From Lachnospiraceae bacterium (lineage in GTDB: Bacteria > Bacillota > Clostridia > Lachnospirales > Lachnospiraceae): DNA of 34,831 nt. The notes under the pieces were generated by a model, which saw only the letters and a program-made list of their open reading frames with translations, did no database searches and had not been told where the DNA came from. Both the position numbers and the translations under genes were made by a program. Shown here piece by piece: positions 1-34,831 of this stretch. The stretch spans positions 1 through 34,831 of the forward strand of contig JAQYAV010000023.1 of the NCBI GenBank assembly GCA_029338675.1. Direction: 5' to 3'. Numbering within the stretch: position 1 is the first letter of the stretch; every line of letters starts with the position of its first letter.

Positions 1-325
1 TCCGGCATGGTCTTTCACAACAAACTTTATGTTTTCCGCTACAGATTCTATAATTTCCGCCGGATATCACTAATTGTTTCCCATTCACAATACAGTCCGA
101 AATTTTATATCTTGCTCTCTCATATATTTCTGTGACTGTCGTACGTGAAATATCCATAACTGCAGCGCATTGTTCATGATTCTGTTTTTCAAAGTCTACA
201 AGCCTTATCACTTCATATTCATCAACAGAAAGAAACACACTTTCAGGATTTGTAACTCCTTCCGGTTCAAAACATGAATATTCCGGTTCACTACAGACTC
301 TTCTACACCTTTGTGGTCTTGGCAT
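1..325 (-). CDS. DUF134 family protein, N-terminal part (runs off the left edge)
   Basis: Reading minus from an ATG at 325 gives 108 open codons to the window edge. The protein starts MPRPQRCRRV, the hallmark opening of DUF134 proteins. It continues with a helix-turn-helix resembling sigma-factor region 4 (around residues 50-75, with ...MDISRTTVTEIYERAR) and then a Cys-containing part (RICSGKHKVCC). The family is predicted to bind DNA and is often found near NifX/NifB-type iron-molybdenum cofactor proteins; its function is not well established. The ribosome site GAGGTGATGAA precedes the ATG, and a near-consensus promoter lies 30 to 60 bases upstream. The gene is intact as far as it can be seen, although it abuts a truncated integrase on the other strand. 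Family assignment is firm; biological role is unknown. Confidence 0.85.
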   Translation of the reverse strand, partial: MPRPQRCRRVCSEPEYSCFEPEGVTNPESVFLSVDEYEVIRLVDFEKQNHEQCAAVMDISRTTVTEIYERARYKISDCIVNGKQLVISGGNYRICSGKHKVCCERPCR

Positions 326-355
326 TTCATCACCTCTTGTTTCCGACATATGTTG

Positions 356-384
356 ATTATAGCATGATATTTTATGTTTGTCTA
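356..384 (-). promoter_or_regulatory. Sigma-A type promoter of the DUF134 gene
   Basis: On the minus strand, TAGACA (379-384) is separated by 17 bases from a perfect TATAAT (356-361), about 30 bases before the DUF134 start codon. The promoter is intact, so the junction with the integrase remnant must lie to its right, between about 385 and 406. Confidence 0.7.
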
Positions 385-405
385 CATAAATATATTAAGT
401 ATGAC

Positions 406-885
406 TATATGCTTGCTCCGAACGAGAGGCTCTTTCCCATCACAAAATCTTTTCTCTCTCACGAGATGGAAAGAGGTTGTAAGAAAACCGGTATAAAGCG
501 AATCCGTATCCATGATATCCGCCACAGTCACGCCAGTTTACTTATCAATCAGGGGTGTGATGCACTTATCCTCGCTGACAGACTCGGACATGAAAAAGTA
601 TCCACAACACTGAATACTTACTCCCATCTGTTTACACACAAACAGCAGGAGCTTGTCAGCAATCTGGAACAGCTTGCCGCTACGGTTGGTGTCACGCCAA
701 CCCCGGAGCCACCGATGGGAAATCCATTACTCGAAACTATGGGAATTTCCTATGATAGTAATATAGCAGGCGGTTCAGTTACTCCGGAAACAGCATATGC
801 CAATACAGGACTTCCATATGGTCCTATGCCAAAAGCAACAGCATCGGGAAAAGTAATCCCGATGCCTCAAAGAAAAGCTATCTGA
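406..885 (+). pseudogene. Truncated tyrosine recombinase/integrase (C-terminal catalytic part)
   Basis: The reading frame is open from 274, but only from about 406 does it resemble an integrase (LAPNERLFPITK onward). The stretch before that runs through the DUF134 promoter and start and is not integrase-like. Box II residues are present: H-x-x-R in HDIRH (codons at 511-522), the later His in RLGH (589) and the nucleophile Tyr in NTYSHLF (619). The first catalytic Arg, the core-binding domain and the N-terminal arm-binding domain are all missing, since full-length enzymes have about 350-400 residues. The tail after the Tyr is a long Pro/Gly/Thr-rich extension ending MPQRKAI. No start codon with a ribosome site exists at the junction. 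It is most likely a dead remnant of an island that integrated at the 3' end of guaA, 110 bases away. Confidence 0.8.
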
Positions 886-909
886 AAAACAAAACGATGT
901 GAAATAGAG

Positions 910-937
910 TAGTTGCGGTTAGTAGCAATTTAGTAGC
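910..937. repeat. Short helically spaced direct repeats between integrase and guaA
   Basis: TAGTTGC (910), TAGTAGC (920) and TAGTAGC (931) are spaced 10 and 11 bases apart, one DNA turn each. An inverted copy, GCTACTA, lies at 993-999 across the guaA stop codon. The arrangement resembles arm-type binding sites for a tyrosine recombinase or its excisionase. That role is inferred from position and spacing only. Confidence 0.45.
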
Positions 938-950
938 AGTTCAAAAGAAA

Positions 951-989
951 AAGTCCGGGAACGCCATGTTTATAAGGCTTCCCAGACTT
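951..989 (-). terminator. Intrinsic terminator of guaA
   Basis: An 11-bp stem (951-961 with 979-989, one G-U pair in the minus transcript) is extended by an inner GCC/GGC pair. On the minus strand it is followed by TTTCTTTTG. It starts 8 bases after the guaA stop codon. Confidence 0.8.
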
Positions 990-991
990 GT

Positions 992-1030
992 GGCTACTAT
1001 TCAAACTCAATCGTTCCAGGTGGCTTACTT
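992..1030. other. Putative island attachment site at the guaA 3' end
   Basis: This segment carries the last codons of guaA, encoding PPGTIEFE and the stop. The 3' end of guaA is a well-known integration site for genomic islands and ICEs in Firmicutes and other bacteria. An integrase remnant ends about 110 bases away, which fits. The second att copy is not in the window, so the core cannot be defined here. Confidence 0.35.
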
Positions 1031-2541
1031 GTAAGATCATACAGTACTCTATTAACGCCCTTTACTTCGTTAATTATTCTAGTCATTACCTTCTGCAATA
1101 CTTCAAAAGGAATCTCAGAACAGTCAGCTGTCATAAAATCTGATGTGTTAACTGCACGAAGTGCAACTGCATAATCGTATGTTCTGAAATCACCCATAAC
1201 ACCAACTGAACGCATGTTAGTAAGTGCTGCAAAATACTGTCCAAGACCTTTATCACATCCTGCCTTAGCAAGCTCCTCACGATAAATAAAATCTGCATCC
1301 TGAACAATTCTAACCTTTTCAGCTGTTACTTCACCAACAATTCTTACGCCAAGTCCTGGACCTGGGAATGGCTGACGATACACAAGGTATTCTGGAATAC
1401 CAAGTTCAAGACCAGCTCGTCTTACCTCATCCTTGAAAAGAAGTCTAAGTGGCTCAATAATCTCCTTGAAATCAACGCAATCAGGAAGTCCACCAACATT
1501 ATGATGAGACTTGATTACTGCAGATTTACCAAGACCTGACTCAATTACATCTGGATATATTGTACCTTGTACAAGGAAATCAACTGCACCAATTTTCTTG
1601 GCTTCTTCCTCAAATACACGAATAAATTCTTCTCCAATAATCTTTCTTTTAGCCTCTGGATCCTCTACACCAGCAAGTTTCTCGTAGAAGCGCTCCTGAG
1701 CATTTACACGTACGAAATTAAGGTCATACTGTCCTTTAGAACCAAATACCGCCTCAACCTCATCTCCCTCGTTCTTACGAAGTAAACCATGATCAACAAA
1801 TACACAAGTAAGCTGCTTGCCAACAGCTTTTGATAAAAGAACTGCAGCTACTGAAGAATCAACACCACCTGAAAGGGCACATAAAACCTTGCCGTTTCCT
1901 ACCTTTTCACGAATCTCTTTAATAGTTGTATCTACAAAGGAATCCATCTTCCAATCACCAGCACACTCACATACATTGTAAACAAAGTTGTAAATCATCT
2001 GTTGTCCCTGAACAGAATGTGTTACTTCTGGATGATACTGAGTAGCATAAAGCTTCTTATCTGGATTAGCCATAGCTGCAACTGGACATACTGGAGTATG
2101 TGCAATTATCTCAAATCCCTCTGGAACACTTGCAATATAGTCTGTATGACTCATCCATACAACTGTCTTAGCATCTACATTGTGAAATAATAAAGAATCC
2201 TGCTTATCAACATCAACCTCAGTTCTACCATACTCACTTACAGGTGCAGTCTTAACCACTCCACCTAAAGTATACGCCATAAGCTGAGAACCGTAGCAGA
2301 TACCTAAAATTGGAATTCCAAGTTCAAATAATTCCTTATCATATCTAGGAGAATCATCTCCATAAACACTATTAGGACCACCTGTAAGAATGATTCCCTT
2401 AGGATTCATCTCTTTAATCTTTTCGATAGGAAGTGTATATGGATGTACTTCTGCATAAACATTACACTCTCTAACTCTTCTGGCAATCAACTGATTATAC
2501 TGACCACCAAAATCAAGTACAATAATCATTTCCTTCTTCAT
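997..2541 (-). CDS. guaA: GMP synthase (glutamine-hydrolysing)
   Basis: Cytoplasmic enzyme converting XMP, glutamine and ATP to GMP, the last step of guanine nucleotide synthesis. The 514-residue length is normal. The N-terminal class I glutamine amidotransferase domain (about 1-195) has its nucleophile Cys82 in GICYG and the His170/Glu172 pair in YHPE. The ATP-pyrophosphatase domain has the P-loop SGGVDSS at 224-230. The C-terminal dimerisation domain ends with the conserved PPGTIEFE. The ATG start is preceded by AGAAAGGAAAAA. A promoter lies about 100 bases upstream and a strong terminator follows the stop, so the gene is probably monocistronic. No purine riboswitch was recognised in the leader. 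Its 3' end borders the integrase remnant and may be an attachment site. Confidence 0.98.
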
Positions 2542-2642
2542 AGGATTGTTTTTCCTTTCTAAAACGATTATGCAGCCTTATAAAGCAGCTACATTAAACA
2601 GCAAATGAAGTATCTATTCTACTCCACTAAACTAATAAATTA

Positions 2643-2670
2643 ATTATAATCATTATTCATGTTATTGCAA
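2643..2670 (-). promoter_or_regulatory. Probable guaA promoter
   Basis: On the minus strand, TTGCAA (2665-2670) lies 16 bases before a perfect TATAAT (2643-2648), giving a 5' leader of about 95 bases before guaA. The -10 is strong and the -35 partial. Confidence 0.55.
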
Positions 2671-2730
2671 TATAAAATTTAAACGAAATCCATTTTTTAT
2701 ACATATTATTTAACTATAATATTAGCAAAA

Positions 2731-2762
2731 ACAAGATAGCTTGAATATTCAAACTACCTTGT
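2731..2762 (-). terminator. Intrinsic terminator after the S41 protease gene
   Basis: A 15-bp stem (2731-2745 with 2748-2762) has two G-U pairs in the minus transcript, so pairing is complete only for a minus-strand RNA. It is followed by TTTTTGCT. It lies about 70 bases past the protease stop and separates that gene from guaA. Confidence 0.8.
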
Positions 2763-2830
2763 TAATATTGCGGTTATATTACTTGCCAATACTGTAGGAT
2801 AATTCAATTAAATTGCAGAGCATCTAAAGT

Positions 2831-4126
2831 CTATTTAATCATTTCCTTAAGTACTTCAACACCCTTGTCAAGCTGCGTATCCTCTTTTCTGTCAAGATTT
2901 ACAGCAGTTGTTTTGCCATCCTTAAGCTCAACAACATAATCTGGTGCAACGCCAATCTCATGAATATCATTTCCATTAGGAGTAAAATATTTTGCAACGG
3001 TAAGCTTTATAGCAGAACCATCTTCTAATGGAATAACTGACTGAACAATTCCCTTTCCAAAAGTTGTTGTTCCTACAAGCTTAGCCTTACCTGTATCCTT
3101 CATCGCGCCTGAAAAAATTTCTGATGCACTTGCACTATTTCCATTAATAAGTACCACCATAGGAATATCAGTTTCCTTACCATCTTCTGCCTTAAATTCG
3201 CTAAGTACTGTTCCGTTCTTATCCTTTGTTGATACGATTGTCACGCCTTCCATAATGTAGTCACACATATCGACTACAACATTAAGAAGTCCACCTGGAT
3301 TATCTCTTAAATCAATAATAATACCCTTTGCACCGTCCTTCTGACACTGTTCCATGGCATCCTTAAATTCTTTCCCAGTGTTCTCATAGAACTGTTCAAT
3401 TTGTATATAACCAATGTTGTCCTCTAACATTTCATTGCTTACAGAATAGTTTTCAACAACACGTCTCTTAACATCAAATTCTATGTAGTCAGACACGCTC
3501 TTTCTATATACCTTAACCTTTGCAACAGAGCCCTCTTCACCTCTTATTTTCTTAACAACAACATTTAAGTCCTGGCCCTGTACATCTTCACCATCTATTT
3601 CAACAATAATATCCTCTGCCATAATACCAGCCTCTTCAGCAGGACTTCCCTTAATTGGTCTTACTACTGATATAACCATATCGGCATCCTGTGTTACAAC
3701 AGCTCCAATTCCAACATATTCACCAGATGTTTCTTCCTGCAAGCTAGAGTAATCCTCTTGAGAATAATATACAGAATATGGATCGTCTAATCCTGCCATT
3801 ATTCCATCAAAATAAGCCTCCTCCTGCTTATCCTTATCTACTTCAAAATAATATAACTGATCAATATACTTATTAATCAAATCAGTTTTTTCGACAATAT
3901 CTTTATCCTCTATAAAGTTGTCACTTTTTGAACTAAATATAGAGTTCTTTTCCTTTTTATCTTTATTAGAATCTGATGAACTGCTTGTGTCCTTATCATC
4001 TGCTGCTTCTATTTCAGTTTCTTCTGTAGTATTTTTTCTAACACTTCTAGATATGTCTAAGTCACAGCCTGATAAACCTGTAACCATACTTGACATAATA
4101 AACAACACTACTATCTTCTTTTTCAA
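2831..4126 (-). CDS. S41 family C-terminal processing protease, lipoprotein
   Basis: A secreted serine protease of the CtpA/CtpB/Prc type, 431 residues. The N-terminus is a lipoprotein signal peptide with lipobox LSGC (Cys21). A Ser/Asp/Lys-rich linker (about 30-65) follows, then a PDZ domain (about 135-210) and the S41 core. The catalytic dyad is visible as Ser333 in SASAS and Lys358 in FGKG, 25 residues apart as in B. subtilis CtpB, with Gln362 completing the usual triad. Such proteases cleave exported substrates at exposed C-termini. The start is TTG at 4126 with AGGAG nine bases upstream. It lies downstream of ftsE, ftsX and the M23 gene, but a terminator and a tandem repeat array intervene, so it probably has its own promoter. 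A cell-envelope role fits, but the substrate is unknown. Confidence 0.93.
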   Translation of the reverse strand: MKKKIVVLFIMSSMVTGLSGCDLDISRSVRKNTTEETEIEAADDKDTSSSSDSNKDKKEKNSIFSSKSDNFIEDKDIVEKTDLINKYIDQLYYFEVDKDKQEEAYFDGIMAGLDDPYSVYYSQEDYSSLQEETSGEYVGIGAVVTQDADMVISVVRPIKGSPAEEAGIMAEDIIVEIDGEDVQGQDLNVVVKKIRGEEGSVAKVKVYRKSVSDYIEFDVKRRVVENYSVSNEMLEDNIGYIQIEQFYENTGKEFKDAMEQCQKDGAKGIIIDLRDNPGGLLNVVVDMCDYIMEGVTIVSTKDKNGTVLSEFKAEDGKETDIPMVVLINGNSASASEIFSGAMKDTGKAKLVGTTTFGKGIVQSVIPLEDGSAIKLTVAKYFTPNGNDIHEIGVAPDYVVELKDGKTTAVNLDRKEDTQLDKGVEVLKEMIK

Positions 4127-4173
4127 AATATAACACTCCTAACCCATATATCATTATTGAAATAACCTATACC

Positions 4174-4329
4174 AAATACTTAGTATATCATTCTACTCTA
4201 AATACTTAGTCTACCATTCTATTCTAAATACTTAGTCTACCATTCTATTCCATATACTTTGTATACTATTCTATACCAAATACTTAGTCTACCATTCTAT
4301 TCCAACTACTCAGACTTCCATACTATTCT
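4174..4329. repeat. 26-bp tandem repeat array (six units) in a 356-base gap
   Basis: The gap 4127-4482 holds six head-to-tail 26-bp units starting at 4174, 4200, 4226, 4252, 4278 and 4304. The common core is AAATACTTAGTCTACCATTC. Units 2, 3 and 5 are nearly identical; 1, 4 and 6 have diverged. Degraded half-units seem to flank the array (4148-4173 and 4330-4355). Units are contiguous, with no spacers. The array sits between the terminator of the M23 gene and the start of the S41 gene, so it occupies the promoter or leader of the latter. No open frame with a ribosome site was seen here. Confidence 0.9.
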
Positions 4330-4435
4330 AAATACTTAAGCTACGCATTAACATTTGTTCTGATACTTTCACGTAACCTTAGAACTTTCGAATATTCTAA
4401 TTTCCAAAAACAATATTATCAAATAAAAAACAATA

Positions 4436-4464
4436 GCAAATGAGAAGAAAACCTTCTCATTTGC
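4436..4464 (-). terminator. Intrinsic terminator after the M23 peptidase gene
   Basis: A 12-bp stem (4436-4447 with 4453-4464), loop of five bases, followed on the minus strand by TATTGTTTTTTATTT. It lies 19 bases past the stop codon and ends the ftsEX operon. Confidence 0.9.
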
Positions 4465-4482
4465 ATATAATTATTCACTATA

Positions 4483-5613
4483 TTACTGTAAATAAGGTAA
4501 TGGATCTACATATGTACCATTGATGGACACAGCAAAGTGACAATGAGGTCCAGTTGAATTTCCAGTATTACCTGATAATGCAATAACATCACCTCTTGAT
4601 ACAGTCTGTCCAACACTTACCAAAAGCTGTGAATTATGCATATATACTGTTGATACACCACCACCATGGTTAATTGCAACAAAGTTTCCTGCTGATGAGC
4701 TGTACTGTGATATTGTTACAACACCAGACTCACCTGCAACAATAGGAGTTCCTTCAGAACAACCTATATCAAGTCCCTGATGAACTGTTCCCCATCTAGG
4801 ACCAAATGTCGATGTAATAACACCACCTGTTGAAACAGGCCACTGGAATGTACCTCCTGTATAACTAATTGGCACATCATAGTTTACTTCTGAAGCCTTC
4901 TCTGCTTCTGCAATTGCAGCCTCTGTAGCCTGCATGTCCTTGACATATTCATCAATCAATGTCTGATAATCTCCAATAGAGTTCTCAAAGTTTAAAAGCT
5001 GAGTTTCCTTGCCTTCCTTCATGTACTCTACTGCTTCCTTATTTTCTTCAACCTCAGCCTGAATCTCTTCAACATCATCTAACTCTTCCTTAAGAGCCTG
5101 CTCACACTTATCAATTGTGTCCTTAATTGAAATAAGTTCAGCTAACATATTCTTATCATACTTATAAACCTGATCAACATATTCTGACTTATTAACCATA
5201 TCTGATAAATCAGAAGAAGTAAATATTGAATCCAACACTCCTACGTTACCATTTTCATAAGCATACTGGATACGAAGCTTCATTGCATCATACTGTTTCT
5301 CTTCCTCAATCTTAGCCTGCTCAAGTTCTGCCTGCTTAACCTCAATATCCGCATTAAGCTGCTCGATTCTAGCATTCAATTCAATCATTTCATTTTCGTA
5401 ATCAGCAATCTGAGTATCAAGTTTAGCAATTGTGTCAAGAATACCACTTTTTGCTTCCTTTAGCTCATTAAGAGTAGCCTCAGCCTGTTCTTTCTTTTTC
5501 TGTGTTTCTTCTTTTTTTGTCTTAAGTTCCCCAACGCTGCTGGCATTTGCTGTTATACACACTGTACTAAGTGCTACAAAAACAACTGCTTTCTTTAATA
5601 CCTTTCTAAACAA
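4483..5613 (-). CDS. Coiled-coil M23 peptidase, probable FtsEX-controlled murein hydrolase (EnvC/PcsB-like role)
   Basis: An exported peptidoglycan hydrolase of 376 residues. A signal peptide (about 1-24, ending ANA) is followed by a long Lys/Glu-rich coiled coil (about 27-235) and a C-terminal M23/LytM domain (about 255-376). Zinc-ligand motifs are intact: His278 and Asp282 in HQGLD, and His357/His359 in HCH, with His326 in YMHN. The domain should therefore be active, unlike the degenerate LytM domain of E. coli EnvC. The coiled coil plus hydrolase layout matches proteins that FtsEX holds and activates (EnvC, PcsB, CwlO). The gene follows ftsX by 11 bases, which supports this. The start is TTG with AGGAGG seven bases upstream. 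The role as FtsEX partner is inferred from architecture and position. Confidence 0.9.
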   Translation of the reverse strand: MFRKVLKKAVVFVALSTVCITANASSVGELKTKKEETQKKKEQAEATLNELKEAKSGILDTIAKLDTQIADYENEMIELNARIEQLNADIEVKQAELEQAKIEEEKQYDAMKLRIQYAYENGNVGVLDSIFTSSDLSDMVNKSEYVDQVYKYDKNMLAELISIKDTIDKCEQALKEELDDVEEIQAEVEENKEAVEYMKEGKETQLLNFENSIGDYQTLIDEYVKDMQATEAAIAEAEKASEVNYDVPISYTGGTFQWPVSTGGVITSTFGPRWGTVHQGLDIGCSEGTPIVAGESGVVTISQYSSSAGNFVAINHGGGVSTVYMHNSQLLVSVGQTVSRGDVIALSGNTGNSTGPHCHFAVSINGTYVDPLPYLQ

Positions 5614-5624
5614 TTTAATCCCTC

Positions 5625-6533
5625 CTAAATTTTAAGGTGCTTTCTTGTTGTCAAAATACTTCCTATTAAACCAAGCCCAACACCTATAATAATAGAAACC
5701 GGAGCAAGTGTTGTAAATAATTCCTTAACAGGAACGAATGCAAAGAAATCTTTAATAATATTATATCTTCCAATTACATAATTAATTACATTATCATACG
5801 CCAAATAAACTAAAATTACAGGAATTATTGAACCAATAAGACCAATTACAATACCTTCAACAATGAATGGTGCTCTTACGAAGAAATTTGTTGCACCAAT
5901 AAGCTTCATAATTGCAATCTCTTCTTTTCTAACTGTAATACCAATTGTAATAGTATTACTAATAAGGAAAATAGATACCAATAACAAAATTACAATAATA
6001 CTGACAGATGAATAGGTAACAACACTATTAAGAGCAGCAATACCATCAGCAGCCTTTCTTGAAGCATTTACCTTACGTACACCATTAAGTGACTCCAAAT
6101 ATTTTACAAATTGATCCTGATTAGTAAGATCCTTAAGTGTAATCTTGTATGAAGCACTATTCTTAAGTGGATTATCTCCTGCAAATGCTTTCATAGCTTC
6201 TTCTGGATCCTCATAATTATTCTTAGCAAAATCTTTCCAGGCCTGGTCTGCCGAAATAAAGTCACATGTATTAATCTCTTCCTTAAGTCTTATCTGATCT
6301 CCAATAAGCTTAATGTTGTCTTCAGATATTCCTTCATCAAAAAATACTGAAAATGTTACTGTATTAGTTAAATCGTCCATCGCTGTCCTAAAGTTAACTA
6401 CTACACAATAAAAAATTCCAAGCAAAAACAAACAAGATACTATTGTTCCAACTGACGCAAGTGAGAACAATAGATTTCTACGAATATTCTTCAAACCTTG
6501 TTTGATGCTATATAAACCCGAACTAATCCTCAT
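5625..6533 (-). CDS. ftsX: Cell division ABC transporter permease FtsX
   Basis: Membrane subunit of the FtsEX complex, 302 residues, typical length. One membrane segment near residues 20-45 is followed by an extracellular domain (about 50-165), then three segments in the C-terminal FtsX/MacB-type domain (about 170-200, 220-248, 270-295). Conserved patches include ISSGLYSIKQGLKNIRRN at the N-terminus and VRKEEIAIMKLIGAT before the third segment. FtsX passes the ATP cycle of FtsE across the membrane to a periplasmic or wall hydrolase. The start overlaps the end of ftsE by 11 bases and is preceded by GGTGGG. The M23 hydrolase gene follows directly, completing an ftsE-ftsX-hydrolase operon. Confidence 0.96.
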   Translation of the reverse strand: MRISSGLYSIKQGLKNIRRNLLFSLASVGTIVSCLFLLGIFYCVVVNFRTAMDDLTNTVTFSVFFDEGISEDNIKLIGDQIRLKEEINTCDFISADQAWKDFAKNNYEDPEEAMKAFAGDNPLKNSASYKITLKDLTNQDQFVKYLESLNGVRKVNASRKAADGIAALNSVVTYSSVSIIVILLLVSIFLISNTITIGITVRKEEIAIMKLIGATNFFVRAPFIVEGIVIGLIGSIIPVILVYLAYDNVINYVIGRYNIIKDFFAFVPVKELFTTLAPVSIIIGVGLGLIGSILTTRKHLKI

Positions 6534-7212
6534 CTATATACCCACCTTTTTGTTCATCACTAATTAACTCACCCTTCTTAAGTGTGATAACTCTCTTTTG
6601 CATCATATTAACAATCTCTTTGTTATGTGTAACTACAACTACTGTAGTTCCCTTCTTATTAACATCCTCAAGAAGACGCATAATCTCCCAAGAATTTTTA
6701 GGATCAAGGTTACCTGTTGGCTCATCCGCAAGCAAAATAGCCGGTTTATTAACTAGGGCTCTAGCAAGTGCAACTCTCTGTTGCTCACCACCTGAAAGCT
6801 GTCTAGGATATGCCTTGTATCTATCTGCCAATCCAACAAGGGTAAGCATAGCTGGCACCTGTCTTCTTATGAATCTGCTAGGAGTTTCAATAACTCTCTG
6901 TGCAAATGCAACATTCTCGTAAACTGTTCTATCCTTAAGCAAACGGAAGTTTTGGAATACAACACCTATATTTCTTCTAAGCTTAGGTATACTCCTTCTC
7001 TTCATCTTTGCATAATCATAACCTGCCACTTTAATCGAACCTGAAGTAGGATCTAATTCCTTCAATAGCAACTTAATCAACGTTGTTTTACCTGAGCCAC
7101 TTGTACCAACGATAAATACAAACTCTCCTTCTTCGATTTTGATATTAATATCGTTAAGGGCATAAGTTTTGCTCACTGGATATTTCATTTTCACGTGATT
7201 CAATTCTATCAT
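6523..7212 (-). CDS. ftsE: Cell division ATP-binding protein FtsE
   Basis: ABC ATPase of FtsEX, 229 residues from the ATG at 7212. The frame can be extended to a TTG at 7230, but MIELNHVKMKYP is the usual FtsE opening, and the GGAGAG upstream of the ATG serves as its ribosome site. Walker A is GTSGSGKT (36-43), Q-loop Gln87, signature LSGGEQQ (139-145), and Walker B LLADEP with Asp163 and Glu164. It sits in the cytoplasm bound to FtsX and powers activation of a cell-wall hydrolase during division or elongation. The regulator gene ends 43 bases upstream without a visible terminator, so the two may be cotranscribed. Confidence 0.96.
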   Translation of the reverse strand: MIELNHVKMKYPVSKTYALNDINIKIEEGEFVFIVGTSGSGKTTLIKLLLKELDPTSGSIKVAGYDYAKMKRRSIPKLRRNIGVVFQNFRLLKDRTVYENVAFAQRVIETPSRFIRRQVPAMLTLVGLADRYKAYPRQLSGGEQQRVALARALVNKPAILLADEPTGNLDPKNSWEIMRLLEDVNKKGTTVVVVTHNKEIVNMMQKRVITLKKGELISDEQKGGYIDED

Positions 7213-7255
7213 ACTTATACTTCTCTCCAATACATTTTATTATTCATAATTTATT

Positions 7256-8344
7256 CTAGTAATCTAATGACTCCATGTACTTCATATATTTTACTACCAT
7301 AAGTGCAATCTTAAATGTAATTGCATCCTCAAATACTCTAAGATCAAGTCCTGTGCTCTTCTCTAACTTGTCAAGTCTATACACAAGAGTGTTTCTGTGA
7401 ATGTAAAGCTGACGTGATGTCTCAGAAACATTAAGGCTATTCTCAAAGAACTTGTTAATTGTAGCAAGAGTCTCCTCATCGAAATCATCAGGTGATTTTC
7501 CATCAAAAATCTCTTTAATGAACATCTTGCAAAGTGGAATTGGAAGCTGGTAAATAAGACGACCAATACCAAGATTACTATATGCAATAATCTTTCTATC
7601 ATTATAGAAAATCTTTCCTACATCCAAAGCAAGCTTAGCTTCCTTGTATGAACGTGACACTTCCTTAATCTCGCTTACAATTGTTCCGTAAGCAACATTA
7701 ACAGAAGACATTGCTTCAGTGTTGAGCATATCAACAATAACCTTAGCAGTCTTGTTCATATCTTCATAATTCTCGCTAGGTTTAACTTCCTTAACAAGAA
7801 TAATATTCTTCTCATCAACAGCTGTAATGAAATCCTTAGTCTTGCTTGAGAATAAAGTTCTAACTGTCTCTAATGCATTAGTATCCTTCTCATTCTTAGT
7901 CTCTATGATAAATACAATTCTCTTCACATCAGTTTCAATGTGAAGCTTCTTAGCACGATTGTAGATATCTACTAGAAGTAAATTGTCAAGTAATAAGTTC
8001 TTAATAAAGTTATCCTTATCAAATCTTTCTTTATATGCTACTAAAAGACTCTGAATCTGGAATGACGCAACCTTACCAATCATATAAATATCTTCTGTTT
8101 CACCCTTTGCAAGAATTACATATTCCAAATCATTGTCATCATATACCTTAAAAAACTGGAAGCCCTGCATTACCTGGCTCTCGGCTGGTGATTCAGCAAA
8201 TGAAACTACTGCTTCTTCGTACTCGTCAGTATTTCTAATAGTAGAAGCTAAACACTTTCCACCTGTATCCATTACACACAAATCTGTACGAGTAATATTC
8301 TTGATGCCATCAATTGTATCCTGAAGAATTTGATTTGATATCAT
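7256..8344 (-). CDS. PucR/CdaR-family transcriptional regulator
   Basis: A predicted DNA-binding regulator of 362 residues. The N-terminal third resembles a sugar-diacid-recognition-like sensor domain (DLCVMDTGGKCLAST). The middle has a GGDEF-like/CdaR domain with the typical SYKEAKLALDVG stretch. The C-terminus is a PucR-type helix-turn-helix (about 300-350), with NVSETSRQLYIHRNTLVYRL followed by a leucine-rich helix. Its ligand cannot be told from sequence. It lies between a ugpC-type sugar ATPase gene and ftsE. The ATPase terminator stands upstream, so this gene has its own start of transcription and may be the first gene of the ftsEX operon. The ATG is preceded by AAGGGAG. The family call is firm; control of either neighbour is inference. 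Confidence 0.9.
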   Translation of the reverse strand: MISNQILQDTIDGIKNITRTDLCVMDTGGKCLASTIRNTDEYEEAVVSFAESPAESQVMQGFQFFKVYDDNDLEYVILAKGETEDIYMIGKVASFQIQSLLVAYKERFDKDNFIKNLLLDNLLLVDIYNRAKKLHIETDVKRIVFIIETKNEKDTNALETVRTLFSSKTKDFITAVDEKNIILVKEVKPSENYEDMNKTAKVIVDMLNTEAMSSVNVAYGTIVSEIKEVSRSYKEAKLALDVGKIFYNDRKIIAYSNLGIGRLIYQLPIPLCKMFIKEIFDGKSPDDFDEETLATINKFFENSLNVSETSRQLYIHRNTLVYRLDKLEKSTGLDLRVFEDAITFKIALMVVKYMKYMESLDY

Positions 8345-8424
8345 TTAACCACTCCCTTAATTATATTTTTTACTTAAGCACAAAATCATAGGTACATTTT
8401 ACATTATTTTTAAACAAAAAAAAA

Positions 8425-8454
8425 GGGAAAATAGAGATTTTCCTCTATTTTCCC
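8425..8454 (-). terminator. Intrinsic terminator of the ugpC-like gene
   Basis: A perfect 12-bp stem (8425-8436 with 8443-8454) with a six-base loop is followed on the minus strand by nine T residues. It lies about 50 bases past the stop codon. This is one of the strongest terminators in the window. Confidence 0.93.
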
Positions 8455-8507
8455 TATAAATTTCACAAAAATGTCACATTTATGTAACAATTTACGACAT
8501 TTTAGAA

Positions 8508-9620
8508 CTAAGAAGCAATAATCTGCTCTGTGCTCTTGTCGAAGATATGAATCTTGCTTAAGTCAAATGCAAACTGTACTGTATCGCCAGGTCTAGCTGT
8601 AGTACGAGCATTAACTCTTGCAGTAATATCAAACTGATCAATTGTGAAGTATAAGTAAACTTCAGCACCTAACATTTCGTAGATATTGATTCTTGCGTCA
8701 ATTACGCTCTCTGGTGAAGACTCGATGAATAACTGCTCATCATGGATATCCTCTGGACGAATACCAAGAACAACATCCTTATCAATATAATCGCCAGCGA
8801 TAAGCTTAGCAGCCTTCTCATCTGGAACCTTGATTGAGTGTGAACCAAACATAAGTAATACGTCTGATCCAGACTTAACTACCTTACAATCAATAAAGTT
8901 CATAGGTGGCATACCCATGAAACCAGCAACGAATAAGTTGCATGGATAATCGTAAAGGTTCTGTGGAGTATCTACCTGCTGGATGATACCATCCTTCATA
9001 ACTACGATTCTTGTACCAAGAGTCATGGCCTCTGTCTGGTCATGAGTAACGTAGATAATTGTTGTCTGAAGTCTCTGATGAAGCTTTGAAATCTCAACAC
9101 GCATCTGTACACGGAGCTTAGCGTCAAGGTTTGAAAGAGGCTCATCCATAAGGAATACCTTAGGCTCACGAACGATAGCACGACCCATAGCAACACGCTG
9201 TCTCTGTCCACCTGATAAAGCCTTTGGCTTTCTGTCAAGTAAGTGCTCAATATCAAGAATCTTAGCAGCCTCATGTACCTGCTTCTCAATCTTATCCTTA
9301 GGAACCTTTCTAAGTTTAAGACCGAATGCCATATTATCATAAACTGTCATATGTGGATACAAAGCATAGTTCTGGAATACCATTGCGATATCTCTATCCT
9401 TTGGCTCTACATCGTTAACAAGCTTGTCACCGATCCATAACTCACCGCTACTAATATCCTCAAGTCCAGCGATCATTCTAAGTGTAGTAGACTTACCACA
9501 TCCTGAAGGTCCAACGAAGATGATAAACTCCTTATCCTCTATATCTAAGTTGAAGTCCTTAACAGCGTTAAAACCATTAGGGTAAATCTTATAAATATTC
9601 TTAAGTGATAAACTAGCCAT
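8508..9620 (-). CDS. ugpC: Sugar ABC transporter ATP-binding protein (UgpC/MsmX type)
   Basis: ATPase of carbohydrate (CUT1) importers, 370 residues. Walker A is GPSGCGKST (37-45), signature LSGGQ (135-139), and Walker B VFLMDE (155-160), followed by the D-loop SNLDAKLR. After about residue 235 comes the C-terminal regulatory OB-fold domain (MalK/TOBE-like), with the typical VLGIRPEDI. In Firmicutes one such MsmX-type ATPase often serves several sugar importers whose operons lack their own ATPase. No permease or binding-protein gene lies next to it, and it stands alone behind a strong terminator, which suits that shared role. The ribosome site is AAGGAGG. Substrates cannot be inferred. No convincing promoter or catabolite-control site was identified upstream. 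Confidence 0.95.
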   Translation of the reverse strand: MASLSLKNIYKIYPNGFNAVKDFNLDIEDKEFIIFVGPSGCGKSTTLRMIAGLEDISSGELWIGDKLVNDVEPKDRDIAMVFQNYALYPHMTVYDNMAFGLKLRKVPKDKIEKQVHEAAKILDIEHLLDRKPKALSGGQRQRVAMGRAIVREPKVFLMDEPLSNLDAKLRVQMRVEISKLHQRLQTTIIYVTHDQTEAMTLGTRIVVMKDGIIQQVDTPQNLYDYPCNLFVAGFMGMPPMNFIDCKVVKSGSDVLLMFGSHSIKVPDEKAAKLIAGDYIDKDVVLGIRPEDIHDEQLFIESSPESVIDARINIYEMLGAEVYLYFTIDQFDITARVNARTTARPGDTVQFAFDLSKIHIFDKSTEQIIAS

Positions 9621-9807
9621 TTTTACAATTTCCTCCTTAAAAAGCTAAACACTAGTTGTTTAATGATGAACTGATTTTAACTCAATTCATTTTCAATTGC
9701 CATATTATTATTCAACAAAGAAAATTAAAAAATGTTGTCTAAAATGTATACGAAATATTTTTAAGCTTTTTTTTTGTCCAATTTAGCCAAAAAACCACCA
9801 GTGTCAA

Positions 9808-10662
9808 TCACCCAATATTTGTGAAACCTTCACCAAAAGCCTCCCTGATATCCCCTATAAAACATATTGCATTTTTATCAATTTGGGCTAATTTCTGTCT
9901 AATTTTAATCATTTCTCGACTTGAAACGACACATATTATCATTTTTTTAGTTTGACCGCTATATCCACCTTTTACTTGAATCACCGTAACCCCCCTAGAT
10001 ATTTCATTAATTATATATTCAGATATTGCTATTTCGTCATCAAGAATGATACACATTTGTGTTGCTTTCTTTGTCCCTTCTAGTATTCTAGAAGATACTC
10101 TTTCTATTATATATATAGCAATCACTGCATATATGCCCTTTTTTAAACCAAAGATTCCCGCTCCAATTACTACAATGATAGTATCAATAATAGCCATTAT
10201 CTGCGGTATTTCAATATGTTTTAGCTTCATATTAAGTAATACTGCCAAAAGATCCGAACCACCTGAAGAAGTGTAGGTCATTAATATTAGTCCAAGCCCT
10301 ATTCCCATAATTACACTTCCAAATGCTACGTCAACTATATAGTCTCCTGTTATTAAACAGTATTCTGGCAGAATTCCTAAAAGCACCGTAAGTACAATGG
10401 TTGCATATAATGTCCTGATGAAGCTTGCTTTGTCAAGCATATTGTATCCAATAACAAACAAAGGAAGGTTTGCCACACAGTTTGTTATCCACATAGGTAC
10501 GCCCAATGTTTTCTTTGCAATTATGGCTAAACCAGTCACCCCTCCAGTAACTATTCCCATTCTCTCAAAATACCATAAAGGTGCAATCGCCATTAGCACA
10601 GCGCCTAGTGTAATATATAAATATTTTGTTATGTTTTTGTTTGTATTAAAAAAACTCTTCAT
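9808..10662 (-). CDS. YitT family membrane protein
   Basis: An integral membrane protein of 284 residues with about five to six hydrophobic segments, including GIVTGGVTGLAIIAKKTLG early on and the conserved TSSGGSDLLAVLL in the middle. After about residue 200 a soluble DUF2179-like domain follows (GVTVIQVKGGYSGQTKKMI). This is the standard YitT architecture; the function of the family is not established. The start is unusual: the ATG at 10662 lies inside a perfect 14-bp hairpin that also looks like the terminator of the upstream gene, and no ribosome site is visible before it. A later start would cut the first membrane segment, so this ATG is still the best choice. Confidence 0.9.
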   Translation of the reverse strand: MKSFFNTNKNITKYLYITLGAVLMAIAPLWYFERMGIVTGGVTGLAIIAKKTLGVPMWITNCVANLPLFVIGYNMLDKASFIRTLYATIVLTVLLGILPEYCLITGDYIVDVAFGSVIMGIGLGLILMTYTSSGGSDLLAVLLNMKLKHIEIPQIMAIIDTIIVVIGAGIFGLKKGIYAVIAIYIIERVSSRILEGTKKATQMCIILDDEIAISEYIINEISRGVTVIQVKGGYSGQTKKMIICVVSSREMIKIRQKLAQIDKNAICFIGDIREAFGEGFTNIG

Positions 10663-10684
10663 ATATTTATTATGAAGAGTTTTT
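10650..10684 (-). terminator. Hairpin overlapping the yitT start codon; terminator-like
   Basis: A perfect 14-bp inverted repeat (10650-10663 with 10671-10684) has a seven-base loop. On the minus strand it begins eight bases after the stop of the LytR_C gene and is followed by a T run. Its second arm contains the ATG of the YitT gene, and the T run encodes Phe codons. It may act both as terminator and as a block on translation. Confidence 0.7.
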
Positions 10685-10691
10685 GATTATA

Positions 10692-11315
10692 TTATTCTTC
10701 GCTTTCTTCCTCGTCTGAATCATATGATTCATCTGAATCGCCTGAGTCATCTGAATCCACACTCTGTCCGTCATCATCTGCACTACCAATAATAATTACT
10801 ATATCATATCCATCTGTTGATTCAGAAACATTTTCTGTTACAGTTCCTACTTCATAAGAAGCATTCTTGAAGCACTGTATCAATTCCTTGCCAAGCCCTT
10901 CCTTTGTTGATACGATTTTGGTATTCTCAATAGTTTCTGCATAATCAGATGCATCCACCTGACCATATCCCATTTCGCTAATCTTGTCGCTCCATCTGCC
11001 TGCTAAACCAGAGATATCTGTACTATTAAGAACAAGGATTTTCAATTCTGATTTATCAACACTTGAGTCATCTGTCTCATCCTCCTTATATGGTGCAGCA
11101 GTTGTTTCGTTAGTAATCAAATGGTCCTTCTCTTCCTGCTCTGTCAACACATTTTCTCCAACTGTGGTTGATGGTTTATTCTTTGTACCCTTGTCACCTT
11201 TAACAATCTTTGTAGCTATTACGATTCCAAATAATACTATTACGATGCCTAATATTACTACAATAGCTTTCAAAAACATCGAAAAGAAAATACCTGCTGC
11301 GCTTTCCTTCTTCAT
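10692..11315 (-). CDS. Membrane-anchored LytR_C domain protein with acidic tail
   Basis: A protein of 207 residues. A short basic N-terminus precedes one membrane segment (about 12-36, FLKAIVVILGIVIVLFGIVI), so the rest should be outside the cell. A Thr/Glu-rich linker leads to a LytR_C-like domain (about 90-178, starting LKILVLNSTDISGLAGRWSD). This domain usually ends LytR-CpsA-Psr wall-polymer ligases, but the catalytic LCP domain is absent here. The last 30 residues are almost all Asp, Ser and Glu, resembling SD repeats. The ribosome site is GGAGG. It stands divergent to the FabG-like gene. A wall-associated accessory role is plausible, but no enzyme activity can be assigned. Confidence 0.8.
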   Translation of the reverse strand: MKKESAAGIFFSMFLKAIVVILGIVIVLFGIVIATKIVKGDKGTKNKPSTTVGENVLTEQEEKDHLITNETTAAPYKEDETDDSSVDKSELKILVLNSTDISGLAGRWSDKISEMGYGQVDASDYAETIENTKIVSTKEGLGKELIQCFKNASYEVGTVTENVSESTDGYDIVIIIGSADDDGQSVDSDDSGDSDESYDSDEEESEE

Positions 11316-11407
11316 ATCTCATATCCTCCATATTCAAGATAAATAATTTATATTGTACAACCTATGTTAATTTCTAATTACGTATTTTGTAAGTATAGCA
11401 AAAAGAT

Positions 11408-11436
11408 TTGTATTTTTCAACACTTTATAGGATAAT
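11408..11436 (+). promoter_or_regulatory. Possible promoter of the FabG-like gene
   Basis: TTGTAT (11408-11413), 17 bases, then GATAAT (11431-11436), about 90 bases before the start codon in the divergent gap 11316-11526. The -10 is good but the -35 only partial. A further TATTAT lies ten bases on, so the exact start is uncertain. Confidence 0.35.
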
Positions 11437-11526
11437 GATATTATAGCTTTATGTAGAATGATGATATAAATACATTATAAATTTATTCTATACTAATTAA
11501 CCTAATTAAATCTAAAGGAGTTTCTT

Positions 11527-12249
11527 ATGAAATCAGCAATCATTACTGGTGCTTCACGAGGCATCGGGCGACAAATCGCCATAGAATTATCTAGCGAATA
11601 CGATTACCTTGCGATATGTTGTAAATCCTCAAAAGACCAGTTAAATACGTTATATAATGAAATAAAATCAAACTGTGCAGTAAAAGCCTTCATTGGAGAT
11701 GTTGCAGATTACGACTTTGTTAAGGATATGGTTAACACTGTCATTACTGACGTTGGTTCAATTCACACATTAATCAACAATGCAGGAATTTCTGTTACAG
11801 GGGTATTCTCCGATACTACACCTTCAATGTGGCAAAACATACTTAACACAAATTTATCATCTATATATAATACATGTCATTCAGCAACACCTAATATGAT
11901 TCATAACAAGGATGGGCGAATAATTAATATTTCTTCAGTTTGGGGGTTAGTAGGTGCATCCTGTGAAGTCGCATATTCTGCTACTAAAGGTGCCATTAAC
12001 AGCTTTACCAAGGCCCTTGCTAAAGAGCTTGCTCCTAGTAATATTTCCGTAAATGCAATTGCTTTTGGTGCAATTGACACTGAGATGAATAACCATCTCA
12101 ACGAAGAAGAAAAGCAGCTTCTATGTGACGAGATTCCATTTGGCAGAATGGCTTCTGCAAAAGAAGCTGCCATGTGCGTTTCTAAGCTGCTTGCAATGCC
12201 ATCATATTTTACAGGTGAGGTTGTAAAGTTTGACGGTGCCTGGATATAG
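11527..12249 (+). CDS. Short-chain dehydrogenase/reductase, FabG-like
   Basis: A classical SDR of 240 residues. The NAD(P)-binding motif TGASRGIG (7-14) opens the Rossmann fold. NNAG is at 84-87, and the catalytic residues are Ser137 in NISS, Tyr150 and Lys154 in YSATK. The closest family by pattern is FabG (3-oxoacyl-ACP reductase), including the C-terminal YFTGEVVKFDG-type ending. It is not in a fatty-acid gene cluster, so it may be a paralogue with another substrate. It is the only intact plus-strand gene seen in the window, with AAAGGAG before its ATG and a shared two-way terminator after it. It seems to form a single-gene unit. Confidence 0.88.
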   Translation: MKSAIITGASRGIGRQIAIELSSEYDYLAICCKSSKDQLNTLYNEIKSNCAVKAFIGDVADYDFVKDMVNTVITDVGSIHTLINNAGISVTGVFSDTTPSMWQNILNTNLSSIYNTCHSATPNMIHNKDGRIINISSVWGLVGASCEVAYSATKGAINSFTKALAKELAPSNISVNAIAFGAIDTEMNNHLNEEEKQLLCDEIPFGRMASAKEAAMCVSKLLAMPSYFTGEVVKFDGAWI

Positions 12250-12259
12250 GATTCATATA

Positions 12260-12312
12260 AAAAAGACGAACTATTATTCAAACAATTCTGTTTGTTAATA
12301 ATTCGTCTTTTT
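12260..12312. terminator. Bidirectional terminator between converging genes
   Basis: A long interrupted stem with an outer perfect arm (AAAAGACGAA with its complement at 12302-12311) and an inner arm around ACAA/TTGT. It has A-rich left and T-rich right flanks, so it can stop transcription from the FabG-like gene (plus) and from the ABC permease gene (minus). Confidence 0.88.
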
Positions 12313-12328
12313 ATATATTTATATTATT

Positions 12329-13576
12329 TTAGTTGTCATTTTTCTTAATAAGCTTAAGAGCATTCTTAATATTAATTGGGTTACCATATCTAAGAGTAGA
12401 AGCCCTAAAGATTCTAGCACCAATAAAGCCCATTAATATAACAGATGCATAAAGAATTACTGCTGATATAACTATCTCCCACATCGCAACCTTACCCATT
12501 GCAACTCTTGCAAACATTGCACTATAAGAACTAAATGGAACGAAAGATAATATCTTTAATATAATACCGTCTGCCTTAGTCATTGACGCCAAAGTTCCCA
12601 TAAATACTGCAACAACTATCATCTGTAATGAACCTATTGATTTGTTCAAATCTTCAATTTTAGAAACTAATGCTCCAAATGCTCCATATGCAAGCATATA
12701 GAATACAAAACCACCTATTCCAAATACTACAAATGCAATTAATACCTCAGATGGAATATCAAGCACTGCAGATATCATTTCTGGCCAATACTCTTTGTTT
12801 AGATTGTACGAACCAAGTGCACTTGCAAGTATGACTCCAATCTGACCAACTGCCGCTACAACACTTGCTAAAACCTTACCAAATAATAACGCAACAGACG
12901 ATGTGCTTGTAATAATTATCTCAATACTTCTGTTACTCTTTTCGTTAGTAACACTTGATGCAGTCTGAACACCATATAAGATGAACATCATATAAACCAC
13001 CATAACAAGTATGTAACAATACCAATATCCACTAGCACTATCTTTTCCAAGAATTTCTGTACTAGATGAAATATTTGGGTAATTTACCTGCATAAATTCT
13101 GTGTAATCAAGATTGTTTTTAGCACAGTACTCCTTACGAACAAGCAGATTCATATACTCTACAAAATTCGCTTCTCCAGAATCTGTAATAGACCTGTTAT
13201 ATATATAATACGAAAATTCTGTAGATGACTTTACTTCATATCCACATTCAACAGCTTCTGTTTCAACCTTTTTCTTTAAGTCATCCAAGCTATCACAATA
13301 AACAATCTTACGATTTCCAAAGAACTCTTTTAAGTCTTCTTCAGCTGTAATCTTGTTAACATCATATATAGCTATTTTTTTAACATCTTCTTCCGTCTCG
13401 ACTTCCTTCTCCATGCCAGACTTACTTTTACTATCTCCAAATACCTCTTTCTTGATACGTGGTGCAAACATTACTATAGAAACTAAAATTGCAATTAATA
13501 ATGTAGGAACAATGAATCCTTTGCTTTTTATGTAATTATCTAATTCAAATTTAAAAATTGTAAAAAAGTTTTTCAT
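12329..13576 (-). CDS. ABC-2 type transporter permease (NatB-like)
   Basis: Membrane subunit of an ABC exporter, 415 residues. An N-terminal membrane segment (about 20-40) is followed by a large external domain (about 45-185, charged, with EKEVETEEDVKK). About five further segments run through to residue 395, including the family stretch NEKSNRSIEIIITSTSS after the second segment. The layout matches ABC2_membrane_3/NatB proteins, which pair with NatA-type ATPases. The ATPase gene lies 53 bases upstream. NatAB of B. subtilis exports sodium ions, but other members move antibiotics or lipids, so the substrate is open. The ribosome site GAGGGG precedes the ATG. Confidence 0.9.
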   Translation of the reverse strand: MKNFFTIFKFELDNYIKSKGFIVPTLLIAILVSIVMFAPRIKKEVFGDSKSKSGMEKEVETEEDVKKIAIYDVNKITAEEDLKEFFGNRKIVYCDSLDDLKKKVETEAVECGYEVKSSTEFSYYIYNRSITDSGEANFVEYMNLLVRKEYCAKNNLDYTEFMQVNYPNISSSTEILGKDSASGYWYCYILVMVVYMMFILYGVQTASSVTNEKSNRSIEIIITSTSSVALLFGKVLASVVAAVGQIGVILASALGSYNLNKEYWPEMISAVLDIPSEVLIAFVVFGIGGFVFYMLAYGAFGALVSKIEDLNKSIGSLQMIVVAVFMGTLASMTKADGIILKILSFVPFSSYSAMFARVAMGKVAMWEIVISAVILYASVILMGFIGARIFRASTLRYGNPINIKNALKLIKKNDN

Positions 13577-13629
13577 ATTATATTTTCCCCTCTCTGTATT
13601 TTGTCTACATATATAATATTCACAGTTAA

Positions 13630-14613
13630 TTATTTTCTGAATAAACCTTTTTTCTTCTTGTCAGTTTCTTCTTCCTTTTCTTCCGCAGGTACTATTGCTT
13701 CTTCCTCACCTACTTTTGATACGAAGATGTCATTAAGGGATGGTTCATAAGCACCATATGTATTAAGCTCGATACCTTTTTCTTTCATAGCCTCTAGCAA
13801 TGTCCACTGGTCTACGCCTTCATTAATATCTACTATCACATACTTCTTATCAACATTTAACACCTTCAGCATATCTGCAAACTCCTTGTTGAATTTGTCT
13901 GCCAACTTACTTAATGAATAATTTGTTGAATTAACTATCTTTCTTCCTCTACCATATTCAACCTTAATGTCATTAAGATTACCTGATAAAGCAACTTCTC
14001 CATGATTAATAATAACAATGTCCTCACAGAATTCTTCTACATAGCTCATCTGATGACTTGAGAAAATTACGATCTTTCCATCTGCAATAAGCTCATTAAT
14101 TACATCCTTAAGTATCTGAGCGTTAACTGGATCAAGTCCGCTAAAAGGTTCATCTAATATAACGATATCTGGCTCACCAACAAGTGTTGCTGCAAGCTGA
14201 ACCTTCTGTTGGTTACCCTTTGATAAAGTGTCAAGCTTTCTATCTGCATATTCCAAAACATGAAGCTTCTCAAGCCACTTTTTTGTGCTTTCAGCAGCCT
14301 GCTTCTTGTTCATACCTCTAAGCTCTGCCAGATAAATCATCTGTGTCTTAATTAATCGCTTTGGGTATAACCCTCTTTCTTCTGGCAAATATCCTACCAT
14401 ACTTCCATCAACAATGAATTTCTTACCATCAAGTAATACCTCACCTGAATTAGCACGAAATACATCCATAATTATTCTCATTGTTGTTGTTTTACCTGCA
14501 CCATTTCGTCCAAGTAAACCAAGTGCCCTACCACTCTCTACTGAAAAATTAATTCCATGAAGAATTTCTTTTTCAACAAAGCTCTTTTTAATATCTTTAA
14601 GTTCTAATTTCAT
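13630..14613 (-). CDS. ABC transporter ATP-binding protein (NatA-like)
   Basis: ATPase partner of the downstream permease, 327 residues from the ATG at 14613. The frame extends 15 codons further upstream, but that part runs over the ribosome site AAAGGAAAA. Walker A is GRNGAGKTT (35-43), signature LSKGNQQK (130-137), and Walker B IVILDEP with Asp154 and Glu155. The usual Q-loop is replaced by the LPEERGLYPK form common in NatA-type exporters. A C-terminal DUF4162-like domain follows, then a Lys/Glu-rich tail (about 300-327). It starts 56 bases after trxB with no terminator between, so the three genes trxB, ATPase and permease look cotranscribed. Confidence 0.93.
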   Translation of the reverse strand: MKLELKDIKKSFVEKEILHGINFSVESGRALGLLGRNGAGKTTTMRIIMDVFRANSGEVLLDGKKFIVDGSMVGYLPEERGLYPKRLIKTQMIYLAELRGMNKKQAAESTKKWLEKLHVLEYADRKLDTLSKGNQQKVQLAATLVGEPDIVILDEPFSGLDPVNAQILKDVINELIADGKIVIFSSHQMSYVEEFCEDIVIINHGEVALSGNLNDIKVEYGRGRKIVNSTNYSLSKLADKFNKEFADMLKVLNVDKKYVIVDINEGVDQWTLLEAMKEKGIELNTYGAYEPSLNDIFVSKVGEEEAIVPAEEKEEETDKKKKGLFRK

Positions 14614-14669
14614 ATATTTTTTCCTTTCTTTTTCTTTATAACATTTTTCATACAACAATTGACACTACC

Positions 14670-15605
14670 CTATTCTTCTGTAACCTGTACCATGTATAAT
14701 TTATCATCTTCTTCTAATGAATATACTGCGTTTGCTCCATCTGCTACTGCTGTAACAAGTTGTCTTAATCTCTTTGTTCTAACATCCCCTGCTACGTATA
14801 TTCCCTTTACATCAGTTCGACAATCTTCACTAGCAATTATATATCCATTATCATCTATAGAAACAACACCCTTAAGAAAATCTGTAACAGGCTCCATGCC
14901 AATTGCAATAAAGATACCATTTATATCTATCTCTTTGCCTTCGCCGTTAATTGTATGCTTTAGATACGCCTTTTCGACCTTAAACTTACCCTCTATTCTT
15001 TCAACAGTATAATTAGGTAAAAACGTAATATTATCTCTGGCAAATACAGCCTCCTGAACCGACTTAGCCGCTCTTAAAGCTTCCCTTCTGTTAATTAAAT
15101 AAACCTTACTACATATATTTGATAAATATAACGCATCCTCTAAGGCTACATCTCCGCCTCCAATAACTGCAACATCCTTGCCTTTGAAAAATGCTCCATC
15201 ACAGGTTGCACAATACGATACTCCTGAACCAGTTAGCTTCTCTTCGTTTTCGGCTCCTATCTTCTTATGTATTGCCCCTGTTGCAATTATTACATTTTTC
15301 GTTTCAATCACTTCACCGTTAGAAAGCTCAACCTTTATTTTGTCCTTTAATGCATCTATCTTGCTAACATTTCCCTCTAAGAAACAAGCACCAAGTTCTG
15401 TTGCATGTTCTTTATATTTTGTTGCTAAATCAAATCCGCTTATCCCCTTCATCCCAAGGTAATTGTCAACTTCCTTTGTATTAACAATCTGTCCACCTGA
15501 GAAAGGTTCCTTCTCTATTACAACTACATCTAAGGCTGCACGCTTAGCATATACTGCAGCTGATAATCCTGCTGGCCCACTTCCAATTATTACAACATCT
15601 CTCAT
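14670..15605 (-). CDS. trxB: Thioredoxin-disulfide reductase
   Basis: FAD-dependent reductase passing electrons from NADPH to thioredoxin; 311 residues, normal for the low-molecular-weight type. The FAD motif GSGPAG is at 8-13, the redox pair Cys132/Cys135 in CATC, and the NADPH motif GGGDVALEDA from 149. The C-terminal FAD motif is IYVAGDVR. It is the first gene of a probable operon with the NatAB-like exporter. A near-consensus promoter lies about 110 bases upstream and GAAGGA precedes the ATG. A link between thiol redox balance and the exporter is possible but only suggested by position. Confidence 0.95.
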   Translation of the reverse strand: MRDVVIIGSGPAGLSAAVYAKRAALDVVVIEKEPFSGGQIVNTKEVDNYLGMKGISGFDLATKYKEHATELGACFLEGNVSKIDALKDKIKVELSNGEVIETKNVIIATGAIHKKIGAENEEKLTGSGVSYCATCDGAFFKGKDVAVIGGGDVALEDALYLSNICSKVYLINRREALRAAKSVQEAVFARDNITFLPNYTVERIEGKFKVEKAYLKHTINGEGKEIDINGIFIAIGMEPVTDFLKGVVSIDDNGYIIASEDCRTDVKGIYVAGDVRTKRLRQLVTAVADGANAVYSLEEDDKLYMVQVTEE

Positions 15606-15717
15606 GCGATTCCTTCTTTCACTTCACATATTAAAAGATAAATTATCTATATCAAAGTAATATAATTCATCTATGTAAAAAAACAATAATTATGCGTTTT
15701 TGACTTTTTATATGTTG

Positions 15718-15746
15718 TATATACACTCATATCAGTAGTAAGTCAA
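15718..15746 (-). promoter_or_regulatory. Promoter of trxB
   Basis: On the minus strand, TTGACT (15741-15746), a 17-base spacer and TATATA (15718-15723). It lies between the terminator of the small orphan ORF and trxB, leaving a leader of about 105 bases. A weaker possible second promoter (TTGATA with TAATAT) lies nearer the gene. Confidence 0.65.
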
Positions 15747-15802
15747 GAAAAAAATATTTTTCTGAACTGAATTAGATTATATATTATTTTGCAAAACAAA
15801 AA

Positions 15803-15839
15803 TAGTTGCTTCTATGCACAATACTACATAAAGCAACTA
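15803..15839 (-). terminator. Intrinsic terminator after the small orphan ORF
   Basis: TAGTTGCTT (15803-15811) pairs with 15831-15839, extended by four more pairs after a one-base bulge. The minus transcript continues with TTTTTGTTTT. It starts 13 bases past the ORF's stop codon. Confidence 0.85.
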
Positions 15840-15852
15840 CTTATTTGTTATT

Positions 15853-16116
15853 TTATTCATTCTTAATTATTTTATTCAAAATCCAGAAATTAAATTCTGT
15901 ATACCCATCATAACTATTATTAACCTTTAACTCTAATAATTGAGACCCTGCAGCATCAAAATCTATTGCAGTAGCTAACTCATAAGCGTCATCATTGTTA
16001 TTTGCAATGATTTTCTCAATTTTGCTCCATAGTGGATCATCTTCTTTATACACATATTTAACTTTAAAATCTATAGGTACTTCATTAATATAGGTGTATG
16101 TTTTCTTGTTTGCCAA
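15853..16116 (-). CDS. Small hypothetical protein with a doubtful start
   Basis: An 87-residue frame with no recognised family. It is acidic, rich in Asn, Asp and Lys, with no signal peptide or membrane segment, and ends in an aromatic stretch (YTEFNFWILNKIIKNE). There is no ATG or GTG in frame: the only usual start is TTG at 16116, and no ribosome site precedes it. An in-frame stop lies a few codons further upstream. A strong terminator directly follows the stop codon, which argues that the region is or was a gene. It could be a real gene with a weak start, or the C-terminal remnant of a longer protein. Confidence 0.45.
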   Translation of the reverse strand: MANKKTYTYINEVPIDFKVKYVYKEDDPLWSKIEKIIANNNDDAYELATAIDFDAAGSQLLELKVNNSYDGYTEFNFWILNKIIKNE

Positions 16117-16280
16117 TATTATTATATGTGAAATTCATAACCCATATTGGAATTTTTCAGATATTACATGTTACTCATATTCATTTTTCCCTCATTAATT
16201 CATCATAGGAAATTGAATGTGATTACCTGCATTTGGAATAATATGCGTGGTTCATTTGTTACAAACATATTATGCCAAAA

Positions 16281-16317
16281 AAATCTTAAGAAAAAATCAG
16301 TAAAATTATTAAGATTT
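16281..16317 (-). terminator. Terminator overlapping the stop codon of the amidase gene
   Basis: AAATCTTAA (16281-16289) pairs with 16309-16317, which holds the last codons and stop of the nitrilase-family gene. On the minus strand seven T residues follow. The arms are perfect over nine bases but A+T-rich, with a loop of 19 bases, so strength is moderate. Confidence 0.55.
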
Positions 16318-17106
16318 ATATAAGTGCATATATAATTCTTCTATTCTGTCTTTTTTCACTGGAAAACCACTTCGAATCTCTTCTATGTTATTTTCTATTT
16401 CATATATTAATATTTTTTCATCTTCGCATAATGAAGATGTATATATCTCTTCTATGGGTAATACTAAGTCCCCATTTGGGTTATACAAACAAGTATCCCC
16501 TAAATAATTTAGTCCACCTATTTTTCCAACACAATTTATACCAGCAATATAGCATTGATTTTCAATTGCTCTTGCTTTAAGAAGCGTAATAAAATGTTCT
16601 CTTCTCCTACCTGGCCAATTTGCAGGAACCATGATAAATTCCGCCTTTTTTGACATAACCTGAAATATTTCAGGAAAGCGCAAATCATAACAAATACCAC
16701 AGCTAAGCGTAAATTCCTTAAACTGAGCACTTACAAGCTTATCTCCACCTTTAAAATATTTATCTTCCTTTGCAAAACTAAAAGGATGAAGCTTCACATA
16801 ATCAAACAAAACTTCATCCTCATTAATTAATGCATAATGATTTTCTGCCAAACTATCTTCTTTTTTTACATACCCCATACCAATAGCAAGCTTATATTTT
16901 TTTGAAAGATTATTAACTTGCCCTATTGTATCTATATTGTCTTTTGTTTTATCTGTTTCCATGGAAAAACCAGTAAGTGTCATTTCAGGAAACAATACCA
17001 TATCTATTTTCTTTTCCTGAGCAATCTTAAGTATCTTTTCACAATGGGATAGATTACTCATTTTATCTTCCCATATGATATTTAGCTGCGCTAATCCTAC
17101 TCTCAT
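16309..17106 (-). CDS. Carbon-nitrogen hydrolase (nitrilase superfamily amidase)
   Basis: A cytoplasmic amidase of 265 residues from the ATG at 17106; the open frame extends 26 codons upstream, but MRVGLAQLNI is the usual family start and GGTGA precedes it. The catalytic triad is visible: Glu41 in LFPEMTLTG, Lys105 in YVKLHPF and Cys139 in CGICYDLRFPE. The pattern LRFPEIF and PANWPGRRREHF is close to omega-amidase/Nit2-like enzymes, which hydrolyse alpha-ketoglutaramate and similar amides. The exact substrate cannot be settled from sequence. It stands alone: no tight neighbour on either side, and a terminator overlaps its stop codon. Confidence 0.88.
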   Translation of the reverse strand: MRVGLAQLNIIWEDKMSNLSHCEKILKIAQEKKIDMVLFPEMTLTGFSMETDKTKDNIDTIGQVNNLSKKYKLAIGMGYVKKEDSLAENHYALINEDEVLFDYVKLHPFSFAKEDKYFKGGDKLVSAQFKEFTLSCGICYDLRFPEIFQVMSKKAEFIMVPANWPGRRREHFITLLKARAIENQCYIAGINCVGKIGGLNYLGDTCLYNPNGDLVLPIEEIYTSSLCEDEKILIYEIENNIEEIRSGFPVKKDRIEELYMHLYKS

Positions 17107-17255
17107 ATTTTCACCACATTTTCTTAACATACTACTACATATTTTTATGCCGTAAAATCTTCGTGTTAATATATTACGTATCATATCGCTATTCTATATT
17201 ATTATATTTTTCCTAATCAGGCAAAAGCAAAAAATTATGCATAATAAAAATATAT

Positions 17256-18263
17256 CTATATTTCTTTAATAGCATCAAGAAATCTTCCTACCTCTACCCA
17301 TGCTTCCTTTGACTCTGGCATAAGAACTGCTGCCATCTGAAACACATGAAACATTCCCTGGTATTTCGTATATCTGATTTTAACCCCTGCTTCCTTTGCT
17401 TTTCTTGCCACAGTTTCTGAATCATCCAAAAGCATCTCTCTTGTTCCAACCTGAATAAGCATAGGTGGTAAGTTGTCAAAATATCCAAAAGCAGGAGAAA
17501 TATAAGGGTTCCTCGGGCTATCATTCCCAATATAAGGGCTATTGGATAAAATGTCAAAATCCGATTGTCCAAATACTGGATCACATTCCTTATTGTCAGT
17601 ATATGACGCACCACTTGCTGTAAGATCTGTCCACGGAGACATTGCAACTATTCCTGCTGGAAGCGGTTTACCATTATCCCTCAAATACATAGCAAGGGCA
17701 ATTGCCAATCCTCCTCCCGCAGAATCTCCACCTAACACAATATTTTTATTATCATAGCCATTATCAAGCAACCACTCATACGCCGCCAAAGCATCCTCTA
17801 ATGCTGCAGGATACGGATTATCTGGCGCTGTTCTATAATCTATGCTAAGCACCTTAGCTCCTCGTCCTACCTCTGAATAAAGACCTGCCATCATTCGGTA
17901 ATTATTCTTAAATGGACCAATATATCCACCACCATGCAGCTGCATTATAGTCCACTTGCTTTCTGTTGGCTCCTTCCATTCAAGAAGCTCCATACTAAAG
18001 TTATCCATAGGAAGCTTTGTTAATGTAAGATGCTCTGGATAAACAAAATCCCTTTCAATATCAGTTTTATTTCTATCCTTCATAACATATTTTTTAATGT
18101 TACTGCTATTGAATTCTGCAACCATCTCAACAACAAGCTTTGCACGCTTGCTAAGCTCCTTGTCCTCTCCAGATAATGATTCAGTAAAATCCTGCTTTTC
18201 GTTCTTATTTTCCTGATCATTTTCCTTCATTAGTTTACCAATTATATCCTTAAGACTGTTCAT
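17256..18263 (-). CDS. Alpha/beta hydrolase, hormone-sensitive-lipase family esterase
   Basis: An esterase or lipase of 335 residues. The oxyanion motif HGGG is at 110-113, the nucleophile Ser181 in GDSAGG, and His306 in FHVFQM. At the usual acid position (DPL in many relatives) this protein has EMLLDD, so Glu276 or Asp280 would be the third member. The first 60 residues are charged and probably an accessory cap or linker; no signal peptide is seen, so it is cytoplasmic. It starts 14 bases after the zinc-ribbon membrane protein gene, which itself overlaps the acyltransferase gene. The trio suggests making and breaking of an ester, perhaps of a lipid, but the compound is unknown. Confidence 0.9.
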   Translation of the reverse strand: MNSLKDIIGKLMKENDQENKNEKQDFTESLSGEDKELSKRAKLVVEMVAEFNSSNIKKYVMKDRNKTDIERDFVYPEHLTLTKLPMDNFSMELLEWKEPTESKWTIMQLHGGGYIGPFKNNYRMMAGLYSEVGRGAKVLSIDYRTAPDNPYPAALEDALAAYEWLLDNGYDNKNIVLGGDSAGGGLAIALAMYLRDNGKPLPAGIVAMSPWTDLTASGASYTDNKECDPVFGQSDFDILSNSPYIGNDSPRNPYISPAFGYFDNLPPMLIQVGTREMLLDDSETVARKAKEAGVKIRYTKYQGMFHVFQMAAVLMPESKEAWVEVGRFLDAIKEI

Positions 18264-18277
18264 ATAAACCTCATGTT

Positions 18278-18952
18278 TTATATTTTAAATTTATTTTTCA
18301 ACTCATTAACTGCCCTTTTTTCTCCAAACAGTAATATTCCAACTAATATCACTATACTAATTATCGATACTATCATTGTTAAAAGTGGATGCTTTATTAT
18401 TTTAGCAAATGCAAGGATATCTAATATAACACATCCTATTACCACCATAAAATGATAGATTAAATATATCTGCCAAGAAGAAATATTTACAAGCATAAGC
18501 ATTATTATTAGGCTATCTAATACCATTAATGTTATTGGTACAGCATAATTAAGGGACCACCCTGTATAGCCAATTATAAAATCAATCAAAACAGTTGCTA
18601 TTGCAATAGTTATTGCTTCAAAAAATAGCTTTGCTCTATGTCCAATATTTCTCTTAAAACTATAGCACACTGTAAAATTAGCATATAGTAGCACAACTCC
18701 ACATATAAGAGACCATTTTACCTTACTATATGTAAGATAATTTATTAAGATAAGTACACTCTCTGCAAGAACTGAAATAAAAATCATAAGCTTTATAACA
18801 AAGAGAAGCTTCTTAATAGATATCTCTGCATCAGGATACATAAGAGATTTTGATTCTTCAACAGGGGTATCGCTGGCAATTACACTATGGCACAGTGGGC
18901 AAAGCATTGTATCATCTTTAATATTAATGTTACATTTTTCACATCTGCTCAT
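18278..18952 (-). CDS. Zinc-ribbon membrane protein (DUF6320-like)
   Basis: A protein of 224 residues from the ATG at 18952 (MSRCEKC); an ATG four codons earlier (18964) is also possible. The N-terminus is a zinc ribbon with two CxxC pairs (CEKC and CPLC). From about residue 50 there are six hydrophobic segments, for example LLFVIKLMIFISVLAESVLI. No enzyme motif is seen. The layout matches the DUF6320 family as I know it, which is common in Lachnospiraceae and has no assigned function. The gene overlaps the end of the acyltransferase gene and lies 14 bases before the esterase, so the three are probably translated together. It may anchor or regulate the two enzymes at the membrane. Confidence 0.75.
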   Translation of the reverse strand: MSRCEKCNINIKDDTMLCPLCHSVIASDTPVEESKSLMYPDAEISIKKLLFVIKLMIFISVLAESVLILINYLTYSKVKWSLICGVVLLYANFTVCYSFKRNIGHRAKLFFEAITIAIATVLIDFIIGYTGWSLNYAVPITLMVLDSLIIMLMLVNISSWQIYLIYHFMVVIGCVILDILAFAKIIKHPLLTMIVSIISIVILVGILLFGEKRAVNELKNKFKI

Positions 18953-20222
18953 AATACACCCCATTACTTTCTATCTCAACATTAATTCCATCTTGTACAA
19001 GTCGCATAAAAAATTCCTTTTGTATATCAGTTTTAACCACTGCACTACTAAATGTAAAAACCATTGTATCATCATAAGATACAACTGTAGCCTTCAAATT
19101 CTGTCCTTTAGAGAGGGACAAAATAGCATGGAAATTGTTGATATATTTCTTGTATGCCTCTGGAACAGAAACTTGTCCTAGATTAGTTATTGTACTCGTA
19201 TTTGCCCTTGCAGATTTAGTATATACTGCCTTTAGTGCAAGATTTTTCATAAATAATGGCACTGCTCGTATTATTTTGTTCTTCTCATTAGATACGTTAT
19301 ATGAAAGTAGTTTTTCTAGATTTTCTTCTGTGATTTGCTTTTTTAAGCTATCTGCTACTTCCTTAATTACCTCTTCGAATGTATATTGATCCTTTGTAGG
19401 CTTAAACACAGCGGATACAACAGCAAAGAAATTCTTTAATGTCTGTGAATCATAATACGGTCTTAAATTAACCGGAACGCAAACGCTAATTGGTTTGTTG
19501 GACTTAGCCATCCCAAGTTCTTTTTTATAAACCGACCATATATAAGTACCAATCAGATACTGATTAATTGTAAGACCATATTTCTTAGCTACAGCCTTAA
19601 TCTCGCTAACAGGGATATAACCATGAAGCACACCCATTTTAGTTGCAGGAAATCTCTCCCCCTTAATGATAACAGCCTTTTCTGTTTTATATAGTTTTCC
19701 AGAACTTTGCTTATAATTCTTAATATAACTGTCCTCTTTAGAAAGGCTCACTCCCGCTTGCAAGCTGTCCGAAACCTTTTCCTTTAATTCCCTATGGGCA
19801 TAGCGAAGATATTGAAATACTATTTCCTTCAGAAATGCCAAGGCCCCTGTTCCATCTGTAATAACATGAAATACTTCAAGATTAATTCTATTTTTGTAAT
19901 AGCTTACTCTAAATAAATAGTCATTGTTACTTAAGGGATTTATATAAGCACAAGGATATGTTTTTTCTTCGTGAACCACAGGTGGCTTTTTATGATTACT
20001 CTCAAAATAATACCAAAACATACCTTTTCTAAGTTTTGCGCCAAACACACTAAAATATGGCAGTACTTTATCAACTGCCATCTGTAGCTTCTCGCAGTCA
20101 ATTTCTTCCTTAAGCGTAGCTGAGATTCTATAAACATTGCTTACACTTTCGCTTACAATAACTGGGAAAAGATTAGCTGTATTATCTAATTTATCGAAAT
20201 ACAATTCCTGTTTCTTTGCCAT
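18939..20222 (-). CDS. Condensation/acyltransferase-like protein (alcohol acetyltransferase or WS/DGAT type)
   Basis: A predicted CoA- or carrier-dependent acyltransferase of 427 residues. The superfamily motif HxxxDG is intact as HVITDG (His119, Asp123). Other fitting features are the N-terminal LDNTANLFP, PVNLRPYYDSQTLKNFF in the middle and TITNLGQVSVP near the C-terminus, all typical of this fold (chloramphenicol acetyltransferase, condensation domains, alcohol acetyltransferases). No signal peptide is seen. It heads an operon with the zinc-ribbon membrane protein (overlap of 14 bases) and an HSL-type esterase. GGAGATGA precedes the ATG. The tRNA-Thr gene lies 66 bases upstream without a clear terminator. 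Substrate and product are unknown. Confidence 0.82.
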   Translation of the reverse strand: MAKKQELYFDKLDNTANLFPVIVSESVSNVYRISATLKEEIDCEKLQMAVDKVLPYFSVFGAKLRKGMFWYYFESNHKKPPVVHEEKTYPCAYINPLSNNDYLFRVSYYKNRINLEVFHVITDGTGALAFLKEIVFQYLRYAHRELKEKVSDSLQAGVSLSKEDSYIKNYKQSSGKLYKTEKAVIIKGERFPATKMGVLHGYIPVSEIKAVAKKYGLTINQYLIGTYIWSVYKKELGMAKSNKPISVCVPVNLRPYYDSQTLKNFFAVVSAVFKPTKDQYTFEEVIKEVADSLKKQITEENLEKLLSYNVSNEKNKIIRAVPLFMKNLALKAVYTKSARANTSTITNLGQVSVPEAYKKYINNFHAILSLSKGQNLKATVVSYDDTMVFTFSSAVVKTDIQKEFFMRLVQDGINVEIESNGVYYEQM

Positions 20223-20288
20223 AACTTCATCTCCAAAAAACTTATTGCTTTATATAAAGCTGAATTAGTTTCTAAAAGTTTATCTAAA

Positions 20289-20360
20289 GCTAGTGATCGG
20301 GCTCGAACCGACGACCTATTGATTACGAATCAATTGCGCTACCTACTGCGCCACACTAGC
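20289..20360 (-). tRNA. tRNA-Thr (anticodon CGT)
   Basis: The minus strand folds into a full cloverleaf: acceptor GCTAGTG/CACTAGC, D-stem GCGC/GCGC, anticodon stem ATTGA/TCAAT with loop TTCGTAA, and T-arm GTCGG/TTCGAGC/CCGAT. The anticodon CGT reads the threonine codon ACG. It is 72 bases long, and the CCA end is not encoded. Confidence 0.97.
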
Positions 20361-20389
20361 AAATTATCAATTTATACATATACATAGTA

Positions 20390-20418
20390 ATTATACATCT
20401 TAATATATTATGTGTAAA
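20390..20418 (-). promoter_or_regulatory. Promoter of the tRNA gene
   Basis: On the minus strand, TTTACA (20413-20418), a 17-base spacer and a perfect TATAAT (20390-20395), about 30 bases before the tRNA 5' end. Confidence 0.7.
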
Positions 20419-20423
20419 ATACT

Positions 20424-20475
20424 TTTAAGGTTGTAGTTTAATGAAAATATTCCTCATTAAAACAACAACCTTAAA
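20424..20475. terminator. Long hairpin after the transglutaminase gene
   Basis: The arms TTTAAGGTTGT (from 20424) and its complement (to 20475) form an outer stem that continues through TTTAATGA/TCATTAAA. It starts eight bases after the transglutaminase stop. The T tract on the minus side is weak (AAAAGTATTTTA), so it may end transcription only partly. It separates that operon from the tRNA promoter. Confidence 0.65.
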
Positions 20476-20483
20476 TTTTATCA

Positions 20484-22793
20484 TCAATGTATAATTTTAT
20501 TATTCGACATCCAGTTTTTCACCATATTAAAATCTGATTGGCTTATTTTTTCATTTGAAAAGCCAGCCTTTTCTAATATTTCTGTTATTATATCCTTGTT
20601 ATATGACATATTTTTTTCATTTACCGAATTATATCTAAATAATATCTCAACCTGATCTCGATAATTGACTTTATCCATAATTTGTTTATTTCTTCTGCAT
20701 TGTTTTTTCCAGTGACGCCCAAACAAAAGAACTAGCTTTTCATTTATATCGCCACGTAAATATTTATATGCAAAAATATAATAATCTCTTCCCAATGCCA
20801 CAATTCCAATAGCAATCAATCCAGCTATAAACATTACAATTGCAATTGTCGACTTTTCTATAATGTTATCTGGGATTTGAAATACATTTTGTGTCGCATC
20901 CTGTGTGTCATCTTCATTAATTATTCTGTCAAATGCACTCCAGAAATCCTCAACGTATTCTTCGTCTCCACCACTTGGAGTAACATCCACAACATGCCAA
21001 CCCAAGTTCTCATTATAAATTTCTACCCATGCATGAGCATCTGCATCAGAAACATTAACTTTAATAAGTGCTGTTTTTCCTAATTCTGAATAACCATCAT
21101 ACATATCCTCATACTTTGTTTCATCTACAAGATCTCCCATAAGTATCTGGTCATAATCTATTCTATAGCCTTCCACATATCTGGCAGGAATTCCCTTTGC
21201 TCTATATGCGAGCACTGCTGCAGAAGCAAAATATGAACAATACCCTTTTCTTCCATCTGTAAGAAAATAGTTAACAAAATCCTCTTGCTTAGGAATTTTA
21301 CCAGGACTTACAGTATATGGTATATTCTGCTGATAGTAATCTTTAAGTGCCTTTGTAAAGTCTTCTTCAGTTTTTGTTTCTCCTATTTCTTTAACAAAGT
21401 CCTTTATTACCTCTTCATTTTCTGGATGAATATACAAGTCCTTATACGAATATGGACCTATCTCTCCATAATAATGCTCGTCTACCTTAGTATCATTTCC
21501 CTCTATTCTCGGATAAAATACTATCTCTGTATATCCCATATCCTCTTGTGATTTTTCGTTTGTATAATACGGAATATAATCTTCATTTGGAATGCCACCA
21601 ACATTTTTAACATACATTTTGGCTTTTGCAGATTTTGCAGCATTATTTTCATAGGCATGTTTTAATGCATTGGACTCTTGAACAAGTCCCTTGTCTTCAA
21701 CAACATTTGCCTTCTCCCAACGATTTTCATAAGGAACATATTCAACTCCAACAAACTGCCTTAAATATACAGGCTCATAATCATATGGTGTTAACTGAAC
21801 AACTAAATCTGTCATATGATCCAACTTTACAGACGAAACATTTCCAAGCTGTCCTCTGTCCATTCCACCAACAGAATTCTTTACATCGAAAAATCCCTGC
21901 CATCCATCTACAAGAAATGTTCCAACTGCTGCCATTGTTACCTGTTTATATTTATTAGGTGTATAGTTTTGGTTAAATGTCTCCTGAGGAGAAAGCCTCA
22001 ATATAGAAGATACTGCAACAAGTACTATTGCAACAATAATTATACTTGTTTCTATAACTGATTTTATATCATTTACATAAGCTATTTCTTTCTTCTTTTT
22101 CTCATATTTTCTATTATTTCTATTTACTGCAATTTGCGGACTATAGTGTTTTCCTGCCTTTAATACAATAGCAATTGCATACCCAAATAATAGCATTAAT
22201 ACAAATATTATATCTGGATTAACTTCTAGATATATTGGAACAAAGTTCAAAAACATTGTAATAAATATAGCTGTCATATACTGCATTCGACGTGAAATAT
22301 ACACATTGAGCAAAATATTCATTACAACACCTATAAATATTGCCGCCATAGTAACAGTAAGATATCTGTTTTCAATTTGCTCGGTATAAAGCTTTTGAGC
22401 ATTAACGCCAAAATATCTAGCTGCCTCATCAACTGTGATATTAACTATTGCATAAAATCCACTGTTTATTACAATTTTGAGTTTTAATACAAGAAGTCCA
22501 AATAAGCTAAGTAATATTAAGTATCCCAGATTTTCTGTAAGTAATCGATAATATAATCCCGCACATAAAAAAGCTGTTACAAATATTACTGCATTAACAA
22601 GTAAAAAATTATATGCAATATTAAAAGACGAAAGGTAAAATCCAATACTTCCCATTGTAAGCAAATATACTAGAAATCCCTTCAGCAATAACATAAATAT
22701 TCTATTTTCTTTTTTCTCAAAAAATGAATTTGTGAGCCAAACCCCATTACAAAGCTCAATATTTTCATTTTTCTCCTGTTTATTTTTTGCCAC
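20484..22793 (-). CDS. Membrane transglutaminase-like protein (TgpA type)
   Basis: A protein of 769 residues. The N-terminal half has seven or so membrane segments (about 32-270). An external transglutaminase-like domain follows (about 450-640). The Cys-His-Asp triad is intact: Cys519 in GYCSYFA, His587 in DAHAWVEI and Asp603 in VVDVTPSGG. Another membrane segment (about 650-675) leads to a cytoplasmic tail. This is the usual third member of the MoxR/DUF58/transglutaminase cassette, whose role is not established, although cell-envelope functions are suspected. The start is GTG at 22793, sharing one base with the DUF58 stop (TAGTG), with AAGGAG eight bases upstream. Translation is therefore probably coupled. 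Confidence 0.92.
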   Translation of the reverse strand: MAKNKQEKNENIELCNGVWLTNSFFEKKENRIFMLLLKGFLVYLLTMGSIGFYLSSFNIAYNFLLVNAVIFVTAFLCAGLYYRLLTENLGYLILLSLFGLLVLKLKIVINSGFYAIVNITVDEAARYFGVNAQKLYTEQIENRYLTVTMAAIFIGVVMNILLNVYISRRMQYMTAIFITMFLNFVPIYLEVNPDIIFVLMLLFGYAIAIVLKAGKHYSPQIAVNRNNRKYEKKKKEIAYVNDIKSVIETSIIIVAIVLVAVSSILRLSPQETFNQNYTPNKYKQVTMAAVGTFLVDGWQGFFDVKNSVGGMDRGQLGNVSSVKLDHMTDLVVQLTPYDYEPVYLRQFVGVEYVPYENRWEKANVVEDKGLVQESNALKHAYENNAAKSAKAKMYVKNVGGIPNEDYIPYYTNEKSQEDMGYTEIVFYPRIEGNDTKVDEHYYGEIGPYSYKDLYIHPENEEVIKDFVKEIGETKTEEDFTKALKDYYQQNIPYTVSPGKIPKQEDFVNYFLTDGRKGYCSYFASAAVLAYRAKGIPARYVEGYRIDYDQILMGDLVDETKYEDMYDGYSELGKTALIKVNVSDADAHAWVEIYNENLGWHVVDVTPSGGDEEYVEDFWSAFDRIINEDDTQDATQNVFQIPDNIIEKSTIAIVMFIAGLIAIGIVALGRDYYIFAYKYLRGDINEKLVLLFGRHWKKQCRRNKQIMDKVNYRDQVEILFRYNSVNEKNMSYNKDIITEILEKAGFSNEKISQSDFNMVKNWMSNNKIIH

Positions 22794-23842
22794 TAGACAT
22801 TCTCCTTAACAACCACGTTGACTCCCCCCATACTTGCAGCCACGTGTATATATCTTAATATTTCAGGATGAATACTTCTCATATTACTAGCGCCCTCATC
22901 CGGTCTGTCATAGGTTTTTTCAAAAAACATTTTAGAAAATGCTTCATCTGCTTGGGCATGATAATCTATCTTATACCTTTTGAAATCATACCCCTTTTTG
23001 CTGAAATACATAAATTCTACAGACATTTTTTCATCAACTAACTTATGAACTAACGAGTATGCTGTTGAAATCGCATTATCAAATATCATATAGCTAGGAT
23101 TATATAACTCAAGAAAAACTACAATTTTCTCATCAGTCATGCTTGTTCTGTCTTTAACCATTAATTCATCTTTTTTTGCAGTTAGCTTCCAATGAATATT
23201 GTTAAGTACATCTCCTGGAATATATTCTCTAATGTCGCTAACCTCTGAATAGTCACTACCCTTTTTTGTACTTTCCTCATTCTCTGTAGTGCCTGCTGAT
23301 ACAATATTTCGATTAATCTCCATCTGAGTTTTTATGTTAGGTAAAACCATAAACTCGCTTTTCTTATTAATTTTTTTCTTTAGGAAGCATATTCCAATAA
23401 AATCCTTAATTAATACTCTTTTGACTTCAATAGATACAATACCTGAGTACTCAGACACAATAGGAATATCCAGCAAAAATCCTTTAAATGCTCTTACAGG
23501 CACAGATATTGTTTGCTCTCCCTTAGTTTCAAAAAATTCATTTTCTATTGTTAGTTCAAGCTTGCAATCAAGACATGTAAGAAATGTTGGATTCTTAATT
23601 TTAATCCTTACAAGCATTTCCTCCCCTTGCTTAAAGCCCTCTTGATTTGCTAAACTCACTGCGCCATTTAACTCTACTGAAAGCTTTGACCTAAGCACAG
23701 CTGCTGCAGTAACAGATATAACTGGTGCAATTGCCAATAGCATCAAAGTCACAAAGAGGAAATGACTATGAAAGAATAAATAGCACCCCACATCTATTGC
23801 AATAAGTACTATATATCCTATTACCCTTACTATTATTTCCAT
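22793..23842 (-). CDS. DUF58 domain protein
   Basis: A protein of 349 residues. Two membrane segments lie near the N-terminus (about 5-50), then a beta-rich domain and the DUF58 core with the signature REYIPGDVLNNIHWKLTAKKDELMVK (from about 205). DUF58 proteins have a von Willebrand A-like fold and accompany MoxR ATPases; the ATPase is thought to act on them as a chaperone or remodeller. The gene sits between moxR (43 bases upstream) and the transglutaminase gene (one-base overlap). GGTGA precedes the ATG. Family assignment is firm and molecular function unknown. Confidence 0.92.
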   Translation of the reverse strand: MEIIVRVIGYIVLIAIDVGCYLFFHSHFLFVTLMLLAIAPVISVTAAAVLRSKLSVELNGAVSLANQEGFKQGEEMLVRIKIKNPTFLTCLDCKLELTIENEFFETKGEQTISVPVRAFKGFLLDIPIVSEYSGIVSIEVKRVLIKDFIGICFLKKKINKKSEFMVLPNIKTQMEINRNIVSAGTTENEESTKKGSDYSEVSDIREYIPGDVLNNIHWKLTAKKDELMVKDRTSMTDEKIVVFLELYNPSYMIFDNAISTAYSLVHKLVDEKMSVEFMYFSKKGYDFKRYKIDYHAQADEAFSKMFFEKTYDRPDEGASNMRSIHPEILRYIHVAASMGGVNVVVKENV

Positions 23843-23885
23843 ACATTATTCACCATTCTCACTATTTTGCTACATATCCATTATA

Positions 23886-24812
23886 TTACATTCTAGGATT
23901 TCCAATATTATGCATCAAATTATTAAGTGCCGCTTTTGTATCAATACCCTGTGCCTTAGCTCTTGCACTTACCTTCACTCTATGTCCAAGAACATCAATC
24001 AACACATCCTGTATATTTTCAGCTGTAACAAAATCTCGTCCCTCAATAACTGCCATAGCCTTTGCCATCTTAAGCAATGCAATGCTTCCACGAGGACTAA
24101 CTCCCATTGAAAACATCTCGTTATTTCTTGTTGTTTCAACAAGATTAACAATATACTCATATAACTGCTCGTGAACAAACACCTGGTTTGCTTTTTTTCT
24201 ATACTGAACTAACTCTTCCAATGTAATAACCTTATTCACACTGTCCAAAGGCTTATTAGCATTTCCCTTTAGTATCTCTACAGCATCTGCATGGCTTGGA
24301 TATCCCATGGAAAGACATACCATAAATCTGTCTAACTGGGATTCAGGAAGCATCTGAGTACCTGATGATCCATATGGATTTTCTGTTGCTATTACAACAA
24401 ATGGATCTGGAAGTGGTCTTGTCACACCGTCAACAGTTGCCTTTCCTTCCTCCATAACCTCAAGCAAAGCCGACTGTGTTTTTGGAGATGTTCTATTAAT
24501 TTCATCTGCCAAAAACAGATTACAAAATATTGAACCAGGTCTATATTCAAAATCCTTTGTTCCTGCATTATACATAGAAAAACCTAATATATCACTTGGC
24601 AATATATCTGGAGTAAACTGAACTCTCTTATAATCAAGTGACATTGTCTTTGCAAATGTAACCGCAAGTGTAGTTTTACCCACACCTGGAATATCCTCCA
24701 TTAGAATATGTCCCCCTGCTATTACTGCAGCAAGCACCTTTTTAACAACATCATTTTTCCCCTTAATAACCTTGTTAATCTCGTCTTGCACCAATTGCAT
24801 TTTACTATCCAT
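23886..24812 (-). CDS. MoxR family AAA+ ATPase
   Basis: A cytoplasmic AAA+ ATPase of 308 residues. Walker A is GVGKTT (43-48), and Walker B LFLADE with Asp103 and Glu104, followed by INRTSPKTQSALLEVMEE, the MoxR hallmark. Sensor 1 is ATENP, and sensor 2 lies in GVSPRGS. It opens the MoxR/DUF58/transglutaminase operon. GGGGGGA precedes the ATG. An extended -10 promoter lies about 110 bases upstream. MoxR proteins are thought to act as chaperones for partner proteins; the target here is probably the DUF58 protein, as inferred from gene order. Confidence 0.95.
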   Translation of the reverse strand: MDSKMQLVQDEINKVIKGKNDVVKKVLAAVIAGGHILMEDIPGVGKTTLAVTFAKTMSLDYKRVQFTPDILPSDILGFSMYNAGTKDFEYRPGSIFCNLFLADEINRTSPKTQSALLEVMEEGKATVDGVTRPLPDPFVVIATENPYGSSGTQMLPESQLDRFMVCLSMGYPSHADAVEILKGNANKPLDSVNKVITLEELVQYRKKANQVFVHEQLYEYIVNLVETTRNNEMFSMGVSPRGSIALLKMAKAMAVIEGRDFVTAENIQDVLIDVLGHRVKVSARAKAQGIDTKAALNNLMHNIGNPRM

Positions 24813-24923
24813 ATATTATTTTATCCCCCCATATCTTTAATACAAATAACTGAATTGCTAAATTAAATAATTAAATATACTTTAAATGCAATCCAAGCTA
24901 TATAGTTACAAAAAATATGATTA

Positions 24924-24932
24924 ATTATACCA
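24924..24932 (-). promoter_or_regulatory. Extended -10 promoter of the MoxR operon
   Basis: The minus strand reads TGGTATAAT (24924-24932), a perfect extended -10 element, without a good -35. It lies about 110 bases before the MoxR start, in the 384-base gap 24813-25196. Confidence 0.5.
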
Positions 24933-24996
24933 TATTTTTCTCATTTTTCATAACAAAAGATTGCCAAACAATGCAATAAAGATTCCCAGAAAGCAA

Positions 24997-25061
24997 AACA
25001 ATCCCCTTGAATTTAGCACGATAGGACACATATCTATCGTATAAAACCCAAGGGGATTGTT
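24997..25061 (-). terminator. Nested double hairpin, probable terminator of the malic enzyme operon
   Basis: A perfect 13-bp outer stem (24997-25009 with 25049-25061) encloses a second perfect 7-bp stem (25018-25024 with 25034-25040). On the minus strand GTTTTGCTTTCT follows. It lies about 135 bases past the malic enzyme stop, beyond the duplicated segment. The T tract is modest and the nested form is unusual for a plain terminator. Confidence 0.65.
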
Positions 25062-25106
25062 ATCAAAAAACTTTGTCAAATAATAAATTCTATAATTTAA
25101 TACTTC

Positions 25107-25218
25107 TATCTTCTCAATATTATATTACAAATATTATATATTATTTTGTAATACCAAGCTTATATCTTCTCAATATTGCGTTACAAATATTATATATTAT
25201 TTTGTAATACCAAGCTTA
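25107..25218. repeat. 56-bp tandem duplication spanning the 3' end of the malic enzyme gene
   Basis: Two head-to-tail copies, 25107-25162 and 25163-25218, differ only at three adjacent bases (ATA against GCG). The copy inside the gene encodes its last residues, LGITK, and the stop. The other copy repeats these codons and the stop in the 3' untranslated region. The high identity suggests a recent event or maintained structure. Confidence 0.93.
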
Positions 25219-26366
25219 ACTGCTTCATCTGCAACAGCCTTTGCTACTACCTTAGCTACTCTTTCATCAAAAGCACCTGGAATAATGTATTCTTCATTTA
25301 ATTCCTCGTCAGATACAATCGAAGCAATTGCCTTAGCAGCCGCAATCTTCATTTCCTCTGTAATTCCTGTTGCTTTAGCATCTAATGCACCTCTGAATAT
25401 TCCTGGGAATACAAGTACGTTATTAATCTGATTTGGATAATCTGAGCGACCTGTTGCCATAACTCTGGCTCCACCCTTAAATGCCTCCTCAGGCATAATC
25501 TCTGGTGTTGGGTTTGCCATAGCGAATACAATTGCATCCTTGGCCATTGTTGAAACCATTTCTGCAGTTACGATGTTAGGCGCAGATACACCAATAAATA
25601 CATCCTTGCCCTTCATTATCTCTGCAAGATTACCTCTTTGCTTATCTTTGTTAGTAATTTCTGCCATTTCAGCCTGAGCAGGATTCATCCAGACTTCACC
25701 TGGACAAAGCGCTCCATTTTTATCAACCAATACTACATTTCCAATTCCAAGCTGTAATAACAACTTACAAATTGAAATACCTGCCGAACCAGCACCATTA
25801 ATAACTACATTTACCTCATTAAATTTCTTTCCAACAAGCTTCACTGCATTAAGTAATCCTGCTGAAACAACGATAGCAGTACCATGCTGATCATCGTGGA
25901 ACACAGGAATATCAAGTTCCTCCTTAAGTCTTCTTTCAACCTCAAAGCATCTTGGAGCTGAAATATCCTCAAGATTAATACCACCAAATACAGGGGCAAT
26001 TCTCTTAACTGTTTCAACTATTTCATCTACATCCTTAGTATCAAGGCAAATTGGAAACGCATCTACATTACCAAACTCCTTAAATAATATTGCCTTTCCT
26101 TCCATAACAGGAATAGCTGCTTCAGGACCAATATCTCCAAGACCAAGAACTGCTGTACCATCAGATACAACGGCTACCATGTTTGACTTACAAGTATATT
26201 TGTAAACATCTGCCTTATTGTCTCTAATTTTTCTGCAAGGCTCTGCTACACCTGGTGTATATGCTGTACTAAGATCATTTCTATCCTTAATTTTAACTTT
26301 AGAAACAACCTCAATCTTTCCTTGATTTTCCTCATGCATTTTTAAGCTTAGTTCATTGAAATCCAT
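25197..26366 (-). CDS. Malic enzyme (malate dehydrogenase, decarboxylating)
   Basis: A cytoplasmic enzyme turning malate into pyruvate and CO2 with NAD(P) reduction; 389 residues, the usual short bacterial form without a phosphotransacetylase extension. The catalytic Tyr36 is in AYTPGV and Lys91 in EGKAILFK; the metal-binding acidic residues lie in the FEVERRL and HDDQHGTA stretches. The Rossmann motif is INGAGSAGI. Cofactor preference cannot be decided with certainty. It lies 31 bases after a small coiled-coil gene, and GAGGAAC precedes its ATG. Its 3' end has been duplicated in tandem, which leaves the protein itself unchanged. Confidence 0.95.
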   Translation of the reverse strand: MDFNELSLKMHEENQGKIEVVSKVKIKDRNDLSTAYTPGVAEPCRKIRDNKADVYKYTCKSNMVAVVSDGTAVLGLGDIGPEAAIPVMEGKAILFKEFGNVDAFPICLDTKDVDEIVETVKRIAPVFGGINLEDISAPRCFEVERRLKEELDIPVFHDDQHGTAIVVSAGLLNAVKLVGKKFNEVNVVINGAGSAGISICKLLLQLGIGNVVLVDKNGALCPGEVWMNPAQAEMAEITNKDKQRGNLAEIMKGKDVFIGVSAPNIVTAEMVSTMAKDAIVFAMANPTPEIMPEEAFKGGARVMATGRSDYPNQINNVLVFPGIFRGALDAKATGITEEMKIAAAKAIASIVSDEELNEEYIIPGAFDERVAKVVAKAVADEAVKLGITK

Positions 26367-26397
26367 TTTTTGTTCCTCTCTAAATATATAATAATTT

Positions 26398-26658
26398 TTA
26401 TCTCATCTTAACCTGGTCAATCTCACTATTGTATCCAGATATTCTTGCCTTAGCCTCTGTAATACTATTAACAAAACCACTTAGCGTCTCATCAGTTATC
26501 TCAAGGTTCTGATAATTATTAAATACATACTCACCAATCTTTACGTATGTTTCATTTATATCTGTCTTTTCCTTAGTAATCTTAGCCTTAAGCTTACCAA
26601 TTTCAATAGTGTCCTTTGTTCCTGTTTTTACTGAATTAACAATATCCTTAAATTCCAT
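26398..26658 (-). CDS. Small coiled-coil protein of unknown function
   Basis: A protein of 86 residues from the ATG at 26658 (MEFKDIV); an upstream ATG five codons earlier overlaps the strong ribosome site GGAGG, so the later start is preferred. The sequence is mostly charged helix (IEIGKLKAKITKEKTDINETYVKIGEYVFNN is one such stretch by composition), with no signal peptide, no cysteines and no membrane segment. It has the look of small cytoplasmic coiled-coil proteins sometimes linked to zinc-ribbon proteins, but no family was recognised. It lies 31 bases before the malic enzyme gene and is probably cotranscribed with it. Confidence 0.75.
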   Translation of the reverse strand: MEFKDIVNSVKTGTKDTIEIGKLKAKITKEKTDINETYVKIGEYVFNNYQNLEITDETLSGFVNSITEAKARISGYNSEIDQVKMR

Positions 26659-26749
26659 ATTATTTTCCTCCATTCACTGTATATATTTAATAATAAATAA
26701 GCCTTCAACAATTTGCTTCTCATTCGAAATGAGTATATCACTCAAAAAA

Positions 26750-27625
26750 TCAAAAATCAAATATAGATAATTGCTCGCCAGTTACTTTATTCTTGTACTC
26801 GCGCATATATCTAAATAATTCTTCCCTATCTCTTATGATATTATTCTCATCACATGTAGTATTAAATATCTTCATAAGCTTATCATTATCTGGACTTAAT
26901 ACCTCATAGGAATCCCCATAGGTTTCAATATACTTTTCTTTAAGTCCAGGGAATTTTTCGTCTAGTTTCTCATAGAAATATTCTCTATTTCCATCTCTTA
27001 ATGTAAGACCCATTCCAAAATTAATTATTCCGTATACATTTGCCTCAATACAATAATCTAGAATCGCCCTAATGTTTTCTTCTGTATCATTAATAAATGG
27101 CAATATTGGGCTAAGCCAAACAATTGTAGGAATCCCACGTTTGTTCATCTCCTTGAGAACTTCTACTCTTTCCTTCGTAGTACAAACTGCCGGTTCTATT
27201 TTCTTACATAATTCTTCGTCTGCTGTTGTAAGAGTCATAGCAACTATACATTTTGTCTTCTTATTTATCTTCTCAAGTACATCAATGTCTCGCATTATAA
27301 GATTAGACTTTGTCTGAATAACTAGTCCAAAATCAAATCTCTCAATCTGGTTAAGAGCTCTTCTTGTAATCTGAAGCTCTTCCTCGATAGGCACATATGG
27401 ATCTGTCATAGAACCTGTACTTATCATACTCTTATTTCTTTTTCTCTTTAACGTGTATTCTAGTAGCTGGTCAGCCTTCGCTTTCACCTCAATGTCTTCA
27501 AAATCGTGATTCATTCTATAACACTTGCTTCTCGAATCACAATATATACATCCATGTGTACATCCACGATAAAGATTCATTCCATTTTGTGGTGATAATA
27601 TAGCTTTAACTTCCTTGTAATGCAT
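26750..27625 (-). CDS. Radical SAM protein, spore photoproduct lyase-like (SplB/Rv2578c type)
   Basis: An enzyme of 291 residues. The iron-sulfur cluster motif CxxxCxxC is intact, with Cys22, Cys26 and Cys29 in RGCTHGCIYC. Then come the conserved STGSMTDPYVPIEEE, QTKSNLIMRDIDVL and WLSPILPFINDTEENI, typical of the SPL family of uncharacterised radical SAM proteins that are shorter than true spore photoproduct lyase. Without the lyase's own active-site Cys context, DNA repair cannot be claimed. It lies 60 bases after jetC on the same strand without a clear terminator, so read-through from the Jet operon is possible. GGATGA precedes the ATG. Confidence 0.9.
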   Translation of the reverse strand: MHYKEVKAILSPQNGMNLYRGCTHGCIYCDSRSKCYRMNHDFEDIEVKAKADQLLEYTLKRKRNKSMISTGSMTDPYVPIEEELQITRRALNQIERFDFGLVIQTKSNLIMRDIDVLEKINKKTKCIVAMTLTTADEELCKKIEPAVCTTKERVEVLKEMNKRGIPTIVWLSPILPFINDTEENIRAILDYCIEANVYGIINFGMGLTLRDGNREYFYEKLDEKFPGLKEKYIETYGDSYEVLSPDNDKLMKIFNTTCDENNIIRDREELFRYMREYKNKVTGEQLSIFDF

Positions 27626-27685
27626 TAATTCATCCTCGTCCCCATTCTGAATTAAAGAACATTCTCTGTTCTACCTGAAATTTGA

Positions 27686-30600
27686 CTAAATAAAATCAAA
27701 ACTTACCTGTTCAAATTCCAAATCATGATACTCAAGTTTCTCCTGTTCTACATTGCTTGTGTAGTCCGTAACAACTGTAAGCTGCTTTCCACCTGACATC
27801 TGCTGTCCCAAAATGTAATTCACGTCAAATCTTCCTGTTATTGCAGGTGTTGCACCACGTGCTGGTACAATAAGCTGAACATTGTTAGCCTTAAGAAGCG
27901 CAAATATCGGCTCCCATATATACACATCCTTCGCTGCACCAAATGGGTTATCAATAAATATAGTTTTAGTTCTAACGTCCTCATTTCCCACCTGATACAT
28001 GCCAGATATGTAATTAATAATAGATACCAAAAACTGAATATAAATACCCTGTGACTGTCCTGTACTACCAACTGCCTCCTCATATTTGAGGTATCTACTT
28101 TGTTCCCTAATACGTTCTCGCTTATATAAATTAAGCTTTATTGCATTCATATCAGTAACAATGACACCAAATAGCTTCTTTAATGCCAAACTGTTTCTAA
28201 TAAATTTAATTCTGTCTTTATCGTTTTGGTAATCATCCGCCTGAGACACTACCTTATCGATATATTCAGACATACGCTGCTTTAGGAATTCATCCTTAAC
28301 ATATGGCACCGTAAGACCAACCATCTGAATTGGCTCATCATCAGCAATAATTCTAGATAATTTAGGAAGCTTGTCAAGCTCAGTTCTAACATCAAGGCAT
28401 CTTTGTAGACATTGTTCTTCAAAATTCTCCTTGATAGTCTCCATATCAACTAAGCTCTTCAAAATTCTATCCTTCTCCAACCTAATGTAATCCGCTATTG
28501 ACTTAAGATTTTCCATAAGTGCCTTTGCATTATCATAGTCTATTGGAATTACAACATCATCTCTTATTGTTGTCGCTAATTCATAGACTTCCATTTGATC
28601 AAGTGTTGTTGCTGTTGTGCCCTTGAACTTAAGAAGTTCGTTTTTAGCTCTGTCAAGATTCTTATTAACCTTATCAAATTTAAGAAGGTTCTCCTCAAAG
28701 ATTTCTCTAAGCTTTTCCTTATCCTCATCTATAGGCTTAGCATTATCTAGGCTTATCTCATTAGTAGTAACAATTCTCTTAACATCCTTGTAAAGCTCAA
28801 TCATATATCCCTGTTGTCTTAGGTATACTTTATATTCTTCTTCACAAGCCTTTGCTTCCTTCTCAAGTCTTATAAGTAGCTCCTCACCATTTTCAAGATT
28901 AGTTACTATTTCAGACAAGCTATCATTACTCTCAACATACTGTCCAAAAGCATCCATAATATTTCTTATGGCATATTCCACACTTCCTTCAAGCCGGTTT
29001 AATGCTGAAATCTTGTCCTTTAATTTTTTCTCACACTCTGATATCTGGTCCTTAGTATCGCTAATATTTTCTCGGCAGGCTTCAAGTACACTGTCATCTG
29101 ACTGGTATAAATACTGACTGCTCTCATACTCTCTAAGCTTATCAATGCTAACCCCACGTTTGTCTATACTCTTAAGACTTCTATCCATAGCAATCTTAAT
29201 TGTATCCATAACCATTCGTTTGTCTTCAATAGCCTTTGCGTCATTCTTACCAGCCTCTAAGCCTGCAATAAATCTTGCCTTTATCTCATCATCTGACAAT
29301 GTAAGAATTTCATATTCCTGGTCAATGTTATAATAGGATTTGTAATACGTATTCCACTCATTTTCCAATTCAAGTTCTTTTTTACTAAACTCCTTTATGC
29401 GTGCCTCAGCTTCCACAACTGTCTTATTTTCATCATTAGCTTCATTTGTAAATTTCTCAACAGTTTCCTCTAATCTGGCTATATCCAAATTACATTTTTC
29501 TACTATATCCTCTTGTTTTTTTATTACGTCTGTAAGCTGTTCAATAGTAAATAACTTATTCTTGTCTGCTAAGCATTTTTCAAGTTCCTGCTGCTTATCC
29601 TTTATGGTTTCATTTTCCTTGCGAAGACCTGATTGATAATCCTTAAGCTTATCCTTTGATGCTTCAATTTGCTCATCAATATCTCTCTTCTTTTGCTTCG
29701 CGTCTGATAAAATTTTACCAGCATTTAAGAATTCTGAATCCGACAACCTAAGAACAAATTCATGATCTAAATGATATGTCTCAAGCATCTCCTCTCGCAT
29801 CTCTAGCTGCTGCTCATACTCTTTAAGAGACATTTCCTCCGACTCAATTAACTTCTCAACTGTATCTTCACTAGTTAAGTATTCCCTTGACGCACGTACT
29901 GTAAATACATTTTCCCCAGAACGAATTGCTTTTTCTTCAAGGTTATCCATATCGTAAATATTTACGAAGCACTCCCCTGTATCTACTGAAGAAATGTTCT
30001 GATCTTCTCTAATAGTGTCAAAGTCCTTAACAACAACACCATAAGGCAAATCTGGATTTGCATCTAATAATGCTCGTTTATCATCCACTTCAAGAGCTGA
30101 AAGATAATCCATTCCGTACATTGCAGTTATTCCATGTCTTGTTTCGATATAATCAATTACCGTAGCTGCTGCCTTAGATACTGCAATAATTCTTCCTTCT
30201 TTTAATCGATTTACCTTCTTTTGACTTTCCTTAACACTATCCTTTAATTTATGTATATCTAATATAGCCTGTGTAATTCTTGAAGTAATTAATTCAGGAA
30301 GATTTGAAACCTCACTTGCTCCATATATTGACTTAATATTATTAAGTTTCTCTGATGCCTCATTAAATTCCTGTTCTTTAACAGACATCTTAGAAATAAA
30401 TTCATCATTTTCAGCCTTCTCAACCTGAAGCTTCAATAAGCTTTGTCTTTCTTCCTGAACCAAGCTATTATAATTATCTATTGCTTCGCGAGCATTTGAG
30501 ATAGCTTCATTTATTAAATCAAGCTCTTCAGTTGTTTCCATCATCTGCTGCTCAAGCTTTGCAAACTTGATATTATTCATAGACATTCTTACTGCCGAAA

Positions 30601-32092
30601 GTTTTTCACTTATTGTTACTATTTCTTCCTCGGCATTTTTCTTCTCATTTTGAGCTACAGCTAGACTAATTTTAGATTCATGAAGCATCTTCTCACGATA
30701 TTTTTTCTTTGATTTTTCTTCCTCAATACTATCTGATATAGCTTGAATATTACTTCTAATGTCAGTAAGCATTACATCTAAACGCATTTTAATATTATAT
30801 GCATATGTATACATAGTCTCCTCGTCAAAGGAAGACTCTGACATCATATTTTTAATAACTGCATCTAACTGATAATACTTCTTTCTATCTTCAATATACT
30901 CAAGATATTCGTTAATGCTTTCCTTGAGATTCAAGTCCGTAGTCAGCTCATTTAATCTATCATTTTGTTCCTTAAGCTTCTTCTCATAAGCAGATACCTC
31001 ACTCTTAAGCTGTTCTATCTGTCGTTTATCTTTAGAAACCTTTAAGCATTCTATCTTTTCTCTTTGCTTATTCTTTTGCGCTCTCTTCTCGTCCTTTATG
31101 CGAGCAAGCTCCTCCATTCGCTGTTCATCCTGCTTAGCAAATTCCTCTCCTGTTACACATATATTTGCAATAAGCTTAGATAATTTATCCTGCTCCTGAT
31201 ATATATCCATGAAGGAGGCTACCTTATCCGACAAAAGCTCAATAAGCTCTATCTGGTGATCATATAGGGAAATGTCCTTCTTTTTCTGTGCCAAAACAGT
31301 AAGCTGCTCCTTAATGTCCATAAGCATTTTAGCCATAGAGTCTGAGCCTTCCTCATCACGTTCTGTTTTAACCATATAAGCCTTCTCTATAATCTCCTCA
31401 ATTAAAAGATCCTCTACAACCTTTCTTGTTGTTTTATAATTATTTTCAAAATAAGTTCTTACATGTCCCTCAGTTTTATTTATTCCTCGAATAATTTCCC
31501 ACTGACTTTCATGAATCCCAAAGCCACTTATAAATCTTTGATATTCACCTTTTCTCTCGAACACCTTAACATCAAGTGACATGTCCTTATGAGGAAGCTC
31601 CTTAAGATAGCTCTTAAGTCCCTGAAAGCTTATTCGTTCCCCATCCTTAACAAGAGGCAAATTAATAATATCATTTTTGTTAAATTCTCTATAAAATATA
31701 CAATAGTTAAAATATTCTATAGAGGCGACATCCTTTTGTTCTCCAGCAGAAGCTTCTTCACTTTCCTTTGCCTTTCTAGCACAAAAGCCTGTTGTCATAT
31801 ATCGATAGCCTTCGCTATTACTACCATCCTCCAGCTTCCATTCCACTAAGGAATGAATAGTTGTATTTCCATTTCCAGTTCTAAAAAGCTTCTCAATAGG
31901 CTGCTTTTCATCCAAAGTACAATTGGGTATCATATTCTGTAAAAGTAAAAGCATAAGCACACTCTTGCCTCCACCATTTGCCAAATCGTACAAAGTATTC
32001 TTTCCATACAATCTCATTGTAAAATCATCATAAAACTGTGTTCCGAAATTATATTTTACATTATTTACTCTTATTCTATTAATACTAGGCAT
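27686..32092 (-). CDS. jetC: SMC-like ATPase of a Wadjet/MksBEF-type condensin (JetC-like)
   Basis: A very long protein (1468 residues from the ATG at 32092; a GTG three codons earlier is possible). The head halves are at the two ends. Walker A is NGGGKS (39-44), and near the C-terminus come a signature-like GSTGQSQG (about 1342-1349) and a Walker B TIFIDNPFG (Asp1381). Between them two long Glu/Lys-rich coiled coils flank a hinge-like globular part (about 635-745). This is the SMC/MukB layout. In Wadjet the complex senses and extrudes loops on circular DNA. The Walker B has Asn where most SMC proteins have the catalytic Glu. It overlaps jetB by eight bases, with GGAGG eight bases before the ATG. 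No jetD follows; the next gene is an SPL-like protein. Confidence 0.78.
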   Translation of the reverse strand: MPSINRIRVNNVKYNFGTQFYDDFTMRLYGKNTLYDLANGGGKSVLMLLLLQNMIPNCTLDEKQPIEKLFRTGNGNTTIHSLVEWKLEDGSNSEGYRYMTTGFCARKAKESEEASAGEQKDVASIEYFNYCIFYREFNKNDIINLPLVKDGERISFQGLKSYLKELPHKDMSLDVKVFERKGEYQRFISGFGIHESQWEIIRGINKTEGHVRTYFENNYKTTRKVVEDLLIEEIIEKAYMVKTERDEEGSDSMAKMLMDIKEQLTVLAQKKKDISLYDHQIELIELLSDKVASFMDIYQEQDKLSKLIANICVTGEEFAKQDEQRMEELARIKDEKRAQKNKQREKIECLKVSKDKRQIEQLKSEVSAYEKKLKEQNDRLNELTTDLNLKESINEYLEYIEDRKKYYQLDAVIKNMMSESSFDEETMYTYAYNIKMRLDVMLTDIRSNIQAISDSIEEEKSKKKYREKMLHESKISLAVAQNEKKNAEEEIVTISEKLSAVRMSMNNIKFAKLEQQMMETTEELDLINEAISNAREAIDNYNSLVQEERQSLLKLQVEKAENDEFISKMSVKEQEFNEASEKLNNIKSIYGASEVSNLPELITSRITQAILDIHKLKDSVKESQKKVNRLKEGRIIAVSKAAATVIDYIETRHGITAMYGMDYLSALEVDDKRALLDANPDLPYGVVVKDFDTIREDQNISSVDTGECFVNIYDMDNLEEKAIRSGENVFTVRASREYLTSEDTVEKLIESEEMSLKEYEQQLEMREEMLETYHLDHEFVLRLSDSEFLNAGKILSDAKQKKRDIDEQIEASKDKLKDYQSGLRKENETIKDKQQELEKCLADKNKLFTIEQLTDVIKKQEDIVEKCNLDIARLEETVEKFTNEANDENKTVVEAEARIKEFSKKELELENEWNTYYKSYYNIDQEYEILTLSDDEIKARFIAGLEAGKNDAKAIEDKRMVMDTIKIAMDRSLKSIDKRGVSIDKLREYESSQYLYQSDDSVLEACRENISDTKDQISECEKKLKDKISALNRLEGSVEYAIRNIMDAFGQYVESNDSLSEIVTNLENGEELLIRLEKEAKACEEEYKVYLRQQGYMIELYKDVKRIVTTNEISLDNAKPIDEDKEKLREIFEENLLKFDKVNKNLDRAKNELLKFKGTTATTLDQMEVYELATTIRDDVVIPIDYDNAKALMENLKSIADYIRLEKDRILKSLVDMETIKENFEEQCLQRCLDVRTELDKLPKLSRIIADDEPIQMVGLTVPYVKDEFLKQRMSEYIDKVVSQADDYQNDKDRIKFIRNSLALKKLFGVIVTDMNAIKLNLYKRERIREQSRYLKYEEAVGSTGQSQGIYIQFLVSIINYISGMYQVGNEDVRTKTIFIDNPFGAAKDVYIWEPIFALLKANNVQLIVPARGATPAITGRFDVNYILGQQMSGGKQLTVVTDYTSNVEQEKLEYHDLEFEQVSFDFI

Positions 32093-32798
32093 CTGATTCA
32101 CCTCCTAGAACGCGGTAAATTCGTCCCTTATACTCCTCAAAATAATTCTCCACAACAGCCTTAAATCTGTCAGTTGGATAATATCTATCTTCTACATCAA
32201 GAAATAATTTTTGAGAAATAAGGAAATTAAAACAAAGCTTAACATATCCTGTTCGAGATGCTTTTGATGCACGATTTTTATCCTTATCTTCAGAAGTAAC
32301 CGCTGGAAGTTCATCCCATAACAATGCTATCGTCTTGAAGCTATCCTCCTCAAGCTCGTCCATTGAATACACCGATAAATCACTTGTAATCTGTGATAAA
32401 TAATTACTAACCTGTTCCATAACATCCTCAAGCTTAATATATTCCTTAACCTGATATGATGCTGAATCCTGATAAAACATCAAAAGGACATTATACATAA
32501 TAAAGTAAACCATATATAGCTCTTTATTAAGTCTAAGACCTAGCTTATGCTTAACATCATCATTTGTATATCCAAATATTCTATTTCCCTCTTCAGCAGT
32601 AATATAGATTCCGTCATTATACTCATATATACACAAATTAAGCTTCTTAATTAGCTTAACTGTAACATCATATACAGCCGCATTAGAATAAAATTCTTCA
32701 TATAAATCTCTTGTCTCAGGATTAGAACGGGAAACCTCCTGGCCAGTAATAAGCGCAGCGTATATATCTAATGCCTTATCTAAGCTTCTATCTTCCAT
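32085..32798 (-). CDS. jetB: MukE-like winged-helix subunit (JetB-like, DUF6063-like)
   Basis: A protein of 237 residues, mostly helical, without signal peptide or enzyme motif. Early residues (SLDKALDIYAALITGQEV) and the middle part with GIYITAEEGNRIFGY and YMVYFIMYNVLLMFYQD fit the JetB/MukE-type subunits found between a kleisin gene and an SMC gene. The C-terminus has a winged-helix-like stretch (LCFNFLISQKLFLDVEDRYYPT). Such subunits bind the kleisin and DNA. It begins two bases after the jetA stop, with its AAGGAGG site inside jetA, and overlaps jetC. The pattern is of strict co-translation in equal amounts. Assignment rests mainly on gene order and size, supported by family resemblance. 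Confidence 0.72.
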   Translation of the reverse strand: MEDRSLDKALDIYAALITGQEVSRSNPETRDLYEEFYSNAAVYDVTVKLIKKLNLCIYEYNDGIYITAEEGNRIFGYTNDDVKHKLGLRLNKELYMVYFIMYNVLLMFYQDSASYQVKEYIKLEDVMEQVSNYLSQITSDLSVYSMDELEEDSFKTIALLWDELPAVTSEDKDKNRASKASRTGYVKLCFNFLISQKLFLDVEDRYYPTDRFKAVVENYFEEYKGRIYRVLGGESDA

Positions 32799-32800
32799 TG

Positions 32801-34372
32801 TTAACCGTTCCTCCTTTCAAATATCATATCTGTAACCAAGAATTTGTCCGCATCATCTTCCTCTGACAAATACGACATAAGAACAACATCCTCATCTCCA
32901 AATTCTATAGTAAAATCCATATCAATAAATTTATCAATGGCCTCTTTATCTAAATTACGAACAACCATTTCCTCAAGCATAGTATCCTGCTTCTCCACCA
33001 TCTGCTTTAGGTTGTATTCCCTCTTGCCTGCCAAATGAACCAAAAATGCATAATAATCTCTATTAGCAAATATCTCTTCTCCAAACTTAATTTCAAGAAT
33101 TCCATTAAATTCCTTCAAAGTAACCTTGTTCCACTTCTTAAGCTGATCTAACAATTCATAGAAGATTTTTCCAAAGTTTGCTGCAATCTTTGTATCTAAT
33201 ATCTCATCCTCATACTTAAAATCCATATCAAGTGGAGCATTTTCAACCTTCTCGCCCTTTGCCTTATCATCAGATCTAAGTGTCAAAATATTATCGATAG
33301 ATTTAACACTAAATGTTTTCTCTATCTTCGGCGCAAATAACGGAAGCAAAATATGTGCCATATCCTCTGGCCTATCCTTATCCATCATCTTAAGCATACA
33401 CTGTCTAAAATCAAATATAGGTCTTAATTTTCTAAGCTTTGCACGATTAATAATATTGTCAGAAAATTGTTGCAATTCCATAGTCTGCGCAATAAGCTGA
33501 CTATGGTTATATATGGTTTTCTTAAGCTCAGTCTCAAGACTGCTTATTTCCTCCATGGCTTTGGATCTAAGTGTTCCTTTTCCGTCAGCCGATTTATTTT
33601 CAAACTGTGCTCTTTCTATAGCCTTATCAACTAATGCCTTATTCTTAACAAATAGCTTTTGCTCCTCTGAAAACCATTTTGCAGTAGTATCCATGTACTC
33701 TTCATACGCCTTCGCTCCCTCAAATACATCAATGCTTAGCAACTTTAATACCCTGTCTTTTTCAAGCTTAATCTGTGTTACTTGGCTATTTATTCTCTTT
33801 ACAACATCTATTCCGCCCTTAAAGTTATTAGACGTAATCATTTTCTCCAACAACAACTGAGAAACATTAATCTTACTTTCGTCTCTTATCTCTTTTGTAT
33901 CTAAATAAAATTCTATTCCGTCTGAAGTAATTGTATAAAGCACTTGCCCATTGCTAATTCTACTTTCAATAAGTTTCACTCTAGCAACCTTAGTAGTTTT
34001 GTTTTCAGGATCAAAGAATTTAAATTCAAATGCCTTACCATCATTTTTAAGCTTATCAAATATATATGCAATCAATTGTTTTTTTTCGTCTTCCGACTCG
34101 TTAATATCGAAATCACGTTCCAGTAGTTCTGCCAAAAAGCCCTCATATTCTTCATATGTAATATCTTTTTCATGGAAATTATTCTCATTAATTAAATAAC
34201 GCAAGGATGCCATAGTAATATAACCCATATCCAAAAAGTTATACTTTCCCTCCTTATATTGCGAAAAAGTTGTTTCACAAAGAACAAAAAAAGGATAATA
34301 CTTTTTAAGGTTATGCATCCTCGCATTATGCTCTGAAATTATATCATTTATCATTACATGCTTTAACGCCAT
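32801..34372 (-). CDS. jetA: Kleisin-like subunit of a Wadjet/MksBEF-type condensin (JetA-like)
   Basis: A cytoplasmic protein of 523 residues. The first 200 residues look like winged-helix domains (YPFFVLCETTFSQYKEGKYNFLDMGYITMA and SDGIEFYLDTKEIRDE). A long helical middle follows (about 200-340), then a C-terminal domain that would contact the SMC head. Kleisins bridge the two SMC heads; JetA plays this part in Wadjet and MukF in MukBEF. It heads the three-gene operon jetA-jetB-jetC with spacing of 2 and -8 bases. GGTGAATT precedes its ATG. A possible promoter lies 60 bases upstream and a terminator for the gene before it. The match to the JetA family is by overall pattern, so it should be confirmed by profile search. 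Confidence 0.72.
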   Translation of the reverse strand: MALKHVMINDIISEHNARMHNLKKYYPFFVLCETTFSQYKEGKYNFLDMGYITMASLRYLINENNFHEKDITYEEYEGFLAELLERDFDINESEDEKKQLIAYIFDKLKNDGKAFEFKFFDPENKTTKVARVKLIESRISNGQVLYTITSDGIEFYLDTKEIRDESKINVSQLLLEKMITSNNFKGGIDVVKRINSQVTQIKLEKDRVLKLLSIDVFEGAKAYEEYMDTTAKWFSEEQKLFVKNKALVDKAIERAQFENKSADGKGTLRSKAMEEISSLETELKKTIYNHSQLIAQTMELQQFSDNIINRAKLRKLRPIFDFRQCMLKMMDKDRPEDMAHILLPLFAPKIEKTFSVKSIDNILTLRSDDKAKGEKVENAPLDMDFKYEDEILDTKIAANFGKIFYELLDQLKKWNKVTLKEFNGILEIKFGEEIFANRDYYAFLVHLAGKREYNLKQMVEKQDTMLEEMVVRNLDKEAIDKFIDMDFTIEFGDEDVVLMSYLSEEDDADKFLVTDMIFERRNG

Positions 34373-34430
34373 AATTCACCAATAATCCCCATTTTCCACG
34401 TTTAGTCAACAAAAATACATAGTTATTTTT

Positions 34431-34459
34431 ATTTTAATACATACTCACTGATTATGCAA
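34431..34459 (-). promoter_or_regulatory. Possible promoter of the jetABC operon
   Basis: On the minus strand, TTGCAT (34454-34459), a 17-base spacer and TAAAAT (34431-34436), about 60 bases before the jetA start. The -35 is poor, so confidence is limited. Confidence 0.35.
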
Positions 34460-34561
34460 ACAAATTCGTTAACATAACTCTTTTACATATGTACTTATTT
34501 CAATAAATTAACAAACAATATCTATATAAATCACCAAAAGAATACTGTTTATAATAAAAAA

Positions 34562-34592
34562 CAGAATGAAATGACCTAATCACTTCATTCTG
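34562..34592 (-). terminator. Terminator of the AAA-ATPase/nuclease gene at the right edge
   Basis: A 13-bp stem (34562-34574 with 34580-34592, one G-U pair in the minus transcript) has a five-base loop and is followed by TTTTTTATT. It lies about 70 bases past the stop of the right-edge gene and isolates the jet operon from it. Confidence 0.88.
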
Positions 34593-34663
34593 ATAAATAT
34601 ATCGTTATATTATTTCGTATTATATGATATTGCAAATAATTTGTTTTATAAATTACATACAAT

Positions 34664-34831
34664 TCATCTAAACATATCTATAATTTCATTATTCCATTCT
34701 TCAATAACACAGGTATGGTGCTTTTTATCTTCGCCCTCTGCATCATAATTAACTCCAACAAGAAGAATCCTGTCACTATAACCTGACAGTGCTCCCTGAT
34801 ACCTCTTCTCTTTTATCTGCTTTATTGCAGT
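34664..34831 (-). CDS. C-terminus of an AAA-ATPase/PD-(D/E)XK nuclease-like protein (runs off the right edge)
   Basis: Only the last 55 residues are in the window, too few for a catalytic motif. The pattern QIKEKRYQGAL, then ILLVGVNYDAEGEDKKHHTC and IEEW, matches the C-terminal end of the AAA-like ATPase plus PD-(D/E)XK nuclease proteins that are abundant in Lachnospiraceae and Bacteroidetes, whose function is unclear. It is separated from jetA by a strong terminator and about 290 bases, in which no further gene is seen. A link to the jet operon is thus not supported by transcription. Confidence 0.65.
   Translation of the reverse strand, partial: TAIKQIKEKRYQGALSGYSDRILLVGVNYDAEGEDKKHHTCVIEEWNNEIIDMFR

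Follow-up and report, generated by a model that had tools for sequence, protein, structure and literature searches.

Wadjet systems normally pair a three-gene core that loops DNA with a partner that cuts it, and so destroy plasmids. In the available text of one review, JetABC is implied to supply the shape and size sensing of Wadjet, and JetD to cut (PMC10586767). The same text calls MksBEF a likely derivative of JetABCD through JetD loss, and the passage from defence complex to chromosomal condensin by dropping the nuclease is proposed there for MukBEF and MksBEF. Pseudomonas MksBEF, as the accessible part of its description has it, is a kleisin-KITE-SMC operon that lacks a nuclease and coexists with SMC (PMC7485682). 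A 2025 study of MukBEF notes, in its main text, several Wadjet-group members besides MukBEF without MksG/JetD (PMC7617805). JetD-less Wadjet-group operons in general are already published; the terms "Wadjet III" and "Lachnospir" are absent from the main text of that study, and its Data S1 or supplementary figures may list the lineage described here. For a Wadjet call, PADLOC needs all of JetABCD, and the consulted text of its authors assigns JetD-less Muk-like cases to "Wadjet other" and cautions about confusing Muk-like systems with Wadjet (PMC9252829).

The analyzed stretch of DNA (the window) is one whole Lachnospiraceae contig of 34,831 bp. It harbors three open, co-directional reading frames on the minus strand, which an initial annotation had described as a JetABC-type condensin operon of tightly coupled genes. 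The PADLOC type III profiles bear this out over nearly full length (JetA3, 1.8e-217; JetB3, 5.4e-103; JetC3, E of 0). The first gene, jetA (32801..34372, PDLC00560), encodes a kleisin subunit of 523 aa, and its start codon is backed by an M1-A2 pair invariant across 25 aligned sequences. It is followed after 2 bp by jetB (32085..32798), which encodes a KITE/MukE-like subunit of 237 aa that also matches Pfam DUF6063 (7.7e-47). The jetB gene overlaps by 17 bp with jetC (27686..32101), encoding an SMC ATPase of 1471 aa from a GTG codon, or 1468 aa from an ATG three codons inside; JetC matches PDLC00581 over its full length (E of 0, 1814 bits). The terminator previously proposed upstream was found as a hairpin on the minus strand (34562..34592, read from 34592 to 34562) between the upstream gene and jetA, with a 14-pair stem, a 3-base loop, and a T-rich tail; it matches the consensus, and its terminator function is putative. 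One relative within the same lineage (locus L080) has a split JetA reading frame.

The AlphaFold2 model of JetA (pLDDT 68.5, pTM 0.31) was compared with the PDB by Foldseek, and ranks 1 to 6 were all chains of JetABC or MukBEF entries, which we read as kleisins from their chain lengths. The best matches were 8q72_E (E of 8.5e-4) and 9gm7_D (1.8e-3), with low TM-scores over the query (0.15-0.22). For the predicted folds as a whole, the top-ranked structures were Jet/Muk kleisins and KITE proteins, at low TM-scores and with only one E below 0.001; JetA thus resembles the MukF/JetA-type kleisin and JetB the MukE/JetB-type KITE fold. PDB profile searches with the JetA, JetB, and JetC alignments resulted in coiled-coil or chance matches only. 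JetA and JetB were also compared at profile level with MukF, MukE, and, for each subunit, four type I/II-like proteins, none of these comparisons being significant. Here the fold comparison supplied the support instead. The family placement made in the initial annotation withstood the test, as profiles and folds fell inside the Jet/Muk group.

In the search for JetD, the Toprim nuclease of Wadjet, the earlier observation that none adjoins the operon held, although the downstream side on which it partly relied is uninformative because type III loci run D-A-B-C and JetD is expected upstream. The JetD profile had no match among the window ORFs, and the PADLOC JetD models had none among four window proteins. 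The window shows only 459 bp upstream of jetA, and this short flank was compensated by genome-wide JetD searches and by relatives with long upstream flanks. The own genome (99.97% complete) gave no PF09983 match at E<=10, and an alignment of type III JetD likewise matched nothing there at E<=0.01; this second profile was built because PF09983 at E<=0.001 alone failed to detect the true type III JetD of genome G233. Among the relatives, 114 loci belong to the lineage of the window (hereafter the clade), of which 9 are duplicates. A cultured strain that carries jetABC is Eubacterium ruminantium ATCC 17233 (L152). JetD was found in none of the 105 distinct loci, 95 of which extend at least 1.5 kb upstream of jetA, whereas each of the 20 fetched type III JetA loci from outside the clade has it immediately upstream of jetA; some of these 20 (such as L083, L203, and L213) end at a contig edge before the end of jetC. 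The JetD-bearing loci have the order D-A-B-C, and the clade has only A-B-C. Gene order in relatives had been set beforehand as a possible refuter of the nuclease-less operon, and it upheld it. JetD absence is a lineage trait and not a local lesion; a recent lesion or an overlooked JetD was rejected, as both profiles came back empty in the own genome and the absence is clade-wide.

At the level of the family, 33 of 250 genomes carry JetABC, a patchy distribution. PF09983 matches at E<=0.001 occurred in 10 of these 33 carriers versus 70 of the 217 other genomes, which is no enrichment, and in carriers they were always on a contig other than the JetABC contig. In seven carriers, the JetD alignment picked up weak, partial matches at other genomic positions (E of 9e-6 to 9e-3). 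Two genomes (G151 and G174) each carry both a JetD-less JetABC and a separate D-A-B-C locus. The latter were found only through their JetD and so are not an independent test of linkage, and the survey of the 250 family genomes undercounts type III loci with a linked JetD.

In the JetA tree, a branch supported at 100/100 separates the 53 JetD-less rows from the rest, and JetD state changed once on the tree, against a mean of 18.6 changes after shuffling. The JetC head tree agrees on a single JetD-less lineage (SH-aLRT 98). The JetA tree used 19 of the 80 named loci, themselves the best 80 of 220 relatives; the JetC head tree omitted six JetD-linked JetC rows without exact motif strings, and L213 is in neither tree. 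The direction of the change, loss rather than gain, is uncertain because it rests on the midpoint root of the JetA tree, in which the JetD-linked branches are long.

Inheritance was compared with one reference gene, ScpA, whose ORF was picked by BLAST in 26 of the 33 carriers. JetA and ScpA distances correlated with r=0.80 over 26 genomes, and none of 5000 permutations reached this value; for JetC, r was 0.81 over 24 genomes. Of 23 bipartitions, 12 are shared versus a shuffled mean of 0.22, and 11 are not. Mean JetA identity across the JetD-less clade is 45% among 26 genomes. Strong purifying selection was found in all 30 gene comparisons from 10 close pairs (dN/dS 0.009-0.11), a count that excludes the window-L097 pair, with dS saturated for jetA and jetC. 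In six of six genomes checked in which jetA and jetC lie apart, both are kept and JetC is intact. ScpA itself was detected in 240 of the 250 family genomes and in every one of the 33 carriers, and the own genome has it too (6e-43); within this search, which covered ScpA, JetABC does not replace Smc-ScpAB as MukBEF does. JetABC is dispensable for most of the family, given 33 carriers in 250 genomes, which is unusual for a core chromosome function.

The JetC motifs lie at the two ends of the long protein, as in SMC ATPases: Walker A (LANGGGKS), signature (GSTGQSQG), and Walker B (FIDNPFGAAKD). NGGGKS and STGQSQG are kept in all 89 distinct clade JetC proteins longer than 1300 aa. Directly after the Walker B Asp, Asn stands in place of Glu in all 97 clade rows, a count with duplicates, and in all 17 JetD-linked rows; the comparison with type I/II-like JetC comprised four proteins (L278-L281), whose type was not model-assigned. 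Loss of the Walker B Glu was considered as a mark of nuclease loss and rejected, since Asp-Asn is type III-wide and occurs in JetD-linked JetC too. By our reading, the Asn position corresponds to E1407 of MukB, the residue mutated in the hydrolysis-deficient EQ form according to the main text of the 2025 study (PMC7617805). With Asn at the position of the catalytic Glu, ATP turnover by clade JetC is uncertain.

Compared with the described systems, the clade resembles Wadjet III in having all three core families at full length, the A-B-C order, and the Asp-Asn Walker B. It differs in lacking the upstream JetD and in its signature motif, which reads GSTGQSQG whereas the two JetD-linked proteins read (L084 and L085) have NSGGE. 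With MksBEF it shares a nuclease-less kleisin-KITE-SMC operon beside another SMC-type system, ScpA being present; however, its core is type III and its SMC subunits are about 1470 aa. E. coli MukBEF likewise has no JetD/MksG nuclease and shares the kleisin and KITE folds at low TM-scores, but profile comparison of the clade proteins with MukE or MukF was not significant, and JetABC coexists with ScpA.

The genomic context differs within the clade. Of the 33 family loci, 12 have dnaX-ybaB-recR upstream of jetABC, the Pfam names having been checked in one of them. The sublineage of the window lacks this arrangement, as recR precedes jetA in the other sublineage alone. The two sublineages occupy different places, so the operon moved at least once. 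A malic enzyme gene (25197..26366, minus strand, 389 aa; Pfam malic 2e-33, Malic_M 7.5e-26) is part of the context of window-like loci; 6 of the 33 family loci have it downstream of jetC. Between it and jetC, a 91-aa ORF with no assigned function (26398..26673, minus strand) recurs in 6 of 33 loci as conserved context and has no Pfam match above the cut-off. Another recurrent neighbour (c3), a TPR protein with a degenerate SpoVK/CbbX-like AAA domain (727-1246 aa), is found past jetC in 20 of 33 loci, either adjoining it or separated by one ORF. It was rejected as a substitute fourth partner: 242 of the 250 family genomes have a c3 match, which makes it a near-core neighbour, and the own genome has a weak match only (4e-21). 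In 12 JetABC-less genomes, c3 was not seen following recR, and no clean empty site was demonstrated. Ten further recurrent neighbours were scanned; nine match families of metabolism, transport, regulation, or the cell wall, and the tenth has no match. In a single locus (L126), a DUF3644/restriction-endonuclease-like gene is inserted between jetA and jetB.

We consider it probable that a type III Wadjet core, after shedding JetD, was recruited to the chromosome as a second condensin, in parallel to MksBEF. Since MksBEF presumably belongs with Wadjet I, the JetD loss of the clade would be a separate event. A single loss of JetD would date to the ancestor of the JetABC-carrying Lachnospiraceae or earlier, followed by largely vertical inheritance as a chromosomal gene set. 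JetABC most likely loads on DNA and folds it or extrudes loops like MukBEF and MksBEF, as a second condensin beside a presumably working Smc-ScpAB. A role in the cell's own DNA is probable because the cutting partner is gone and the gene set is kept chromosomally; it could be chromosome organisation, segregation, or replication-linked repair, without plasmid cutting. This function as a chromosomal condensin is inferred. The initial annotation had offered chromosome organisation, a nuclease encoded elsewhere, or restriction by other means, and the first is the best supported.

The possibility that the complex still acts against plasmids or phages, with a nuclease in trans (a host enzyme or a JetD-unrelated Toprim protein) fired when JetABC stalls on circular DNA, appears unlikely. 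The core is the same as in nuclease-linked type III, the patchy distribution would fit defence, RecR, which has a Toprim domain, is encoded upstream in part of the clade, and the L126 insert is restriction-endonuclease-like. However, RecR is upstream of jetA in the other sublineage only, no nuclease was found among the identified recurrent neighbour clusters (the smaller clusters being only partly identified), and neither the core-gene contexts nor the congruence with ScpA resembles what defence islands show. A nuclease encoded elsewhere also finds no JetD support in the own genome, and JetD of any type is neither enriched among carriers nor ever on the JetABC contig.

We regard as quite unlikely a non-cutting restriction of extrachromosomal DNA, in which JetABC would load on, compact, or silence small circles, as proposed for Smc5/6. 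The sensing role implied for JetABC in the available review text (PMC10586767) would suit such an activity, the conserved ATPase site suits DNA entrapment, and the Walker B Asn could favour a long-lived clamp. However, a silencer would be expected neither to track ScpA so closely nor to sit behind dnaX-ybaB-recR.

The radical SAM gene (26750..27625, minus strand, 291 aa) starts 60 bp past the JetC stop, as the initial annotation had stated for the gene that it called SPL-like. The product scored 157.9 bits against NCBIfam rSAM_PA0069 (cut-off 360) and 137 bits against Rv2578c, versus 21.8 bits (7.7e-5) against the lyase model TIGR04070 (cut-off 400), and is nearer to the PA0069/Rv2578c families than to spore photoproduct lyase. 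Such a gene immediately follows jetC, 9-93 bp downstream, in 39 of the 63 named loci (from the best 80 of 220 relatives) with JetC above 1300 aa and 900 bp or more of sequence past the gene. The suggestion that it is a partner fared poorly: across the 250 genomes, the family occurs in 13 of 33 JetABC carriers versus 78 of 217 others, without co-occurrence; the gene is missing from the L068 operon and from the dnaX-ybaB-recR context; and the L077 copy lacks two of three cluster cysteines. We do not judge it a component, but a conserved neighbour in the sublineage of the window, and a single functional unit with JetABC, such as a DNA-lesion repair module, is very improbable. A functionless, decaying remnant that recently lost JetD, to which the missing JetD and the split jetA of L080 might point, is hardly credible as a general explanation given the low dN/dS, the ATPase motifs intact in 89 of 89 proteins, and one JetD-less state across a clade as diverged as this.

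Domestication of the type III core is thus the reading we prefer. Its fullest form, to which we give an even chance, is that Wadjet III was domesticated once in Lachnospiraceae, shedding its nuclease to become a largely vertical second condensin, often behind dnaX-ybaB-recR. That placement would suggest a tie to replication and recombination, and an SMC ATPase without the canonical catalytic glutamate may act as a slow, long-lived DNA clamp. The Asp-Asn Walker B across type III raises the question of how these SMC proteins hydrolyse ATP. A whole lineage bears a signature opposite to that of defence: a single nuclease loss, descent at the pace of ScpA, purifying selection, and core-gene neighbours. 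The clade offers a second, natural test of the proposal that chromosomal condensins can arise from defence complexes by dropping the nuclease, and the two fates can be compared within one cell, since G151 and G174 carry both forms. If true, the domestication of Wadjet III would mark a second case, independent of MksBEF, in which an immune complex turned to chromosome upkeep.

The three genes were assigned by PADLOC to type III Wadjet families, with jetA (34372-32801, JetA3, E 1.8e-217), jetB (32798-32085, JetB3, E 5.4e-103), and jetC (32101-27686, JetC3, E 0, 1814 bits, entire model covered) all on the minus strand, in agreement with the jetABC gene order proposed by the initial annotation. 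JetB was the only one of the three proteins above the Pfam cut-off, as DUF6063, and none of the three exceeded an NCBIfam cut-off. The terminator reported upstream of the operon was also recovered, as a terminator-like hairpin between jetA and the preceding gene, and a radical SAM gene begins 60 bp past jetC. The window is one entire contig of a 2.85 Mb genome assembled in 171 contigs and 99.97% complete. Further along, past a malic enzyme gene, positions 20484-24812 encode consecutively an AAA_3/AAA_lid_2 ATPase (308 aa), which we take to be MoxR-type, a 349-aa protein weakly matching DUF58, and a 769-aa transglutaminase-core protein, in an order common to five loci, including the window.

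For the JetD nuclease, we surveyed three sets: 250 genomes of the family, with a strong JetA match in 33 and a weak one in 3 (36 in all); the top 80 among 220 named relatives; and 291 genomes of the class, where 19 had a type III JetA match at 20 places. The JetD profile was iterated from JetD proteins themselves, whose own members scored 4e-64 or better, and was run on all ORFs. None of the 105 distinct loci of the window's clade matched it, 95 of them with 1.5 kb or more of sequence before jetA, so the absence of an adjoining jetD noted in the initial annotation extends to the relatives. The 20 other type III JetA loci fetched (3 from the family, 17 from the class) all matched, and JetD was always directly upstream of jetA, in the order D-A-B-C.

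The suggestion that a nuclease is encoded elsewhere found no support as JetD in the window's own genome, which gave no match with PF09983 at E<=10 or, at E<=0.01, with an alignment of 20 type III JetD sequences. Counting every kind of JetD (PF09983, E<=0.001), the nuclease was not enriched among the 33 strong-match genomes (carriers), as it occurred in 10 of 33 versus 70 of 217 other family genomes; in those 10 carriers, it was on a different contig from JetABC every time. The type III alignment gave weak partial matches in seven carriers and full-length matches in two (G151 and G174), each with a complete separate D-A-B-C locus at that match (L238 and L239) besides the JetD-less JetABC.

In the maximum-likelihood tree of JetA (74 rows), the 53 JetD-less proteins all fell on one side of one branch with a support of 100/100, whereas shuffled JetD labels required a mean of 18.6 changes. 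The tree of JetC heads (63 rows) was concordant on this grouping. Under midpoint rooting, the JetD-less clade was nested among the JetD-linked rows, which suggests that JetD was lost once, a reading dependent on that root and on long JetD-linked branches. In the class sample, the JetD-less type appeared only in the window's own family (its own genome, G180, and G384), and the 16 other matching genomes were JetD-linked. Of those 80 named relatives, 58 were titled Lachnospiraceae, and most others carried wider Clostridia or Eubacterium names. Two were titled Bacteroides or Bacteroidales (L148 and L159); L159 is the same locus as one in G188, which belongs to the window's family. Shared loci of this kind suggest that the window's family is Lachnospiraceae.

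JetA distances followed those of ScpA, the housekeeping kleisin (r=0.80, 26 genomes), as did JetC distances (r=0.81, 24 genomes), with 0 of 5000 permutations as high. JetA and ScpA shared 12 of 23 bipartitions, against 0.22 expected. In contrast, the JetD-linked JetA proteins of four family genomes (G157, G233, G151, and G174) formed one 100/100 group with rows from two other families. The dN/dS values of 10 close pairs, some with a common member and some with dS >1, all lay within 0.009-0.11 (30 values).

The gene neighborhood varied. In 12 of 33 family loci, dnaX, ybaB, and recR were upstream of the operon (assigned by clusters, with Pfam identity from one locus), and recR was 6-238 bp from jetA in the nine of them without an intervening ORF of at least 70 aa. 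Downstream, as in the window, the radical SAM gene was found in 5 and malic enzyme in 6 of 33 family loci. Ten more recurrent neighbors were scanned; one had no match, and the others were phosphofructokinase, ABC transporter ATPase, deaminase, class II aldolase, response regulator, amylase, PEP-utilizing enzyme, Mur ligase, and sugar kinase. In three loci (L061, L072, and L074), the gene immediately before jetA encodes a 759-778-aa protein; in L061 and L074, where it was scanned, its N-terminus matches the cyclic-nucleotide-binding domain, in one case above the cut-off and in the other below it.

Two neighbors were rejected as JetABC-specific partners. The SPL-like radical SAM protein had been floated as one, but its family, found in 91 of the 250 genomes, was present in 13 of 33 carriers versus 78 of 217 others. 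At L077 (12963-13844), the radical SAM protein adjoining jetC retains only one of its three cluster cysteines, the other two having been lost from a gene that is still open, and in this sublineage it may be a dead enzyme. The TPR-AAA protein encoded downstream of jetC in 20 of 33 family loci (L051 12796-15885 and 19 more) was present in 242 of 250 family genomes; its N-terminal TPR part is joined through a long, acidic linker of variable sequence to a degenerate SpoVK/CbbX/EccA-like AAA part.

Among clade JetC proteins longer than 1300 aa, Walker A and the signature motif were kept in 89 of 89 distinct sequences, and Walker B read Asp-Asn-Pro, with Asn at the catalytic Glu position, in 97 of 97 rows (duplicates counted). 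The same motif occurred in 17 of 17 JetD-linked type III JetC rows (among loci L084, L085, and L196-L212), whereas the four type I/II-like JetC proteins read for comparison had Asp-Glu. The review PMC10586767 describes a comparable replacement of Glu by Gln in Lamassu LmuB, and presents Pseudomonas MksBEF as a precedent for a condensin-type JetABC without a cutter. PMC7617805 reports several Wadjet-group members other than MukBEF without MksG/JetD, and the present clade may be among those in its Data S1. Our literature searches returned no paper on DUF6063, no wording on Wadjet lacking or without JetD by those phrases, and, in the accessible text on Wadjet in Lachnospiraceae, nothing on JetD-less operons.

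The operon genes have drifted apart in places: among the 95 distinct loci that have jetA, jetB, and jetC, seven have jetA >500 bp from jetB. An intact jetC lay beyond the fetched stretch in all six named genomes checked with a solitary jetA (L133, L134, L136, L142, L150, and L154), by coordinates on a different contig in five, and in L133 on a different contig or at least 36 kb off. Since all genes are kept nonetheless, we infer that they look like housekeeping rather than a mobile defense cassette. At L126 only, a DUF3644 + EC042_2821 restriction-endonuclease-like gene (11642-12649) is located between jetA and jetB.

JetABC would load on DNA and extrude or hold loops without a cutter, and is thus probably, in function, a condensin. 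It would be a second one, as ScpA is encoded in the window's own genome and in all 33 carriers. Its patchy presence in 33 of 250 genomes indicates that most of the family can do without it and weighs against an essential role. G151 and G174 (L238 and L239) offer a natural side-by-side comparison of the JetD-less and JetD-linked type III systems.
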